A stretch of 64,000 nt of DNA from Tabrizicola aquatica (GTDB lineage Bacteria > Pseudomonadota > Alphaproteobacteria > Rhodobacterales > Rhodobacteraceae). Location of the stretch: NCBI RefSeq assembly GCF_002900975.1, contig NZ_PJON01000004.1, forward strand, positions 62,001 through 126,000. The letters run 5' to 3'. Shown here one piece after another: positions 1-64,000 of this stretch. The notes below the pieces were generated by a model. The model was not told the DNA's origin. It saw nothing but the letters and a program-made list of their open reading frames with translations, and ran no database searches. Position 1 is the first letter of the stretch. Each line of letters starts with the position of its first letter. The translations under genes and the position numbers were made by a program.

Positions 1-2124
1 CAAAAGCGCCGGGGCGTGGAAGCGTGGGCCGAACTGCGCGGTCAGGCCCCGGCAGATCTCGACCGCCCGTGCCGCGCCGATCATGTCCAGCCACGAGAAC
101 GGTCCGCCCGACCAGGGCGCAAAGCCCCAGCCCAGGATCGCCCCCACGTCGCCTTCGCGGATATCGGTCAGAACACCTTCCTCCAGCGCCCGCACCGCCT
201 CCAGTACCTGCGCGAAAAGCAGTCGGTGCTGCACGTCGGCAAGGCTGGGCTGCGCCTTGTCCAGCGGATACTTCGCCTCCAGCCCGTCCCAGAGGCCCAG
301 ACGCTCGCCCTTGTCGGAATAGGCGTAGAAACCCGCGTTGGTTTTCTTGCCCAGCCGCCCCTGGTCGGCCATCCAGAAGATCACATGATCCACAGCTTCG
401 TCCGGGTAGTCCTTGCCCATCGCGGCCTTGGTCGCCTTGGCGATCTTCACCCCAAGGTCGATGGAGGTCTCGTCTACCAGTTGCAGCGGGCCAAGCGGCA
501 TCCCGACCAGCTTGGCGGCATTTTCCACCAGCGCCGGTTCCACCCCTTCGGCCACCATGCGGATACCTTCGTTGATGTAAGGAATGATGCAGCGGTTGGC
601 GTAGAAGAAGCGGGCGTCGTTGACAACGATGGGGGTCTTGCGGATCTGGCGGACGAAATCCAGCGCCTTGGCCACCGCGCGGTCGCCGGTCGCCTTGCCG
701 CGGATGATCTCGACCAGCATCATCTTGTCCACCGGGCTGAAGAAGTGGATTCCGATGAACTGCTCGGGCCGCTTCGATGCTGCAGCAAGCCCGGTGATCG
801 GCAGGGTGGAGGTGTTGGTGGCGTAGATGCAGTCCGGGCCCACGGCAGCCTCGACCTTGGCCGTCACCTCTGCCTTGATTTTCGGGTCCTCGAATACCGC
901 TTCCACGATCAGGTCCGCCCCGGCCAGCGCCGCGTAATCGGTCGTTGCGGTGATCCGACCCAGCACCTCGGCCTTCTTCTCGGCGGTGACCTTGCCGCGC
1001 TTCATCCCCTTGTCGAGGATGCCCTCGGAATGGGCCTTGCCCCGGTCGGCGGCGTCCTGCGCCGCGTCGATCAGGACGACCTCGATCCCGGCATTGGCGG
1101 CGACATAGGCGATGCCTGCACCCATCATCCCGGCACCGATGACGCCCAGTTTCTTCACCGCCATATCGGCGACCTTGGGCCGGTTCGCCCCTTTCTCCAG
1201 CGCTTCCTTGTTGATGAAAAGGCTGCGGATCATCGCGGTGGACGAGGGGTTCATCAGGACAGACGTAAAGTGCCGCGCCTCGATCTTCAGCGCCGTGTCG
1301 AAGGGAACCAACGCGCCCTCATAGACGGCAGCAAGCAGGGCCTTCGCGGCCGGATAGACGCCCATCGTCTTGCTGTGAACCATGGCCGAGGCCCCGACAA
1401 AGGTCATGAAGCCCGCCGGATGGTAGGGCGCGCCGCCCGGCATCTTGTAACCCTTGGCGTCCCAGGGTTTCACCAGGTCGGCGTCCGTGGCCGACAGCAC
1501 CCATTCCTTTGCCCGCGCCAAAAGCGCCTCGGGTGCCACGACCTCGTCGATGAGTCCGGCGGCCTTCGCTTCCTTGGGCGAGGAAAGCTTGCCCTCCAGC
1601 AGGAAGGGTGCCGCCATCATGGCACCCAGCTTGCGGGCCAGTCGCGTCGTGCCGCCCGCGCCGGGGAAGATTCCGACCATGATCTCGGGCAGGCCGATCT
1701 TGGCCTTGGGGTTGTCCGCCGCGATGATGCGGTGGCACGACAGCGGCAGTTCCAGCCCGATCCCCAGCGCGGTCCCCGGCAAGGCCGCGACGATGGGCTT
1801 GCCGCCCTTCAGCGTCTTGGGGTCCATCCCGGCGCGTTCGATCTTGCGCAGGACGTGGTGCATCTGCATCACGCCGTCGAAGATCGCCTCGGCCCCACCG
1901 GCCCGCATCTTCGCGATCACGTTCAGGTCCATGCCCCCGGCAAAGTCCTTCTTGCCCGAAGTGATGATCACGCCCTTCACCGCCCCATCCGCCAGGGCCT
2001 GGTCGATCAGCCCGTTCAAGGCCATGAACGCCTCGGTCGACATGACGTTCATCGACTTTGATGCGACGTCCCAGGTGATGGTGGCGACGCCGTCGGCATC
2101 GGTGGTCATGGTGAAGTCGGTCAT
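1..2124 (-). CDS. fadJ: FadJ/FadB-type enoyl-CoA hydratase / 3-hydroxyacyl-CoA dehydrogenase (3' end outside window)
   Basis: Multifunctional beta-oxidation enzyme that hydrates 2-enoyl-CoA and oxidises 3-hydroxyacyl-CoA with NAD. The reading frame begins MTDFTMTTDADG and stays open to base 1, giving 708 codons; the family is usually about 700-740 residues, so little is missing. The N-terminal third is a crotonase domain (ALPGTALGIGLELPLSCH, then GLPEIMVGIFPGAGG), followed by the Rossmann motif LGVIGAGMMGAGIAYVAANA and the TNTSTLPIT and GIHFFSPVDKM motifs of the dehydrogenase. The start is separated from the stop of the upstream NTF2-like gene by a single base, so translation is probably coupled. 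It is the last gene seen of the merR-led operon, together with acyl-CoA dehydrogenase and thiolase, which complete the cycle. Confidence 0.95.
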   Translation of the reverse strand, partial: MTDFTMTTDADGVATITWDVASKSMNVMSTEAFMALNGLIDQALADGAVKGVIITSGKKDFAGGMDLNVIAKMRAGGAEAIFDGVMQMHHVLRKIERAGMDPKTLKGGKPIVAALPGTALGIGLELPLSCHRIIAADNPKAKIGLPEIMVGIFPGAGGTTRLARKLGAMMAAPFLLEGKLSSPKEAKAAGLIDEVVAPEALLARAKEWVLSATDADLVKPWDAKGYKMPGGAPYHPAGFMTFVGASAMVHSKTMGVYPAAKALLAAVYEGALVPFDTALKIEARHFTSVLMNPSSTAMIRSLFINKEALEKGANRPKVADMAVKKLGVIGAGMMGAGIAYVAANAGIEVVLIDAAQDAADRGKAHSEGILDKGMKRGKVTAEKKAEVLGRITATTDYAALAGADLIVEAVFEDPKIKAEVTAKVEAAVGPDCIYATNTSTLPITGLAAASKRPEQFIGIHFFSPVDKMMLVEIIRGKATGDRAVAKALDFVRQIRKTPIVVNDARFFYANRCIIPYINEGIRMVAEGVEPALVENAAKLVGMPLGPLQLVDETSIDLGVKIAKATKAAMGKDYPDEAVDHVIFWMADQGRLGKKTNAGFYAYSDKGERLGLWDGLEAKYPLDKAQPSLADVQHRLLFAQVLEAVRALEEGVLTDIREGDVGAILGWGFAPWSGGPFSWLDMIGAARAVEICRGLTAQFGPRFHAPALL

Positions 2125-2125
2125 C

Positions 2126-2572
2126 TCAGCTCTCCTCGGTAGGCCAGGGTTCGGACGCAAGCCGGGTCAACAGGATCGGCCAGCGCGCGGCTTTGGTGGT
2201 GTTGTGGATCTTGATGGCTTTCCAGACGCCGCCGTAGCAGCCGATCCACATCTTGGAATGGAAGGTCGGCAGAACCTGGTGGTTTTCATTCATAAGCCGC
2301 GTGTCGTAGACGCCGACGATATGGTCCGTGCCTTGAAAGACCGCCGCCCGCACGGTGCGGATCATGCTGGTCACGCCATAGCCTTGCAGCATCGCGACAA
2401 AGTCGTCGAACCCGTCTTCCAGATCCTCAAGCGTGGCAATGCTCAGATTGGCGGACGAGGTCAGGATCCGCAGCGGCATCTGGATACGGGCGGCATAGGC
2501 CTCGAACTGCTCGGACATGACGGCATGGCCGACATCGTCAAGATAGGTCTGTAGAATGGCGGTCGGCTGCAC
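2126..2572 (-). CDS. NTF2/SnoaL-like small protein a
   Basis: Protein of about 148 residues with the length and pattern of an NTF2-like (SnoaL/DUF4440-type) alpha+beta cone: a helical start (ILQTYLDDVGHAVMSEQFEAY), then alternating strands ending in VWKAIKIHNTT. I place the start at the GTG at 2572, preceded by GGCAAGGA; the frame stays open upstream to 2935 but that part runs into the bicupin gene and shows no conserved motif. Two further genes with the same organisation lie upstream (3756-4214 and 4728-5147), each next to a cupin. The stop is one base from the fadJ start. NTF2-like proteins may be enzymes (isomerase, cyclase, hydratase) or ligand binders; no catalytic residue can be assigned, so the role in beta-oxidation is open. 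Confidence 0.75.
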   Translation of the reverse strand: MQPTAILQTYLDDVGHAVMSEQFEAYAARIQMPLRILTSSANLSIATLEDLEDGFDDFVAMLQGYGVTSMIRTVRAAVFQGTDHIVGVYDTRLMNENHQVLPTFHSKMWIGCYGGVWKAIKIHNTTKAARWPILLTRLASEPWPTEES

Positions 2573-2754
2573 GGCGGTGTCCTTGCCTGTCGTCGGGAGA
2601 TGGCGACCACCCCTGACAAGAAGGCGTCCACCATCGGCTTCCATGGTCGCTGAGGGCGCCAACGGATCATAGATCCGCGCACAACTCAAGATAGGCGCAT
2701 ACGACCCCACGCTAACCCTGGACGCGATCATCGGAACATGCCAGCCGCCAGCCA
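2573..2754. other. 182-bp non-coding gap inside the cupin/NTF2 block
   Basis: Gap between the bicupin stop and the NTF2-like gene a. It is less GC-rich than its surroundings in places (around 2680-2720) and contains no start with a good ribosome site other than the GTG at 2572. It may hold an internal promoter for NTF2-like a plus fadJ, or be a remnant left by the rearrangement that built the block. No clear -35/-10 pair or operator is visible. Confidence 0.4.
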
Positions 2755-3759
2755 TCACCGCAAAACCTTGCGCGGCCAGCCGGGATAAACGGTGCCGTCC
2801 TTGTGAAGTTGCGCACGCATGCAGTCGCGCCGGGAATAGTGCAGGTCGATGTCGGGATAGGTCACCTCGTCCTCGGGCAGGCGGGTGCCGGCGACGAAAT
2901 AGGTAACGGGCTGATCGGTGCGATTCTCCAGGCAATGGGCGTTAGGCACGCCGGCAGGCCAGCAGGCACAGGCGCCGCGGGAAAGGTCATGCGGACCGTC
3001 GTTTTCGTGCAGCGTGACCGTGCCGTTCAGCACGAACAGAAACTCATCCTCATTCGCATGCCAATGCCGCTGGCTGGAGCGCGCGCCGGGCAGCAGGGTC
3101 TCGGTGAACGCGCCAAACTGCGTCAGGCCGCCCGCGTCCGAAAGGGGCTGGGCGATGTAGTCGCCGATGTCATCATAGGGTGGCGGATAGCTGCCCTGCC
3201 CCCCCTCATCCGGGACCGAGCCCGCCCGGATGACCGCCGGCCGCTGCGTGCCGTCCCACGACCGGCCCCAGGGCGCGCGCAGGCCCAGAAGCCCGGCCGG
3301 AAGCGGGCCGCCCTTGATCACCGTACCGTCCTTGTCCTCGATCACCCAGGTGTCCGTATGGTTCACCTGGCGCAGGCCCTCGTCCGGATAGCTGCAGATG
3401 TCGCCCGCGGCCCGGCTGCCCAGCACCAGATACCGGCAGGGCGCGGCGCTGCGGTTCAGCAGGTGATGGGCGTTCGGGCAGCCATGCGGCCAGGCCACCG
3501 CGTCCCCCGGACCCAGGTCGTGCAGCCCCGCATCGTCGCGCAGGGTCACGCTGCCCTCCAGCACATAGACGAATTCATCCTCGGCCGAGTGCCAGTGCCG
3601 CCGCCCGGTCGTGGCGCCGGGAAACAGCGTCTGGTCATGCACTCCGAACTGGGTCAGCCCACCCGCATCCGACAGATGCAGCGTCTCGACCCGTCCCAGG
3701 CGGGTAAGGTCCGCCTCGGGGGTGACGCTGCGACGGATGCTGGCGGGGGCGACGATCAT
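2755..3759 (-). CDS. Bicupin protein (two fused cupin domains)
   Basis: A 334-residue protein made of two copies of one cupin unit. Copy 1 has LSDAGGLTQFG at about 29-39, RHWH..EDE with metal ligands H55, H57 and E62, and H98 in GCPNAHHL. Copy 2 has LSDAGGLTQFG at 206-216, H232, H234, E239 and H275 in GVPNAHCL. Both copies carry the full two-histidine cupin motif and the C-terminal DGT strand, so both can bind a divalent metal. No signal peptide, so cytoplasmic. A good AGGAGGT site precedes ATG 3759, and the start overlaps the NTF2-like b stop (ATGA). The single cupin at 4211-4681 is a third copy. Bicupins include dioxygenases, decarboxylases and isomerases; the substrate is unknown. Confidence 0.85.
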   Translation of the reverse strand: MIVAPASIRRSVTPEADLTRLGRVETLHLSDAGGLTQFGVHDQTLFPGATTGRRHWHSAEDEFVYVLEGSVTLRDDAGLHDLGPGDAVAWPHGCPNAHHLLNRSAAPCRYLVLGSRAAGDICSYPDEGLRQVNHTDTWVIEDKDGTVIKGGPLPAGLLGLRAPWGRSWDGTQRPAVIRAGSVPDEGGQGSYPPPYDDIGDYIAQPLSDAGGLTQFGAFTETLLPGARSSQRHWHANEDEFLFVLNGTVTLHENDGPHDLSRGACACWPAGVPNAHCLENRTDQPVTYFVAGTRLPEDEVTYPDIDLHYSRRDCMRAQLHKDGTVYPGWPRKVLR

Positions 3760-4214
3760 TGCACCTCCTGCCGGGTCAGGGCATCGACGTGGCCCATAAG
3801 ATCGGCCTCGGTCAGTGGCCAGCTGGCGCCTTCGATCATGTCGTACTGCGCTTCCGAGAAAAGCCAGCGGTCACCACGCCGGACCAGCGCGTGCCGCGAC
3901 AGTTGCGGATAGGCCAGCGACTCGCCATTGGCGATCAGATGGCTGCGGTGCCAGCCTTCGATCCGGTCGCGCGCCACATAATCGGCGGAACGGGCGATCC
4001 GTTCATAGTGCGTGATGCCGCGTGGCTTCAGGCTGCGGAGCAGGGTGTCGAAGGTCGGGCGCATCTCGTCGGCCGAGGTGATCAGATGCGTCGCGCGGCC
4101 GGTCTGCACCAGATAGGGCAGGTCGAGAAGGGCCATGTAGGCGTCGAAATCCTCGTCCCGGAAGGCCTGGGTGACGGCGTCAAGCGCCTGCTGGAAGATG
4201 TCGAGCGGGCTCAT
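3756..4214 (-). CDS. NTF2/SnoaL-like small protein b
   Basis: 152-residue protein of the NTF2-like type: N-terminal helices (ALDAVTQAFRDEDFDAYMALL), a strand-rich middle and a C-terminal RGDRWLFSEAQYDM strand typical of DUF4440/SnoaL proteins. Overlaps the single-cupin gene upstream and the bicupin gene downstream by 4 bp on each side, which indicates tight translational coupling. Same general layout as proteins a and c of this block (helix pair, F/Y-A-Y, long beta sheet), suggesting descent from one ancestor by duplication, although identity looks low by eye. No catalytic residue can be named. No signal peptide or membrane segment. Confidence 0.8.
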   Translation of the reverse strand: MSPLDIFQQALDAVTQAFRDEDFDAYMALLDLPYLVQTGRATHLITSADEMRPTFDTLLRSLKPRGITHYERIARSADYVARDRIEGWHRSHLIANGESLAYPQLSRHALVRRGDRWLFSEAQYDMIEGASWPLTEADLMGHVDALTRQEVQ

Positions 4215-4681
4215 CGCGGCCCCCGGAACTCGGTCCCGTCCTTATAGGTGAAACGCGCCTTCCCGCCGTCGATCTCGATCTTCAGGTCAACGTCGGAATA
4301 GGTTGCCACCTCGCGCGGGGCCTTGGTTCCGACCACCAGGAACCGTGCAACGCGGGCAGAGCGGTTGATGAAATGGTGCCCATCCGTGGACCCCGCCGGG
4401 AAGGCCGCGCAATCGCCCGCGCGCATGACGGTTTCGCCGGCGTCCTGCACCAGGGTGCATTCGCCTTCGGTCACCATCACGAACTCATCCTCGTTCAGGT
4501 GCCAGTGACGCAGACTGGACAGCGCCCCGGGCTCCAGCGTCACCAGATTGGCGCCGAACTGGGTCAGCCCGCCCGCATCGCCCAGGCGCAGCGAGGATCG
4601 CCCCTGCATCATGCTGGCATAGGGTTCGGGATAGATGCTGCCGGTTTTTACCGGGACTTTGGCAGGATCAATCACGGGCAT
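4211..4681 (-). CDS. Single-domain cupin protein
   Basis: 156-residue cupin closely related to each half of the bicupin downstream: LGDAGGLTQFG at 33-43, metal ligands H59, H61 and E66 in RHWHLNEDE, and H102 in DGHHF, followed by the same DGT-containing C-terminal strand. I start it at ATG 4681 because AAGGAG lies about 8 bases upstream; an upstream ATG at 4705 has no good ribosome site. It lies 46 bp downstream of NTF2-like c and overlaps NTF2-like b by 4 bp. Likely a metal-dependent cytoplasmic enzyme or small-molecule sensor; nothing in the sequence identifies the substrate. Confidence 0.85.
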   Translation of the reverse strand: MPVIDPAKVPVKTGSIYPEPYASMMQGRSSLRLGDAGGLTQFGANLVTLEPGALSSLRHWHLNEDEFVMVTEGECTLVQDAGETVMRAGDCAAFPAGSTDGHHFINRSARVARFLVVGTKAPREVATYSDVDLKIEIDGGKARFTYKDGTEFRGPR

Positions 4682-4727
4682 CGCGGGGCTCCTTCCGGCG
4701 GGCAATGGCTCGACCGGGGCCGCGCGG

Positions 4728-5147
4728 TCAGGCCGACAGGGCGAGTGCTGCGAAGCTGGGGTTCAGTTCCGGCATCGACAGACGGGTATAGGTCACCATT
4801 TCGGTGCGCATCCCGTCCGGCGTCAATCGGCTGTAGTACAGCGCCGAGGACACGCGCGTCGCGTCCGGCGCGATCTCGTGCCAGTCCACCCAAAAGCGCA
4901 CCCGGTCCGAGGTCGGCATGTCCACCGCAACCACCTCGGGCTGGATGGCATGGACGCCCCGGTCGCGGAACGCTTGGCGCAGCACGCCCAGCATCGCCCG
5001 CCCGTCGTCCGCATTGCGCACGATAAGCCGGCTTTTGCCCAGAAACAGCGGCAAGGGATAGCGGTACTGCTGGGCCAGCTCCTCCAGCCGCCCGGTCAGC
5101 AGCAGGTCGGCCCGGTTGCGCAACTGCGCCTGAACCTTCGCAAACAT
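4728..5147 (-). CDS. NTF2/SnoaL-like small protein c
   Basis: Protein of about 139 residues beginning MFAKVQAQLRN. NTF2-like pattern: two helices with LEELAQQY, a strand RLIVRNADDG, a third helix, and a long sheet VVAVDMPTSDRVRFWVDWHEI to EMVTYTRLSM. The frame is open further upstream to 5519 but that part overlaps the thiolase gene and is not conserved in character; ATG 5147 is the plausible start, with a weak GGGA upstream. First gene of the cupin/NTF2 block downstream of thiolase (157-bp gap), so the block may have its own promoter there. Function unknown. Confidence 0.75.
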   Translation of the reverse strand: MFAKVQAQLRNRADLLLTGRLEELAQQYRYPLPLFLGKSRLIVRNADDGRAMLGVLRQAFRDRGVHAIQPEVVAVDMPTSDRVRFWVDWHEIAPDATRVSSALYYSRLTPDGMRTEMVTYTRLSMPELNPSFAALALSA

Positions 5148-5304
5148 CACGTCCCGACCTTTCGCATCCCGATGGACAAGCAACGATCTTGGGAGAATCA
5201 CAGCTAGCACGACGCACGGACGCGACAATACCCTGCCCGAAAACGACAGCATGGCGGACTTGCCGTCCGTGCATATCGTTGCGGCAGGCAGGGTGCCGCA
5301 TGGG
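5148..5304. other. 157-bp gap upstream of the cupin/NTF2 block
   Basis: Non-coding region between the thiolase stop and NTF2-like c. It is the largest break upstream of the block and the natural place for a dedicated promoter. I see no perfect palindrome like the one upstream of merR and no convincing intrinsic terminator, so read-through from the beta-oxidation promoter is also possible. Confidence 0.4.
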
Positions 5305-6516
5305 TCAGACCCGCTCGATGATGGTTGCGGCGCCCATTCCGCTGGCGATGCAAAGCGTTGCAAGGCCAAGCTCCTTGTCCTGCCGCTCCAGCTCGTCCAG
5401 CAGGGTGCCGATGATGATCGCGCCGGTCGCGCCCAACGGATGCCCCATGGCAATAGCGCCACCATTGACGTTGACCAGCGCAGGATCGACGTCAAAGGCC
5501 TGCTGGAAGCGCAGGACAACGCTGGCGAAGGCTTCGTTGACTTCGAACAGATCGATGTCGCGGATGCCGATGCCGCTGTCCTGCAGGATCTTCTGCGTCG
5601 CCGGGACCGGACCGGTCAGCATGATCGTGGGATCGGTGCCGATCTTCGCCGTCGCCCGGATCTTGGCACGCGGCTTCAGCCCGTGGGCACGGCCGAACTC
5701 GGCGTTGCCTATCAGGACGGCCGCCGCCCCGTCCACGATGCCGCTGGAGTTGCCGGCATGGTGGATATGCTCGATCCGCTCCAGATGCGGATACTTCAGC
5801 ATGGCGACCTTGTCGAAGCCGGGCATCACCTCGCCCATGTCCTTGAAGGCAGGGCGCAGGGCCCCCAGCGTCTGCATGTCGGTGCCGGGGCGCATGTATT
5901 CGTCGGTCGCCAGGATCGGCAGACCGTTCTGGTCGCGGATCACCAGGACAGACTTCTCGAACCGCCCTTCCGCCCAGGCCAGCGCGGCGCGGCGCTGGGA
6001 TTCCACCGCCAGCGCGTCAACCTGATCGCGGGTGAAACCGTACTCCGTGGCGATGATATCCGCACTGATCCCCTGCGGGACGAAGTAGGTTTTCATCGCC
6101 AGCCCGGGGTCCACCGCAATCGCCGCCCCGTCGCTGCCCATCGCGACCCGGCCCATCATCTCGACCCCCCCGGCGATATAGGCGTGTCCCGCGCCGCCCT
6201 TCACCTGGTTCGCGGCAAGGTTCACCGCCTCCATTCCGCTCGCGCAGAAGCGGTTGATGGCAAGGCCGGGGATGCGTTCGTCCAGATCCGAAGCCAGCAC
6301 CGCCGACCGTGCGAGGCACCCGCCCTGCTCGCCGACCTGGGTCACGTTGCCCCAGATCACGTCCTCGACGACATGGCCCTCCAGCCCGTTCCGCTCTTTC
6401 ACCGCGTTCAGCACCTTGGCCGACAGCGCGACCGAGGTCAGCTCGTGCAGGGCTCCGTCGGGACGGCCCTTGCCGCGCGGGCTGCGGACGGCGTCATAGA
6501 TATAGGCTTCGGTCAT
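5305..6516 (-). CDS. fadA: Acetyl-CoA C-acyltransferase (thiolase)
   Basis: 403-residue thiolase that cleaves 3-ketoacyl-CoA with CoA, the last step of beta-oxidation. The nucleophilic cysteine is C91 (NRFCASGMEAVN), the catalytic histidine H359 in GHPLGATG, and the second cysteine C389 in CIASGMG. Length is normal for the family. GAGGAG precedes ATG 6516. It lies 10 bp downstream of the GST-like gene and upstream of the cupin/NTF2 block and fadJ, so all enzymes of a beta-oxidation turn are in one transcription direction. Confidence 0.95.
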   Translation of the reverse strand: MTEAYIYDAVRSPRGKGRPDGALHELTSVALSAKVLNAVKERNGLEGHVVEDVIWGNVTQVGEQGGCLARSAVLASDLDERIPGLAINRFCASGMEAVNLAANQVKGGAGHAYIAGGVEMMGRVAMGSDGAAIAVDPGLAMKTYFVPQGISADIIATEYGFTRDQVDALAVESQRRAALAWAEGRFEKSVLVIRDQNGLPILATDEYMRPGTDMQTLGALRPAFKDMGEVMPGFDKVAMLKYPHLERIEHIHHAGNSSGIVDGAAAVLIGNAEFGRAHGLKPRAKIRATAKIGTDPTIMLTGPVPATQKILQDSGIGIRDIDLFEVNEAFASVVLRFQQAFDVDPALVNVNGGAIAMGHPLGATGAIIIGTLLDELERQDKELGLATLCIASGMGAATIIERV

Positions 6517-6526
6517 GGTCGTCTCC

Positions 6527-7153
6527 TCAGGTGGCGGGCAAGGCCCGCTGCATCAGATCGTAGGGGTGTTTCCAGCCGGGAAGGGCCGCGATGCGGTCCA
6601 GCCAGCGGTCGATATGCGCCCACTCGGCACGGTCAAAGCCATAGGGCTCGGGGTAATAGAGGTAGCCCGCGCAGGACAGGTCGGCGATGGTGACGGCCTC
6701 GCCCGCGACCCAGTTCCGGGCCGAGAGGTGGTCGTTCAGCACGGTATAGGCGGCCTTCAGGCGACCTTGCAGGAAGGGGATCACGCCTTCGGGGCGCTTC
6801 TCGGGCGGCAGGAAGTTCATCAAGAACCGCGTGGTACCGATCTGCGTGGACAGCTTGTGGTTGTCCCAGAAGAGCCAGCGCAGCACCTCGCGCCGTTCCG
6901 CGGCCGACTTGCCGCCCAGCTTGCCGGTCTTGGAGCTGATATAGTCCAGGATCACGCCCGACTGCGTCAGGGTCGTATCCCCGTCGATCAGCACGGGAAC
7001 CTCGCCCATCTCGTTGATCTTCTTGAACTCGGGCGACCGCCCCTCGCCCTTGAAAAAGTCGACATGGACCGGTTCCCAATCGAGATCGGCCATTTCCAGC
7101 GCCAAGGCGCATTTGTAGGCGTTGCCGCTTTCGCCGAAACAGTACAGCTTCAT
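6527..7153 (-). CDS. Glutathione S-transferase family protein
   Basis: 208-residue GST with an N-terminal thioredoxin-like domain (MKLYCFGESGNAYK at the glutathione site, NEMGEVPVLIDGD with the conserved cis-proline, then TQSGVILDYI) and an all-helical C-terminal domain containing the N-capping motif VTIADLSCAGYLYY. Cytoplasmic. GGGGAG precedes the ATG. It sits between acyl-CoA dehydrogenase and thiolase in the operon, an arrangement I recall from Rhodobacteraceae; a role in detoxifying reactive acyl intermediates is an inference from position only. Confidence 0.9.
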   Translation of the reverse strand: MKLYCFGESGNAYKCALALEMADLDWEPVHVDFFKGEGRSPEFKKINEMGEVPVLIDGDTTLTQSGVILDYISSKTGKLGGKSAAERREVLRWLFWDNHKLSTQIGTTRFLMNFLPPEKRPEGVIPFLQGRLKAAYTVLNDHLSARNWVAGEAVTIADLSCAGYLYYPEPYGFDRAEWAHIDRWLDRIAALPGWKHPYDLMQRALPAT

Positions 7154-7214
7154 GTCGTTCTCCCCAGGACCGGTCTAAGGGGCGGGCCGTCGCGGCCCGC
7201 CTTGGGGCAAAAGC

Positions 7215-8987
7215 CTAGAACGCCTCGGCGGCCAGCGCCATGACCGTATCCGCGCCGCTCTCGATCCGGGCCAGGTGCATCCCGCAGGCCGGAAGTTGGC
7301 GGGCCATGTAGAAGCGGCCGGTGGCGATCTTCGCCTCGTAGAAGTCGCGATCCTCGGCACCGGCATCCAGGGCCGTGTAGGCAGCCTTGGCCATCCGGGT
7401 CCACATCAGGCCCAGGCAGACATGGCCCATCATGTGCATGAAGTCATAGGACCCCGCCAGCGCGGCATTCGGGTTCTTCATGCCCTGGGCCATGAAGAAC
7501 ATGCCGGCCTGCTGCAGCTGCTTCGAGGCCGCCTTCAAGGGTTCGACGAAGCCCTTCATCCGGTCGTCGCCGTCATGCGCCTTGCACTCGGCCTTCACCA
7601 GGTCAAAGAACGCCATCACATGCTTGCCGCCATCGGTCGCCAGCTTCCGGCCCACCAGGTCCAGAGCCTGCACGCCGTTCGCCCCTTCGTAGATCATGGC
7701 GATCCGGGCATCGCGGGCGAACTGCGACATGCCCCATTCCTCGATATAGCCGTGCCCGCCATAGACCTGCTGGGCCTGCACCGCCATCTCGAAACCCTTG
7801 TCGGTCTGGAAGCCTTTCAGGACCGGGGTTAACAGGCCGATCAGCCCATCAGCCGCCATGTCGCCCTTGTGGGCGCGGTCGATCAGCGTGGCCCCCCAAT
7901 AGGTCAGCGCGCGGGCACCTTCGACGAAGCTTTTCTGCTCCATCAGGTTGCGGCGGATGTCGGGGTGGACGATCAGCGGGTCGGCGGGTCCGTTCGGGTT
8001 CTTCACCCCGGTCACGTCGCGGCCCTGCAGACGGTCCTTCGCATAGGCCAGCGCGTTCTGATACGCCGCCTCGGCAACCGCATAGCCCTGCAGCGCCACG
8101 CCAAGCCGGGCCTCGTTCATCATCGTGAACATGGCCTTCATGCCCTTGTGCAGGTCGCCCAGCAGCCAGCCCACAGCACCGTCATAGTTCATCACGCAGG
8201 TCGCGTTGCCGTGAATCCCCATCTTCTCTTCGACCTTGCCCACGGACACGGCGTTGCGGTCGCCCAGCGAGCCGTCGTCGTTCACCAGGAACTTCGGCAC
8301 GATGAACAGGCTGATGCCTTTGGTCCCCTCACCGCCGCCGGGGGCCTTGGCCAGGACCAGGTGGACGATGTTTTCCGCCATGTCGTGATCGCCGGCCGAG
8401 ATGAAGATCTTCTGGCCGGTGATCTTGTAGCTGCCGTCAGCCTGCGGCTCGGCCTTGGTGCGCAAGAGGCCAAGATCGGTGCCGCAATGCGGTTCCGTCA
8501 GGTTCATCGTGCCAGTCCAGTCGCAGCTGACCATCTTCGGCAGCCACTTCTGCTTTTGCTCGTCCGTTCCGTGGACCAGGATCGCCGAATAGGCGCCGTG
8601 GGTCAGGCCCTGATACATGTTGAATGCCATGTTGGCCGACACGAAGGTCTCGTTCACCGCCGTATGCATCAGATAGGGCAGCCCCTGCCCGCCGTATTCG
8701 GGGGCCGCGTCCAGCGCCATCCAGCCACCTTCCGACAGGGTGCGGAACGCTTCCTTGAACCCTTTCGGGGTGCGCACCACGCCGTTTTCCAGCACGCAAC
8801 CTTCCACGTCGCCCACCGCGTTCAAGGGCGTCAGGATATCCTGGGCGACCTTGGCGGCCTCGTCGAACACCGCTTCGGTGAAGCTGCGGTCAAGGTCGGC
8901 ATAACCGGGAATATCGGCCTCGCTGACCTTCAGCAGATCGTGCAGCAGGAACTGCATGTCCTTCACGGGGGCGGTGTAGCTGGGCAT
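7215..8987 (-). CDS. Long-form acyl-CoA dehydrogenase (DmdC-type, about 590 aa)
   Basis: FAD-dependent acyl-CoA dehydrogenase, first oxidative step of beta-oxidation. It begins [19 protein letters not shown] with GAGGAG just upstream; an in-frame extension to 9017 has no ribosome site. At about 590 residues it belongs to the long group that includes 3-methylmercaptopropionyl-CoA dehydrogenase (DmdC), with extra C-terminal helices. Visible motifs are [12 protein letters not shown] (FAD/substrate contact), [22 protein letters not shown] and [13 protein letters not shown], whose glutamate is the expected catalytic base. Substrate range cannot be told from sequence; no dmdD-like hydratase is nearby other than the fadJ crotonase domain. 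Directly downstream of merR. Confidence 0.92.
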
Positions 8988-9035
8988 TCGTGCTCTCCTC
9001 TTGCTTCGTGCAGCCACCCTTGGCAGGGCGGGTCG

Positions 9036-9437
9036 TCAGGCGGCGTGGCGTGACACCAGGCCACGGGCCTCGGCTTCGGCCAGTTCGGTTTTCAACTCGG
9101 CGATGGCCAGGTCCAGTTCGGCCCGCTGCGCCTCCATCTCGGTCAGGCGCTTCATCGCCAGCTCATAGGCCTTCTGGCGCTGCGCCGTCTGGCCGCCGTC
9201 GCGGTCATAAAGGTCCAGCGTCTGGCGGATATCCTCCAGACTGAAGCCGAACCGCTTGCCGCGCAGGATCAGCGCCAGCCGCGCCCGGTCGCGCCGGGTG
9301 AACAGCCGGCGGGTGCCCTCGCGGATCGGCGAGAGCAGTTCCTTCGCCTCGTAGAAGCGCAGGGTCCGCGGGGTCACGTCGAAGGCATCGCACATCTGGC
9401 GGATGGTCATCACATCGGGGTTTGAATCGGGTTTCAT
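9036..9437 (-). CDS. MerR-family regulator of the beta-oxidation operon
   Basis: 133-residue MerR regulator: winged helix at the N terminus (VMTIRQMCDAFDVTPRTLRFYE), wing residues RRLFTRRDRARL, then FGFSLEDIRQTLDLY and a long dimerisation coiled coil (about 80-128). No cysteine cluster, so it does not look like a metal sensor; this fits the acyl-CoA or branched-chain-acid-sensing MerR group (LiuR-like). I choose ATG 9437 (MKPDSNPD); an upstream in-frame ATG would overlap the promoter. It lies just upstream of acyl-CoA dehydrogenase on the same strand and is followed on its 5' side by the palindrome at 9507-9520, so it is probably autoregulated and controls the operon. Confidence 0.88.
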   Translation of the reverse strand: MKPDSNPDVMTIRQMCDAFDVTPRTLRFYEAKELLSPIREGTRRLFTRRDRARLALILRGKRFGFSLEDIRQTLDLYDRDGGQTAQRQKAYELAMKRLTEMEAQRAELDLAIAELKTELAEAEARGLVSRHAA

Positions 9438-9506
9438 GGCACACGCGTCACGTTGGGAGCATCTGGCAGGCAGATGCGAACCCAAGGATGAGAATACCAG
9501 ACAGGT

Positions 9507-9520
9507 TGACGTTAACGTCA
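9507..9520. promoter_or_regulatory. Putative MerR/LiuR-type operator
   Basis: The 14-bp perfect palindrome TGACGTTAACGTCA lies about 70 bp upstream of the merR start. A partial second site (AACGTCACGTCA, 9525-9536) and an imperfect copy (TGACGTGAAGTCA, 9547-9559) follow. LiuR-type MerR regulators of acid catabolism are known to use ACGT-containing palindromes of this kind; assignment to the neighbouring regulator is an inference. Confidence 0.7.
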
Positions 9521-9566
9521 GCGTAACGTCACGTCATTGCGCGGGCTGACGTGAAGTCAGGCCCGG

Positions 9567-10175
9567 TCAGCCCGCAAGGGCCTGCAACCGTGTGACCTGA
9601 TCGGCCCCGATGCGGTAATGTCCCGTGATCGGATAGGCGAACAGGATGTTCTCCTCGCGCGCGCCGGCGCCGATGTTGTGCAGGATCAGCGGTGTGCCAT
9701 CCGTGGCCCGCCGGTCCGAGACGATGCCGATATGCGGCAGGTTGCCCGGCAGCGCCCAGGTCACGATATCCCCCGGCAGCCAAGGCGTCGGGCCGTCGTC
9801 CAGCGAAAGCTCCGCCCCGATCCGGGACAGCAGCACCTGCAGGTTGGGCACCCGGCGGTGATCGATGTTGCGGTCGGGCCGCGACAGGCCCCACAGCGCC
9901 GGATAGGCCGCGAAATCGGCCTTCATGTCCCGGTTCACCGCCAGTTGCAGGTCGATCCCCCAACCGTCGCGCAGGGCGCGGATGATGACGTCGGTGCAAA
10001 CCCCACGGTCGCGCGGCAGGTCGCCACCCGGAAACTCCAGCGCGACATAGGCGGGATCATAGGTCACCGTCACCCCGACCTGACCGCGTGCCGCCTCGGT
10101 CAGGCGGGACGGCTCGGCCCCGGCAAAGGCCGGACCGGACAGGCAAAGGGACAGGATCAGGATCAGGCTGCGCAT
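9567..10175 (-). CDS. DUF1287 family protein (exported, NlpC/P60-like fold)
   Basis: 202-residue protein with a signal peptide (MRSLILILSLCLSGPAFAGA). The rest matches DUF1287: GVCTDVIIRALRDGW with C60, DMKADFAAYP, NIDHRRVPNL, PGDIVTWALPGNLPHIGIVSD with H148 and ILHNIGAG. The Cys/His arrangement is that of the NlpC/P60-papain-like fold, so a periplasmic peptidase or amidase on cell-wall peptides is possible. Stands alone between the merR operator region and the divergent mnmH gene. ATG 10175 is the only start that gives a proper signal peptide. Confidence 0.85.
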   Translation of the reverse strand: MRSLILILSLCLSGPAFAGAEPSRLTEAARGQVGVTVTYDPAYVALEFPGGDLPRDRGVCTDVIIRALRDGWGIDLQLAVNRDMKADFAAYPALWGLSRPDRNIDHRRVPNLQVLLSRIGAELSLDDGPTPWLPGDIVTWALPGNLPHIGIVSDRRATDGTPLILHNIGAGAREENILFAYPITGHYRIGADQVTRLQALAG

Positions 10176-10274
10176 GGCGGAATCATGCCTGCCCGCGCCC
10201 CGAAATGCGAGTGCGGATTCCCCTCGCTCGGCAAGGGCTGGCACCTTTCCGCCGGGGCCGGTAAGAACCGCGTG

Positions 10275-11318
10275 ATGGCGATCACCCTGACCTCTCTGGC
10301 CGATCTGGCGACGCATGGCTTCGATGACATCATCGACGTCCGCGCCCCCGCCGAATATGCCGAGGATCACCTGCCGGGCGCGATCTCGCTGCCCGTGCTG
10401 GACGACGAGGAACGCGCCCGCGTCGGCACGATCTACAAGCAGGTCTCGCCCTTCACCGCCCGCAAGGTGGGCGCGGCCTTGGTGGCCAAGAACGCGGCGG
10501 CGCATCTGCAGGGGCCTTTGGCCGACAAGCCGGGGGGCTGGCGTCCGCTGGTCTATTGCTGGCGGGGCGGGCAGCGGTCCGGTTCTTTCGCCACGATCCT
10601 GTCCCAGATCGGCTGGCGGGTCGAAACCCTGGTCGGCGGCTACAAGACCTGGCGCGGGCTGGTGGTGCAGGCAGTCTACGACACGCCGGTCGCAGCTCCC
10701 GTGGTCGTGCTGGACGGCAACACCGGCTCGGCCAAGACCGATATCCTGAACCTGCTGCCCGGCTTCGGCGTGCAGGTGATCGACCTGGAAGGCTTGGCCG
10801 GCCACCGTGGCTCGCTTTTCGGCAATCTTGGCCCGCAGCCTTCGCAAAAGGCGTTCGAGGGGGCGCTGGCCTTGGCCCTGGCCGGGCTGGACCCCACCCG
10901 ATCCGTGGTGGTCGAGGCGGAAAGCTCCAAGATCGGCAACTGCCGCATCCCGCCCGAGTTGTGGAAGGCCATGGTCGCCGCCCCGCGCGTGACCATCGCC
11001 GCCCCGCGCGCGGCGAGGGCCGAATACCTGGCCCGCGCCTATGCAGACCTGACCGCCGACCCCGCCCGACTTGCCGCCACGGTCGATCTGCTGAAACCGG
11101 CCCACCCGCGTGAGGTGATCGAGGATTGGCAGACCCTTGCCGCCGCGGGCCAGTTCCAGGCCCTGGCCGACAGCCTGATGGAACGCCACTACGACCCGCG
11201 CTATGGCAAGCACCGCGAGCGGATGGCCGCCCCGATGGCCGAGATCGCAGCGGAACGGCTGGCCCCGGCGGACCTGCCAGCTATCGCCGAACGCCTGGCT
11301 CGGGCGATCATGCGTTAG
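10275..11318 (+). CDS. mnmH: tRNA 2-selenouridine synthase
   Basis: 347-residue MnmH/SelU/YbbB enzyme that replaces the sulfur of 2-thiouridine at tRNA position 34 with selenium from selenophosphate. N-terminal rhodanese domain (DDIIDVRAPAEYAEDHLPGA) with the active cysteine C95 in YCWRGGQRSGS; C-terminal P-loop domain with GNTGSAKT at 148-155. The frame is open upstream, but the N terminus expected for the family begins at ATG 10275 (an adjacent GTG at 10272 is also possible). The stop overlaps the stop of the convergent selD gene, which makes its selenium donor. Confidence 0.95.
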   Translation: MAITLTSLADLATHGFDDIIDVRAPAEYAEDHLPGAISLPVLDDEERARVGTIYKQVSPFTARKVGAALVAKNAAAHLQGPLADKPGGWRPLVYCWRGGQRSGSFATILSQIGWRVETLVGGYKTWRGLVVQAVYDTPVAAPVVVLDGNTGSAKTDILNLLPGFGVQVIDLEGLAGHRGSLFGNLGPQPSQKAFEGALALALAGLDPTRSVVVEAESSKIGNCRIPPELWKAMVAAPRVTIAAPRAARAEYLARAYADLTADPARLAATVDLLKPAHPREVIEDWQTLAAAGQFQALADSLMERHYDPRYGKHRERMAAPMAEIAAERLAPADLPAIAERLARAIMR

Positions 11319-13501
11319 ACCACCGTCAGGTGCGGTGCGCCCTCGATCACCCGGCCGATCACCGCCGCCGCGTGGCCCTGTGCGCGCAGCGCCTCCACCA
11401 ACGCCCCGACCCGGTCGTCCGGCACCGCCGCCAGCAGCCCGCCACAGGTCTGCGGATCGGTCAGAAGCGCCACCCTCTCATCCTGCGGCGCGGTCATCTG
11501 CCAGCTGATTGCCGCCAGGTTCGCCGGCTGCAAGGATGACCCCTGCCCCGCCCGCGCCAGGTCCAACGCGCCGGGCATCAGGGGCACATCGTCCAGCCGC
11601 AGGTCCGCCGCCGCGCCCGAGGCGCGCAGCATCTCCAACAGATGCCCGGCCAGGCCGAACCCGGTCACATCGGTCATCGCCCGCGCCTCGGCTGCCAGCA
11701 GCGCGGCCGCGTCGCCCTGCGGCCGGGACATCTGCGCGACGCACCCGGCCCAGATCTCGCCCAGCAGCAGCCCCGGCACCCGCGCCAGCGCCATCTCGGC
11801 GGCCAGGATCACACCCGAACCGATGGGCCGCGTCAGCACCAGCGCATCGCCCGGCCGCGCCCCGCCCTTGCCGATCACCCGGTCGGCAGTGCCGGTGACG
11901 GTGAAGCCGGCGGTCAACTCGGCCCCTTCGGTGGAATGCCCGCCCACCACATCGGCCCCAGCCGCGCGGAAGGTGGCGGCGGCCTCATCCATCACCTCGC
12001 CCAGCATCCGCGCCTGCAATTCCGGCCCCAGCGGCGGCAGCGTGACCTGCGCCAGGGCGACCTGCGGCGCGGCACCCATCGCCCAGATATCGCCCAGCGC
12101 ATGCAAGGCGGTCAGCCGCGCCATCAGCCGCGCGTCGGGGGTGAAGGCGCGCAGATGGTCAGTGGTCAGCACCTGCCGCGTGCCGCCGATCTCCAGCACC
12201 GCGGCATCGTCGCCGGGGCCTGACAGAACCTCGGCCCGGACCGGCGGCGGCAGCGCGCCCAAGGCATCCGCCAGCGTCCCCGGCCCCAGCTTCGCCCCAC
12301 AGCCACCGCACAGGGGCCGACGCGCCAGATGCTGCGCCAGCCCTTCGGTCGCATCGGCCGGAGCCACCGACCGCGCCATCGCCGGCAGGTCCGAAAGCCG
12401 TTCCATGAAGGCGCGGTCGATGCGGTCCTTCACCCGCCACAGCCACGGGGCCGCCAGCGCCAGACCCCATTTGTCCGCCACCGCGGCCTTTCCGCCCAGG
12501 GCCACCAGCTTCAGGTAATCGCGCTGCGGGCGGAACGGACGCAGCGGCTGGCCGGTCAGTGCCGCGCGCAGGTTGCCATGCAGGACCGGGGCCGAGCGCA
12601 CGGCAAACACCCCCGCCTTTGGCCGCGCCGCGCCCTCGATCGTGGCGCAATCCCCGACGGCAAAAACCAGCGGGTCCGAGGTGCGGAACGCCGCATCCGT
12701 CACCAGAAACCCCCGGTCATGTCGCAGGCCAAGCTCGGCCAGCCAGCCCTGCGGCCGCGCGCCGGCCACGGTCAGGGTGAAATCCGACCCGATCTCCTCA
12801 CCCCCGGCCAGCGTGACGGCACCGGGCGCGATCCGCGAAACCTCGGCCCCGGTACGCAGCACAACCCCCGCCGCGTGCAGTTGTCCCAGCACCTTGCGCC
12901 GCGCTGCCGCCCCCAGTCCGGGCAGAAGCGTGGTCGCCCGGTCGATCAGCGTGACCTGCGGCTTTGCCCCGGCGCTGCGCAGCCGGTGGATCGACGCCAG
13001 CGCCAGTTCCACCCCGCCCAGACCCGCCCCCAGGATCGCCACGCGCGGAAAGGCCAGGCCCCGGGCGACAAAGGCCTCCCAAGCCTCGGCATAGGCGGCC
13101 AGCGGTTTCGCGGCCACCGCATGCTCGGCCCCCGGCAGGCCCGGCAAGTCCGAGGTGATGCCCACGTCGATCGAACATAGGTCATAGGCCAGCGGCGGAC
13201 GGTCCCGCAGATGGATCAGCCGTGCCTCGCGATCCAGCCCCGTGGCCCGGTCCAGGATCAGCCGAGCGCCCGCAAAGCGGGCCAGGCGAACTAGGTCGAT
13301 CATCAACGCGTCGCGGCGGTAATGCCCCGCGATCAGCCCCGGCAGCATCCCGGTATAGGGGGCCACCGCATCGGGATTGATCACCGTCAGCCGTGTGCCT
13401 GGCAAGGGGTTCATCGCCCACATCCGCAGGACGAGCGCATGGGCGTGCCCGCCGCCAACCAGCACCAGATCACGCAAAGGGGGGTAGGTGGATGGGGTCA
13501 T
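11315..13501 (-). CDS. selD: NADH-dehydrogenase-like / selenide, water dikinase fusion
   Basis: 728-residue fusion. Residues 1 to about 370 form a pyridine-nucleotide-disulfide oxidoreductase (LVGGGHAHALVLR FAD motif, second Rossmann VAILGAGLGGVELALAS, VFAVGDCATI). Residues from about 385 to 728 form SelD, which makes selenophosphate from selenide and ATP; active-site C398/C401 and K404 are in LCGGCGAKLGP, and GDDAAV and DVVGGHSTEG are the ATP/metal motifs. The catalytic position is Cys, not selenocysteine. The fusion is known in alphaproteobacteria and the reductase may supply selenide (inference). Start chosen at ATG 13501; the upstream extension overlaps the rnr promoter. No selA, selB or selC is seen here, so in this window selenophosphate is linked only to tRNA selenouridine. 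Confidence 0.93.
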   Translation of the reverse strand: MTPSTYPPLRDLVLVGGGHAHALVLRMWAMNPLPGTRLTVINPDAVAPYTGMLPGLIAGHYRRDALMIDLVRLARFAGARLILDRATGLDREARLIHLRDRPPLAYDLCSIDVGITSDLPGLPGAEHAVAAKPLAAYAEAWEAFVARGLAFPRVAILGAGLGGVELALASIHRLRSAGAKPQVTLIDRATTLLPGLGAAARRKVLGQLHAAGVVLRTGAEVSRIAPGAVTLAGGEEIGSDFTLTVAGARPQGWLAELGLRHDRGFLVTDAAFRTSDPLVFAVGDCATIEGAARPKAGVFAVRSAPVLHGNLRAALTGQPLRPFRPQRDYLKLVALGGKAAVADKWGLALAAPWLWRVKDRIDRAFMERLSDLPAMARSVAPADATEGLAQHLARRPLCGGCGAKLGPGTLADALGALPPPVRAEVLSGPGDDAAVLEIGGTRQVLTTDHLRAFTPDARLMARLTALHALGDIWAMGAAPQVALAQVTLPPLGPELQARMLGEVMDEAAATFRAAGADVVGGHSTEGAELTAGFTVTGTADRVIGKGGARPGDALVLTRPIGSGVILAAEMALARVPGLLLGEIWAGCVAQMSRPQGDAAALLAAEARAMTDVTGFGLAGHLLEMLRASGAAADLRLDDVPLMPGALDLARAGQGSSLQPANLAAISWQMTAPQDERVALLTDPQTCGGLLAAVPDDRVGALVEALRAQGHAAAVIGRVIEGAPHLTVV

Positions 13502-13625
13502 GTCGCAGTCCCGCCGCCGTGCCACGAGGGCCGTCGCGTTAGCACGGGCAGACCAATGCCGCAATGCCACGGGGCCGGTTGCGGCATGATGGCCTTCCCG
13601 GTCGGGACATGCTACCTCTAGGCCC

Positions 13626-15857
13626 ATGAAACCTTTGCCTTCCAAGGATGAAATCCGTCAGTGGATTTCCGAGAACCCCGGCCTCTCGGCCAAGCGCGAC
13701 ATTGCCAAGGCCTTCGGCATCAAGGGCGACGCCCGGATCGAGTTGAAGAACCTCCTGCGCGAGCTGGAAAGCGAGGGGGTCGTCGAAAAGTCCTCCCGCC
13801 GCTTCCGCGAGCCGGGGGTGCTGCCGCCCGTGGCCGTCCTGCAAGTCCTGCCGCCGGATGGGAACGGCGACCTTTACGCCAAGCCGCTGGAAGAAGGCGT
13901 CGACGACACCCCGCGCATCCTGGTGATCCCCAAGAAGGGCGACCCGGCCCTGGGTGCGGGCGACCGCATCCTTGCCCGGCTGGCGAAGGTCGACCTTGAC
14001 GATTACGCCTATGAGGCGCGGCTGATCCGGCGCCTCGGTTCGAACCCCCGCAAGGTGCTGGGCGTGTTCCGCATCGGGTCGCAGGGTGGCCGGATCGTCC
14101 CGATCGAAAAGGGCGACGACAAGGAATGGCGCGTCGCCGCCGACATGACCATGGGCGCCAAGGACGGCGAGTTGGTCGAGGCCGAGGCGGTCGGCGCCCG
14201 CAAGCTGGGCCTGCCCGCAGCCCAGATCATCGCCCGGCTGGGCGACCCTGCCGGGCCGCGCGCGGCAAGCCTGATCGCCATCCACCAGCACGGCATCCCC
14301 GACACCTTCCCCGACTCGGTGATCGCCGAGGCGGACAGCGCCGAACCCGTCGGACTTGCGGGCCGCGAGGACCTGCGCGACCTGCCGCTTCTGACCATCG
14401 ACCCGGTGGACGCCCGCGACCGCGACGATGCCGTATTCGCCGAGGCGGACAGCGATCTGGCCAACCCCGGCGGCTTCGTCATCTGGGTCGCCATCGCCGA
14501 TGTGGCGCATTACGTCACCCCCGGCAGCGCCCTGGACCGCGAGGCGCGCAAGCGCGGCAACTCCACCTATTTCCCTGATCGCGTCGTGCCGATGCTGCCG
14601 GACATCCTCTCGGGCGACCTCTGCTCGCTGCACGAAGGGGTGGACCGCGCCTGCCTTGCCGTGCGCATGGTGATCGACGCGGGCGGCCACAAGCGCAGCC
14701 ACCGTTTCGTGCGGGGGATGATGCGCTCGGTCGCCTCGCTGCATTACGCACAGGTGCAAGCGGCGGTGGACGGCGCCCCTGACGCAAAGACCGCCCCGCT
14801 GGTCGAGCCGATCCTGAAGCCGCTGTATGCCGCCTATGCCGCGCTGAAGCAGGCGCGAGAGGTGCGGCAGCCCTTGGACCTGGAACTGCCGGAGCGGAAG
14901 ATCGAACTGGACGCCGAAGGCAAGGTCGCTTCGGTCGCGTTCAAGGAACGGCTCGACGCGCACAAGCTGATCGAGGAATTCATGATCCTCGCCAACGTCG
15001 CAGCGGCCGAGGAACTGATCCGGCTGAAGCGCCCCCTTCTCTTCCGCGTCCACGAAGAACCCTCGCCGCTGAAGCTGGAAGGTCTGCGCGAGGTCGCCGA
15101 AGGTGCGGGAATGACGCTGGCCAAGGGTCAGGTCCTCCAGACCAAGCACCTGAACCGCCTCCTTGCCCAGGCGCAGGGGACCGAGTTTGACGAGCTGATC
15201 AACCTGTCTACCCTGCGGTCTATGACCCAGGCCTATTACCACCCTGAAAATTACGGCCATTTCGGCCTTGCCCTGCAGAACTACGCCCATTTCACCAGCC
15301 CGATCCGGCGCTATTCCGACCTGATCGTCCACCGCGCCCTGATCGCCGGCCATGGCTGGGGCAAGGACGGCCTGTCGGCCTGGGACATGGAAAACCTGGA
15401 AGAAACCGGCAAGCTGATCTCGGAAGCCGAACGCCGCAGCATGGCGGCCGAGCGGGACACCAACGACCGCTATCTGGCCGCCTATCTGGCCGACCGGGTG
15501 GGGGCCGAGTTCGCGGGCCGCATCTCGGGCGTGCAACGCTTCGGCGTGTTTGTGCGCCTGGACGAAACCGGTGCCGACGGCCTGATCCCGGTGCGCGCCC
15601 TGGGCCGCGAGTATTTCAACTATGACGAAGGCAGCCAGACCCTGATGGGCTCGGAAACCGGCATGACCCTGGGGATCGGACAGAAGGTCATGGTGCGCCT
15701 GGCCGAGGCGGTTCCGGTGACCGGCGGGCTGATCCTGGACCTCTTGTCGGTCGAAGGTGCCACAGTGCGCCCCACGCGACGCAAGGGCGGGAAGTATCAG
15801 CCGCGCAAGCCGGCCCAGGCGGCAGCAAAACGGCGTCTGGTGCGCAAACGGCGATGA
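13626..15857 (+). CDS. rnr: Ribonuclease R
   Basis: 743-residue 3'-5' exoribonuclease of the RNB family that degrades structured RNA. N-terminal winged helix (DEIRQWISENPGLSAKRDIAK), cold-shock domains, the RNB core with IDPVDARDRDDAVFAEAD carrying the metal-binding aspartates, GNSTYFPDRVVPMLP, HFTSPIRRYSDLIVHR, an S1 domain (GRISGVQRFGVFVRLDE) and a lysine/arginine-rich tail. Length is normal. The TGA overlaps ATG of the next gene as ATGA. Divergent from selD; the 124 bp between them must hold both promoters. Confidence 0.96.
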   Translation: MKPLPSKDEIRQWISENPGLSAKRDIAKAFGIKGDARIELKNLLRELESEGVVEKSSRRFREPGVLPPVAVLQVLPPDGNGDLYAKPLEEGVDDTPRILVIPKKGDPALGAGDRILARLAKVDLDDYAYEARLIRRLGSNPRKVLGVFRIGSQGGRIVPIEKGDDKEWRVAADMTMGAKDGELVEAEAVGARKLGLPAAQIIARLGDPAGPRAASLIAIHQHGIPDTFPDSVIAEADSAEPVGLAGREDLRDLPLLTIDPVDARDRDDAVFAEADSDLANPGGFVIWVAIADVAHYVTPGSALDREARKRGNSTYFPDRVVPMLPDILSGDLCSLHEGVDRACLAVRMVIDAGGHKRSHRFVRGMMRSVASLHYAQVQAAVDGAPDAKTAPLVEPILKPLYAAYAALKQAREVRQPLDLELPERKIELDAEGKVASVAFKERLDAHKLIEEFMILANVAAAEELIRLKRPLLFRVHEEPSPLKLEGLREVAEGAGMTLAKGQVLQTKHLNRLLAQAQGTEFDELINLSTLRSMTQAYYHPENYGHFGLALQNYAHFTSPIRRYSDLIVHRALIAGHGWGKDGLSAWDMENLEETGKLISEAERRSMAAERDTNDRYLAAYLADRVGAEFAGRISGVQRFGVFVRLDETGADGLIPVRALGREYFNYDEGSQTLMGSETGMTLGIGQKVMVRLAEAVPVTGGLILDLLSVEGATVRPTRRKGGKYQPRKPAQAAAKRRLVRKRR

Positions 15858-17128
15858 CGGGCGCGGCAAATCTTTTCGAAAAGATTTGCAAAATCCTTCG
15901 AAGGATTTTGGTGGCGCCCGGCCTTGGCCTGGCTCTGGGCCTTTCGGCCGGCATGGTCCAGTCGCAGACGATCCTGCCCGATCCCGTGGCAGGGGTGGAG
16001 GGTGAGATGGGAACGCAAGCTGGGCTGGACGCCTGGATTCAGGACTTCCGGCCCCGCGCCCTGGCGGCAGGCATTCCAGCCGCCACCTTCGACGCGGCGC
16101 TGCGGGGGGTAGAGTTCAACGCCAAGGTCGTCGAACGCGACCGCAACCAGAACGAGTTCTCCAAGACCATCTGGGACTACCTCGACACCGCCGTGTCCGA
16201 GGACCGCGTGACCCTTGGCCTGCAAGCCCTCGACCGGCACCGGGCGCTGTTGGACCGGATCGAGGCGCAGTATGGTGTCGAGAAAGAGGTCCTCGCTGCC
16301 GTCTGGGGCCTGGAAAGCGCCTATGGCACCTATCGGGGCGACCTGCCCGTACTCGGCTCGCTAGCCACCCTCGCCTATGAGGGACGGCGGGCGAGCTTCT
16401 TCGAGGCGGAGCTTCTTGCCGCCCTCAAGATCGTTCAGGGCGGGCATGTGGACCGCTTCGCCGGCTCCTGGGCCGGGGCCTCGGGGCATACGCAGTTCAT
16501 GCCCTCCAGCTGGGAGAAGTTCGCGGTCGATTTCGACGGCGACGGCAAGCGCAACCTTTGGGGCGACGAACCCGCCGATGCACTGGCCTCCACCGCGAAC
16601 TACCTGCGGCATTGGGGCTGGACCAAGGGCCAGCCCTGGGGGGTAGAGGTGAAGCTGTCCGATGGCTTCGACTACGACCAGACGACCGAGCGGGTGGTGA
16701 AACCGGTCGCCGACTGGCAGGCGATGGGGGTGCGCACCATCCTCGGCGCTGACCTGCCGGACCATGGTCCCGGCTCGATCCTGCTGCCCGGCGGCCATCG
16801 CGGCGCGGCCTTCCTGATCTGGCCGAACTTCCAGGTGATCGAGAAATACAATACCGCCGACGCCTATGTCGTGGCGATCGGTTCGCTCTCCGACCGGTTG
16901 AGGGGCGGCCCGCCGATCCAGTCCACCTGGCCACGCGACCTGCGCGCCCTGACCCTGGACGAACGCCGGGAGTTGCAGGACCGCCTGACCCGGGCCGGCT
17001 TCGATGCGGGTGGGGTCGACGGTCGGATGGGGCCGAAAACGGTGGCCGCCGTGAAAGCGTTTCAGAAGGCGCGCGGCCTGGTGCCGGACGGCTATCCCAG
17101 CCTCGAAGTCCTGACACTCCTGCGCTAA
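15854..17128 (+). CDS. Lytic murein transglycosylase (MltB-type) with peptidoglycan-binding domain
   Basis: Periplasmic enzyme that cleaves the MurNAc-GlcNAc bond. N-terminal hydrophobic export signal (PGLGLALGLSAGMVQSQ), an SLT-2/MltB domain with the catalytic glutamate in VLAAVWGLESAYGTY, GASGHTQFMPSSW and ALASTANYLRHWGW, and a C-terminal PG_binding_1 repeat (LQDRLTRAGFDAGGVDGRMG). Two starts compete: ATG 15854, overlapping the rnr stop, gives a basic n-region but its codons consist of two back-to-back palindromes; GTG 15911 is preceded by AAGGA supplied by the second palindrome and gives a shorter signal without basic residues. Total 424 or 405 residues. Confidence 0.9.
   Translation: MTGAANLFEKICKILRRILVAPGLGLALGLSAGMVQSQTILPDPVAGVEGEMGTQAGLDAWIQDFRPRALAAGIPAATFDAALRGVEFNAKVVERDRNQNEFSKTIWDYLDTAVSEDRVTLGLQALDRHRALLDRIEAQYGVEKEVLAAVWGLESAYGTYRGDLPVLGSLATLAYEGRRASFFEAELLAALKIVQGGHVDRFAGSWAGASGHTQFMPSSWEKFAVDFDGDGKRNLWGDEPADALASTANYLRHWGWTKGQPWGVEVKLSDGFDYDQTTERVVKPVADWQAMGVRTILGADLPDHGPGSILLPGGHRGAAFLIWPNFQVIEKYNTADAYVVAIGSLSDRLRGGPPIQSTWPRDLRALTLDERRELQDRLTRAGFDAGGVDGRMGPKTVAAVKAFQKARGLVPDGYPSLEVLTLLR
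15866..15910. repeat. Two abutting perfect palindromes at the rnr / transglycosylase junction
   Basis: A 24-bp palindrome (arm GCAAATCTTTTC, 15866-15889) is followed, sharing one base, by a 22-bp palindrome (arm CAAAATCCTTC, 15889-15910). In RNA these give two strong TTCGAA-centred hairpins directly after the rnr stop and before GTG 15911. Likely a short interspersed Rhodobacteraceae element or an rnr mRNA-end structure. Confidence 0.8.
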
Positions 17129-17130
17129 GA

Positions 17131-17174
17131 CTTTCCCTTCGGCAAATATCCTCAGGGGTTTGGGGCAGAATGCC
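17131..17174 (+). repeat. Direct repeat, left copy, flanking dnaE2
   Basis: Element reading CTTTCCCTTC, GCAAATATCCTCAGGGG, TTTGGGG and CAGAATGCC, found again in the same orientation at 20313-20358 with only a few single-base differences. The copies are about 3.2 kb apart, one on each side of dnaE2. Confidence 0.8.
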
Positions 17175-17301
17175 CCAACGCGAGCCGTTGCGCGCCCTTC
17201 GCGCGCATAAGGCGAGACAAAGGCGTGCGCGTCAGCGCTCAATCTGAAAACCGCCCGAACCCGCACTTGCGCTGGCCTGCCGGGCGCGTCCATGGCATTA
17301 T

Positions 17302-17316
17302 GTTCGCTCTTTGTTC
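17302..17316 (+). promoter_or_regulatory. LexA (SOS) box of dnaE2
   Basis: GTTC at 17302-17305, seven bases (gctcttt), GTTC at 17313-17316: an exact match to the alphaproteobacterial LexA box GTTC-N7-GTTC, 20 bp before the chosen start codon. It also argues against the upstream in-frame ATG at 17292, which would put the operator inside the gene. Confidence 0.9.
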
Positions 17317-17336
17317 ACATTGCCCGAGTCGCCCCC

Positions 17337-20186
17337 ATGCCCTTCGTCGAGCTGTCCACTCTGACGAACTTCACCTTCCTCACCGGGGCCTCCCACCCCG
17401 AGGAGATGATCCTGCGCGCCGCAGAAATGGGGATGCCGGCGCTGGCGGTGGCCGATGTGAACTCGGTCGCGGGAATCGTCCGGGCCCATACCAAGGCGCG
17501 TGAGATCGCGCGGGACGGCGGGCCGCGCATCCGGCTGATCCCCGCGGCCCGCATCGTCCTGACCGACGGCTTCCAGGTGACCTGCCTGCCCCGCGACCGC
17601 ACCGCCTGGGGGCGGCTTAGCCGGCTGCTCAGCCTGGGCCAGTTGCGCGCGCCCAAAGGCGAATGCCGGCTGGAACTGGCCGACCTTCTGGGCTGGGGCG
17701 CGGGGCTGGAGATGCTGGTCCTGCCCCCCGGCCAGCGCCTGACCCTGGCCGAGGCGCCACCCGCCGCGATGGGGGACACATCCCGCTGGCGCGCGCATGT
17801 CCGCGCGCTGGCCGCCCGCTTCCCGGGCCAAGTCAGCCTGGCGATGGCGCCGCGCTACGACGGCCAGGACCCCGACCGCTTCCAGCGCCTTGCCGCTCTG
17901 GCCGCCGACCTTGGCATTCCCCCCGTCGCCACGGCGCTGCCCTTCCTGCACCACGGCGCGCGGCGGCGGCTGGCCGATGTGCTGACCGCAATCCGCCTGG
18001 GCGTGCCCGTCGACCGCCTGGGCCGCCGCGCCTTGCCCAACAACGAAGGCCGCCTGCGCTCGGAAACCGAGATGCTGCGCCTTTTCCGCGGCCACACCGC
18101 CGCCGTCCACCGCGCAGGCGAGATCGCCACCCGCGCCGCCTTCTCGCTGGACGAACTTCAGTACGAATACCCCTCCGAGAATGCCCCCGGCGAGACCGCC
18201 AGCCAGCGCCTGGCCCGGCTGGCCCAGGCCGGGCTGGACTGGCGCTATCCCGAAGGCCCGCCCGACAAGGTCCGCGCCCAGATGGCGCATGAACTCGCCC
18301 TGATCGCCAAGCTGCGGTACGAGCCCTATTTCCTGACCGTCCACGACATTGTCGCCTTCGCCCGCTCGCGCGGCATCCTCTGCCAGGGCCGCGGTTCGGC
18401 GGCCAATTCCGTGGTCTGCTATGCCCTGGGCGTGACCTCGGTCTCACCCGAGATCGGGACCATGGTCTTCGAACGCTTCATCTCCGAGGCGCGCAACGAA
18501 CCGCCGGACATCGACGTGGATTTCGAACACGAACGCCGGGAAGAGGTGATCCAGCACATCTACGCCCGCTACGGCCGCCACCGCGCCGGCCTCTGCGCGA
18601 CCGTGATCCACTATCGCGGCAAGCGCGCCGTGCGCGAGGTCGGCCGCGCCATGGGCCTGACCCAGGACACGCTGGCCGCGATGTCCAGCCAGATCTGGGG
18701 TTGGGGCGGCCCGGGTGGCATCACCGACCAGCGCCTGGCCGAGATCGGCCTTGACCCCAAGGACCGCCGCTTGACGCAGACCATGGCGCTGATCGACGAA
18801 ATCCAGGGCTTCCCCCGCCACCTGTCGCAGCATGTCGGCGGCTTCATCATCACCGAAGGCCGGCTGGACGAGCTTTGCCCGGTGGAAAACGCCACGATGG
18901 AGGATCGCACGATCATCCCCTGGGACAAGGACGACATCGACACGCTGAAGATCCTCAAGGTCGATATCCTGGCCCTGGGGATGCTGTCCTGCCTGCGCAA
19001 GGGCTTTGACCTGATCCGCCAGCACCACCAGCAGACCTTCACCCTGGCCACCCTGCCCCCCGAGGACGCCGAGACCTACCGGATGCTCTGCCGGGCGGAC
19101 AGCCTTGGGGTATTCCAGGTGGAAAGCCGCGCGCAGATGAACTTTCTGCCCCGGATGCGGCCGCGCTGCTTCTACGACCTGGTGATCCAGGTGGCGATCA
19201 TCCGGCCCGGGCCGATCCAGGGCGACATGGTGCATCCCTTCCTGCGCCGCCGGAACGGGCAGGAGAAGGTCAGCTTCCCCTCGGACGCGCTGGGTCGCGT
19301 GCTGGCCAAGACGCTGGGCGTGCCCCTGTTCCAGGAACAGGCGATGCAGATCGCCATCGTCGGCGCGGGGTTCACCCCGGACGAGGCCGACCGCCTGCGC
19401 CGCTCGCTCGCGACGTTCAAGAAACATGGCTCGGTCAGCGAGTTTCACGACCGCTTCATCAACGGAATGCTGGCCAACGGCCATGACGAGGATTTCGCCC
19501 GCCGCTGCTTTGCCCAGATCGAAGGCTTCGGCAGCTATGGCTTCCCCGAAAGCCATGCCGCCAGCTTTGCGCTCCTTGTCTACGCCTCGGCCTGGATCAA
19601 GCGGCATCACCCCGGCATCTTCGCCTGCGCGCTGCTCAACAGCCAGCCGATGGGCTTCTACGCGCCCGCGCAGATCGTCCGCGACGCGCGGGAACATGGC
19701 GTGACCGTCCTGCCGCCCTGCATCCAGGCCAGCGACTGGGACAACCGGATGGAATGGCTGGCCCCGCCCGCAAAGGGCCCGGCGGAACTGGCGCTGCGGC
19801 TGGGCTTCCGCCAGATCAAGGGCATCGCCGAGGAAGAGGGCCGCTGGATCACCGCCGCGCGCGGCAACGGCTATCAGACCCTGCCCGATGTCCACCGCCG
19901 CGCCGGGGTTAACCCCGCCACGCTCGCCCGCCTGGCCGAGGCCGACGCCTTTGCCGCCCTGGGCCTGTCCCGGCGCGAGGCACTCTGGCAGGCCGAGGCG
20001 CTTGCCCCCGGCCCCACCTTGCCACTCTTCGCCACTGACATGGACGGCGAGGCCATCGCCGAACCCCAGGTGCAGTTCCGCGACCTGACCCTTGGCGAGG
20101 CGGTGGTCGAGGATTACCTGTCCTACCGCCTGACCTTGCGTGCCCATCCGATGCAGCTTTTGCGCCCCATGCTGGACGCAGCCTGA
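17337..20186 (+). CDS. dnaE2: Error-prone DNA polymerase DnaE2/ImuC, apparently lacking the C-terminal OB-fold
   Basis: 949-residue C-family polymerase of the SOS mutagenesis (ImuC) type. N-terminal PHP domain (PFVELSTLTNFTFLTGASHPEE), polymerase core with the catalytic aspartates in PPDIDVDFEHERREE, SRGILCQGRGSAANSVVCY, SLGVFQVESRAQM and KHGSVSEF, then helix-hairpin-helix region. It ends RLTLRAHPMQLLRPMLDAA; typical DnaE2 proteins continue from this point with about 100 or more residues of OB-fold, and the downstream DNA is a hairpin with no continuation visible in another frame. Start at ATG 17337 chosen from conservation and the LexA box. imuA and imuB, usual operon partners, are not adjacent. 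Confidence 0.93.
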   Translation: MPFVELSTLTNFTFLTGASHPEEMILRAAEMGMPALAVADVNSVAGIVRAHTKAREIARDGGPRIRLIPAARIVLTDGFQVTCLPRDRTAWGRLSRLLSLGQLRAPKGECRLELADLLGWGAGLEMLVLPPGQRLTLAEAPPAAMGDTSRWRAHVRALAARFPGQVSLAMAPRYDGQDPDRFQRLAALAADLGIPPVATALPFLHHGARRRLADVLTAIRLGVPVDRLGRRALPNNEGRLRSETEMLRLFRGHTAAVHRAGEIATRAAFSLDELQYEYPSENAPGETASQRLARLAQAGLDWRYPEGPPDKVRAQMAHELALIAKLRYEPYFLTVHDIVAFARSRGILCQGRGSAANSVVCYALGVTSVSPEIGTMVFERFISEARNEPPDIDVDFEHERREEVIQHIYARYGRHRAGLCATVIHYRGKRAVREVGRAMGLTQDTLAAMSSQIWGWGGPGGITDQRLAEIGLDPKDRRLTQTMALIDEIQGFPRHLSQHVGGFIITEGRLDELCPVENATMEDRTIIPWDKDDIDTLKILKVDILALGMLSCLRKGFDLIRQHHQQTFTLATLPPEDAETYRMLCRADSLGVFQVESRAQMNFLPRMRPRCFYDLVIQVAIIRPGPIQGDMVHPFLRRRNGQEKVSFPSDALGRVLAKTLGVPLFQEQAMQIAIVGAGFTPDEADRLRRSLATFKKHGSVSEFHDRFINGMLANGHDEDFARRCFAQIEGFGSYGFPESHAASFALLVYASAWIKRHHPGIFACALLNSQPMGFYAPAQIVRDAREHGVTVLPPCIQASDWDNRMEWLAPPAKGPAELALRLGFRQIKGIAEEEGRWITAARGNGYQTLPDVHRRAGVNPATLARLAEADAFAALGLSRREALWQAEALAPGPTLPLFATDMDGEAIAEPQVQFRDLTLGEAVVEDYLSYRLTLRAHPMQLLRPMLDAA

Positions 20187-20195
20187 GAAGGGGTG

Positions 20196-20228
20196 CCGCC
20201 CTTGGGGGCATCGAGCCCCCAAGGGCGG
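20196..20228. terminator. Strong hairpin after dnaE2
   Basis: Perfect 14-bp stem (CCGCCCTTGGGGGC paired with its complement, 20196-20209 and 20215-20228) with a 5-base loop, starting 10 bp after the dnaE2 stop. No following T-run, so terminator function is probable but not certain. Confidence 0.65.
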
Positions 20229-20287
20229 CGCTGCCGGCGCGGACCGGACAGCCTTGCACGGGTTGCAAGGTCGGCAGCCTCCGGCGG

Positions 20288-20333
20288 GGATATTTGAAGA
20301 AGAGAAAGACGGCTTTCTCTTCCGCAAATATCC
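20288..20333. repeat. Long imperfect inverted repeat (GGATATTTG...CAAATATCC)
   Basis: Left arm GGATATTTGAAGAAGAGAAAG at 20288-20308 and right arm CTTTCTCTTCCGCAAATATCC at 20313-20333, mismatched only at the AA/CG position, with a 4-base loop. The right arm is the beginning of the direct repeat that flanks dnaE2. Lies between convergent dnaE2 and the GNAT gene. Confidence 0.8.
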
Positions 20334-20358
20334 TCAGGGGGTTTGGGGGCAGAATGCC
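20313..20358 (+). repeat. Direct repeat, right copy, flanking dnaE2
   Basis: Second copy of the 17131-17174 element (CAAATATCCTCAGGGGG, TTTGGGGG, CAGAATGCC). Differences are a few substitutions and G-run length. Same orientation as the left copy. Confidence 0.8.
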
Positions 20359-20440
20359 ACCATCAGCCGAGGAGGAGGGCGCAAGCCCCGACGACGAGAG
20401 AAAGACTCAGCGCGCCAGCGCTCCGCTTTGCAACCCCAGC

Positions 20441-20860
20441 TTACAACGGACGGCGCATGTGGCGATGCGGGATGCCGGCGTCCAGGAACTCTTCGCCCTC
20501 CACCGTGAAGCCAAGCTTTTCGTAGAACCCCGTCGCATGGGACTGCGATCCCAGATAGGCTTCGGTTACCCCCGGCTGACCTTTCAGCACCCCAAGCGCC
20601 GTCCGGATCAGCTCCGCGCCAAGCCCCGTGCTCCGCGCCTGGGCCAACACGCAAACCCGGCCGATCTTGCCGGTCGCGCCTTTCAAAAGCAGCCGCGCGG
20701 TCCCGACTGGCACTTCGCCGTCCCAGGCCAGCAGATGGATCGCCTGATCGTCCAGCCCGTCGACCTCATCGGCTTCGCTGACGCCCTGCTCCTCGATGAA
20801 GACCATCCGGCGCAGGCGCTGGCAGGTGGCGATGTCGCGCGTCACCTCGATCCGGGTCAT
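20441..20860 (-). CDS. GNAT family N-acetyltransferase
   Basis: 139-residue acetyltransferase of the ElaA/YjcF-like type: [20 protein letters not shown] at the N terminus, then [20 protein letters not shown] and the acetyl-CoA loop with [14 protein letters not shown], ending [19 protein letters not shown], a motif frequent in this group. Acceptor substrate unknown. Its start overlaps the dapE stop by 4 bp, so it is probably co-transcribed with dapE. Confidence 0.9.
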
Positions 20861-22017
20861 GCGAAATACTCGCGCAGGATACGGCCATAGATCGCCTTCA
20901 ACTGCTGGATCTGCACCACCTCTACCCGCTCGTCGACCTGATGCATCGTCTTGCCCACCAGACCGAATTCCACCACCGGGCAGTGGTCCTTGACAAAGCG
21001 CGCGTCCGACGTCCCGCCGCTGGTCGATGCCACCGGCTTTCGCCCTGTCTCGGCCTCCACCGCCCGCGCCACCAGCGAGGACAACTCACCCGGCGGGGTC
21101 AGGAACGCCTCGCCCGAGACCGAAATCTTCAGCGCGATCTCGACCCCCGTCGCCTCGGCCACTGCTTCGGCCTCGGACCGCAGCCAGGAGGACAGCGTGT
21201 CGCCGGAATGGGTGTCGTTGAAGCGGATGTTGACCGTCGCCGTCGCCCGCGCCGGGATCACGTTGTTGGCCGGATTGCCGCAATCAATCGTGGTGATCGC
21301 CAGCGTGGACGGGTCGAAATGCGGCGTGCCGCGGTCCAGGGGTTCCGCCTCCAGCCGCGCCAGCAGGCGGACCATCGCGGTCAGCGGGTTCTTCGCCCGA
21401 TGCGGATAGGCGCTGTGGCCCTGCACCCCGGTCGCCGTGATATGGGCGGTCATCGACCCGCGACGACCGATCTTCATCATCTCGCCCATCTCGTTCGGGC
21501 AGGTCGGTTCACCCACCAGGCAATGCGTCATCCGCTCGCCGTTGAAAGCCATCCAGTCCAGGATCGCCAGGGTGCCGTCCTTGCCCTCACCCTCTTCATC
21601 GCCGGTGATCGCCAGGATCACCGCCCCATCGGGAGGCGTGTCGCGCACGAAGTCCACCGCTGCGGCAACGAAAGCCGCGACACCCGACTTCATGTCGCAG
21701 GCGCCCCGTCCATACATGATACCATCCTGGACCTCGGCCCCGAACGGGTCAAAGCGCCAGGCGGCTGCGTCACCGACCGGCACCACATCAGTATGCCCGT
21801 TGAAACCGAAGGCCCGGTTCGCACCCTGCTTGCCCCAGCGGGCATACAGGTTCGCAATCCCGTTCCGGTCCACCCGCGTACAGGTGAAGCCGGCCGCACC
21901 CAGCACCTCGGCCAACAGCGCGATCGCACCGCCTTCGACCGGCGTGACCGAGGGGCAGCGGATCAGCCGGGCAGTCAGGTCTACAGGATCAAGCGGTTGG
22001 GTCGTCATCAGGGCCAT
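20857..22017 (-). CDS. dapE: Succinyl-diaminopimelate desuccinylase
   Basis: M20 zinc peptidase-like enzyme of lysine/diaminopimelate biosynthesis that removes succinate from N-succinyl-LL-DAP. Zinc ligands in [13 protein letters not shown] and [11 protein letters not shown], catalytic base in [13 protein letters not shown], dimerisation domain in the middle, final zinc ligand near [12 protein letters not shown]. 386 residues from ATG 22017 or 383 from ATG 22008; neither has a clear ribosome site. dapD, the preceding pathway enzyme, is 2.2 kb away on the same strand, and asd is also in this window. Confidence 0.94.
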
Positions 22018-22100
22018 CCAGGATCAGGTGCCCCTTCCGTATCCTCTCGCGCGCCGTGCCGCAACCAAGGCGCGACTGGACGCAGGTCGTGGCGCGCCTC

Positions 22101-22130
22101 GCGACGAGAGGTCGAAGACCATCGAGGAGC
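22101..22130. repeat. Degenerate copy of the GCTCGTCGA repeat family (one arm)
   Basis: GCGACGAGAGGTCGAAGACC followed by ATCGAGGAGC matches about 24 of 30 positions of the arm at 61165-61194. Located in the 123-bp gap between dapE and the small gene upstream. No second arm can be recognised with confidence. Confidence 0.4.
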
Positions 22131-22140
22131 GTCGGCTGCC

Positions 22141-22473
22141 TCAGTCGAAGAACGGCGTCATCTGCGCCACGACGACCGAGTTCTCTTCCAGCGCCCGCTG
22201 CATCAGCGCCTGTTCCTCAGCGTCGATATCGTCGCCGGCTTTCAGCCGTTCGTCCAGCGTGCCCAGGCCCTGCACCTCCAGCGGGGCCATCTCGGCCTCT
22301 TTTAGGATCGCCACCGTCTCGCGCACGGCCTCGGCCTCGTCCACGCCCGAGGCATAGCACAAAAGCGCCGCGCCGGTGGCTTTGGGGGGCAGCCCGTCGC
22401 CGTCCTTGCGGCCCACCTCGACGATCAGCGAATAGACCTGCTGCGGGCGTTTGGGCTTGGCTGCGTCCGACAT
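22141..22473 (-). CDS. Conserved small protein of unknown function (110 aa)
   Basis: Begins MSDAAKPKRPQQVYSLIVEV; the open frame continues upstream but has no good start there, whereas TCGGAGGG-like sequence lies just upstream of ATG 22473. The protein has an alternating beta/alpha pattern (VYSLIVEVGRKDGDGLPPKA, ATGAALLCYASGVDEAEAV) and an acidic, helical C terminus. No signal peptide or metal motif. Same strand as dapE and 123 bp upstream of it. I do not recognise a named family. Confidence 0.7.
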   Translation of the reverse strand: MSDAAKPKRPQQVYSLIVEVGRKDGDGLPPKATGAALLCYASGVDEAEAVRETVAILKEAEMAPLEVQGLGTLDERLKAGDDIDAEEQALMQRALEENSVVVAQMTPFFD

Positions 22474-22610
22474 GACTTCCCTCCGAAAGGCCCGCACAGG
22501 CATAGCCGAAGCCGTCCAGCAGCGCCACCCTTCACCAGGCGCGACCGAGGGAGACGGCCAGCCACCCGAGACCCGAACAATTTTAGACATCTTGGATGGA
22601 CCCGTTAACC

Positions 22611-22625
22611 GTTCTTGAGATGTTC
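22611..22625 (+). promoter_or_regulatory. Possible second LexA box, upstream of the Hint gene
   Basis: GTTC (22611-22614), seven bases (ttgagat), GTTC (22622-22625), 44 bp upstream of the Hint-protein ATG. The pattern is exact, but eight fixed bases are expected about twice by chance in a window of this size, so this is a candidate only. Confidence 0.4.
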
Positions 22626-22668
22626 CTTCGCACACTGCCCCCAAGCTTTGCAGAACCGCGAGGACCAC

Positions 22669-24237
22669 ATGACCGAGGCTAGCGAACTGCCGATCCAGAC
22701 CGGCGTCAGCGCAATGCAGCTGGCCGAGGCGATGTTTGGCACCGGCATCCAGATCCTCAACGCGACCTACAATGGGGACCCTCTTTCGGCCGGCATCTAT
22801 ACTCAAGGCGACACCATAGCCCCCGCAGTGACGCCAGCCGACAGCGGCGTCATCCTTTCGACAGGCCGGGCCGCAGACTTCACCAACGCCTCGGGCGACG
22901 TCAACATTTCGGCCGGCACGACCACGGATACCGCCGGGGTCGACGGCGACAGCAGCATGAACGAACTTGCCGGTGCCGCGACCTTTGATGGGGCGATCTT
23001 CCAGGCCGATTTCATCCCGGCTGGTTCGACCCTGACCATGCAGATCACCTTCTCATCCGAAGAATATCTGGAATACGTCGGCTCGGGCTTCAACGACGCG
23101 GTCGGCGTCTGGGTCAACGGGCAGAAGGCAGAACTGACGGTTGGCAACGGCGACATCTCTATCGACAACATCAACCCCACGACGAACAGCAACCTCTACG
23201 TCGACAACGCAAACGACGTCTACAACACCGAGATGGACGGGTTCACCGTCACTCTGACCCTGAAGGCCCCGGTCGTTCCGGGCGAGGTGAACACGATCAA
23301 GATCGGGATCGCCGATGGCGGGGACACAGCCTATGACAGCAATCTGTTGATTGCAGGCGCCTCGGTCCAGACCGCCGTCATCGCACAGGACGACGCATTT
23401 ACGGTGGCACGGAACAACCTGACCGAGGTCGATCTCGTCGCCAACGACACCAACACAGCGGGCGGCACGCTGACGATCACCAAGATCAACGGCATTCCGG
23501 TCACGGCGGGCGACTATGTGATCCTGCCCTCGGGCCTGGGAATTGTGGTGAACGCCGACGGCACGATCACGGCTGTCGCAGAGGGGGAAGACGCCCTCGG
23601 CGAGGCAAGCTTTTCCTACGAAGTGATGAACCAGGACGGCATCACCGATGTGGGCTTTGTCTCCGGTGAAGTCGTCCCCTGCTTTGTCCAGGGCACCCGG
23701 ATCGAGACGGTCCGCGGCCCTGTCCCGGTCGAAGACATCGCCGTGGGCGACCTGGTGCTGACCCTGGACCATGGCTTTCAGCCGGTCGTCTGGCACGGGG
23801 TGCGGCAGGTCCCCTCGCGCGGGGCCATGGCCGCCGTGCGCATCCCCGCCGGCGCTTTCGGCGACCACGGCGCACTTTCCGTCTCGCCGCAGCACCGGCT
23901 GCATTTCTCTGGCTGGCGTGCCCAGCTTTACGCGGGCGAGGATGAGGTCCTGGTCAAGGCGATCCACCTCGTGCGCGCCGGGCGGCTGGCACAGGACCAC
24001 TCTGGCGCGATGGTGACCTACCACCACCTGCTTTTCGGCCGCCACGAGATCCTTTGCGCAGAAGGGATGTGGAGCGAGAGCTACTATCCCGGCCCGACCA
24101 CGCTGGCCGGTCACGACGCCGAAGTGCAAGAGGAACTGCTTGCGCTGTTCCCCGAGCTTGCCGCCGATCCGGCAAAATACGGCCCCTCGGCGCGCACCGA
24201 GGTCCGCGCCCATGTCGCGGCATTGCTGGTGGCTTAG
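22669..24237 (+). CDS. Choice-of-anchor-L / Hint-domain protein
   Basis: 522-residue protein, probably secreted or surface-located. Residues about 20-225 resemble the choice-of-anchor-L domain (TYNGDPLSAGIYTQGD, GVILSTGRAADF, ITFSSEEYLEYVGSGFNDAV). Residues about 235-330 look like a cadherin/VCBS-like beta domain (VARNNLTEVDLVANDTN). From C338 a Hint (hedgehog/intein-type) domain begins: VPCFVQGTRIETVRGPVPVEDIAVGD, with the later block SPQHRLHFSG. Hint domains self-cleave at the Cys; here nothing resembling an intein C-terminal junction follows. No Sec signal, so export, if any, would be non-classical or type I. GAGGACC precedes ATG 22669. Likely attachment or matrix protein (inference). Confidence 0.85.
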   Translation: MTEASELPIQTGVSAMQLAEAMFGTGIQILNATYNGDPLSAGIYTQGDTIAPAVTPADSGVILSTGRAADFTNASGDVNISAGTTTDTAGVDGDSSMNELAGAATFDGAIFQADFIPAGSTLTMQITFSSEEYLEYVGSGFNDAVGVWVNGQKAELTVGNGDISIDNINPTTNSNLYVDNANDVYNTEMDGFTVTLTLKAPVVPGEVNTIKIGIADGGDTAYDSNLLIAGASVQTAVIAQDDAFTVARNNLTEVDLVANDTNTAGGTLTITKINGIPVTAGDYVILPSGLGIVVNADGTITAVAEGEDALGEASFSYEVMNQDGITDVGFVSGEVVPCFVQGTRIETVRGPVPVEDIAVGDLVLTLDHGFQPVVWHGVRQVPSRGAMAAVRIPAGAFGDHGALSVSPQHRLHFSGWRAQLYAGEDEVLVKAIHLVRAGRLAQDHSGAMVTYHHLLFGRHEILCAEGMWSESYYPGPTTLAGHDAEVQEELLALFPELAADPAKYGPSARTEVRAHVAALLVA

Positions 24238-24240
24238 GGG

Positions 24241-25065
24241 TCAGTCCCGCAACAGCTCGTTGATGCTGGTCTTGGACCGGGTCTGCGCGTCGACCTTCTT
24301 CACGATCACCGCGCAATACAGGTTGATCCCGCCCTTCGACGGCATCGAGCCCGCGACGACCACCGACCCCGCCGGAACCTCGCCATACATCACCTCGCCG
24401 GTTTCCCGGTCGACGATCTTCGTGGACTTGCCGATGAAGACCCCCATCCCCAGGACGCTGCCCTCACGGATGATGCAGCCCTCGACCACCTCGGAGCGCG
24501 CGCCGATAAAGCAGTTGTCCTCGATGATCGTCGGGCCGGCCTGCATCGGTTCCAGCACGCCGCCGATCCCGACGCCGCCCGAAAGGTGCACGTTCTTGCC
24601 GATCTGCGCGCAGGACCCGACCGTGGCCCAGCCGTCGACCATGCTGCCCTCATCCACAAAAGCCCCAAGGTTCACGAAGGACGGCATCAGGACCACGTTC
24701 TTCCCGATGAAGGCCGAGCGTCGGACGATGCTGCCCGGCACCGCGCGGAAGCCGGCCTTGCGCCAATCCTCGGCGGTCCAGCCCTGCCACTTCGAGGGCA
24801 CCTTGTCCCACCAGTTGGCGCCCCCGTTCGACCCCGAGATTTCGTGCATGTCGGTCAGCCGGAACGACAGCAGCACCGCCTTCTTGGCCCACTGGTTCAC
24901 ATGCCAGTCATTGCCGCGCTTTTCCGCGACCCGCAGCGTGCCCGAATCCAGCGCCGAAAGCGTGGCCTCGATCGCCACCCGCATCTCGCCCTTGGTGGCG
25001 GGGGTGATCGTGTCCCGGGCCTCCCAGGCGGCGTCGATGGCGGCTTCCAGTGCGGCATAGGACAT
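24241..25065 (-). CDS. dapD: 2,3,4,5-tetrahydropyridine-2,6-dicarboxylate N-succinyltransferase
   Basis: 274-residue left-handed beta-helix acyltransferase of the succinylase branch of lysine and peptidoglycan precursor synthesis; transfers succinyl from succinyl-CoA to tetrahydrodipicolinate. Hexapeptide-repeat region with [37 protein letters not shown] and [18 protein letters not shown]-terminal helices [18 protein letters not shown] are typical. Length matches the family. Divergent from the LOG gene with 80 bp between. Confidence 0.96.
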
Positions 25066-25145
25066 GGGGCATTCCCTTTTCGGTTGGTCACGGGCGTGCC
25101 CACCCTATAAGGCTGAACCCGACACCACGCAATCCGAGTGCCCGC

Positions 25146-25973
25146 ATGAAAGACGAACCCCGCACCCATCCGTTCCGCGACAGCATCGAGGATATCGCGG
25201 CCGCCAAGCGGATCCCGGACACGCCCCAGACCCGCGCCCCGGCCTACCGGCTGGCCTTCGCCGACCGCGATTTCCTGTTGCGCGACGAGTTGCGCCCCGT
25301 CCGCCTGCAGCTAGAGCTTCTGAAGCCGCAGCTGATCATGGACGAACGCGGGATCGAATCGACCGTGGTCATGTTCGGCGGCGCCCGCATCCCCGCGCCG
25401 GAACACCGCGACCAGGCGCGGACCCAGACCCTCGCCGACCTGTCGCATTACTATGAAGAGGCCCGGCGCTTTGCCCAGCAGATGACCGAGCGCAGCCTTG
25501 GCACCTATGGCCGGGAATGGGTGATCGCCACGGGCGGCGGTCCCGGCGTGATGGAAGCCGGCAACCGCGGGGCGCATGAGGCCGGCGGCCAGTCGATCGG
25601 GCTGAACATCGTCCTGCCGCATGAGCAGGCCCCGAACAGCTATGTCACGCCGGACCTGTCGTTCAACTTCCATTACTTCGCGATCCGCAAGATGCATTTC
25701 CTGATGCGGGCCAAGGCCATCGTGGTGTTTCCGGGCGGGTTCGGCACGATGGACGAACTTTTCGAGAGCCTGACCCTGATCCAGACCGGCCGAATGAAGC
25801 GCATCCCCTTCCTTCTCTTCGGCCGCGACTGGTGGGAAAAGGTTGTGAACTGGGGACACCTCGCCGAAGCCGGCGTGATCTCGCCCGAGGATCTGTCGCT
25901 GTTCGCCATGGTCGAAACCGCGGAAGAGGCGGTTGCCGTGATCGACGGTTGGGAACAGCCTGCGGGGGCGTAA
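25146..25973 (+). CDS. LOG-family protein (putative nucleoside-monophosphate phosphoribohydrolase)
   Basis: 275-residue Rossmann-like protein of the TIGR00730/LOG superfamily. Hallmarks: VMFGGARIPAPE, ATGGGPGVMEAGNRGAHEAGG and VVFPGGFGTMDELFESLTL (PGGxGTxxE), which bind the nucleotide and hold the catalytic Arg/Glu. Members release bases from nucleoside monophosphates (cytokinin activation in plants, AMP/IMP turnover in bacteria); the bacterial substrate cannot be told here. The N-terminal about 90 residues are longer than in minimal LOG proteins. The stop codon TAA is formed by the palindromic repeat at 25971-25996. Confidence 0.9.
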   Translation: MKDEPRTHPFRDSIEDIAAAKRIPDTPQTRAPAYRLAFADRDFLLRDELRPVRLQLELLKPQLIMDERGIESTVVMFGGARIPAPEHRDQARTQTLADLSHYYEEARRFAQQMTERSLGTYGREWVIATGGGPGVMEAGNRGAHEAGGQSIGLNIVLPHEQAPNSYVTPDLSFNFHYFAIRKMHFLMRAKAIVVFPGGFGTMDELFESLTLIQTGRMKRIPFLLFGRDWWEKVVNWGHLAEAGVISPEDLSLFAMVETAEEAVAVIDGWEQPAGA

Positions 25974-25996
25974 GGTGGGCGATATCGCCCACCCTA
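25971..25996. repeat. GGTGGGCGATATCGCCCACC palindrome, copy 1
   Basis: 20-bp perfect palindrome (25974-25993) in a longer repeat TAAGGTGGGCGATATCGCCC ACCCTA. Its first three bases are the stop codon of the LOG gene. Between two convergent genes, so it can act as a bidirectional transcript end. Related copies at 36442, 44815, 48931 and 49001. Confidence 0.85.
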
Positions 25997-26009
25997 CCCC
26001 CGCGCACAC

Positions 26010-27221
26010 TTAGCCACCCGGCCGCGCCAGCGTTTCGCGTTCCCAGCCCGCCAGGTAGTCCACCCGGTCGCAGCCGGCAAAGACCGCCAGCCGGCTCAAT
26101 TCGGCCTCCAGCTTGCCCTGCCGGACCTTGGTCAGTCGCACCCCGGCCTCGGGCCAGAACGCCTTGACCCGCAGCGCGCCAGCATCGCGGAAGGCTTTCA
26201 CGTCGATCCGGCCGACCAGCCGGTCGCCCTCCAGCACCGGAAAGACGTAATAGCCGTAGGTTCGTTTCGGCTCGGGGACAAAGACCTCGATCCGGTAGTG
26301 GAAGCCGAACAGGAAGTCGGCCCGGTCGCGGTCCCGCAGGGCGGGGTCGAAGGGCGACAGGATGCGCAGCCGGGCCGAGGGGTCGGGCGGGGTTTCCTCC
26401 AGCGTCGCAGGGAACAGGACCACCCGGCGGCGCTGACCCAGCGCACCCTCGACCTCGGCCTCGACGATCTCGCCCCGGCCCAGCGCCGCGCGGCACCAGG
26501 CTTTCGCGGCCTCGGGTCCGATCGCGTTCCAATAGGCCGCGATCTCGCCACTGGTTCCAAACCCCAGCCGCGCCAGCGCCGAGCGGCAGGCCCAGTCGAT
26601 CACCGCCTCGGCCGGCACCGGGGCGCGGTGGGTCTCGGGGATCACCCGTTCGGTCAGGTCATAGATCTTGGCAAAGCCGTCGCGCCGCGTGATCGCCAGC
26701 CGCCCAGTCCGCCACAGCCATTCCAGCGCAGTTTTCGACGGGTGCCAGTCCCACCAGCCGCCCTTGCCCCGCACCTCGCCCTCGCCCACATCGGCCGTCC
26801 CGACCGGGCCGTCCCGGGCGATGCGGTCCAGGATGCTGTCGAACTGCGCCTCATACCCTTCGCGGAACCAGCGCCGCCAGTTCTGATGCAGCCGCTCCTC
26901 GTCGCGGGCAAAGCGGTGCTGCCAGACCCCATGCAGCCCCACCGGCAGGATCGAGGCGTCATGCGTCCAATGCTCCCACAGCGCCCGGTCCCGCTCCAGT
27001 AGCCGCTTCAGGACCGGCGCGCGGAAGGACTGCCGCCGCGACCACAGGATCATCTCATGCGCCCGGGCGACAGTGTTGATGCTGTCCACCTGGACAAAGC
27101 CGATACGCTCCACCAGCGCCTGCACGGCGGGGCCGGTGGCGGGGCCGACGGGGGCCTCGATCAGGGCATGGCGGTTCAGGAACAGTCGCCGGGCGCGAGG
27201 ATTGGGGATCAGCGGAAGCAT
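26010..27221 (-). CDS. YcaQ/AlkZ-type DNA glycosylase (winged-helix, HTH_42 family)
   Basis: 403-residue member of the HTH_42 superfamily of DNA glycosylases that remove alkylated bases and unhook interstrand crosslinks. The family catalytic Q-x-D motif is present as Q44-V-D46 in IGFVQVDSINTV. Other landmarks are RAHEMILWSR, LWEHWTHDASILP, KTALEWLWRTGRLAI and RILSPFDPALRDRDR, plus the terminal KAFRDAGALRVKAFW. Length matches YcaQ. Convergent with the LOG gene; no LexA box is visible in its upstream region. Confidence 0.88.
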   Translation of the reverse strand: MLPLIPNPRARRLFLNRHALIEAPVGPATGPAVQALVERIGFVQVDSINTVARAHEMILWSRRQSFRAPVLKRLLERDRALWEHWTHDASILPVGLHGVWQHRFARDEERLHQNWRRWFREGYEAQFDSILDRIARDGPVGTADVGEGEVRGKGGWWDWHPSKTALEWLWRTGRLAITRRDGFAKIYDLTERVIPETHRAPVPAEAVIDWACRSALARLGFGTSGEIAAYWNAIGPEAAKAWCRAALGRGEIVEAEVEGALGQRRRVVLFPATLEETPPDPSARLRILSPFDPALRDRDRADFLFGFHYRIEVFVPEPKRTYGYYVFPVLEGDRLVGRIDVKAFRDAGALRVKAFWPEAGVRLTKVRQGKLEAELSRLAVFAGCDRVDYLAGWERETLARPGG

Positions 27222-27385
27222 CGCTCAGGGCTACCACCGCACAAGATGCGGTCAAGCCACCTCGCTGCCGGAAATCTGCTGAAAAGCCGATTGTATTGCC
27301 GGACAGGGGCCATACACTCGCCCCTATCCTCCCCTAGCAGCAAGGTGGCCGGACCATCGGTCCGCCGGAAAGGACCTGCACGGCC

Positions 27386-28654
27386 GTGCCCCATGACACG
27401 CCCCTTATCACCACCCTGGTCGCGGGCTTTGGCCTGGCCTTCCTGTTCGGCCTGCTGGCCCAGCGGCTGCGCCTGCCGCTGATCGCCGGGTACCTCTTGG
27501 CCGGCGTGGTGATCGGCCCTTTCACGCCGGGCTATGTGGCCGATGCCGGCCTTGCAGCGGAACTGGCCGAGCTTGGGGTGATCCTGCTGATGTTCGGCGT
27601 TGGCCTGCACTTTTCGCCGCGCGACCTCATGGCCGTCCGCGCCATCGCCGTGCCCGGCGCCCTGGGCCAGATCGCCGTCGCCATGTCGGCGGGCACGCTG
27701 ACGGGCTGGCTGATGGGCTGGGGCCTTGGTGCGGGGCTGATCTTCGGCCTTGCCCTCTCGGTTGCCTCGACCGTCGTGCTGCTGCGCGCTTTGCAGGACC
27801 GCGAGCTTGTCACCTCGGAACGTGGCCGCGTCGCCGTGGGCTGGCTGATCGTCGAGGACCTGGCAATGGTCTTGGCCCTGGTCCTGATCCCGCCGCTGGC
27901 CGGACTTCTGGGCGGCATCGCCCAACCCGTGGGTGAGGAGGCCGAGATCGTTGCCCAGGTCGGCGTCGGCCCAATCGCCGCGACCGTCCTGGTCACCCTG
28001 GCCAAGGCGGCCACCTTCGTCATTCTGATGCTGGTGATCGGCCGCCGGGTCATCCCCTGGGTACTGCACTTCGTCTCGCACACCCACTCGCGTGAACTCT
28101 TCCGGCTCTCGGTCCTGGCCATCGCCCTCGGGGTGGCCTACGGCGCGACCCGGCTGTTCGGCGTGTCCTTCGCGCTGGGGGCCTTCTTTGCCGGGATGGT
28201 CATGTCCACCTCCACCCTCTCGTCCCAGGCCATGCGCGAGACCTTGCCGCTGCGCGATGCCTTCGCGGTCCTGTTCTTCGTCTCGGTCGGGATGCTGTTC
28301 AACCCCGCCATCGTGCTGGAGGCCCCGCTGGCACTTGTCGCCACCGTGGCAATCATCATCGGCGGCAAGGCGGCCGCAGCCTATTACATCGTCCGCGCCT
28401 TCGGGCGGGACCGCGAGATGGCCCTGACCATCGCCGCCAGCCTGGCGCAAATCGGCGAGTTCTCGTTCATCCTGATCACCATGGGCGTCAAGCTGGCCAT
28501 CGTCCCGACCGAGGCGCGCGACCTGGTGGTCGCGGGGGCCATGATCTCGATCCTGGCCAACCCGCTGCTGTTCCACCTGCTGGACCGGCAGATGGCGCGT
28601 AAGGCACCGGACACTGCCGGTCCCGACAGCACGGAACCGGCGGGGTCTGGCTGA
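27386..28654 (+). CDS. CPA2-family cation:proton antiporter without RCK/TrkA-N domain
   Basis: 422-residue membrane protein of the KefB/YbaL type with about 12 transmembrane segments: GLLAQRLRLPLIAGYLLAGVVIGP in the first helices, ELGVILLMFGVGLHFSPRDL, and LSVASTVVLLRALQDREL, a conserved unwound-helix region. It ends soon after the last membrane helix (FHLLDRQMARKAPDTAG). KefB-type proteins usually carry a C-terminal nucleotide-binding regulatory domain, absent here, so it is closer to short NapA-like antiporters. Ion specificity cannot be told. Confidence 0.9.
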   Translation: MPHDTPLITTLVAGFGLAFLFGLLAQRLRLPLIAGYLLAGVVIGPFTPGYVADAGLAAELAELGVILLMFGVGLHFSPRDLMAVRAIAVPGALGQIAVAMSAGTLTGWLMGWGLGAGLIFGLALSVASTVVLLRALQDRELVTSERGRVAVGWLIVEDLAMVLALVLIPPLAGLLGGIAQPVGEEAEIVAQVGVGPIAATVLVTLAKAATFVILMLVIGRRVIPWVLHFVSHTHSRELFRLSVLAIALGVAYGATRLFGVSFALGAFFAGMVMSTSTLSSQAMRETLPLRDAFAVLFFVSVGMLFNPAIVLEAPLALVATVAIIIGGKAAAAYYIVRAFGRDREMALTIAASLAQIGEFSFILITMGVKLAIVPTEARDLVVAGAMISILANPLLFHLLDRQMARKAPDTAGPDSTEPAGSG

Positions 28655-28657
28655 CCG

Positions 28658-29203
28658 TTATTGCTGCGCCAGCGGTTCCACCTTGGCCTTGTGATCTTGC
28701 AGCTTTGGCAGGGTCTCGGCCGCGAACTCTTTCAGCGCGCCATCCTGACCCTGTTTGGCATAGCCCTCGAACAGGGTCACCGCCTCGACATGCGCCGCAA
28801 GTTGGGCCGCCAGATAGGCCGCGTCGAACTCTTCGGCCGACAGACCCGACAGGTTGTCCAACTGCGACTGGTGGTCGGGCATCAGGGTTTCGGCCGGGGC
28901 CACGCCCTCGGCGCTGGCCGCTGTTTTCATCTTCTCGCCGGCGGACTGGTGGTCAGCAACCATCATCTCGGCAAAGCCACGCACCGCGTCGGTCTGCGAG
29001 ACCTCCAGCGCCAGTTGGCTCGACTGGATCTCGAACTGGTTGGACGAGGCCGCGCGTTCCGCAAAGGCCGCCGGGGTCGTCATGGCGGCCTGCATCTCTT
29101 CTTCGGATGGCGGAGCAGCGTCCTCGGTGGTCTGTGCTGCAAGATTGCCCGCGCCAAGGCAAAGCACGGCTGCGACCATGGCCGCGATCGGGGTGGGTTT
29201 CAT
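28658..29203 (-). CDS. DUF4142 exported protein
   Basis: 181-residue protein with a signal peptide (MKPTPIAAMVAAVLCLGAGNLAAQ) and a ferritin-like all-helical DUF4142 body: FAERAASSNQFEIQSSQLAL, MMVADHQSAGEKM, LMPDHQSQLDNLSGL, HVEAVTLFEGYAKQG. AGGAGA precedes ATG 29203. Periplasmic; proteins of this family are often stress induced. Some acidic/histidine residues (DHQ) recur in the helices but metal binding is unproven. Convergent with the antiporter, 3 bp apart. Confidence 0.88.
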   Translation of the reverse strand: MKPTPIAAMVAAVLCLGAGNLAAQTTEDAAPPSEEEMQAAMTTPAAFAERAASSNQFEIQSSQLALEVSQTDAVRGFAEMMVADHQSAGEKMKTAASAEGVAPAETLMPDHQSQLDNLSGLSAEEFDAAYLAAQLAAHVEAVTLFEGYAKQGQDGALKEFAAETLPKLQDHKAKVEPLAQQ

Positions 29204-29278
29204 GGGCCCGTCTCCTTTGACTGTGGACGGACCCAACCCTGCGCCGAAAGGAATGTTCCTTGCCCCGACCCCAGGTGG

Positions 29279-30451
29279 TCAGAGTCCCGCTTCCGCCGCG
29301 ATCTGCGCCTTCGACTTGCGGGCGCGCTCGGTCGCGGATTTCAGCTGGCCACAGGCGGCCATGATATCCTCGCCGCGCGGGGTGCGGATCGGGCTGGCAT
29401 AGCCGGCGTGATAGATGATGTCGGCAAAGGCGTGGATGCGGTTGCCCGACGACCGCTTGTAGGGCGCGCCGGGCCATTCGTTGAACGGGATCAGGTTCAC
29501 CTTGGCCGGGATGCCTTCCAGCAGCTTCACCAGCCGGTGCGCGTCCTCTTTCGTGTCGTTCACCCCGTCCAGCATCACATATTCAAACGTGATCCGCTCG
29601 CTGTTGGACAGGCCAGGATAGGCCTTCAGCGCCTCAAGCAGCGTGGCGATGTTCCAGCGTTTGTTGATCGGGACCAGCACATCGCGGACCTCATCCGTGG
29701 TCGCATGGAAGCTGATCGCAAGCTGGCAGCCGATCTCGGTCGCAGTGCGGGCGATTTCCGGCACGACGCCGGACGTGGACAGCGTGATCCGGCGGCGACC
29801 CAGCGCGATCCCCTCGCCGTCCATCACGATCTGCATCGCGTCGCGCACGTTCTCGAAGTTGTACAAGGGCTCGCCCATCCCCATCAGCACGATGTTCGAG
29901 ATCAGCCGCACCTCTTCCTTCGGCGCCCCCGGAACCGGCCATTCGTCCAGATCGTCCCGCGCCATCATCACCTGCCCGACGATTTCCGCCGCCGTCAGGT
30001 TGCGCACCAGCTTTTGCGTGCCAGTGTGGCAGAACGAACAGGTCAGCGTGCAGCCAACCTGGCTGGAAATGCACAGCGTCCCACGATCCGTCTCGGGGAT
30101 ATAGACCACCTCGACCTCATGCCCACCGGCGATCCGCACCAGATACTTCCGGGTGCCGTCGGTCGAGATCTGGCGGGTCACCACCTCGGGGATCTCGATG
30201 GTGAAATTCTCGGCCAGAAGCGCGCGATAGTCCTTGGCCAGGTTGGTCATCAGCGCGAAATCGCGGACGCCCCAGTGATAGACCCACTGCCAGACCTGCC
30301 CCACCCGCATCTTGGCCTGCTTTTCCGGCGTTCCCGCCGCGATCAGCGCCTCGCGCAGGGCGGCGCGGGTCAGGCCGACAAGGTTCACCTTGTCCGAAGC
30401 GGGCAGCTTGCGCGGAATGGTCAGCACGTCTTGCGTGATCGGGGCGGTCAT
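29279..30451 (-). CDS. rlmN: Dual-specificity 23S rRNA / tRNA (adenine-C2) methyltransferase
   Basis: 390-residue radical-SAM enzyme that methylates A2503 of 23S rRNA and A37 of some tRNAs. The [4Fe-4S] motif is CTLTCSFC; other hallmarks are [47 protein letters not shown] and ISFHATTD, and the mechanistic cysteine near the C terminus in DIMAACGQL. Length normal. Upstream, the IalB-like gene ends in an intrinsic terminator, so rlmN probably has its own promoter in 30452-30530. Confidence 0.95.
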
Positions 30452-30528
30452 GGCGGCAGATCCTTGCTTGGGGCCTTGTCACAGGCGATCTGGAATGTCG
30501 GGCGGATATAGGTGATTCCCCACCAATA

Positions 30529-30553
30529 GAAAAGCGCCCCGCGACGGGGGCGC
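30529..30553 (-). terminator. Intrinsic terminator of the IalB-like gene
   Basis: On the minus strand a GCGCCCC/GGGGCGC stem with a 5-base loop (30534-30553) is followed by TTTTC (30529-30533). About 20 bp after the IalB-like stop. Confidence 0.8.
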
Positions 30554-30573
30554 CCTATCCGCTTTCCCTGCCC

Positions 30574-31089
30574 TTACGAGCAGCGCTTCTCGGCGTCTTC
30601 CATCGCGGCGGTAAAGCCGCGCAGGCTGAACGTGTCCTGGGTCTGCGTGCCCTTGCCGGACCGCGCCGTCAGCGTGGCCGAACTTCCGGCCTTCATCGCC
30701 GCCAGAAGCTTGGCTTCATCGTCGGGGCCGGGCCACGCCCATTCGCCGTCCGTGAACAGCTTGTAGGTCTGGCCATCGACCACCACGTCCACAGTGGACC
30801 CGCCAGCGAACGGATATCCGCCGGTAAAGCTGATCTCGCCCGGCTTGCCGGGGCGGAACGTGACGAAGAACAGGATGTCCCCGCGCCGCACGCTGACCGG
30901 CTGGCCCTCACGCGTGTTCACCGTCTCTTTCGGCTTGGAAACACCCCAGCATTCCTTGGGGCTTTCTTCCGTAAAGACGCTCCAATCCGTCATCGTGGCG
31001 ACGAGGTTGGTGGATTCCTGTGCCACGGCCGGAAGGCCCAAGGCCGAAAGGGTGGCGACCGCAAGCGCGCGACCGAAAGGGGAAGTCAT
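30574..31089 (-). CDS. IalB-like (invasion-associated locus B) exported protein
   Basis: 171-residue protein with a signal peptide (RALAVATLSALGLPAVAQ). The body follows the IalB pattern: MTDWSVFTEESPKECWGVS, GDILFFVTFRPGKPGEISF, VDGQTYKLFTDGEWAWPGPD, KAGSSATLTARSGKGT, DTFSLRGFTAAMEDAEKRC, with two cysteines likely to form a disulfide. IalB proteins are periplasmic and widespread in alphaproteobacteria, not only in pathogens; molecular role unknown. Start at ATG 31089; an upstream in-frame ATG gives a poorer signal peptide. Confidence 0.85.
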   Translation of the reverse strand: MTSPFGRALAVATLSALGLPAVAQESTNLVATMTDWSVFTEESPKECWGVSKPKETVNTREGQPVSVRRGDILFFVTFRPGKPGEISFTGGYPFAGGSTVDVVVDGQTYKLFTDGEWAWPGPDDEAKLLAAMKAGSSATLTARSGKGTQTQDTFSLRGFTAAMEDAEKRCS

Positions 31090-31247
31090 GTCTGACGCAG
31101 CCTCCAAGCTGTCTTGTTGCGTGGCGCCCGGTTGGCCATTTTCACTGGCGCGGCGCCCATCTACCCGGTAATCCAGCCTTAGCCAAAAACACCAATCCGC
31201 GAAAGCCCCATGGGCGACAATTCGCGCACATGTTACGGGGGAAGCCG

Positions 31248-32240
31248 ATGTCCGCAGCCTATCCGATGGTCGAACTCTGGCGCGGCGGCCTGCTGGAAAG
31301 CACCCATGCCGGCCATGCTGTGATCTGGGGACCGGACGGGATCGAGACCGCCTGGGGCGATCCCTCTACCGTGATTTTCCCGCGCTCCTCCTGCAAGATG
31401 ATCCAGGCCCTGCCCCTGGTCGAGACCGGCGCCGCCGATGCCGTGGGCCTGACCCCCGCGCATCTGGCCTTTGCCTGCGCCAGCCACCAGGGCGAGGCGC
31501 GGCACGTGAGAATGGCCGGTGACTGGCTGTCCACGATCGGCCTTGCCGAACCCGACCTGCGCTGCGGCGCGCATGAACCCTACGACCGGGACGAGCGGAA
31601 CCGCCTGATCAAGACCGACGAAAGCCCCTGCCAGCTGCACAACAACTGCTCGGGCAAGCATTGCGGCTTCCTGACCGTGACCCGGCACCTCGGCGCCGGG
31701 CCCGAGTATGTCGAGATCGACCACCCCCTGCAGCGCGCGATTCGCCAGGCGACCGAAGAAGTGACCGGCGAAACCGCCGCCGGCTACGGCATCGACGGCT
31801 GCTCGGCTCCGAACTTCGCCGTCACCGTCGCCGGCCTTGCCCGCGCCATGCAGGCCTTCGCCGCCGCGCGCGAGGATGGCGATGCCCGATCCCGCGCCAT
31901 GCACCGGCTGACCCATGCCATGGCCACCCACCCCGAACTCGTGGCCGGCGAGGGCCGCGCCTGCACCGAGTTGATGCGCGCCATGGGCCATACCGTCGCC
32001 AAGACCGGCGCCGAGGCCGTCTTTGTCGCCATCCTGCCCAAGCAAAAGCGTGGCATTGCGCTGAAGATCGTCGACGGCGGCACCCGGGGCTCTGAAGCGG
32101 CGATCACCGCACTTCTGGTGCGGGCGGGCGTCCTCGACCCGGCACACCCGGCCGCGCAGAAGCGGCTGGGCGGCGTGCAGCGCAACTGGCGTGGGCTGGA
32201 AACCGGCACGATCCGGGTCGCTCCGGGCTTTCCCCGTTGA
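31248..32240 (+). CDS. L-asparaginase, class 3 / ReAV-type
   Basis: 330-residue asparaginase of PF06089, the family of Rhizobium etli asparaginase ReAV, unrelated to the type I/II enzymes. Residues matching the ReAV active site are visible: S47-x-x-K50 in PRSSCK, the zinc/active-site group C134 and K137 in HNNCSGKHC, and C185 in GIDGCSAPNF. Hydrolyses asparagine to aspartate and ammonia in the cytoplasm. GGGGGAAG precedes ATG 31248; the frame is open upstream but overlaps the divergent IalB-like gene. Confidence 0.92.
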   Translation: MSAAYPMVELWRGGLLESTHAGHAVIWGPDGIETAWGDPSTVIFPRSSCKMIQALPLVETGAADAVGLTPAHLAFACASHQGEARHVRMAGDWLSTIGLAEPDLRCGAHEPYDRDERNRLIKTDESPCQLHNNCSGKHCGFLTVTRHLGAGPEYVEIDHPLQRAIRQATEEVTGETAAGYGIDGCSAPNFAVTVAGLARAMQAFAAAREDGDARSRAMHRLTHAMATHPELVAGEGRACTELMRAMGHTVAKTGAEAVFVAILPKQKRGIALKIVDGGTRGSEAAITALLVRAGVLDPAHPAAQKRLGGVQRNWRGLETGTIRVAPGFPR

Positions 32241-32270
32241 TTTGAAGGGCGAAGCGGGTAAGCTTTCGGG

Positions 32271-32615
32271 ATGAACGCCGAAGCCCCGATCCCCTTTCCG
32301 CAATCGGCCCGCATGCCGGAAGAGGTCAGCTTTGACCGGCGCGAGTTGGGCCAGATCCTGCGTGTCTACGGCCGCATGGTCGCGGCTGGCGAATGGCGCG
32401 ACTATGCCATCGCCGCGATGCGCGATCTGGCCGTGTTCGCCGTTTTCCGCCGAACGGCCGAAACCCCACTGTACCGGATCGAGAAGCGGCCGAAACTGCG
32501 CAGCCGCCAGGGGCTTTACGCTGTCGTCGGCATGGACGGCCGCGTCCTGCGCCGGGGCCAGGATCTGGACCAGGTGCTTAAAGTCCTGGAAAAGCGGATG
32601 ATCGGCCCGGTCTGA
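32271..32615 (+). CDS. DUF2794 family protein
   Basis: 114-residue protein: VSFDRRELGQILRVYGRMVA, GEWRDYAIAAMRDLAVFAVFRR, LYRIEKRPKLRSRQGLYAVV, GQDLDQVLKVLEKRM. This matches the small alphaproteobacterial DUF2794 family of unknown function. 30 bp downstream of the asparaginase gene on the same strand, so possibly co-transcribed. No signal peptide. Confidence 0.88.
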   Translation: MNAEAPIPFPQSARMPEEVSFDRRELGQILRVYGRMVAAGEWRDYAIAAMRDLAVFAVFRRTAETPLYRIEKRPKLRSRQGLYAVVGMDGRVLRRGQDLDQVLKVLEKRMIGPV

Positions 32616-32626
32616 TCTTGGGGCCC

Positions 32627-32695
32627 GCCTCCTCGTTCGACTGCGTCTCCTCGTCGGTGGAACCGCGCGAGGAGTGCACGAAATGCTCGACGAGC
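32627..32695. repeat. GCTCGTCGA repeat family, copy A
   Basis: Imperfect inverted repeat: left arm GCCTCCTCGTTCGACTGCGT... (32627-32656) and right arm CGAGGAGTGCACGAAATGCT... (32668-32695). The right arm is nearly identical to that at 43335-43362, and the left arm resembles the reverse complement of 61165-61194. Located between DUF2794 and the convergent NlpC/P60 gene. Confidence 0.8.
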
Positions 32696-32702
32696 CAGCC
32701 GT

Positions 32703-33518
32703 TCAGGGCCGTTGCCGCGCTTGCACCAACCCGCCGCCGCCAGAGGAAATCCGCGCCACTGCATCGCGGATGCCTTCATAGCTGACCGACATCGTATGGC
32801 CGTTGGCATGGATCAGCACGTCGGGGTTCACCACCATTGCAACGTGGCCCTTCCAGAAGATCAGATCGCCGCGTTGCATCACGTCATCGGCACCCAGCGC
32901 CCGCCCGACGGCCATCTGCATGTCGCTGTCGCCGGGGCATTGCTTGCCCGCCGCATGCAGCGCCACCTGCACGAGCCCCGAACAATCGATCCCAAAGCGC
33001 GAGTTTCCGCCCCAAAGATAGGGCGTCCCCAGCAGGCTTTCGGCCACATAGACCGGATCCGGCGCCCATTGTCCCATCGGCCGCAGATGCGCCACCGGCA
33101 GGTAACCCAGGGGCGTGCTGGCCCAGGCCCCCCAGGACCCCACCACCGTCACCCGCGAGCCCAGGCTGACCGACATCAACTCCTGCGCCTGGACCGAAGG
33201 TTCTTCATAAAGATGCGTCGAGGGCGCGACGACCCAATGCGTCGGCTCTGGCCCCTGGCCCAGCGCAGTTTCGGCGACCCAGCCGCAGTAGCCGTCCTTG
33301 TCCGACAGAACGAAGGCATGGCCCTGGTCGCGGTCGATCACCGTGACCTTGTCGCCCATCAGAAGCTGCCGGTCCCGCGCGCCATCAGGCGCCACGCGCA
33401 AGTCGGCCAGCGGCTGCACGACCTGCGCCACATCACCCTCGGTCAGGGGGGCATGCACCAGCCCCTCCATCGAGACATGGGCCACCCGTCCGGAAAAGGC
33501 CCTTGTCCTGCGGTCCAT
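32703..33518 (-). CDS. NlpC/P60 peptidase with SH3-like domains
   Basis: 271-residue cell-wall endopeptidase of the DL-endopeptidase type. Two SH3b-like modules (about 30-150: LLMGDKVTVIDRDQGHAFVL, LMSVSLGSRVTVVGSWGAW) precede the NlpC/P60 domain. The catalytic triad is expected at the cysteine of FGIDCSGLVQVAL, the histidine of WKGHVAMVV and that of LIHANGHTM. No signal peptide is evident at the chosen start (MDRRTRAFSGR; GGGAGAG upstream), so it may act on recycled muropeptides in the cytoplasm. It lies 42 bp from the aminopeptidase gene on the same strand, a pairing that fits peptide recycling. Confidence 0.9.
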   Translation of the reverse strand: MDRRTRAFSGRVAHVSMEGLVHAPLTEGDVAQVVQPLADLRVAPDGARDRQLLMGDKVTVIDRDQGHAFVLSDKDGYCGWVAETALGQGPEPTHWVVAPSTHLYEEPSVQAQELMSVSLGSRVTVVGSWGAWASTPLGYLPVAHLRPMGQWAPDPVYVAESLLGTPYLWGGNSRFGIDCSGLVQVALHAAGKQCPGDSDMQMAVGRALGADDVMQRGDLIFWKGHVAMVVNPDVLIHANGHTMSVSYEGIRDAVARISSGGGGLVQARQRP

Positions 33519-33560
33519 CGTTACTCTCCCACCAACGCAAAGGGCCACGCGGGCCCGAAC

Positions 33561-34982
33561 CTATCTTACAGTCACCCCCAGCACTTGTGGCAAGGCCCCA
33601 AGGATCGCCCGCGCGCCCTGCCCGGACGCGCCTTTCGGCCGTGCTGGCTGGTCGCTGGGCGTATGGCCGTAGATATCGAAATGCACATAGCGCGGCACAT
33701 CGACAAAGCGCCGCAGGAACAGTGCCGCGGTGATCGACCCGGCGAAGCCAAAGCCTGGCGCATTGTCCAGATCGGCGATTCCCGGCTCGATCACGCTTTC
33801 ATAAGCGTCGTGGAATGGCATCCGCCACACCGGATCGAACCCCTCGGCCGCCCCCGCCTCAAGCGCGGCCGCTATCCTGGCATCGTCGCAGTAATAGGGC
33901 GCCAGGTCCGGCCCGACCGCGACCCGCGCCGCGCCGGTCAGCGTCGCCATGCTGACCAGAAGGTCGGGCTTGTCCTCGCAGGCGTAGGCCAGCGCATCCG
34001 CCAGGACCAGCCGGCCCTCGGCGTCAGTGTCGTTCACCTCGACCGTAAGGCCCTTGCGGCTGGTCAGGATATCCTTCGGCTTCAAGGCATTGCCGGAGAT
34101 CACATTCTCGACCGCCGGGATCAGCACCCGCAGACGCACCGGCAGGTTCAGCGCCATGATCATCTGCGCCAGGCCCATCACCGTGGCCGCGCCGCCCATG
34201 TCCTTTTTCATCAGGTTCATGCCGGTCGAGGGCTTCAGGTTCAGCCCCCCGGTGTCGAAGCAGACCCCCTTGCCGACCAGCGTCAGCTTCGGCCCGCTTT
34301 CGCCCCAGGTCATATCCAGAAGCCGCGGTGCCCGCGGACTGGCGCGGCCCACCGCATGGATCATCGGGAAGTTCCGCGCCAGAAGCGCATCGCCCGAGGT
34401 GACCGCGACCTTGGCCCCGAAACCGCGCGCCAGCGAGTTCAGGACAACCTCCAGCTCCCCCGGCCCCATATCCTGCGCCGGCGTGTTGATCAGGTCGCGG
34501 GTCAGCGCCTCACCTTCGGCCATCGCGGTCACCAGATCGGCGTTCACCCCCTCAGGGCAGACCAGGCGCGGCAGGTCGGCCGGCTTGCGGCCCGGGCGAT
34601 AACGATCGAAGCGATAGCCCGCCAGCAGCCAGCCAAGCGCGGCCTCGGCCCGCTCGGGCTGCGAAAGGCTGCCCTGCAAGACCCAGTCGCCGCCCGGCAA
34701 CGCCGTTACAACCTTGGCCAAGCCGAAACGCAACCGGCGACGGGCCTGGGCCGTGCCATAGCCGGCAACGGCCCCGACAACCCCGCCCTTGGGGCCGGGC
34801 AACAACCGCAACTCGCCCAGCCCCGCCTCGAAGCGCGAGGCTTTCAGCCAGTCGGCCCAGGACCGGCCTGCCCCCGACAGGAAGGCGTCCAGCTCCTCGG
34901 GCCGCAGGACATGCAGCGGAAGGACAGAGGCAGAGGCAGGCGCGAAGGTCATGGCATTGGCTGCGGCTTGGGAACGTGACAC
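33561..34982 (-). CDS. M17 leucyl aminopeptidase family protein
   Basis: Cytoplasmic two-metal aminopeptidase of the PepA family. Metal and substrate motifs: VGKGVCFDTGGLNLKP, GMNLMKKDMGGAATVMG and NDTDAEGRLVLADALAYA. About 473 residues from GTG 34982, which has AGAGGA at good spacing; ATG 34952 would give 463 residues but has no ribosome site. Together with the downstream NlpC/P60 gene it forms a likely two-gene unit. Confidence 0.92.
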   Translation of the reverse strand: MSRSQAAANAMTFAPASASVLPLHVLRPEELDAFLSGAGRSWADWLKASRFEAGLGELRLLPGPKGGVVGAVAGYGTAQARRRLRFGLAKVVTALPGGDWVLQGSLSQPERAEAALGWLLAGYRFDRYRPGRKPADLPRLVCPEGVNADLVTAMAEGEALTRDLINTPAQDMGPGELEVVLNSLARGFGAKVAVTSGDALLARNFPMIHAVGRASPRAPRLLDMTWGESGPKLTLVGKGVCFDTGGLNLKPSTGMNLMKKDMGGAATVMGLAQMIMALNLPVRLRVLIPAVENVISGNALKPKDILTSRKGLTVEVNDTDAEGRLVLADALAYACEDKPDLLVSMATLTGAARVAVGPDLAPYYCDDARIAAALEAGAAEGFDPVWRMPFHDAYESVIEPGIADLDNAPGFGFAGSITAALFLRRFVDVPRYVHFDIYGHTPSDQPARPKGASGQGARAILGALPQVLGVTVR

Positions 34983-35180
34983 GGCGATGGTCCTCTAGTG
35001 CAAGGGAAGCGCAGGCCAGACAAGTCCTGCGTCGGAAAGGTCTAACAATTCCTGAAGGATCGGGGAATCCCGTCGCATTGATGCGGAAAAAGCGACGCAG
35101 CAACCCACGTCGCGGTTGCACCGGACGCGCCCGCGCAGCCCAAGGATGCGCAGGCGGTCGCGAGTCGGGCGCAGGACCCG

Positions 35181-35561
35181 CTAGCCGGACAGATCGGCCG
35201 TACCGTGGTCGGGCGCCAGCGAGCGTTCGGCCACCCGCAGCAGCCGCGCCCAGACGGCCGAAAAAGCCGTGCCATCCGCCCTCTCCAGGCAGTATTTCGC
35301 GTCACCCGCCACCGTGGCCAGGCTGACCAGCCCCATATCCTCGGACAGCCGGCGCAGCCGGCCCAGCTGGTGTGCCAGATCGCGCAGCTCTTGCGCGCGG
35401 ACCTTCTCCGCGATCCCCGCCATCGTCAGCGCCAATTCACCCAGCGCCCGCGTCACCATCTGCTCGGCCACCGGCGCGCCCAGATTGCGGTAGATCACCG
35501 CAATCGCCTCGACATCCTGGCGCACCACCTCGCGCGGCCTGAGAGCCGTCACTTGTCCCAT
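35181..35561 (-). CDS. Small helical protein, possibly HPt-like
   Basis: 126-residue all-helical protein starting at ATG 35561 (MGQVTALRPREVV). The second half, LRDLAHQLGRLRRLSEDMG followed by LATVAGDAKYCLERAD and VWARLLRVAERSL, has the length and spacing of a histidine-phosphotransfer bundle with one histidine, but lacks the usual HxLKG context. The frame continues upstream to 36089 but that part is antisense to carbonic anhydrase. Divergent from carbonic anhydrase. Family uncertain. Confidence 0.65.
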   Translation of the reverse strand: MGQVTALRPREVVRQDVEAIAVIYRNLGAPVAEQMVTRALGELALTMAGIAEKVRAQELRDLAHQLGRLRRLSEDMGLVSLATVAGDAKYCLERADGTAFSAVWARLLRVAERSLAPDHGTADLSG

Positions 35562-35708
35562 TCGGATCACCCAAAATCCAACACAACCCGTCGGCGATCC
35601 TGCGCGCTCATGCTGAAGAAAGGGTTGCCCCCGGAGAGACCGTGACGGATTTTGCCTTTCGAATTTTCCGCGAATGCCGCATAGCCAGCGGGTAGCCGAG
35701 GACCAAGC

Positions 35709-36356
35709 ATGACCCATATCCGCCCCCTGCCCGCCTATCTGGTGCAGCGTTTTCATGGCTGGCGCGCGACGACCTATCAGGACAACCGCGCCTGGTATCG
35801 CCGACTGGCCGAAAGCGGGCAGCATCCGCGGGCGATGGTGATCTCGTGCTGCGACAGCCGGGTGCATGTCACCTCGATCTTCGGCGCGGATGAGGGGGAG
35901 TTCTTCATCCACCGCAACGTCGCCAACCTGGTGCCGCCCTACAACCCGGACGGCGAGTATCACGGGACCTCGGCGGCGGTGGAATATGCGGTCACGGGGC
36001 TGGGGGTCGCGCATATCGTGGTGTTGGGACATTCGAACTGCGGGGGCGTGAAGGGGTGCCACGACATGTGCCGGGGGCATGCGCCGCATCTGGAGGAAAA
36101 GACCAGCTTCGTCGGGCGGTGGATGGATATCCTGCGGCCGGGGTTCCAGAAGGTGGCGGGCCTACCGGACGACCAGATCCTGCCGGCGCTGGAGAAGCAG
36201 GCGGTGCTGACCAGCCTGGAAAACCTTCTGACCTTCCCCTTCGTGAAAACCGCGGTCGAGGGTGACCGGCTGACCCTGCATGGCCTGTGGACCGACACCG
36301 GCGAAGGCGGGCTGGAGCAGTACGATCCGACGCGGGGAAGCTTTGCGCCGGTCTGA
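35709..36356 (+). CDS. can: Beta-carbonic anhydrase
   Basis: 215-residue beta-class carbonic anhydrase interconverting CO2 and bicarbonate. Zinc ligands are visible in VISCCDSRVH (C-x-D-x-R) and LGHSNCGGVKG (H-x-x-C). NVANLVPPYNPDGEYHGTSAAVEYAV and the C-terminal GLWTDTGEGGLEQYDP complete the fold. Cytoplasmic. Stands alone; the repeat at 36442-36467 lies between it and the convergent DUF4139 gene. Confidence 0.95.
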   Translation: MTHIRPLPAYLVQRFHGWRATTYQDNRAWYRRLAESGQHPRAMVISCCDSRVHVTSIFGADEGEFFIHRNVANLVPPYNPDGEYHGTSAAVEYAVTGLGVAHIVVLGHSNCGGVKGCHDMCRGHAPHLEEKTSFVGRWMDILRPGFQKVAGLPDDQILPALEKQAVLTSLENLLTFPFVKTAVEGDRLTLHGLWTDTGEGGLEQYDPTRGSFAPV

Positions 36357-36441
36357 TGTCCACGCTGGTCGGACCGGCGGACCGAGGCGATTTCAACGGG
36401 TTGCCTGCGGGCATTAACCGTTGGTCAACCCTGTCGGGATG

Positions 36442-36467
36442 TAAGGTGGGCGATATCGCCCACCCTA
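36442..36467. repeat. GGTGGGCGATATCGCCCACC palindrome, copy 2
   Basis: Identical 26-bp unit to copy 1, here followed by CGCCCGTG. Lies between the convergent carbonic anhydrase and DUF4139 genes; likely bidirectional transcript end. Confidence 0.85.
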
Positions 36468-36477
36468 CGCCCGTGCC

Positions 36478-38094
36478 TTAACGCAGGTCCATCCCCTCGG
36501 GCCAGCTAAGCCGATGCTCAAGCGTGATCGTCTGCTTGCCGCCGGCCGCCAGGTCGAACTCCCAGGCCAGGATGCCGCGCTGGCCTTCGACGTTGGTCTC
36601 GGTCGGTTCCGGGGTCGCCAGGATCTCGACTTCCAGATCGTCCTGTTCGGAATAGGGCACCAGGTCCAGAAGCCGCACCGGCCAGGCCTCGGTTCCGGTG
36701 TTCTCCACCGTGATTACCGCGCTTTCGCTTTGCTCGTTCGAGGTCGTGAACACCCCCGTCTCGCCGCTGGCCCGCTTGGGCATCTCGCGCTTCAGCCGCA
36801 GCGTCTCCAGCGCGCCAAAGCCCACGTCCACTTCCTCGCCCGGCGCAATGGTGTCCAGCCAGGCGGTCCCGACCAGCACGCCTTCGCGGTACAGCATCGC
36901 CTCGCCAGGAAGCAGCGGCTCGTCGCTGGCATTGGTGAAACTGGCCGAGACGAAGGCCGTGCGGTCCAGCCGCGGCACGGCGACCGCCTCGACGACCGGG
37001 GTGAAGGCAAGGCTGTCCAGCGCCAGCCGCAGGTCCTCGGACCCCGAGGCGACGGTCACCGCATCGGGGTAAAGATAGACCACCGTGTCACCTTCGATCG
37101 CCGCCGCAGCGGTGATCGGGGCGGGGGCCGCCTCCAACACCAGCTCGGGCGCGGCGCCAAAGTCGGCCCGGGCCATCGCATCCTCGGCCTCGCGTTCCGG
37201 CTCGATCCGGCGCAGTTCGGGCCAAAGGACCGACGGTGCCGCCTGCTGGGCGGGGGCCGAGGAGGACAGGGTCAACGCCACGTCCGACCAGTCCTCACCC
37301 GTATACTGCGTCACCAGGACCGAGCGGTTGAAAGCCAGCGCCGCACCGCCCTGCCGGGTCAGGTCCAGGTCGTAGAACGGCCGCCAACCGGCGTCGGCGA
37401 CATATTGGGTGATCGTGACACTATGCTCACCGGCCTCGACCGACACATCCGCCGCCAGCGCGACATAGTCCATATCCGCTGAGGGCAGCGCGTCATAGGC
37501 GGCCCGGGCCTTGGCCAGCGCCTCTTGCGCCTCCTTCAGCGCCGTTTCGGCCGGGAAGAGGTCGGCCCGGGCGGCAAGGGCGGATTGCCGGACGGCCAGC
37601 GTCTCGGCCCCGATCATGGCGGCCATGGCCTTGATCGTCTCGGGCGTCGCGGCCTCGGGCAGGGCACCGGTGAACGAGGACAGGAAGCGCGCCTGCGCCT
37701 CGGCGGCCTCGACCCGGGCCTGCACCGCTTCCAGTGCCAGAAGGGCCTGGCGTTCGGCGGCTTCCAACTCTTCGACCGTGGCTTTCGCGGCGGCTTGATC
37801 GGGGGTCAGCGGGTCCTCACGCGGGGGAAGCCGGTCGCTGCGCAGGTTGAAGGCGCCAAGCTGCACGCCCGCGCCGGGGGCAAGCTGGATCAGCCCGGCC
37901 TCGCTGCCGACGGGCAGGTCGGCGACCAGCAACTCGTGCCGGCCGGCGGCGGGGGCGGTGAAGGTCACCTCGCGCGTCAGTTTCGCGCCGTCCGGGTAGA
38001 CGGTGACGGCGGTGATCCGGCTGGCTGCGGTGATCGTGTCGGACAGGGCCGGCAGGGCCGTGGTGGCCAGAAGAAGGGCAAGAAGCGCGCGCAT
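36478..38094 (-). CDS. DUF4139 (MuiA-type) exported protein
   Basis: 538-residue protein with a signal peptide (MRALLALLLATTALPALSD). N-terminal DUF4140-like beta domain (AVTVYPDGAKLTREVTF), a long alanine/glutamate-rich coiled coil at about 95-215, then DUF4139 (VSVEAGEHSVTITQYVADAG, WRPFYDLDL, TQYTGEDWSDVALTLSSSAP) to the C-terminal beta region. Periplasmic or envelope protein of unknown function, called mucoidy inhibitor A in some annotations. Single gene. Confidence 0.88.
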   Translation of the reverse strand: MRALLALLLATTALPALSDTITAASRITAVTVYPDGAKLTREVTFTAPAAGRHELLVADLPVGSEAGLIQLAPGAGVQLGAFNLRSDRLPPREDPLTPDQAAAKATVEELEAAERQALLALEAVQARVEAAEAQARFLSSFTGALPEAATPETIKAMAAMIGAETLAVRQSALAARADLFPAETALKEAQEALAKARAAYDALPSADMDYVALAADVSVEAGEHSVTITQYVADAGWRPFYDLDLTRQGGAALAFNRSVLVTQYTGEDWSDVALTLSSSAPAQQAAPSVLWPELRRIEPEREAEDAMARADFGAAPELVLEAAPAPITAAAAIEGDTVVYLYPDAVTVASGSEDLRLALDSLAFTPVVEAVAVPRLDRTAFVSASFTNASDEPLLPGEAMLYREGVLVGTAWLDTIAPGEEVDVGFGALETLRLKREMPKRASGETGVFTTSNEQSESAVITVENTGTEAWPVRLLDLVPYSEQDDLEVEILATPEPTETNVEGQRGILAWEFDLAAGGKQTITLEHRLSWPEGMDLR

Positions 38095-38198
38095 GGCAAA
38101 GGCCTTTCACAGGGAATGCAGGCGGCAGACTAGGGCTGCGGGAACCAGCGGCGCAAGGCAGGAAACCCCTGCCCAAGCCCGGGCTGGTGGCCTGCGTC

Positions 38199-38636
38199 TC
38201 AGCCTGTGCGGGCCAGGGCCTGGGTGGCAAGGCCAGGTCGGGGATGGCCGGGAAAGCCCGCGCCAAAGCGGCGGACCAGGTCGAGGTAGGCCGGGCCGAC
38301 CTGGCTGGACTTGGCCACGGCTGCGCCGGTGGCGGCGTCAGCAAGGAGGAGACCGCCACCCGAGGGGATGAACCGCAGGCCACGGTCGCCCAGCTCCACT
38401 TGCAGCTGGCCCCAGCTTTCCGAAGCGGCAAGGGCCTCTGCGACGAGGAGACGAAGTCGCACGAGGAGCCGCTCGTCGATGACTTCGTCACTCCTCGCTG
38501 AGCGGCTGGCGGCGCGCTTCACTTCCAACCGGATCAGGTCGCGCAAGACCGCGCCGGGGGTTTCATCCCGCGCCCGGCACAGCGCGGTGAACCGCTGCCA
38601 CAACACGTCATCGCAATGGAAAAGGGTCTCGGCCAT
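38199..38636 (-). CDS. Hypothetical protein with ribbon-helix-helix-like N terminus and an in-frame repeat insertion
   Basis: 145-residue protein. Residues 1-42 (FHCDDVLWQRFTALCRARDE, AVLRDLIRLEVKR) look like a small DNA-binding-type helical region; residues 70-145 form a second domain ending DLVRRFGAGFPGHPRPG. The linker at about 47-67 (SDEVIDERLLVRLRLLVAE) is translated from copy B of the GCTCGTCGA repeat family (38440-38499) without breaking the frame. Start at ATG 38636. 36 bp from asd on the same strand. Family unknown; function not assigned. Confidence 0.75.
   Translation of the reverse strand: MAETLFHCDDVLWQRFTALCRARDETPGAVLRDLIRLEVKRAASRSARSDEVIDERLLVRLRLLVAEALAASESWGQLQVELGDRGLRFIPSGGGLLLADAATGAAVAKSSQVGPAYLDLVRRFGAGFPGHPRPGLATQALARTG
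38440..38499. repeat. GCTCGTCGA repeat family, copy B, inside a coding gene
   Basis: Arm GCGACGAGGAGACGAAGTCG... (38440-38469) directly followed by arm CGCTCGTCGATGACTTCGTC... (38470-38499). The second arm is identical over 30 bp to 61126-61155; the first matches 61165-61194 at 29 of 30. Compared with copy D the two arms are in swapped order and there is no spacer. Lies within 38199-38636 and keeps the frame open. Confidence 0.85.
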
Positions 38637-38672
38637 GGACCAAGACCCTTCCATGGATCGGTTAAGAAAGGC

Positions 38673-39695
38673 TTAGCCCTTCTTTAGCACCTTGGAACCG
38701 AGAAGTTCCGCGATCTGCACCGCGTTCAGCGCCGCGCCCTTGCGCAGGTTGTCGCTGACGCACCACAGGTTCAGCCCGTTGTCGATGGTGCTGTCCTGCC
38801 GCACGCGGGAGACATAGGTGGCAAACTCGCCCACGCATTCGATGGGCGTGATGTAGCCACCGGGTTCACGCTTGTCGACCAGCATGATGCCGGGGCTTTC
38901 GCGCAGGATGTCCTGGGCTTCCTGCCAGTCCAGGAATTCCTCGGTCTCGATGTTGATCGCCTCGGAATGGCCGACGAACACCGGCACCCGGACGCAGGTC
39001 GCGGTGACCTTGATCGAGGGGTCGAGGATCTTTTTCGTCTCGGCCACCATCTTCCATTCTTCCTTGGTCTCGCCCGAGTCCAGGAAGACGTCGATATGCG
39101 GGATCACGTTGAAGGCGATCTGCTTGGAGAATTTCTGCGGCGGCACTTCCTTGACCGGGTTGTAGACCGCCTTGGTCTGCTCCCACAGCTCGTCCATGCC
39201 TTCCTTGCCGGCGCCCGAAACCGACTGGTAGGTCGAGACGACGACGCGCTTGATCTTCGCGCGGTCATGCAAGGGCTTCAGCGCGACAACCATCTGCGCG
39301 GTACTGCAGTTGGGGTTCGCGATGATGTTCTTGTTCTTGTACATGTGGATCGCGTCGGCGTTCACTTCCGGCACGATCAGCGGGATTTCCGGATCGTAGC
39401 GGTAGAGCGACGAGTTGTCGATCACCACGCAACCGGCCGCGGCGGCCTTGGGCGCGTAAAGCTTGGTCGCCTCGGACCCCACGGCGAAAAGCGCGATGTC
39501 CCAGCCGGTGAAATCGAAAGTGTCCAGGTCCTTGGTCTTGAGAGTCTTGTCGCCAAAGCTGACCTCAGTGCCGAGCGATTTTCGCGACGCCAGCGCGACG
39601 ATCTCATCGACCGGGAACTCGCGCTCGGCGAGGATGTTCAGCATTTCGCGGCCCACGTTGCCCGTGGCACCCGCGACGACGACCTTGTAGCCCAT
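38673..39695 (-). CDS. asd: Aspartate-semialdehyde dehydrogenase
   Basis: 340-residue NADP-dependent enzyme that makes aspartate semialdehyde from aspartyl phosphate, the branch point to lysine/DAP, threonine and methionine. Rossmann motif VVAGATGNVGREML, catalytic cysteine C130 in IANPNCSTAQ, and the active-site region VRVPVFVGHSEAINIE with the base histidine. AAGGAGA precedes ATG 39695. The upstream open frame is not part of the protein. With dapD and dapE it gives three lysine-pathway genes in this window, but not in one operon. Confidence 0.96.
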   Translation of the reverse strand: MGYKVVVAGATGNVGREMLNILAEREFPVDEIVALASRKSLGTEVSFGDKTLKTKDLDTFDFTGWDIALFAVGSEATKLYAPKAAAAGCVVIDNSSLYRYDPEIPLIVPEVNADAIHMYKNKNIIANPNCSTAQMVVALKPLHDRAKIKRVVVSTYQSVSGAGKEGMDELWEQTKAVYNPVKEVPPQKFSKQIAFNVIPHIDVFLDSGETKEEWKMVAETKKILDPSIKVTATCVRVPVFVGHSEAINIETEEFLDWQEAQDILRESPGIMLVDKREPGGYITPIECVGEFATYVSRVRQDSTIDNGLNLWCVSDNLRKGAALNAVQIAELLGSKVLKKG

Positions 39696-39786
39696 CGGGG
39701 TTCTCCTTTGTCCGTCCCGGACCTCGGGACGGGCGGCTGTTAGCCTATGGGCCGGGCCGGGGAAAGCGGATTCGTCCGGGGCGGCG

Positions 39787-40956
39787 TCAGTGGGGCCGGT
39801 CCTGTGACAGAAGGTAGACGGCCAGGCCGATGGCGGTGGCCACGGCGAAGAACAGGAACACCGCCTCATAGGGGGCAGCGGGGGGCGTGGGCGGCGTCGC
39901 GGCGTGGATGCGGCCGGTGACGATCTGGGCGATGCCGATGGGGGCGATGCCGAAGAAGTTCAGCAGCGTCACCCCCCGCCCGGTCAGATGCGGCGGGACA
40001 AAGGACCGGCCATGCGCCAGCACGATGGGGAAGCTTGCGCCGAAGAAGCCGGCGGCAACCAGGATCGCCGTCCCGACCAGCGGCGGGGCGGCGGCGAACC
40101 ACCACAACCCGAACAGACACGCCAACGTCAGCGCGTTGCCCACGACCACCAGCGCCTTGCGGCGGCCAAGCCAGCGGTCCAGCGGGCCATAGGCGAAGTT
40201 CCCGGCCACCATTGCAAGGCCGACCCACAGGCTGATCTCGCCGATCCCCGATTGCGTCGCCCCGTGGACATCGGCGAAGTAGGGCCCGATCCACAGCCCG
40301 CGCAACCCGGCGATGGGGGCATAGCAGACCATCATCATCACCAGGATCGGCCAGAGGACCGGCATCTTCAGCAGTTCCAGCAAGGACCCGCCCTGCGCGC
40401 CCTCCAACCGCTCGGGGTCGCGCACCAGCAGCAGGATCGCCAGCGCCACCGCCCCGGTCAGCACCGCGATGCCCAGCACCGTCTCGCGCCAGCCAAAGGC
40501 CGTCACGGCCCAGGACAGGGGCAGCGACGAGGCCACGTTGCCCAAGGTCCCCACCCCCAGCATCAGCGCGGCCAGCGTGCCGAACACGGCCGGCGAGTAA
40601 CTGCGCGCGAAGATGAAATAGCCGGCCATCAGCACTGGCGCGCAGCCGATGCCGATCAGCGCCATCGCCAGCTTGATCTGCAAGGCCCCGGTGGCCTGCG
40701 AAAACAGCACCGCCCCCGCGGCCCCCACAGCCAGAAGCAGCCCCGAGGTCAGCCGCGGCCCCACCTTGTCCAGCCAGGCCCCGATGGGGATCTGCATCGC
40801 GGCAAAGGTCAGGAACCACCACCCCGAGGCCGAGGCCAGCTCGGCCGCCGTGACGCCCAGGTCGGCCGTCAGCACCGGCGACATCACCGCCAGAAAAGCG
40901 CGGTAGAACTGGCTTAGAACATAGGCGAGGACAAGAGCGGCGATGCCGATGCGCAT
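39787..40956 (-). CDS. MFS transporter
   Basis: 389-residue major-facilitator protein with 12 predicted membrane helices. MFS signatures: SQFYRAFLAVMSPVLTADLG in the first helix, GAWLDKVGPRLT in the helix 2-3 loop, and the second-half equivalent GPLDRWLGRRKALVVVG. Single gene, divergent from the DUF4424 pair, 91 bp from asd. Substrate unknown. Confidence 0.9.
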   Translation of the reverse strand: MRIGIAALVLAYVLSQFYRAFLAVMSPVLTADLGVTAAELASASGWWFLTFAAMQIPIGAWLDKVGPRLTSGLLLAVGAAGAVLFSQATGALQIKLAMALIGIGCAPVLMAGYFIFARSYSPAVFGTLAALMLGVGTLGNVASSLPLSWAVTAFGWRETVLGIAVLTGAVALAILLLVRDPERLEGAQGGSLLELLKMPVLWPILVMMMVCYAPIAGLRGLWIGPYFADVHGATQSGIGEISLWVGLAMVAGNFAYGPLDRWLGRRKALVVVGNALTLACLFGLWWFAAAPPLVGTAILVAAGFFGASFPIVLAHGRSFVPPHLTGRGVTLLNFFGIAPIGIAQIVTGRIHAATPPTPPAAPYEAVFLFFAVATAIGLAVYLLSQDRPH

Positions 40957-41109
40957 GGGGCAGACCTTTCGGGGGTTGGCCGGTTGTGGCAAGGCCGGGC
41001 GGCAGAGGCAAGGCAGAATCTGCCCAAAAAATGGACGAACCGCGTTGCGTTCCGACTTGCAGACCGCCCGCAACAGGCATCAGATGGTCTGGCCAGACCC
41101 GAGGGTCAC

Positions 41110-42141
41110 ATGCGCCTGCCCCTGCTTCTTGCTGTCCTGTCTTATGCCACGCCGGCGTGCCCCGATCCGATCTTCGGCGGTCTGACATCGACCGGCCTTC
41201 AGTTCGACCAGACCGAAGCTGTCGCCCTGATCGAGCAAGACCTTCGCATCGACCCCGACCGGATCACGGTCGACTACCTTTTCCGAAACCTGACCGCAGC
41301 CGACGTCACGGGCGAGGTCATCTTTCCTTTGCCTGCCATCGAGGACATGGACTGGATCCGATGGCCGCGGTTCAGCGACGGGCTGCCGCCGCCAGAGCAG
41401 CTTGTTGCCTTCTCCTTGACAGTGAATGGTCAGGAAACGCTGGCCGCAGTCCAGCTTGCAGCCGTGCTGCCATCCAGGGGCCCGCCGACGATCCTCCGCC
41501 AGACCGATCCCCCCTATTCTCTGGGCCGGGATGTGACGGCCCATTTGCAACGGCTTGGGCTTCCGGTTTCGGTCGACAAGGACGTGCTGAAACCTGCAAT
41601 CCTTGCGCTTTCCGAAGGGGCGGTGCGCGAGGCGGTGGCGCTGGGTCTGCTTGACGCGGCCGACCAGAACTATGGCCGGGGATACCCGCGCAACCTGTGG
41701 TCGCTGTCGATCCGGCATCACTGGACGCAGACCTTTCCGGCCGGACAGGACGTGCGGATTTCGATCTCGTACCGGAACCTGATGGACGGGATGCTGTTCG
41801 ACGCCGCGTCCTTGCCTGCCTCGCTGCACTCGGCCGATGCGGCGCGATACTGCGTCGATGACACGGCGTTTGCCAGGGTCGCGTCAACCGTGAGGTCCGA
41901 TTCCGGCCAGGTGTGGAGCGTCAGCTTTTCCCGGTTCATCCTGCTTACGGCCAAAAGCTGGGCCGGGCCGATCGGCCGCTTCCGCCTGACGATCGACACG
42001 ACGGACCCCTCGGCTTTCGCCTTCGCTTGCCTGGACGGCATGATCCAGACCGGGCCGATGACGCAGCTTTGGGAAAGGACCGACTTCCGGCCCGACCGCG
42101 ACCTGGAGATCGCCTTCGTGAAACGGGAAACGCCGCGATGA
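41110..42141 (+). CDS. DUF4424 exported protein, copy 1
   Basis: 343-residue protein with a signal peptide (MRLPLLLAVLSYATPACPD). DUF4424 pattern: DPIFGGLTSTGLQFDQTEAV, DRITVDYLFRNLTAADVTGE, VIFPLPAIEDMDW, HHWTQTFPAGQDVRISISY, SWAGPIGRFRLTID. The second half is clearly paralogous to the next gene. Periplasmic, unknown function. Two cysteines in the C-terminal half are conserved between the copies. 99 bp upstream of copy 2. Confidence 0.88.
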   Translation: MRLPLLLAVLSYATPACPDPIFGGLTSTGLQFDQTEAVALIEQDLRIDPDRITVDYLFRNLTAADVTGEVIFPLPAIEDMDWIRWPRFSDGLPPPEQLVAFSLTVNGQETLAAVQLAAVLPSRGPPTILRQTDPPYSLGRDVTAHLQRLGLPVSVDKDVLKPAILALSEGAVREAVALGLLDAADQNYGRGYPRNLWSLSIRHHWTQTFPAGQDVRISISYRNLMDGMLFDAASLPASLHSADAARYCVDDTAFARVASTVRSDSGQVWSVSFSRFILLTAKSWAGPIGRFRLTIDTTDPSAFAFACLDGMIQTGPMTQLWERTDFRPDRDLEIAFVKRETPR

Positions 42142-42240
42142 TCCGCATCGGGGCCTCTGCTGGCACGGGGTCGGCTACCCCACTTGCCAAGGGCCGGATC
42201 TGCAAGTCAGATGCGTCCATCTGCGGTGCCGGAGGATGCC

Positions 42241-43287
42241 ATGCGCTGTTTGCCGATAGCCCTGATCGCGATTTCCACCCCGCTCCTTGCCAATGACGGC
42301 TTCGGCGGCTTGTCCGCCACCGGCCTGACCTTCGGCCAGACCGACGCCGTGGCGATGGAGGAAGAGCGGCTGTTCATCGGCCTGGACCGGATCAGCGTCG
42401 ATTACGTCTTTCGCAACCTGACCGACCAGGACGTCACCGGCGAGGTGATCTTTCCCCTGCCGCCCATCGGCGTCTGGTCGGGCTATGAAGCGATGATGAA
42501 CCTGCCCGAGGATCTGACCCAACCGGATCTGGTGGATTTCACCGCCACGGTGGACGGCCAGCCGGTGCAGGTGACCATCGACCGGATCGCCGTGGTCGAG
42601 GAAGGCTGGGACCAGCCCAATCCGCCGTCGAAGCAATACGACAACCCCGGCCGCGACGTGACGGCAGACCTTGAACGGCTGGGGATTCCCCTGACGCTGG
42701 ACTATATGGCGGTGCGTGAAATACTGCTGGCTTTGCCGCCCGAAAAGCGGGCAGAGGTCACCGCCCTGGGGCTGGCCGAGTATTACGAGGGCGACGCGGC
42801 CCAGGACATTCCGCCCGATGTCTGGGGCAGCTGGGCCATCGTCACCCGATACCATTGGACCCAGACCTTCCCGGCAGGCAAGACGCTGGCAGTCAGCCAC
42901 AGCTACACCAACCGCCCGCCCGGCGGCCTGTTCTACTGGTCCGACCCGCCGGAAGACTATCAGGCCACCCTGACCGACCAGTACTGCATCGACGCAGGCA
43001 CCTCGAAGGCGATTGCGAAGGTGCTGCAGAACCCGGACGGGGACGAGTTCGGGAATTATGGGACCGCCTATTACCTGTCCTACGTCCTGCGGACGGCGAA
43101 CAGCTGGGCCGGGCCGATCGGCACGTTCACCCTGACGCTGGACAAGGGCGATCCGGGGAATGTGATCTCGCTTTGTGCCGAGGGGGTCAAGAAGACCGGG
43201 CCGACGACCTTCGTGGTCGAAAAGACCAATTACACACCGGACCGCGATCTTGAGGTGCTGATCGTCCAGCCGATGCCGAAGGACTAG
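42241..43287 (+). CDS. DUF4424 exported protein, copy 2
   Basis: 348-residue paralogue of copy 1 with a signal peptide (MRCLPIALIAISTPLLAN). Shared blocks: GFGGLSATGLTFGQTDAV, DRISVDYVFRNLTDQDVTGE, VIFPLPPIGVW, YHWTQTFPAGKTLAVSHSY, SWAGPIGTFTLTLD and TPDRDLEVLIV. Tandem duplication with moderate divergence suggests separate roles or dosage. Followed after 7 bp by repeat copy C. Confidence 0.9.
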   Translation: MRCLPIALIAISTPLLANDGFGGLSATGLTFGQTDAVAMEEERLFIGLDRISVDYVFRNLTDQDVTGEVIFPLPPIGVWSGYEAMMNLPEDLTQPDLVDFTATVDGQPVQVTIDRIAVVEEGWDQPNPPSKQYDNPGRDVTADLERLGIPLTLDYMAVREILLALPPEKRAEVTALGLAEYYEGDAAQDIPPDVWGSWAIVTRYHWTQTFPAGKTLAVSHSYTNRPPGGLFYWSDPPEDYQATLTDQYCIDAGTSKAIAKVLQNPDGDEFGNYGTAYYLSYVLRTANSWAGPIGTFTLTLDKGDPGNVISLCAEGVKKTGPTTFVVEKTNYTPDRDLEVLIVQPMPKD

Positions 43288-43294
43288 GTGCCTC

Positions 43295-43362
43295 GCTCGT
43301 CGAGCATTTCATGCACTCCTCGTACTGCGGCGGGCGAGGAGTGCACGAAGTTCTCGACGAGC
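43295..43362. repeat. GCTCGTCGA repeat family, copy C
   Basis: Near-perfect 28-bp inverted repeat: left arm GCTCGTCGAGCATTTCATGC... (43295-43322), right arm ending ...TCGACGAGC (43335-43362), 25 of 28 positions paired, 12-base loop. Sits exactly between the DUF4424 copy 2 stop and the convergent MFS stop, so it may serve as their shared transcript end. Confidence 0.85.
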
Positions 43363-43369
43363 CGATGGT

Positions 43370-44620
43370 TCAGACCGCCTGCGCGACCATCGGGCGTTCG
43401 CGGATCGGCAGGTGGACGATGGCGCTGAACGCGCCCACACCGATGCCGATCCACCAGACCAGCGTGTAATCGCCGTTCAGGTCATACATCCGCCCACCCA
43501 GCCAGACGCCCAGGAAGCCGCCGATCTGGTGGCTGAGGAACACCACGCCATACAGCGTCCCCATGTAGCGTATGCCGTAGATATGCGCGACCAATCCGCT
43601 GGTCAGTGGAACCGTGGCCAGCCACAGGGACCCCATCACGGCCGAAAAGATCAGCACGCTGGTCGGCGTGATCGGCATCAGGATGAAGGCGGCTGCGGCG
43701 ATGGTGCGGCCGACGTAGATCCAGAACAGCAGGTATTTCTTGGTGTAGCGCTTGCCCAGATAGCCCGCTGTCAGGGTGCCGACGATGTTGAACAGCCCGA
43801 TCACCGCAATCGCCACCGCCCCCAGGATCGAGGTCGAGGTGACTCCGATCCCGGCCAGCATGGACCCGGCGTCGATGGGCGAGCAAAGCTCGGTCACGAA
43901 GGCGGGGAAATGGGCGGTGATGAAGGCCAGCTGATAGCCGCAGGAGAAGAAGCCCAGGAAGATCAGCATATAGGACGGGTCCTTGAAGGCGCGGACCAGG
44001 ACGGTGCCCAGGCTTTCCTCCAGCTCTTGCTTCGTCGCCATCTGCGGGCTGCGCAGGAACGGCAGGGCGGCAAGCGTGGCAAGGATCACGCCAGCGAAGA
44101 TGATGAACACGATCTGCCAGCTGTAGGATTGCAGCAGAAGTTCCGCCGTCGGCGCGCCGATCACCTGGCCGGCGGACCCGGCGGCGGTGGCGATGCCAAG
44201 CGCCATGGAACGGTTCTCCGGGCTGGCGGCGCGGCCGACGATGGCCAGGATGACGCCAAAGCCGGTGCCGGCGATGCCGAAGCCGACCATGATCGCCAAC
44301 AGCTGGTGCTGACCCGGCGTGACGGCATAGGCCGAGATCACCAGCCCCGCCGCATAGAGGATCGCGCCCCAGATGATCGCCTTGCGGTCGCCGAAGCGTT
44401 CCGCCAGCGCGCCAAAGATCGGCTGGCCGATGCCCCAGGCCAGGTTCTGGATCGCGATGGCCAGCGAGAAATCGGCCCGCATCCAGCCGAACTCGGTCGC
44501 GATGGGGATCTGGAACACGCCAAAGCTGGCCCGGATCGCGAATGAGATCATCAGGATCACGCAGCCGGCAATCAGGACGGGGGTGATCAGGGGGGCCTTG
44601 ATCGAGGGGACGGTGGTCAT
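43370..44620 (-). CDS. MFS transporter (monocarboxylate/oxalate-formate type)
   Basis: 416-residue, 12-helix major-facilitator protein. Features: ISFAIRASFGVFQIPIATEFG in the first helix, NLAWGIGQPIFGALAERFGDRKA, VGFGIAGTGFGVILAIVGRA, and GYLGKRYTKKYLL in the second half. The first-helix RxxFGVF pattern resembles the monocarboxylate porter group. A GTGAT-N7-ATCAC inverted repeat at 44687-44703 lies upstream. Substrate unknown. Confidence 0.88.
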   Translation of the reverse strand: MTTVPSIKAPLITPVLIAGCVILMISFAIRASFGVFQIPIATEFGWMRADFSLAIAIQNLAWGIGQPIFGALAERFGDRKAIIWGAILYAAGLVISAYAVTPGQHQLLAIMVGFGIAGTGFGVILAIVGRAASPENRSMALGIATAAGSAGQVIGAPTAELLLQSYSWQIVFIIFAGVILATLAALPFLRSPQMATKQELEESLGTVLVRAFKDPSYMLIFLGFFSCGYQLAFITAHFPAFVTELCSPIDAGSMLAGIGVTSTSILGAVAIAVIGLFNIVGTLTAGYLGKRYTKKYLLFWIYVGRTIAAAAFILMPITPTSVLIFSAVMGSLWLATVPLTSGLVAHIYGIRYMGTLYGVVFLSHQIGGFLGVWLGGRMYDLNGDYTLVWWIGIGVGAFSAIVHLPIRERPMVAQAV

Positions 44621-44684
44621 GGGCGCGCTCCGGGCTCCGGGGGGCGGAAGGTGCGTCCGTGCGCGGGCGGCGTCAAATGGAGAA

Positions 44685-44705
44685 TTGTGATGGATACGAT
44701 CACGA
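44685..44705. promoter_or_regulatory. Inverted repeat upstream of the MFS gene
   Basis: TTGTGAT, seven bases, ATCACGA: 6 of 7 positions symmetric, about 65 bp upstream of the MFS start. Looks like a dimeric-regulator site (GntR type possible). No regulator gene is adjacent. Confidence 0.35.
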
Positions 44706-44814
44706 TTTGCGCAACCGGCCCGCCGTGACGTGGCGGATGTGCCGCAAGCCGGGGATTCGCGGGGTCCGGGCCTTTTGCGGCAAGCGGCCTGACGCTAAGG
44801 GCAAAGCACGGGGG

Positions 44815-44839
44815 TAAGGTGGGCGTATCGCCCACCCTA
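44815..44839. repeat. GGTGGGCG.TATCGCCCACC palindrome, copy 3
   Basis: Same unit as copies 1 and 2 with one base deleted at the centre (TAAGGTGGGCGTATCGCCCA CCCTA), followed by CGCCCGCG. Unlike the others it lies 25 bp upstream of a start codon (alpha-glucosidase), in the divergent region, so it is not simply a terminator. Confidence 0.8.
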
Positions 44840-44863
44840 CGCCCGCGACAAGCGGAGGCGGGG

Positions 44864-46471
44864 ATGCAGGACTGGTGGCGTGGAGCGGTGACCTATCAGG
44901 TCTATCCCCGGTCGTTTCAGGATACGGACGGCGACGGGATCGGCGACCTGCCCGGCATCACCCGGCGGCTGGAGCATCTGGCGGGTCTTGGCGTGGATGC
45001 GGTCTGGCTCTCGCCCTTCTTCCGCAGCCCGATGAAGGACATGGGCTATGACGTCAGCGACTACCAGGACGTGGACCCGGTATTCGGCACGCTGGCCGAT
45101 TTCGACGCCCTTGTCGCCCGCGCGCATGAGTTGGGGCTGAAGGTCATCATCGACCAGGTCCTGAGCCACACCTCGGACCAGCATCCGGCCTTTGTCGAAA
45201 GCCGGCAGAACCGGCTTAACCCCAAGGCCGACTGGTATGTCTGGGCCGACGCCCGCCACGACGGCGCGCCGCCGTCGAACTGGCTGTCGGTCTTTGGCGG
45301 CACAGCCTGGGCCTGGGACGCGCGGCGCAAGCAGTATTACCTGCACAACTTCCTGACCAGCCAGCCCGACCTGAACTATCACAACCCCGAGGTTCAGGAC
45401 TGGGCGCTGGCCAATCTGCGCTTCTGGCTGGACCGGGGGGTGGACGGCTTCCGCTTCGATACGGTCAACTATTTCTTCCACGATCCCAAGTTCCGCGACA
45501 ATCCGTCCGACTACCGCGTCAAGAACGAGGTCGAGGCCAACCCCTACGGCATGCAGTATCACCTGTTCGACAAGAACCAGCCCCAGACGCTGCTGTGGCT
45601 GGAACGGGTGCGCGGCCTTCTGGACGAATACGGCGCGGCCAGCGTGGGCGAGATGGGCGAAAGCCACCACGCGATCCGCATGATGGGCGACTACACCGCC
45701 CCCGGTCGGCTGCACCAGTGCTACAGCTTCGAGTTGATGGGCTACGACTATTCCCCCGCCTTCTTCCGCCGCAAGCTGGGCGAGTTCTTCGCCGGCGGTG
45801 GCGGCTGGCCGATGTGGGCCTTTTCCAACCACGACGTGCCGCGCCATGTCACCCGCTGGGCGAAACATGGCGACACGCTTGAGTCGCTGGCGAAACAGGC
45901 CGGCTCGCTGCTGTTGTCCTTCGAAGGCTCGATCTGCCTCTGGCAGGGCGAGGAGTTGGGCCAGACCGACACGCCCTTGGTGTTTGAGGAGCTGACCGAT
46001 CCGCAGGGCATCGCCTTCTGGCCGGAACCCGTGGGCCGCGACAACACCCGCACGCCGATGGTCTGGGACGCCGCGCCGCATGGCGGTTTCACGACCGGCA
46101 AGCCCTGGCTGCCGGTCAAACCCGAGCAGGCCGCCCGTCATGTCGCGGGGCAGACCGGGGTGCCCGGATCGGTGCTGGAGCATTACCGCGCCATGCTGGC
46201 CTTCCGCCGCGCCACCCCCGCCCTGCGCACCGGCCACACCCGGTTTCTGGACCTGCACGACCCGATCCTGGGCTTTGTCCGGGGCGAGGGCGCGGGCGCG
46301 GTCCTGTGCCTGTTCAACCTCTCGCCCGTTGCGCTGTCGGTTGCCCTGCACGGGGCCGAGGCACTGGACCCGGTCTCGTTCAACGCCGTGCTGGAAGGCG
46401 ACCGCCTGACCCTGGGGCCGAATGCCGCCGCCTTCCTTTCCGTCACCGGCGATGTGGCCGTGCGCGACTAG
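44864..46471 (+). CDS. GH13 alpha-glucosidase
   Basis: 535-residue alpha-glucosidase of the oligo-1,6-glucosidase/alpha-glucosidase branch of GH13. Catalytic residues fit the family: nucleophile D199 in DGFRFDTVN, acid/base E263 in SVGEMGE, and D324 in FSNHDVPRHV; the substrate-binding YQVYPRSFQDTDGDGIGDL is at the N terminus. No signal peptide, so it works on imported oligosaccharides. GGAGGCGGGG precedes ATG 44864. The stop overlaps the convergent cydB stop. No sugar transporter is next to it in this window. Confidence 0.93.
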   Translation: MQDWWRGAVTYQVYPRSFQDTDGDGIGDLPGITRRLEHLAGLGVDAVWLSPFFRSPMKDMGYDVSDYQDVDPVFGTLADFDALVARAHELGLKVIIDQVLSHTSDQHPAFVESRQNRLNPKADWYVWADARHDGAPPSNWLSVFGGTAWAWDARRKQYYLHNFLTSQPDLNYHNPEVQDWALANLRFWLDRGVDGFRFDTVNYFFHDPKFRDNPSDYRVKNEVEANPYGMQYHLFDKNQPQTLLWLERVRGLLDEYGAASVGEMGESHHAIRMMGDYTAPGRLHQCYSFELMGYDYSPAFFRRKLGEFFAGGGGWPMWAFSNHDVPRHVTRWAKHGDTLESLAKQAGSLLLSFEGSICLWQGEELGQTDTPLVFEELTDPQGIAFWPEPVGRDNTRTPMVWDAAPHGGFTTGKPWLPVKPEQAARHVAGQTGVPGSVLEHYRAMLAFRRATPALRTGHTRFLDLHDPILGFVRGEGAGAVLCLFNLSPVALSVALHGAEALDPVSFNAVLEGDRLTLGPNAAAFLSVTGDVAVRD

Positions 46472-47466
46472 TCGTAGCTCAGTTTCGTGGCCTTTCCCCG
46501 GAAGATCACATAGGCCAGAACGGTATAACCCAGGATCATCGGCAGCACGACCAGCGTGCCGACCAGGATGATCGCCAGGCTTTCCGTCGCGGCGGCGGCT
46601 TGCCAGATCGTCAGCTGTTCCGGCACGATATAGGGGTAGAAGCTGTAAGCCATCCCGAAGAAACCCAGCACCATCAGCACCACCGCGCCGACAAAGGGGA
46701 ACCAGGCGAAACTGTCGTTCGCCGTGGGCAGCCGCCGCAGCGCCAGCCACAAGAGCGCGACCAGCAGGCCCGACATCAAGGGCAGGGGCGCAAGCGTCAC
46801 GATCTCGGGGAAGCGGAACCATTTGTCGAAGATCCGCTCGCTGACCAGCGGCGTGGCGATGGACACCGCGCCCATCCCCAGAACCACGCCCCAGATCCCG
46901 CCCCTGGCCCAGCCGACTGCCTTTTTCTGCAAGTCGCCGTCGGTTTTCAGAATCACCCAGGCCGCGCCGATGAAACTGTAAGCCACCGCCAGGGCCACCG
47001 CGCAGAGGGTCGCGAAAGCCACCGTGGCCCAGCTCCATTGCAGCCCCATGATGTACATGCCCAGCATGAAACCCTGCGCCAACGCGGTCATCAGGCTGCC
47101 AGACCAGAAGGCCAGGTCCCAGGGCCGCTTGTGCCCGATGGGCGCCTTGGCCCGGAACTCGAACGCCACGCCCCGCAGGATCAACCCGATCAGCATCACT
47201 GCGACCGGCAGATACAGCGCGGTCAGGATATCGCCATGCGCGGTGGGAAAGGCGACAAGCAGGATGCCGATGGCCAGCACCAGCCAGGTCTCGTTCGCGT
47301 CCCAGAACGGACCGATCGAAGCGACCATGCGGTCCCGCTCGGCCTCGTCCGAAAAGGGGAAGAGAAGGCCCACCCCCAGGTCAAAGCCGTCAAGCACGAC
47401 ATAAAGCAGGATCGACAGGCCCAGAAGGCCGGCAAAGATCAGGGGCAACGCAACAGGGTCGAACAT
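46468..47466 (-). CDS. cydB: Cytochrome bd ubiquinol oxidase subunit II
   Basis: 332-residue membrane subunit of the bd-type (CIO-like) terminal oxidase. Conserved start FAGLLGLSILLYVVLDGFDLGVGLLFPF, then FWDANETWLVLAIGILLVAFP, typical of CydB/CioB. Eight or so transmembrane helices. Starts 4 bp after the cydA stop, so the two are co-translated. High-affinity oxygen reduction in the inner membrane. Confidence 0.95.
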   Translation of the reverse strand: MFDPVALPLIFAGLLGLSILLYVVLDGFDLGVGLLFPFSDEAERDRMVASIGPFWDANETWLVLAIGILLVAFPTAHGDILTALYLPVAVMLIGLILRGVAFEFRAKAPIGHKRPWDLAFWSGSLMTALAQGFMLGMYIMGLQWSWATVAFATLCAVALAVAYSFIGAAWVILKTDGDLQKKAVGWARGGIWGVVLGMGAVSIATPLVSERIFDKWFRFPEIVTLAPLPLMSGLLVALLWLALRRLPTANDSFAWFPFVGAVVLMVLGFFGMAYSFYPYIVPEQLTIWQAAAATESLAIILVGTLVVLPMILGYTVLAYVIFRGKATKLSYD

Positions 47467-47470
47467 CGCG

Positions 47471-48829
47471 CTACTCCGCCGGCTGGATGACGGGGGCGGC
47501 AAGGGGTGCAGCGATGCGCCCGCCCTTCCGCGCCAGGTGGAACAGGACGGCGATATAGGCGGCCAGAAGCGCAAGGTAGATCGCGACATAGGCCAGCAGC
47601 GTCGTCAGGACCATGCCGCCCGCGATGTCGCCCACCGCCTCCTCGACCGTCAGGACGCCCTGCACCAGCCAGGGTTGGCGGCCGATCTCGGTCGTGTACC
47701 AGCCGGCAAGCGTCGCGCCCCAGCCGGCAAAGGTCATGCCGGTCAGGCCCCAAAGATAGGGACGCGGCAGGTTGTCGGCCCCGCGCCGCCACATCATCCA
47801 GGCCCCGGCCCAGCTTGCCACCAGCATCAGCATCCCGATCCCGACCATGATGCGGAAGGACCAGAACACCGGGGCGACGGGCGGGTGCATCACGGTGCCA
47901 TCCTCGGCCACAAAGTCGTTAAGGCCCGGCACCTCGCCCGCGGGGTCATGCTTCAGGATGATCGAGGCCAGCGAGGGGATGCCGATCTCGTAATGGTTCA
48001 CCCGCGCCGCCTCGTCCGGCAGGGCGAAAAGGAGGAGGGGCACGTTGCCGCCCGTCTCCCAGTTGCCCTCCATCGCGGCCACCTTCTGCGGCTGATGCTC
48101 CAGCGTGTTCAGCCCGTGCATGTCGCCGGCCAGGATCTGCACCGGGATCAGAAGCGCGCCCAGGATGACGCCAAAGCGCAGGCCGGTCGCGACCTCTGGC
48201 TCACGGTCGCCGCGCAGCCAGCGCCAGGCGGAAAGGCCCGCGATCAGGAAAGCGACGGTCAGGCCGCTGGCCAGCAGCATGTGGGCCAGCCGGTAGGGCA
48301 TCGAAGGATTGAAGATGATCGCCCACCAGTCGGTCGCATAGACCACGCCATCGCGCAGTTCATGGCCCGCCGGGGTGTGCATCCAGCTGTTCAGGACCAG
48401 GATCCAGAACGCGCTCATCGTCGTGCCGAAGGCGACCAGGAACGTGGCCAGCGTGTGCAGCCAGCCCGGCACCTTGCTGGCGCCGAACAGCATGATCCCC
48501 AGGAACACGGCCTCCAGGAAGAAGGCGGTCATGATCTCATAGGCCAAGAGCGGCCCGGCGACGTTCCCGACGGTCTCCATGAAGCCGGGCCAGTTGGTGC
48601 CGAACTGGAAGGACATGGTGATGCCCGAGACGACGCCCAGCGCAAAGGACAGGGCAAAGACCTTCACCCAGAACAGATACAGGTCCATCCACTTGCGGTC
48701 GCGGGTGCGGTTGAACCGGACCTTGAAGAACAGAAGCGCCCAGCCAAGGGCGATGGTAATGGTGGGAAAAAGGATGTGGAATGAGATGTTTGCCGCGAAC
48801 TGAATACGCGAAAGCAGCAGGGTGTCCAT
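47471..48829 (-). CDS. cydA: Cytochrome bd ubiquinol oxidase subunit I
   Basis: 452-residue subunit carrying the three hemes and the quinol site. SRIQFAANISFHILFPTITI contains the heme-ligand histidine near residue 18; MPYRLAHMLLASGLT carries the second heme histidine; the motif GRQPWLVQGVL is diagnostic. The quinol loop is short, as in cyanide-insensitive oxidases (CioA) rather than E. coli CydA. No cydDC or cydX is seen alongside. Upstream region 48830-49000 contains no obvious FNR/ArcA-type site. Confidence 0.95.
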   Translation of the reverse strand: MDTLLLSRIQFAANISFHILFPTITIALGWALLFFKVRFNRTRDRKWMDLYLFWVKVFALSFALGVVSGITMSFQFGTNWPGFMETVGNVAGPLLAYEIMTAFFLEAVFLGIMLFGASKVPGWLHTLATFLVAFGTTMSAFWILVLNSWMHTPAGHELRDGVVYATDWWAIIFNPSMPYRLAHMLLASGLTVAFLIAGLSAWRWLRGDREPEVATGLRFGVILGALLIPVQILAGDMHGLNTLEHQPQKVAAMEGNWETGGNVPLLLFALPDEAARVNHYEIGIPSLASIILKHDPAGEVPGLNDFVAEDGTVMHPPVAPVFWSFRIMVGIGMLMLVASWAGAWMMWRRGADNLPRPYLWGLTGMTFAGWGATLAGWYTTEIGRQPWLVQGVLTVEEAVGDIAGGMVLTTLLAYVAIYLALLAAYIAVLFHLARKGGRIAAPLAAPVIQPAE

Positions 48830-48930
48830 GATCCGCTCCGTTGGGTCAAAGCGAAGGTAGGATTGCGCGGCCAGACTGTTAGGGGGCTGCGACGGGCTGC
48901 CCTATGCGACAGCCTGTCCCAGTTGTGCCG

Positions 48931-48964
48931 GGTGGGTGGGCACATTGCCCACCCTACGCCCGTG
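48931..48964. repeat. GGTGGGCACATTGCCCACC palindrome, copy 4
   Basis: Variant of the 25971 repeat with centre CACATTG (core 48935-48953), followed by CTACGCCCGTG. Forms with copy 5 a larger inverted pair: GCCCACCCTACGCCC (48947-48961) and its exact complement GGGCGTAGGGTGGGC (48996-49010). Confidence 0.8.
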
Positions 48965-49000
48965 CCCCAGGCCCCCGCCGGTCGGACTTGCGCAAGGGCG

Positions 49001-49026
49001 TAGGGTGGGCGGTATCGCCCACCTTA
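49001..49026. repeat. GGTGGGCGATACCGCCCACC palindrome, copy 5 (inverted)
   Basis: Copy in inverse orientation. Bases 49024-49026 (TTA on the plus strand) are the stop codon of the beta-galactosidase gene, the same relation as copy 1 has to the LOG gene. Confidence 0.85.
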
Positions 49027-50925
49027 CCGTGCCGTCCAGTGGACCCCGGCCGGAGGGATCGAGACCCCACCCCATTCCGCCGGGACCGGGTTGTAGTTGA
49101 ACAGGAAACGGTGCGTGGCCGTGTCGCGGCGGCGCAGCCCTTCGGGCAGGGGGTCGCACTCGATCCCCTCGGCGGCGCAGGCCCGGCCCAGGATGCGGGC
49201 CAGCGCCGCATCGTCCGGCCAGCCGCCCAAGTAGTGCAGCTTGCCCACCGCCACCAGCGCGGGCCAGCCGTCCTCGGCCGTCTCGACCACCTCGGCCCGG
49301 CCCTCCAGCTTTTCGCGCCAGTTCACCAGCGCCCCACCCAGGGCCAGGGGCACGGGAACGTCGGGCGGCAGACTTTCGACCCGCGCCACCACCGCGTCCA
49401 GCCCCGGCAAGGCCGGCGGCAGCGGCACCGGGATCGCGAAATCCGCGGTCTTGGAGTTTGTCCGCGGTCCCAGGATCGCCGTGCCGCCAAACCCCGCCAG
49501 CGCGGCTTTCAACGGCGCAGCCAGAGTGAATAGCCCCGGCGCCAGCACCAGCTTGTAGCCCGACAGGTCCGCCGTATCGGCAGGCAGGATATCCACGTTC
49601 AGCCCCAGCCGGCGGAGGCCCTTGTAGACATGGAACACCAGCCAGAAATAGCTGAAGCTGCGTCCCTGCGGCTGGATGCTCCACGCCCAGTCCGAGGCAT
49701 AGTCGAACACCAGCGCCACATCCGCCCGCGCCGTCCCCACCTCGGGCATCGCGGCCAGTTCCTGCAGCACCTGTTCCGCCTCGGCAAAGGCCTGCGCGGG
49801 GGCGCTGTCGGGGCGCAGAAGGCCCGCGTGCATCTGCTCTTGCGCAAAGGGCGCCTGGCGCCAGCGGAAATAGCACACCGCCTCGGCCCCGTGGGCAAAG
49901 GCCTCCCAGGCCCAGAGGCGGGCCATGCCCGGCAGGGGATCGGGGTTGTAGGGCGCCCAGTTCACCGGGCCGGGCTGCTGTTCCATGATCCACCAGCGGC
50001 CCTTTCCCACGGCGCGGTAAAGGTCGTGGTGGAAGGCCTGGAAATCAGGGTCGCCCTGCCGGACGAAGCGGCGCTTGTGCTCGGCATCCGCGGGGATGCG
50101 GTCCGAGAGGAAGCCCAAGGGGTAGCTGTCCCAGGACGCGATATCCAGGTCGTCGCCCACGTCCCAATGGTCGAACTCGGTGATCGCGCCCATGAAGTTG
50201 TGCGCGACGGGGGCGGCCGAGTGCTTGCGGATGATCTCTACCTGCAGCTTGTTGAAGGCGCGCACCTCGTCACTGGCGAAGCGGCGGAAGTCCAGGACAT
50301 GGGACGGGTTCGGCTCGCACACCGTCAGGTTCGGCAGGCCGATCTCGCGGAAGTCGCGGTATTCCATCGACCAGAACACGTTGCCCCAGGCCCGGTTCAG
50401 CGCGTCGGGCGACTGGTACTTCTGCGCCAGCCAATCCTGGAACGCGGTCTTCGCGGCCTCGGAATAGGAAAGCGTCGTCTCGTTGCAGGCATATTCGTTG
50501 TCGGTCTGCCAGGCGGCCACATGCGGGTTCTTCCCGTAGCGTTCCGCCAGCGCGGTGACGATCTTCGCGCATTCGGCGCGGTAGCCCTGGTGCGAGAAGT
50601 CATAGTGCCGCCGTGACCCGAAGACCTTTTGCCGACCCTGGGCGTCCACCGGCAGCATGTCGGGGTGACGGTCGATCATCCAGCGCGGCGGGGTGGCCGT
50701 GGGCGTGCCCAGGACGACCTTCAGCCCGCGCGCGCCCAAGGTCTCGATCGCGCGGTCCAGCCAGGCCCAGTCATAGCGCCCCGGCTCGGGTTCCATCCGG
50801 CTCCAGGCGAATTCGCCGATCCTGACCCAGGTCAGGCCCAGACGGGCCATCCGGGCGGCGTCCTCGGCCCATTGCGCCTCGTTCCAGTGTTCGGGGTAGT
50901 AGCAGACGCCAAGCGTTCTTTTCAT
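49024..50925 (-). CDS. GH42 beta-galactosidase
   Basis: 633-residue family-42 beta-galactosidase. N-terminal TIM barrel starting [19 protein letters not shown]; acid/base E144 in [13 protein letters not shown] and nucleophile E315 in [13 protein letters not shown]. Trimerisation domain at about 390-560 and a C-terminal beta domain. No signal peptide: acts on imported galactosides. Last gene of the galactoside operon; its ATG overlaps the stop of the lactonase gene by 4 bp. Confidence 0.95.
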
Positions 50926-51755
50926 GTGATGACCTGGGGTTCGGGAAGGCCCTTGGCGACGCCGGGGAATGCGAAAAGCTGGCCCGAGGCCGGATGCTTC
51001 GCGCGCGCCTCGGCGTCCATGTGTTCAAGGGCGGTGGTGATGAATAGCGTGGAAAGGTCGGGGCCACCAAAGGCCGGGCAAGAGGATTGCGGCGCATCCG
51101 GGGTTTCCACCGCCTGCACAAAACTGCCGTCGGGGGCATAGCAGGCCACCCGCCCCGCACCCCATTGCGCGTTCCAGAACCGCCCCTCGGCGTCGATCAC
51201 CGCTCCATCGGGGTTCAACCCGGCGCGGGCCAGGTCCAGCCAGACCTCGGGCTCGCCCACCGGCCAGCCGGCCGTATCCAGCGCGACCTTCATTACCTGC
51301 CCTGTCGCGGTGTCCGAGAAATGCGCCGCCCCATCCAGCGTGAAACAGATCGAATTCGGGATGGTCACACCCTTGAAAAGCTGGCGCAATTCGCCGCGAT
51401 ACCAGCGCCAGATCGCGCCTGCGCCCTTCTCGGCCTTCTTGCCCATCGTGCCGAACCAGAAGCCGCCCTGCCGGTCGGCCCGCCCGTCGTTCGACCGCGT
51501 CTCGGCCGAGCCCGCCAGCGCCACCACCTGCCGCGCCTCGGTCGTCAGGTCAAAGCGGTACAGCCCGGATTCCGAGGCGATCAGCAGCTCATCCCGGCTG
51601 ATCCAGCCGGCGGCCGAGACGATCTCGGGGAAGGTCCAGGACCGTGTTTGCGAATGAAGCGTCCGGTTCAGGATGTCGAACCAATACAGGTCCTCACGTA
51701 TGGGATGCCACAGCGGGCCTTCGCCTAGTTCACAGGGGCGCGCGTCATGGATCAT
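50922..51755 (-). CDS. SMP-30/gluconolactonase-family lactonase
   Basis: 277-residue six-bladed beta-propeller of the SMP-30/regucalcin family. Metal-site residues are visible in [14 protein letters not shown] (Glu), [19 protein letters not shown] (Asn) and [19 protein letters not shown] (Asp region). By position it should open the galactonolactone formed by the sugar dehydrogenase to galactonate. Overlaps the aldolase gene upstream and the GH42 gene downstream by 4 bp each. Confidence 0.92.
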
Positions 51756-52360
51756 GCGAATACCGCGTCATGGGCCGCGACGATCTGGACCGCGCGGGCG
51801 TGGATTTCGTCGGTGGACAGGCCCGGCGTATACAGCGCCGTGCCGATGCCAAAGCCGCTGGCCCCGGCCTTGACCCAGTCGCCAAAATTGGCAGGCCCCG
51901 CCCCGCCGACAGCATAGACCGGCAGGTCTTTCGGCAGGACGGCGCGGATCGCCTTCAACCCCTCGGGCCCGATCAGGCTGCCGGGGAACAGCTTCAGCCC
52001 CGTGGCCCCGGCCTTGATTGCCGCGAAACATTCGGTGGGCGTCATCACACCCGGCCAAGAGGCCATGCCGTGCGCCCGGCCGGCAATGATCACGTCCGGG
52101 TCGCAGTTGGGCGAGACGACAAGGCTGCCCCCTGCCGCTTTCACCTGCCCCACCTGATCGACGGTCAGGACGGTGCCGGCCCCGATCTCGGCGTCCGGCA
52201 CGGCAGCAGCCATGGCGGTGATCGAGGCGAAGGGGTCGGGAGAGTTCAGCGGAACCTCGATCCGGGTGATCCCGGCGGCGACCAGCGCGCGGGCGGCGGC
52301 GGCGGCCTCGGCCGGGGTGATCCCGCGCAGGATGGCGATCAGGTTGCGGTGCTGGGTCAT
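51752..52360 (-). CDS. dgoA: 2-dehydro-3-deoxy-6-phosphogalactonate aldolase
   Basis: 202-residue class I KDPG/KDPGal aldolase. Schiff-base lysine in [17 protein letters not shown], conserved glutamate in [13 protein letters not shown], and phosphate-binding [15 protein letters not shown]. The sequence [10 protein letters not shown] and KLFPGS type is that of DgoA rather than Eda. Cleaves KDPGal into pyruvate and glyceraldehyde-3-phosphate. ATG 52360 overlaps the kinase stop. Confidence 0.94.
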
Positions 52361-53262
52361 CGGGCTGCCTCGGTCTGGGGGGCAAGCGAAGCAAGGCCCG
52401 CAAGGGTGCAATCGGTGGCGTTCAGGCGTTGCGCCTCGACCCCTTGCGCGGCAAGGGCGCGGGCATAGGCGGCTGACAGTTTCTCGGCCCCGATCAGGGT
52501 GACGCGCTGGCCAAGCCAATAGGGTTTCGCGGCCGCCAGTTCGGTACCGATCAGCAATCCCGACAGCCTTGCACGGGCGGCTTGCGGCGACAGCCCGGCG
52601 ATCAGCCCCTCGGCCCGCAGCGAGAAAAGCCGCGCGCCAAGGCGTTCGGGGCGCGACAGCGCATCGCCGACGCCGGTGTCAAAGGCGGTATCGTCCCAGC
52701 CCTCGCCCTGCATCCCGTGGCGCAGGACGGATGCCTCGGACAGCAGCGCGAACATCTCGCCTGTCATGAAGGTCTGAAAGCTGACCACCTCGCCCGCGCT
52801 GATGTGGACCCATTTGGAATGGGTGCCGGGCAGGCAGAAAACGCCGTCATAGCCGGGCAAAAGCCGCAGCGCGCCGGCGATCTGGGTTTCCTCGCCGCGC
52901 ATCACGTCGGCGGGGCTGGTCTGTTTCAGGCCGGGCGCGATGGACACCCGCAGGCGCGGGTCGGTGGTAGGCGCCATCACCTGCGCCGCGCGGTCCAAGG
53001 GGGTGCAGGGGACGCTGCGATAAGGTGCCTCGCACCAGCCCTGGCGGCTGCCGACCATGCCGCAGGCCACGACGGGCGGGTGCGCGCCCAGCCACGGCCC
53101 TATCAGACGCAGCAGCGCAGGCTCGAACCCATCACGCGGAAGTTTGCCCATCCCCTCGTCGCTGGTGGCTTCGGCCAGGACCCGGCCATCCGACGCCATC
53201 GCCCAGGCGCGCAGGTTCGAGGTGCCCCAGTCGACGGCGATCCATGCGGGGTTCGTAGTCAT
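52357..53262 (-). CDS. dgoK: 2-dehydro-3-deoxygalactonokinase
   Basis: 301-residue sugar-acid kinase of the ASKHA fold. Phosphate-1 loop [46 protein letters not shown] and the late [11 protein letters not shown] region are typical of DgoK. Phosphorylates KDGal before aldol cleavage. Starts overlapping the SDR gene stop by 4 bp. Confidence 0.94.
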
Positions 53263-54023
53263 GCCGAGATATACCCCCCGTCCAGGATCAACGTCTGCGA
53301 GGTCATCATCCGCGACGCCCCCGAGGCCAGGAACAGCACCGCCCCGGCCATGTCTTCCGGCTGGATCGGGTCGGGGATGCACTGCCGCGCCAGATGCGCC
53401 GCAAGGCTGTCCGGGGTCACCCACATCTCTTTCTGCCGCTCGGTCAGCACCCAGCCGGGCGCGATGGCGTTGACGCGGATGCGGTCCCGCCCGAACTCTC
53501 GCGCCAGGGTGCGGGTCAGGCCGACGATCCCGGCATTGGCGGTGATGTAGGCAGCATAGCCCGCATCCGCCATCATGAAGCTGATCGAGGAGAAGTTGAT
53601 GATGCTGCCCCCGCCGGCCTGCTTCATGCCGGGGATCACGGTCTGGCAGGCAAAGAAATAGGACCGCAGGTTGACCGCCATCGACCAGTCCCAGAAGGTC
53701 TGGTCGGTTTTCAGCGTCTCGTGCCGCTGGTCGTTCGCGGCGTTGTTCACCAGCACGGTGATCGGCCCATGCACCTGCGCCGCCGTGGCCAGCGTCAGCT
53801 GCAACTGATCGGTGACCCCGATGTCGCAGGGCAGGAACAAGGGGCGGTTGCCCGTCGCCTGTTCCATCCGGTCGCAAAACGCCGTCGCGTCCGAGCGTTG
53901 GCAGAACGCCACCCGCGCGCCCTGGCGCAGGAACGCCTCGGTCAGCGCGGCCCCGATGCCCGAGCCGCCGCCGGTGATGAACACCGAGCGGTTCTTCAGG
54001 TCGGGAAAGACGGGATCGGTCAT
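53259..54023 (-). CDS. SDR oxidoreductase, probable galactose 1-dehydrogenase, with Asn at the catalytic Lys position
   Basis: 254-residue short-chain dehydrogenase: SVFITGGGSGIGAAL cofactor loop, NNAAND, NFSSIS with the catalytic serine, and the active-site Tyr in AYITANAGIVGLTR. Aligning the standard Y-x-x-x-K gives Y159-I-T-A-N163: the lysine is replaced by asparagine (codon AAT). By operon position it should oxidise galactose (or a related aldose) to the lactone, first step of the De Ley-Doudoroff pathway. Whether it is active without the Lys is open. Cytoplasmic; overlaps alpha-galactosidase by 4 bp. Confidence 0.85.
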   Translation of the reverse strand: MTDPVFPDLKNRSVFITGGGSGIGAALTEAFLRQGARVAFCQRSDATAFCDRMEQATGNRPLFLPCDIGVTDQLQLTLATAAQVHGPITVLVNNAANDQRHETLKTDQTFWDWSMAVNLRSYFFACQTVIPGMKQAGGGSIINFSSISFMMADAGYAAYITANAGIVGLTRTLAREFGRDRIRVNAIAPGWVLTERQKEMWVTPDSLAAHLARQCIPDPIQPEDMAGAVLFLASGASRMMTSQTLILDGGYISA

Positions 54024-56083
54024 GCTTTGCGTCCTTCGACGACCCACATCGTGGCGGGCCAGGCTACCGGCAACAGGATGCCGCGGGTCATCAGGGCTTG
54101 GCCGGTCAGCGTCAAGGGGGCAGCTTTCATCGCGGTGGGGCCGCGCGACTGGCGCGGGGCGTCCTCGGGGTTGGTCAGGGTAACCGTGTAGCGCGCCCCG
54201 GGTTCCAGCCCCGCCAGCCGCAAGGGCCGCGGCAGGATCTGCCGGCTGGTTTCCGCCTGACCGGCAAAGACGACAAAGCGGTCGCCCGCGGCCGAGACCT
54301 GCATCTCGGCCGTCACCGCCGGATCGTCGCTGTCCAGCCGCAGGATCGTGCCCGCCATGGTCCAGTCGCGGTTCGCCTTCCACCAGGACGTCACACGCCC
54401 CAGGGTCAGCGCCTCGTCCTCGGTCAACTCGCGCAGGTCCATCTCGAAGCCCATGTGCCGCTGTGCCGCGACCCAGGCGCGGAAGGCCATCGGCAGGACG
54501 CGCCCCGAGGTATGGCAATGGCGCGGCCCGACATGGCTGCCGGTCACCGCCGCAGGCAGGAACAGCGCCGCGTCGTGCTGGATGCGCAAGCGTTCCAGAG
54601 CGTCGTTGCTGTCGGAAAGCCAGACCCGATGCGTCCGCGCCAGGATGCCTGCGTCGATCCGCCCGCCACCCGAAGCGCAGCTTTCGATCTCGACCCCCGG
54701 ATGCGCCACACGGAGGCGGTCGATCAGGTCATAGATCCCCCGCGTCTGGGCGGCATCGACCACCGGCAACAGCCGGTTGTGGTCCCATTTGATATAGTCG
54801 ATCGGATATTCCTGCAGGATGGCCGAGACCTGCTGGAACAGGTTCTCCCGCACCTCGGGCAGTGCCAGGTTCAGCACCATCTGCTGCCGCCCGGTGATCT
54901 GGTCCCGTGGCCCCAGCATCCAGTCCGGATGCGCGCGGAACAGGTCCGAGTCGGGGTTCACCATCTCGGGTTCGAACCACAGCCCGAACGTCATGCCAAG
55001 CGAGTGAACATGCCGGATCAGCGGATGCAGCCCCTGCGGCCATTTGCGCCGGTCCATCGTCCAGTCGCCAAGCGAGGAGGTATCGTCGTCCCGCCGCCCG
55101 AACCAGCCATCATCCAGCACGAACCGCTCTGCCCCCAAGGCGGCGGCGCGGGTGGCGATTTCGGCCAGAGTGTCCAGCTTGTGGTCAAAGTAGACCGCTT
55201 CCCAACAGTTGTAATGCACCGGGCGCGGGCGCGCGGCGTCGGGCCACTGCACCACCCGGTCGCGGAGGTCGCGCTGGAACGCGGCGCCAAGGCCGTTCAG
55301 CCCCTGGCTCGAACAGGCGACGATCAACTCGGCCGTTTGGAACCGGGTTCCGGGTTCCGTCTCGGCCCCGAGGGCATGGCCGAACTGGACCTGACGGCGG
55401 CCGTCCGGCAATTCCTCGGCCACCATCCGGTGCCCGCCGGACCAGGCGTAATGCAAGGCCAAAGCCGCGCCGGCCGTGTTGGTGCAGCCCTCGCCCGCCA
55501 GGATCAGATAGGGCGGATGTTCGTGGCCCGAGCGGCCGGTCCGCGCCTCACGCAGGCGGATGCCGGGGGCCCAGGGGGTGCGGATCAGGTGGAACTCGCC
55601 GATCCATTTGCCGTGGACGTCGATCATCTCGCCCTGCTGCGGCGCGGGCAACACGGGGGCGGCCAGCCACTGCACGCGGATCGGGCGGTCGGACTGCAAC
55701 GTGGTTTGCAGGGTAATGACCCCAGTATCTTCCGCGCGCAGGTGGTGCGACAGGGTCAGCCCCTCGGCCCGGCTGTGCAGGGTCAGGCGGCCCGGCGCGG
55801 CTTCGGCCCGGTCAAAACGGAAGGCGGGCAGCAGCGGCGTGCCGTCCGCCTCGGCCAGCATGTGGCCCGGCTGGCCCTGGAAAGCCCGCCCCGGCTCGGG
55901 CGACAGGCTTAACGACGGCAGCTTGTCCAGCATCCCGCCGGTGATGTCGTTTCGCGCGGCAAGGGCAAGCTGGCCCAGATCCTCGGCCTCGGGCAGGGAC
56001 GGCCCCCAATAGATGACCTCGGGAATCCCGCCTTCGGTGGCAAGGGCGATGGTCTGCCCCTGCGTATCAATGCGCCAGTGCAT
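54020..56083 (-). CDS. GH36 alpha-galactosidase
   Basis: 687-residue alpha-galactosidase that removes terminal alpha-galactose from melibiose/raffinose-type sugars. N-terminal beta-supersandwich, TIM barrel with ERFVLDDGWFGRRDDD, GLWFEPEMVNPDSDL, nucleophile aspartate in YIKWDHNR, substrate-binding ESCASGGGRID and acid/base aspartate in WLSDSNDA; C-terminal beta domain. No signal peptide. ATG 56083 coincides with the permease stop. The upstream open frame overlaps the permease and is not part of it. Confidence 0.95.
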   Translation of the reverse strand: MHWRIDTQGQTIALATEGGIPEVIYWGPSLPEAEDLGQLALAARNDITGGMLDKLPSLSLSPEPGRAFQGQPGHMLAEADGTPLLPAFRFDRAEAAPGRLTLHSRAEGLTLSHHLRAEDTGVITLQTTLQSDRPIRVQWLAAPVLPAPQQGEMIDVHGKWIGEFHLIRTPWAPGIRLREARTGRSGHEHPPYLILAGEGCTNTAGAALALHYAWSGGHRMVAEELPDGRRQVQFGHALGAETEPGTRFQTAELIVACSSQGLNGLGAAFQRDLRDRVVQWPDAARPRPVHYNCWEAVYFDHKLDTLAEIATRAAALGAERFVLDDGWFGRRDDDTSSLGDWTMDRRKWPQGLHPLIRHVHSLGMTFGLWFEPEMVNPDSDLFRAHPDWMLGPRDQITGRQQMVLNLALPEVRENLFQQVSAILQEYPIDYIKWDHNRLLPVVDAAQTRGIYDLIDRLRVAHPGVEIESCASGGGRIDAGILARTHRVWLSDSNDALERLRIQHDAALFLPAAVTGSHVGPRHCHTSGRVLPMAFRAWVAAQRHMGFEMDLRELTEDEALTLGRVTSWWKANRDWTMAGTILRLDSDDPAVTAEMQVSAAGDRFVVFAGQAETSRQILPRPLRLAGLEPGARYTVTLTNPEDAPRQSRGPTAMKAAPLTLTGQALMTRGILLPVAWPATMWVVEGRKA

Positions 56084-56928
56084 TACTTCACGGCTCCAAG
56101 AGTAAGCCCGGCGATGAAGTGCTTCTGCATCAGGAAGAACATCGCGACAGGGGGAAGGGCGGCCAGGATCGACCCCGCGCTGACCAGGTGCCACTGGGCG
56201 ATCCATTGGCCGTTCAGGCTGGAGAGGCCGGCGGTGATCGGCTGGCTGTCCACCCCTTGCGTCAGGACCGTGGCCCAGAAGAAGTCATTCCAGATGAAGG
56301 TAAAGACCAGCACGCTAAGGGCCGCAATCGCGGGGCGCATCAGGGGCAGGACGATGTACCAGAAGATGCGCCATTCGGTGACGCCCTCGACGCGGGCGGC
56401 CTCGATCAGCTCGTACGGCAGGGCCTTGATGAAATTCCGCATGAAAAGGGTGCAGAACCCGGTGTTGAAGGCGATGTGGAACAGCGCGAGGCCATACCAG
56501 GTGTCGTACATCCCCAGTTGCAGTGTCATGTCGCGGACAGGCACCATCAGGATCTGGAACGGGACGAAATTCCCGGCGACGAACATGAAGAACACCAGGA
56601 TGTTCGCCCTGAACCCGTAGACCGCCAGTGCGAACCCCGTCATCAGCGACAGGCTGACCGCGCCGATCACCGTGGGGATCGTCACCCAAAGTGAGTTGAT
56701 CATGTACTGCCCTATGGGCGTTTCGGTGAAGATGAAGATATAGTTTTCCCAGGCAATCCCCGAGGGCATCCCGAAGTAATTGCCCTGCGCCAGATCCGAC
56801 GCCGGGCGCAGCGAGGTGAGTGCGACGCCTAAAAGCGGGAACAGCCAGACGAGCAGGGCGATGGGCAGCGCCACGGCATAAAGCCACTGCGCGGCGGTCG
56901 AGGATTTCTGGATCGGACGCGGGAACAT
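56083..56928 (-). CDS. Carbohydrate ABC transporter permease (MalG-type)
   Basis: 281-residue inner-membrane permease with six helices. The cytoplasmic EAA loop is ELIEAARVEGVTEWRIFWYIVLPLMRPAIA, and LFPLLGVALTSLRP follows the first helix. Partner of the MalF-type permease (starts 1 bp after its stop). Forms the channel of the galactoside importer with the ATPase at 60067-61119. Confidence 0.94.
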   Translation of the reverse strand: MFPRPIQKSSTAAQWLYAVALPIALLVWLFPLLGVALTSLRPASDLAQGNYFGMPSGIAWENYIFIFTETPIGQYMINSLWVTIPTVIGAVSLSLMTGFALAVYGFRANILVFFMFVAGNFVPFQILMVPVRDMTLQLGMYDTWYGLALFHIAFNTGFCTLFMRNFIKALPYELIEAARVEGVTEWRIFWYIVLPLMRPAIAALSVLVFTFIWNDFFWATVLTQGVDSQPITAGLSSLNGQWIAQWHLVSAGSILAALPPVAMFFLMQKHFIAGLTLGAVK

Positions 56929-56929
56929 C

Positions 56930-57847
56930 TCAGCGCTCCTTCTCGTCGCGCCACATCTTCCAGATGAAGCCCGAAATGAAGATCATCATGATGGCGAACA
57001 GGACGACGGCAATCGCCGCGCCATAGCCCATGCGGAAGCCGAACTCGCCCAGCGCCATCTCGAACATGTAGTAGGACAGGACGCGGCTTGATCCGAACGG
57101 CCCGCCGGTCGTCATGATCGACACCAGGTCGAACGACCGCAGCGCGCCGATCACGGTGACGATGACCGCGATGAAGGTGGCAGGCCGCAGTTGCGGCAGC
57201 ACCACATACCACAGCATCCGCCAGCCCTTGGCCCCATCCAGCCGCGCCGCCTCGATCTGGTCGGGGGCGACGTTGTTCAGGCCCGTCAGGTACAGGATCA
57301 TCACATAGGCAATCTGCGGCCAAAGCCCGGCGACGATGATGCCGTAGGTGACGAGGTCCGGGTCGGCAAGGATCGCGGTGCCTTTGCCCGTCAGCGATTC
57401 CGTCAGCAGGTAGAAGAGGCCAAAGTTCGGCGCATAGAACCAGGCGAAGATCAGGCCGACGACGACCTGGCTGATCACGAAGGGGAAGAAAAAGAGCGAC
57501 TTGTAAAGCCGGATGCCGGTGACGGTCTGGTTCAGGAAAATCGCGATGAAAAGGCCGATGGGAAGGGCCAGCATGTACAGGACCAGCCATTTCAGGTTGT
57601 TCCACAGGCTGGTCTCAAACGCCGGGTCGGTCATCAGCTCGGCATAGTTGCGGGTGCCGACGAAGGTCCCGGTGAACTCGCCATCCTGGTTGTAGAGGCC
57701 GTTCCAGTCATAGAACGACAGCGTCACGCTCTGGATGATCGGCCACAGCACATAGACGCCGAACATGAACAGCCCGGGCGCCAGGAACAGCCAGGGCGCG
57801 ATGGTCCTCTGGTTCCAGCGTCTCGCCGCCTGCGATGCCTGTGCCAT
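56930..57847 (-). CDS. Carbohydrate ABC transporter permease (MalF-type)
   Basis: 305-residue permease starting MAQASQAARRWNQRTIAPWLF. Six to seven helices, VLWPIIQSVTLSFYDWNGL after the first, EAA loop DQIEAARLDGAKGWRMLWYVVLPQLRP. Separated from the binding-protein gene by a hairpin terminator at 57868-57897, so its level is probably lower than that of the binding protein. Confidence 0.94.
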   Translation of the reverse strand: MAQASQAARRWNQRTIAPWLFLAPGLFMFGVYVLWPIIQSVTLSFYDWNGLYNQDGEFTGTFVGTRNYAELMTDPAFETSLWNNLKWLVLYMLALPIGLFIAIFLNQTVTGIRLYKSLFFFPFVISQVVVGLIFAWFYAPNFGLFYLLTESLTGKGTAILADPDLVTYGIIVAGLWPQIAYVMILYLTGLNNVAPDQIEAARLDGAKGWRMLWYVVLPQLRPATFIAVIVTVIGALRSFDLVSIMTTGGPFGSSRVLSYYMFEMALGEFGFRMGYGAAIAVVLFAIMMIFISGFIWKMWRDEKER

Positions 57848-57867
57848 GTCACTCCCCCCGGAAACCG

Positions 57868-57897
57868 AAAAAGGCGCCCCCCGCAAGGGGAGCGCCC
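57868..57897 (-). terminator. Intra-operon terminator / attenuator after the binding-protein gene
   Basis: On the minus strand GGCGCTCCCC, loop TTGC, GGGGGGCGCC (one T-G pair), followed by TTTTT. Lies between the binding protein and the permeases. Typical of sugar ABC operons in which the binding protein is made in excess. Confidence 0.75.
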
Positions 57898-57909
57898 GTT
57901 AGCCTTGGA

Positions 57910-59163
57910 TCACTGCGGGAACAGGCGCGTGCGCGTCGCTTCCAGCTGGGTCAGGATCTCTTCCAGCGCCTCGGGCTGCACCAGGAACCGCTGGAAGCCT
58001 TCCATGCCGGCCTTGGCATATTCAGCGTCCGCGTCGCGGTCCCAGAACTGGGCGATGCCGCCCGTCGCGGTGGACAGCGCCTCGAAGCCCGCCGTCAGGA
58101 ACGGATCGTCCGCCGGAACGGTCGCGTTCTTGTTGGTCGGGAGCTGGCCAACAGCGGTGTTCCACTTGGACTGCGCTTCCGGGCTGGCCATATAGGCCAG
58201 GAACGCCTTGGCGTCCTCGGGGTTCTTCGCGCCCGAGGTCAGGTGGATCGTGTCGGTCGGCGCTTCCTCGGCCCGGGCGATACCCGCGGCGATCTCCGGG
58301 AACACCATGAAGCCCAGGTTGTCGTTCGTCATCCCGCCTTCCTTGAAGACGCCGACGGCAAAGTTGCCCATGACATAGTTGGCAGCCTTGCCCTGCACGA
58401 ACAGCGCCGCCGCATCCTGCCAGTCGATGGCGGCATGGTTCTCGGTGACATAGGGCTGCAGCTTGCCCAGGTTCTCGAACACGGCGCGCGCTTCGGGCGA
58501 GGTCCACGAGATCTTGCCGGCAGCAAGATCGCTGTGGAACTGATAGCCGTTGGTCCGCAGGGACACATAATCGAAGATCCCCGCGACCGGCCACAGCGCC
58601 GACGAGCCGGTGGTCACGCAGTCGATGCCCGCAGCCTTGAACTTCTCGCAGTTCGCCAGGAAGGTTTCCCAGTTCACGCCTTCCGGTCCCGGCACTTCAA
58701 CGCCAGCAGCGGCGTAAGCGTCGCGGTTATAATAGATGCCCCACTGATAGTACGTGTAGGGGATCGCATACTGCTTGCCGTCGATGGTCGACGACGGGAC
58801 CGACGAGGCCAGCGATTCCATCAGGCCGTTGTTCGCCCAGACGTCCGAGATATCGGCAAACAGACCGGCCTCGACGAAGGGACGCATCCGGTTCGCGGCA
58901 TACCAGTTGGCCAGGTCCGGCGCATCGGCGGTCAGGAAGTTGCGGATCGCGTTCTTGTAGGCTTCGTGGTCGAAGTTGGTCAGCTGGACGTCGATCTCGG
59001 GGTTCGCGGCCTCGAAATCGGCGATCAGGGCTTCGGCGGCGGCCAGCGGAATCGGGTCATAGTCCGCGTTCCAGGTGACGACGCGCTTGTCCTGCGCGAA
59101 GGCCGAGGTGGACAGCAGCAAAGCCGCCCCGAGCGTCAGGGCGCCCGTCAGTTTGTGAACCAT
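57910..59163 (-). CDS. Sugar ABC transporter substrate-binding protein
   Basis: 417-residue periplasmic binding protein (family 1, MalE-like) with a signal peptide MVHKLTGALTLGAALLLSTSAFAQ. Motifs: RVVTWNADYDPIPLAAAEAL, IADFEAANPEIDVQLTNF, IPYTYYQWGIYYNRDAY, VMGNFAVGVFKEGG. First gene of the galactoside operon; promoter and probable IclR operator lie in the 105 bp to the divergent regulator. Ligand probably an alpha- or beta-galactoside by context. Confidence 0.94.
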   Translation of the reverse strand: MVHKLTGALTLGAALLLSTSAFAQDKRVVTWNADYDPIPLAAAEALIADFEAANPEIDVQLTNFDHEAYKNAIRNFLTADAPDLANWYAANRMRPFVEAGLFADISDVWANNGLMESLASSVPSSTIDGKQYAIPYTYYQWGIYYNRDAYAAAGVEVPGPEGVNWETFLANCEKFKAAGIDCVTTGSSALWPVAGIFDYVSLRTNGYQFHSDLAAGKISWTSPEARAVFENLGKLQPYVTENHAAIDWQDAAALFVQGKAANYVMGNFAVGVFKEGGMTNDNLGFMVFPEIAAGIARAEEAPTDTIHLTSGAKNPEDAKAFLAYMASPEAQSKWNTAVGQLPTNKNATVPADDPFLTAGFEALSTATGGIAQFWDRDADAEYAKAGMEGFQRFLVQPEALEEILTQLEATRTRLFPQ

Positions 59164-59179
59164 GGTTTCCTCCCGTTTG

Positions 59180-59196
59180 GTTTCACTATTTGAAAC
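59180..59196. promoter_or_regulatory. Putative IclR operator
   Basis: GTTTCA, five bases, TGAAAC: perfect 6-bp half-sites, 17 bp upstream of the binding-protein start. Additional TTGAA-containing half-sites (TTGAATATTGAAAAC) follow at about 59203-59217. Lies in the divergent region between the operon and its IclR regulator; assignment is an inference. Confidence 0.6.
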
Positions 59197-59268
59197 TTAG
59201 TCTTGAATATTGAAAACTATGTCGGCTATCGTTATCCCTGTCAACAAGGACGTTCCAAGGAGGGGACG

Positions 59269-60054
59269 ATGGGGGCCGAGGGGCACGCGGACGGAACCGT
59301 CGGCAAGGCGCTGGATGTGCTGGACATGGTGGCCAGCCATGGCCGGCCCGTGCGCTTTTCCGATTTGCTGACGCAATCCGCCTATCCCAAGGCCACGCTC
59401 TACCGGCTTTTGCAGACGCTGACGCATCAGGGGATGCTGACGCTGGACCCTGACACCGGCACCTATGCGCTGGGCGTGCGCCTTGTCCGGCTGGCCCATG
59501 CCGCCTGGGCGCAGTCCTCGCTGGCCCCGATCGCGCGGCCCTATCTTGATGAATTGGCACGCGAAACCGGCGAGACGATCCATCTGGCGCAGATGGACCT
59601 GGGGCAGGTCTTGTATGTCGACAAGCGCAACGCCGCCCGGCCCGTCGAGATGTTCGCGCAAGCGGGCAAGGTCGGCCCGGCCTATTGCACCGGGGTCGGC
59701 AAGGCGATGCTCGCCTACCTGCCGCCGGACGCATTGGAGGCGGCGCTGGCACGCCAGTCCTTCCACCGCCACACGCCGCACACGCTGGCCAGTCGCGAGG
59801 CGCTGCTGGCCGAGCTTCAGGCGATTCGCAAACGCGGCCACGCCTGGGACGCCGAAGAGCATGAGGCGGGAATCATCTGCTGCGCCGTCCCGATTCTGTC
59901 GCGGCAGGGCCGGGTGATGGGGGCCTTGTCGGTCACCTCGACCACGGCGCGGACGACGCTGGACGCCCTTGGGGCGCAGGCACCGATGATCAAGGACATC
60001 GCGGCGAAGATCGCCGCCGAAGCGGAAAGCTGGCGCTTTCCGGAACAGGTTTAA
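59269..60054 (+). CDS. IclR-family regulator of the galactoside locus
   Basis: 261-residue IclR protein: winged helix (KALDVLDMVASHGRPVRFSD, YPKATLYRLLQTLTHQGML) and C-terminal effector domain (GETIHLAQMDLGQVLYVDKR, YCTGVGKAMLAYLP, GIICCAVPILSRQGRVMGAL). AAGGAGGGG precedes ATG 59269. Diverges from the transport/catabolic operon and precedes the ATPase gene by 12 bp. Likely responds to galactose or a pathway acid (inference). Confidence 0.94.
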   Translation: MGAEGHADGTVGKALDVLDMVASHGRPVRFSDLLTQSAYPKATLYRLLQTLTHQGMLTLDPDTGTYALGVRLVRLAHAAWAQSSLAPIARPYLDELARETGETIHLAQMDLGQVLYVDKRNAARPVEMFAQAGKVGPAYCTGVGKAMLAYLPPDALEAALARQSFHRHTPHTLASREALLAELQAIRKRGHAWDAEEHEAGIICCAVPILSRQGRVMGALSVTSTTARTTLDALGAQAPMIKDIAAKIAAEAESWRFPEQV

Positions 60055-60066
60055 GGGGAGGAACAC

Positions 60067-61119
60067 ATGACCGGAGTGACGCTGGAATCCGTCGTCAAGC
60101 GATACGGCGACGTGCAGGTGATCCATGGGGTCGACCTGAAGATCGAAGATGGCGAGTTCTGCGTCTTCGTCGGCCCGTCAGGCTGCGGGAAATCGACGCT
60201 TCTGCGCATGATCGCGGGGCTGGAGGAAACGTCCTCGGGGGCCATCCGCATCGGCGCGCGGGACGTGACGCATATCGACCCTTCGGAACGCGGGGTGGCG
60301 ATGGTGTTCCAGACCTACGCGCTTTATCCGCACATGACGGTGGCGGAAAACATGGGCTTTGGCCTGAAGATGACCGGCCATCCCAAGGCCGAGATTGACC
60401 GCAAGGTCGCCGAGGCCGCCCGCATCCTGAAACTGGAACCCTTGCTGGCCCGCAAGCCCAAGGCCCTGTCGGGTGGCCAGCGCCAGCGCGTCGCCATCGG
60501 GCGGGCCATCGTCCGGGGGCCAGAGGTGTTCCTGTTCGACGAACCCTTGTCGAACCTGGATGCCGAGTTGCGGGTCGAGATGCGGGTTGAAATCGCCCGC
60601 CTGCACCGCGAGATCGGGGCGACGATGATCTATGTGACCCATGACCAGGTCGAGGCGATGACGCTGGCCGACAAGATCGTCGTCCTGCGTTCGGGCCGGA
60701 TCGAGCAGGTGGGCAAGCCCCTGGACCTGTATAACGATCCCGACAACAAGTTCGTGGCGGGCTTCATCGGCAGCCCGGCGATGAACTTCGTGGCCGGGGT
60801 GGCCCAGGCGGGGTCGGTGGCGGCCAAGGGTCTGGCCGGAACGGTGGCGACGTCGATCGGCCTGCCGGCATCCGGGGCCGATGTGACGGTGGGCCTGCGC
60901 CCGCAGCACCTCAAGATCGGGCCGGGCGATACGCACCGGGTGGAATTGACCGAGGCTTTGGGCGGCGTGAGCTACGTCCACCTCACCGCACCGTCGGGCG
61001 AAAAGCTGATCGTCGAACGCCACGACCAGGTGAACCTGGAGCCGGGGGCCAAGGTCGGGATCAGCTTCGACGCGCGGGACGCGATGCTGTTCGACCAGGA
61101 CGGGTTACGGCTGCGCTAA
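60067..61119 (+). CDS. ugpC: Sugar ABC transporter ATPase (UgpC/MsmK type)
   Basis: 350-residue ABC ATPase of the CUT1 group. Walker [11 protein letters not shown]-loop [13 protein letters not shown], signature [15 protein letters not shown], Walker [16 protein letters not shown] and switch histidine in VTHDQ; C-terminal OB/TOBE regulatory domain about 235-350. Energises the importer whose membrane and binding proteins are on the other strand. The symbol denotes the family; in this locus the substrate is probably galactosides. Confidence 0.92.
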
Positions 61120-61125
61120 AGGGTC

Positions 61126-61194
61126 CGCTCGTCGATGACTTCGTCACTCCTCGCTATGGCAACCGCGACGAGAAGACGAAGTCGCACGAGGAGC
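61126..61194. repeat. GCTCGTCGA repeat family, copy D
   Basis: Arm CGCTCGTCGATGACTTCGTC... (61126-61155), nine-base spacer, arm GCGACGAGAAGACGAAGTCG... (61165-61194). Starts 6 bp after the ATPase stop. Shares 30/30 and 29/30 bp with the two arms of copy B, in opposite order. Confidence 0.85.
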
Positions 61195-61217
61195 ATCCGT
61201 TAAGAATTCCTGAACGA

Positions 61218-61254
61218 AAAAGCGCAACCCCTTGACCATGCAGGGGTTTGCGCC
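61218..61254 (-). terminator. Intrinsic terminator of trxB
   Basis: On the minus strand GGCGCAAACCCCT and AGGGGTTGCGC pair with a single bulge, followed by TTTTTC (plus-strand gaaaaa at about 61216-61221). About 20 bp after the trxB stop. Confidence 0.8.
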
Positions 61255-61274
61255 TTTGTCCACCGTGGACAGGA

Positions 61275-62350
<1,076 letters not shown>

Positions 62351-62394
62351 AGGGCCGGCCTTGCTTAAGTAAGGCATCCGAACGGAGGCGCCCC

Positions 62395-62895
62395 ATGGCC
62401 GGACACAAGCTTGACCCCATCGACCGTCAGATTCTGGCCGAATTGCAGGCCGACGGTCGCATGACCAATGTCGAGCTGGCAAGCCGTGTCGGGATTTCCG
62501 CCCCGCCCTGCCTGCGGCGCGTTCGCGGGCTGGAGGAAACGGGCTTCATCCGTGGCTATCATGCCGACATCGACGCACGCGAGTTGGGGTTCGAAGTCCA
62601 GGTCTTTGCGATGGTCCGCCTGAACAGCCAGGCCGAGGCCGACCTGTCGACCTTCGAGGCGCGCTGCCGGGCCTGGCCCCTGGTCCGTGAATGTCACATG
62701 CTGAACGGCGAGATCGACTTCATCCTGAAGTGCGTCTCGCCTGACCTGTCGACCTTCCAAAGCTTCCTGACCGAGGAACTGCTGAAGGCCGACCATGTGG
62801 CCAACGTAAAGACCAGCCTGGTGATCCGCTGCGCCAAGGACGAGCCTGGCCTGCCCTTTGACGTGCTGGAAGCGCGGCTGGCGAAGAACGCCTAG
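62395..62895 (+). CDS. Lrp/AsnC-family regulator
   Basis: 166-residue feast/famine regulator: N-terminal HTH (KLDPIDRQILAELQADGRMT, ELASRVGISAPPCLRRVRGLEE) and C-terminal RAM/AsnC ligand domain (FAMVRLNSQAEADLSTFEAR, ECHMLNGEIDFILKCVSPDL). CGGAGG precedes ATG 62395. Carries paired TTGCGCAA sites upstream. Ligand unknown, probably an amino acid. Confidence 0.93.
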   Translation: MAGHKLDPIDRQILAELQADGRMTNVELASRVGISAPPCLRRVRGLEETGFIRGYHADIDARELGFEVQVFAMVRLNSQAEADLSTFEARCRAWPLVRECHMLNGEIDFILKCVSPDLSTFQSFLTEELLKADHVANVKTSLVIRCAKDEPGLPFDVLEARLAKNA

Positions 62896-63086
62896 CGCGA
62901 GGCGTCGTGGACCGGGCGGGTTGCCGCCTTCAGCCGCATGGCAAAGCCCTTTTCACCCGAAGCCATCCGCCGCGCGGCGGGCTGCTTGGCAGAAACGCGG
63001 GCCGGGCTGCGGGTTTCCTGCGCTTCGGCCACGGCCGCAAGCACCGATACGATCCAGCGCCGCTTGGTCTTCAACTCGATGATCAT
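62892..63086 (-). CDS. Small basic protein (64 aa), uncertain
   Basis: Open frame MIIELKTKRRWIVSVLAAVAE continuing with a lysine/arginine-rich tail (SAKQPAARRMASGEKG). GGGGAAAA precedes ATG 63086. The stop overlaps the lrp stop by 3 bp in convergent orientation and the gene is downstream of pgeF on the same strand. A short hydrophobic patch (WIVSVLAAVAEA) is too short for a clear membrane helix. Not recognised; could be a chance frame. Confidence 0.45.
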   Translation of the reverse strand: MIIELKTKRRWIVSVLAAVAEAQETRSPARVSAKQPAARRMASGEKGFAMRLKAATRPVHDASR

Positions 63087-63200
63087 GCTTTTCCCCGCAG
63101 CACGCAGTTCCCCTATGGCGAGACCCTGCCGGGGGAATGCGGCGGCGATGGGGAAAAGGTTGGGACCAAACGGTGCATTTTCATGCCCGTTTGAGCCGCA

Positions 63201-63959
63201 TTATAGCCGTATTGTCGAGATCAGCCGCCCGTAATCCGCCTCGCCCGCATGGGTCGTGCGGCGGAAGGAATAGAACCGCGCGGCATCGCGATAGGTGCAG
63301 TGGCCGGTCCATTCGGCATGGCCGACCCCCGCCGCCCGCAGCCGCCACTGGCCATAGCCGGGCAGATCGAACAGCAGCCGATCCCCCTGGCCATTGGCGA
63401 AAAAGCGCGTTGTTTCAGGGTCTTCGTCGCGGAAGCGGTCGAAGAATTCCGGCCCGACCTCATAGGCGGCCTGGCTGATCGTCGGGCCAATCACGGCGTG
63501 GATATTGGCACGCTGCGCGCCAAGGCGCTCCATCGCGTCGATGGTCGCCTCCAGCACCCCGTCGACCGCGCCGCGCCAGCCGGCATGGGCGGCACCGACC
63601 ACCCCGGCTGCGGCATCGTGGAACAGCACCGGCTGACAATCCGCCGTCAGCACCCCCAAAAGCACGCCAGGCGTCGCCGTGACCAGCGCATCCGCCTGCG
63701 GGCGGTCGGCCAGCGGGCCGGTGACGGGAATCGCATCGGCGGAATGGACCTGATGCACGGTGACCAGCGCCTGCGGGCCAAGGCCCATCGCCTCGGCCAC
63801 GCGGGTGCGGTTGATGGCCACGATCTCGGCCTGGTCCGACGATCCCGTGCCACAGTTCAGCCCGGCAAAGATACCCGACGAGGCCCCGCCCTTGCGGGTG
63901 AAGAACCCGTGTCGCGTGGTCAGGGCGGGCGAGGTGATGATCTCCAGCATCGATTGCAT
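63201..63959 (-). CDS. pgeF: Peptidoglycan editing factor PgeF (YfiH/DUF152, laccase-like fold)
   Basis: 252-residue protein of the PgeF/COG1496 family. Hallmarks: TRHGFFTRKGGASSGIFAGLN, LVTVHQVHSADAIPV, LTADCQPVLFHDAAAGVVGA, AHAGWRGAVDGVLEATIDAM and CTYRDAARFYSFRR, containing the Cys/His zinc site. Family members remove wrongly incorporated L-Ser from cell-wall precursors or act as purine nucleosidases. The start overlaps the stop of the gene upstream by one base (TGATG). Length normal. Confidence 0.94.
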   Translation of the reverse strand: MQSMLEIITSPALTTRHGFFTRKGGASSGIFAGLNCGTGSSDQAEIVAINRTRVAEAMGLGPQALVTVHQVHSADAIPVTGPLADRPQADALVTATPGVLLGVLTADCQPVLFHDAAAGVVGAAHAGWRGAVDGVLEATIDAMERLGAQRANIHAVIGPTISQAAYEVGPEFFDRFRDEDPETTRFFANGQGDRLLFDLPGYGQWRLRAAGVGHAEWTGHCTYRDAARFYSFRRTTHAGEADYGRLISTIRL

Positions 63960-64000
63960 CAGGCGAATCCGGGGGGCAGGGGCGCGCCGGCCCGGGTCAG
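63959..64000 (-). CDS. C-terminal end of an upstream gene (cut by the window edge)
   Basis: The last 13 codons of a gene on the minus strand, LTRAGAPLPPGFA then TGA, overlapping the pgeF start. Too short to identify. In related genomes a COG1565 SAM-dependent methyltransferase often precedes pgeF, so this is a possible identity by context only. Confidence 0.4.
   Translation of the reverse strand: MTRAGAPLPPGFA

Follow-up and report, generated by a model that had tools for sequence, protein, structure and literature searches.

A variable slot for cupin and NTF2-like genes between thiolase and fadJ in a beta-oxidation operon of Tabrizicola and other Rhodobacteraceae

Introduction

Beta-oxidation passes for a settled pathway. 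The window analysed here, a stretch of 64,000 nucleotides from Tabrizicola aquatica, carries five small genes within an operon of this pathway. The closest relative of known structure is PDB entry 3I7D, presumably from Silicibacter/Ruegeria pomeroyi. It is a close homologue of the first cupin of the locus (cupin 1), but it is a single cupin, whereas in the window cupin 1 is accompanied by a bicupin and three NTF2-like genes. A literature search conducted short of the full texts returned no reported function for 3I7D, and neither an enzyme activity nor a bound metal or substrate for any of the proteins considered here. No described system with such a layout was found either, in agreement with the initial annotation, nor any paper joining the terms 'cupin' and 'fadJ', a result to which spelling may contribute.

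Other described systems are more distant. Oxalate decarboxylase (OxdC), quercetin dioxygenase and ureidoglycine aminohydrolase resemble the bicupin in having two cupin units per chain and comparable metal motifs. However, identification of the bicupin as an oxalate decarboxylase (TIGR03404; 23.9 and 22.7 bits against an NCBIfam cut-off of 254.2) or as an (S)-ureidoglycine aminohydrolase (TIGR03214; 13.2 and 24.7 bits against 200) was rejected because the scores are far too low. RemF-type cupin cyclases and SnoaL-type NTF2 cyclases both act on beta-keto compounds. The N half of the bicupin matches RemF at 6.7e-6 and one NTF2-like protein has a sub-threshold SnoaL_3 match. The similarity is at the level of the fold; unlike in those systems, no polyketide genes were seen among the neighbours examined here. 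The likeness of the NTF2-like proteins to the ketosteroid isomerase/SnoaL/NTF2-like superfamily is also one of fold.

Organization of the locus

The genes of the conserved fad stretch and of the block are as follows.

7215..8996, minus strand: acyl-CoA dehydrogenase (Pfam Acyl-CoA_dh domains), opening the conserved fad stretch
6527..7153, minus strand: glutathione S-transferase-like gene (gst; GST_N/GST_C)
5305..6516, minus strand: thiolase (acetyl-CoA C-acetyltransferase, NF006090; 663.6 bits against a cut-off of 514), upstream edge of the slot
5159..5228, minus strand: conserved intergenic element ahead of NTF2-like a, candidate promoter or operator
4728..5147, minus strand: NTF2-like a, 139 aa (NTF2-like fold in the AlphaFold2 model)
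4211..4681, minus strand: cupin 1, the core slot cupin, 156 aa (Cupin_2, 1.2e-17)
3756..4214, minus strand: NTF2-like b, 152 aa (SnoaL_3 sub-threshold; NTF2-like fold in the AlphaFold2 model)
2755..3759, minus strand: bicupin, 334 aa, two complete cupin units (Cupin_2, 6.2e-32, in two stretches)
2126..2572, minus strand: NTF2-like c, GTG start, 1 bp before fadJ (blastp similarity to NTF2-b)
1..2124, minus strand: fadJ-type gene, enoyl-CoA hydratase and 3-hydroxyacyl-CoA dehydrogenase, 729 aa (Pfam 3HCDH_N, 3HCDH and ECH_1), downstream edge of the slot

The operon frame is thus acyl-CoA dehydrogenase, gst, thiolase, slot and fadJ, the acyl-CoA dehydrogenase preceding gst and thiolase in most slot loci. 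The fadJ gene extends beyond the first base of the window and was read in locus L113. The initial annotation had described five alternating cupin and NTF2-like genes at 2126-5147, lying between thiolase and fadJ. Their order and coordinates are confirmed: on the minus strand, and starting from the thiolase side, the slot holds NTF2-like a, cupin 1, NTF2-like b, the bicupin and NTF2-like c. For cupin 1, an ATG start was retained rather than a longer ORF starting with TTG. The genes are tightly packed, and the 4-bp overlaps of starts and stops that had been claimed for the middle of the block are present twice, between cupin 1 and NTF2-b (4211-4214) and between NTF2-b and the bicupin (3756-3759). 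The block is not a chance arrangement, since the relatives of each gene occupy the corresponding position in further Tabrizicola genomes. The adjacency of the slot genes to the enzymes indicates linkage, not a shared reaction.

Ahead of NTF2-a, the intergenic element shows TGTCGC repeats followed by GTGATTCTCCCAAG at 5188-5201. The core 11-mer is found exactly in 21 of 29 thiolase-NTF2a gaps of the genus, all gaps counted, versus none of 580 shuffles, and the 14-mer GTGATTCTCCCAAG has one site in the genome. Conservation in the gap alignment (A4) is overstated, because it holds 24 of the 29 gaps, the divergent ones (L149, L158, L163, L167 and L173) being left out. A structured RNA was considered for this gap and rejected, as RNAalifold gave five pairs at -0.48 kcal/mol and Rfam had no match there (one sub-threshold match lies elsewhere). 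The element is read from its sequence as a DNA signal, a candidate promoter or operator, and the Tabrizicola block probably has its own promoter. A scan for sigma-70 sites and terminators gave sites no more frequent than in shuffles, and the bicupin-NTF2c gap showed no conservation.

Slot content among relatives

The thiolase-fadJ interval was surveyed in the Rhodobacteraceae with one genome per genus, except two of the window's genus, drawn from a larger group. The survey profiles covered cupin and NTF2 domains, so that 'nothing recognised' means no match to either. A thiolase match was obtained in 190 of 198 genomes, and a cupin of the same kind occurs somewhere in 95 of the 198. Eighty cupin regions were fetched, from 76 genomes besides the window's, 18 weaker-match genomes not being placed. 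A slot cupin was mapped in 59 family loci, 33 of which hold a single cupin only; 11 of these 33 show a 4-bp overlap of the cupin with fadJ, and 6 an 8-bp one. In a hand-picked set of 40 thiolase loci from genomes with no slot cupin, 22 intervals held nothing recognised (two of them are at least 300 bp long, and L189 owes an odd length to ORF ends), 15 held one NTF2 (one call, L174, scoring only 16 bits), 2 held two NTF2 and 1 had a split fadJ call. Slot content thus ranges from nothing recognised to five genes. That thiolase and fadJ normally adjoin is true of part of the family only, an intervening cupin or NTF2-like gene being common. More than 300 nt lie outside matched domains in 51 of 127 slots, mostly gene ends and gaps; L086 (637 nt) and L213 (538 nt) have space for another small gene.

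The idea of a repeated pair of one cupin and one NTF2-like gene is not supported. An NTF2 is present in 20 of the 59 loci with a slot cupin versus 17 of the 40 without (Fisher p = 0.41), and since presence shows no association, the two are not an obligate pair and were gained and lost separately. Nor is the full block shared by most relatives under an assigned function, a result that the initial annotation had reckoned with as a counter-argument: of 30 readable genus loci, 6 carry it, as does one further locus with a contig end before thiolase, and it is seen in none of the 59 other family loci. This genus count is made without L151 and L154, which meet contig ends, and without the duplicate short loci L114-L142. 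NTF2-a was found in 29 of 32 genus genomes. Outside the family, the order thiolase-cupin-fadJ was met in 3 of 29 loci of the class survey, and a Rhodoplanes piscinae bin has two cupins between the two enzymes; the NTF2 count in the class, 2 of 385, is a floor obtained with one query sequence at E <= 1e-6.

Because about half of the sampled family genomes have no cupin of this kind, it is dispensable for beta-oxidation itself. Same-family cupins are located elsewhere in 20 of the 80 fetched regions, and stand-alone cupins have no common neighbour. Neighbourhood was also tried as a clue to function and set aside: fad-operon loci apart, no neighbour cluster is common to more than 5 of 52 named cupin loci, and clusters common to 5 or fewer look like plain synteny.

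History of the copies

The block had been proposed to be built by duplication, with trees of the units as a check. The cupin units are indeed homologous and the units of each kind paralogous, but the block is not a recent local duplication, as the clades follow position. In the cupin tree (192 rows by 137 columns), cupin 1, bicupin-N and bicupin-C separate into clades that hold the same position from genome to genome, and the NTF2 tree (106 rows by 121 columns) does the same for a, b and c; both trees have many open forks. The core slot cupin clade, which includes cupin 1, has an SH-aLRT of 98. NTF2-b forms a clade of genus rows only, and NTF2-c an orthologous genus clade adjoining fadJ. Recent local duplication of a cupin-NTF2 pair was therefore rejected, the paralogues grouping by position and slot cupins and NTF2 being unassociated. 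On their sequences, the slot copies are old paralogues with fixed positions.

The N halves of the bicupins form one clade, with L036 apart, whereas C halves are placed in more than one spot, both in the cupin tree and in a further tree made without most genus rows and without the long rows L107 and L110. These sequences make C halves seem of more than one origin, and an AU test disfavours a single one (p = 0.022), with rows chosen after the tree was seen, the long-branch bicupin L036 left out and L162, a single cupin that lies within the main C-half clade, forced out of it. The bicupin of Tabrizicola thermarum combines an N half of genus type with a C half that clusters with second cupins from other loci. 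In L153 and L171, NTF2-a is 90% identical and the downstream cupins differ. Five genus loci retain remnants of bicupin, NTF2-a or NTF2-b, which suggests that, in Tabrizicola, a larger block was trimmed time and again.

Cupin units and their ligands

The homology of the three cupin units, one pair being fused in the bicupin, is borne out by pairwise identities of 42-50% and by scores above the Pfam Cupin_2 cut-off of 27.2 bits (63.7 for cupin 1, 109.6 for the bicupin). So is the full set of metal ligands claimed for them: H, H, E and H, the presumed metal site, are kept in cupin 1, bicupin N and bicupin C. The Glu and two of the His, the first and the third, are invariant across the 192 aligned cupin units, and the second His is replaced in 4, all of them slot cupins.

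At 1.6e-52 and along almost all of its length, cupin 1 matches PDB chain 3i7d_A, whose name, 'sugar phosphate isomerase', would make the core cupin an isomerase of that kind. However, the name is the depositor's label, 3I7D itself nests among single thiolase-fadJ slot cupins, and no sugar gene was seen among the operon genes examined, so that this identification is very improbable. The C half of the bicupin also matches this single cupin (3e-28) far better than it matches other bicupins.

The initial annotation had suggested an oxygenation, and the cupins could be thiol or ring oxygenases preparing sulfur or aromatic acids for beta-oxidation. Cupins include dioxygenases, ligand sets of three His and one Glu would suit Fe or Mn, and both cupin proteins are weakly similar to quercetin 2,3-dioxygenase chains (E 0.0001-0.002). 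Since no thiol dioxygenase family was found among the Pfam or NCBIfam matches and no reductase or aromatic gene was recognised in the slot, this route is given little weight, though more than the sugar-phosphate one. No DMSP lyase name (DddL/Q/W/K) stands among the family matches listed from the Pfam and NCBIfam searches.

NTF2-like proteins

NTF2-b scores 20.5 bits against SnoaL_3 (PF13474), below the Pfam cut-off of 22 bits and thus outside that family; the profile matches 2 of the 26 members of NTF2 alignment A1 at E <= 0.01. No Pfam NTF2 family matched NTF2-a or NTF2-c, and no PDB chain was matched by the sequence profile of NTF2-b/c at E <= 1. In two-sequence blastp searches, NTF2-b finds c at 4.7e-12 and NTF2-a finds b at 3e-4. 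After four rounds of broadening, the profiles of a, b and c detected each other, a result that supports common descent without proving it.

The AlphaFold2 models of NTF2-b (pLDDT 94.7) and NTF2-a (pLDDT 93.1), made from alignments that left out the candidate rows L228, L238 and L244 as not clearly of the type, both show an NTF2-like fold, and NTF2/KSI-type structures rank top when the models are compared with the PDB. With long helices on a curved sheet, a and b as modelled belong to the NTF2-like superfamily by fold; NTF2-c is assigned through its similarity to b.

Constraint and divergence

Median identity to the window within the genus, each protein being assigned to its best-matching query only, is 92% for thiolase (n=29) and fadJ (n=28), 89% for gst (n=25), 86% for cupin 1 (n=30), 64% for the bicupin (n=19), 55% for NTF2-c (n=13), 54% for NTF2-b (n=20) and 47% for NTF2-a (n=28). 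Cupin 1 is therefore conserved nearly like the flanking enzymes (86% versus 92%). The Nei-Gojobori dN/dS ratios of the 14 closest pairs, several with dS near or above 1, are 0.05-0.28 for gst, thiolase and fadJ, 0.07-0.23 for cupin 1, and 0.20-0.91 for the NTF2-like genes and the bicupin.

It may be envisaged that the slot is a mere permissive insertion site, where small genes unrelated to fatty acids are co-expressed with the operon. Presence is patchy, cupin and NTF2 vary separately, and the fourfold-site divergence of NTF2-a barely follows that of the flanks (Spearman 0.17, versus 0.61 for gst; pairs not independent, few sites in short genes), as exchange would give. Yet the same cupin family sits in the slot in other alphaproteobacterial families and cupin 1 is strongly constrained, which leaves this model improbable, if less so than an oxygenase. 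Somewhat better placed, though still unlikely, is a model in which the slot proteins are non-catalytic and bind acyl-CoA or a thiolase/FadJ complex, tuning channelling or flux, the cupin metal being structural or a sensor. The packing of cupin 1 against fadJ in single-cupin loci and its almost enzyme-like conservation fit such a role, and among the VIA-align matches of the NTF2-b model are hubs of oligomerisation, for example the CaMKII association domain. However, the ligands are kept even in the fast-changing bicupins, which suggests chemistry, and a needed complex subunit should not be absent from about half of the relatives.

A model for the slot

That the thiolase-fadJ slot is variable, selected and accessory is very likely. 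We consider it likely that cupin 1 is functionally tied to beta-oxidation and, with slightly less assurance, that it is a catalytic metalloenzyme. As a whole, the reading in which the five genes rank among the fullest forms seen of an accessory slot of variable content within a conserved beta-oxidation operon, with the core cupin an accessory metalloenzyme, stands evenly balanced between being right and wrong. Cupin 1 would be an enzyme that depends on a metal and whose substrate is an intermediate of beta-oxidation, either poorly handled by thiolase or FadJ or lying off the pathway. The side step on an unusual acyl substrate put forward in the initial annotation is conceivable. The best guess for its chemistry would be metal-assisted enolisation, isomerisation or hydrolysis of an acyl thioester; a 3-oxo-, 2-enoyl- or hydroxyacyl thioester is named only tentatively as the substrate class. 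The bicupin and the NTF2-like proteins would have joined later and diversified in substrate, with a hydrophobic pocket provided by the NTF2 fold.

More speculatively, the slot might be a modular, exchangeable cassette retuning beta-oxidation, in which the conserved metallo-cupin carries out an undescribed acyl-CoA step and lineages add, fuse, swap or drop further cupin and NTF2-like units under the cassette's own promoter, thereby broadening or altering their range of usable acids. Swapping is suggested because the halves of the T. thermarum bicupin differ in affinity and the cupins of L153 and L171 differ.

In a large, ecologically important family, the beta-oxidation operon thus has a place with a recurrent uncharacterised metal-ligand cupin (in at least 59 of 198 genomes) or an NTF2-like gene. 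Should the core cupin work as a catalyst on acyl-CoAs, a reaction missing from bacterial fatty-acid degradation, or a side reaction of it, would become open to testing, and a close relative of this cupin already has a crystal structure (3I7D). Were its role only regulatory, the slot would still offer gains, fusions and losses as a natural series, set between two enzymes that stay in place.

Organization of the locus

The window (G000:C7:62001-126000) belongs to a near-complete genome of 3.87 Mb, and a contig scan places Tabrizicola soli closest among named relatives, at 77% across the bicupin. The minus strand carries, in order, acyl-CoA dehydrogenase, gst, thiolase, NTF2-like a, cupin 1, NTF2-like b, bicupin (two fused cupin units), NTF2-like c and fadJ. 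The gene overlaps described in the initial annotation are borne out by the window sequence. In our judgement, cupin 1 most likely starts at the ATG at 4681, where its PDB homologue also begins, and NTF2-like c at the GTG at 2572, a position occupied by ATG in most aligned relatives.

2126-5147, minus strand: slot, the interval between thiolase and fadJ

Identity among the three cupin units is 42-50%, and each carries the H-x-H, E and H ligands. No variation occurs at the first His, the Glu or the last His in 192 cupin units, from slot loci and other loci alike; the second His is replaced in four, all slot cupins outside Tabrizicola as grouped by the tool (L032, L053, L063 and L073). The closest solved relative of cupin 1, 3I7D, named sugar phosphate isomerase by its depositors, nests among the single slot cupins. 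Pfam profiles scarcely pick up any of the three NTF2-like proteins. The predicted structures of NTF2-like b (pLDDT 94.7) and a (pLDDT 93.1) match NTF2/ketosteroid-isomerase-type structures; the models assign a fold to these two proteins, which does not in itself give a function.

Slot content across and beyond the Rhodobacteraceae

From the family, 198 genomes were sampled (a single one for each genus, but two for Tabrizicola); a thiolase match is found in 190 and a cupin match at E ≤ 1e-10 in 95. The profiles used to map the slots were derived from the proteins of the window, so that cupin and NTF2 families alone were sought. The 80 regions fetched around cupins comprise 59 with a slot cupin, 20 with a cupin elsewhere and one of Tabrizicola. 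Among the 59, 33 have one cupin only, which overlaps fadJ by 4 or 8 bp in 17 cases, and eight have NTF2-cupin; the remainder, with up to four genes, include tandem cupins, a bicupin next to a single cupin (four loci) and one bicupin alone. Forty thiolase loci were taken from genomes without a slot cupin: 15 contain one NTF2-like gene, two contain two and one has a split fadJ call, while the profiles recognised no cupin or NTF2 in 22. Cupin and NTF2-like genes had been proposed to form a repeated pair. Across family slots they are not associated: an NTF2 gene occurs in 20/59 loci with a slot cupin versus 17/40 without (Fisher p = 0.41). Thus, the slot accepts a cupin, an NTF2 or the two together, and they do not form a unit. 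Two of the compared loci, L086 and L213, have more than 500 nt of slot uncovered by cupin or NTF2 matches, space for one more small gene. L235 (CP059262.1), recorded as Exiguobacterium profundum, has a Rhodobacteraceae-type fad operon with a cupin and a bicupin; this species label is probably wrong.

In a class-wide draw, the cupin is found at E ≤ 1e-25 in 85 of 385 genomes, including the window's own, and the NTF2 family, by a single-query search, in two, both Rhodobacteraceae. The order acyl-CoA dehydrogenase-thiolase-cupin-fadJ occurs in three of the 29 foreign loci returned, from three families. A Rhodoplanes piscinae bin outside the family (L254) has tandem cupins, in the order thiolase-cupin-cupin-fadJ; its thiolase and fadJ are more distant. 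This distribution is most naturally explained by an old linkage of thiolase, cupin and fadJ, or by its transfer, and NTF2-like genes would have joined it in the Rhodobacteraceae. The tree does not decide between old linkage and transfer, because two family slot cupins (L059 and L070) are placed among foreign cupins. A Phenylobacterium bin (L242) carries two tandem cupins of the slot-cupin family, and its fetched stretch has no thiolase or fadJ match.

Evolution of the block in Tabrizicola

A cupin of the slot family is present in 32/32 Tabrizicola genomes, NTF2-a in 29, a strong NTF2-b match in 21 and the bicupin, counted from matches of about 300 aa or longer, in 20. Of the thirty loci that can be read over their full length, seven have NTF2-cupin-NTF2-bicupin, six the full five-gene block (window included) and 17 other sets, nearly all smaller. 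One further genome has the five genes but is cut ahead of thiolase. Remnants of the bicupin tail persist in L111 and L172, a cupin-like piece lies at the bicupin's expected place in L168, and L164 and L170 retain an NTF2-a tail and an NTF2-b head, respectively. These pieces mark gene losses, being left after deletion. We take the full five-gene block, or close to it, to be ancestral in the genus, parallel gain being less likely.

With every protein assigned to its best query, median genus identity to the window is 92% for thiolase and fadJ, 89% for gst and 86% for cupin 1, then 64% for the bicupin, 55% for NTF2-c, 54% for NTF2-b and 47% for NTF2-a; in a separate comparison, acyl-CoA dehydrogenase stands at 92%. 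No dN/dS value among the 14 closest pairs reaches 1: cupin 1 ranges over 0.07-0.23, and 25 of the 31 values of the NTF2s and bicupin fall within 0.20-0.50, their maximum, 0.91, being from NTF2-a. Fourfold-site divergence correlates with that of the flanks in gst (Spearman 0.61) and cupin 1 (0.58), and hardly so in NTF2-a (0.17). On these measures taken together, cupin 1 resembles a core gene, and the other slot genes resemble diversifying, partly exchanged add-ons.

NTF2-a, NTF2-b and genus NTF2-c each have a clade of their own, with SH-aLRT 99 for all three; that of NTF2-b holds genus rows only and that of NTF2-a takes in a few other genera. Cupin 1 groups with single and first cupins (SH-aLRT 98). 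The N halves of bicupins are united in one clade (SH-aLRT 96), the long-branched L036 apart, and most C halves in another (SH-aLRT 95), which includes the single second cupin of L162. In L034, L035 and T. thermarum (L161), the C half clusters with second cupins from tandem loci instead. Constraining the C halves together, with rows named after the tree was seen, is disfavoured at AU p = 0.022 (a cost of 88 log units; without L036, L162 forced outside, in a tree without most genus rows, L107 and L110). Given this grouping and this test, fusion partners were probably replaced, or fusion occurred more than once.

An intergenic element ahead of NTF2-like a

The thiolase-NTF2a gap spans 155-189 bp across 29 readable genus loci, and most of these gaps contain the following element.

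5159-5228: element of about 70 nt, TGTCGC repeats and GTGATTCTCCCAAG
5188-5201: 14-mer GTGATTCTCCCAAG, with core TGATTCTCCCA

The core is exact in 21/29 gaps versus 0/580 shuffles, and present at up to two changes in 25/29 versus 7/580. Allowing one mismatch, the 14-mer has a single site in the window's genome. The whole element was scored in 28 chosen loci. Of eight genus loci with NTF2-a, four have it in strong form (L113, L111, L166, L169), and in the remaining four (L149, L158, L163, L173) it is degenerate or absent. It is missing from the three scored genus loci that lost NTF2-a (L150, L157, L164), and 16 of the 17 loci outside the genus lack it too; L032 is weakly positive. RNA structure finds no support. 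We read the element as a candidate promoter or operator of the slot block.

Possible role of the slot cupin

The literature search returned no paper joining these genes, which says little on journals beyond those covered. We rate the block as known folds in a known operon, with an arrangement and variability found nowhere described in the literature searched. Cupin and SnoaL-like proteins include cyclases and isomerases. The slot cupin is linked to the fad genes, packed against fadJ, constrained and conserved in its ligands. It would be a metalloenzyme acting on a beta-oxidation intermediate. Since the slot sits between enzymes making and cutting 3-oxoacyl-CoA, and given this chemistry, our guess is that its substrate may be an enolisable 3-oxo or 2-enoyl thioester.
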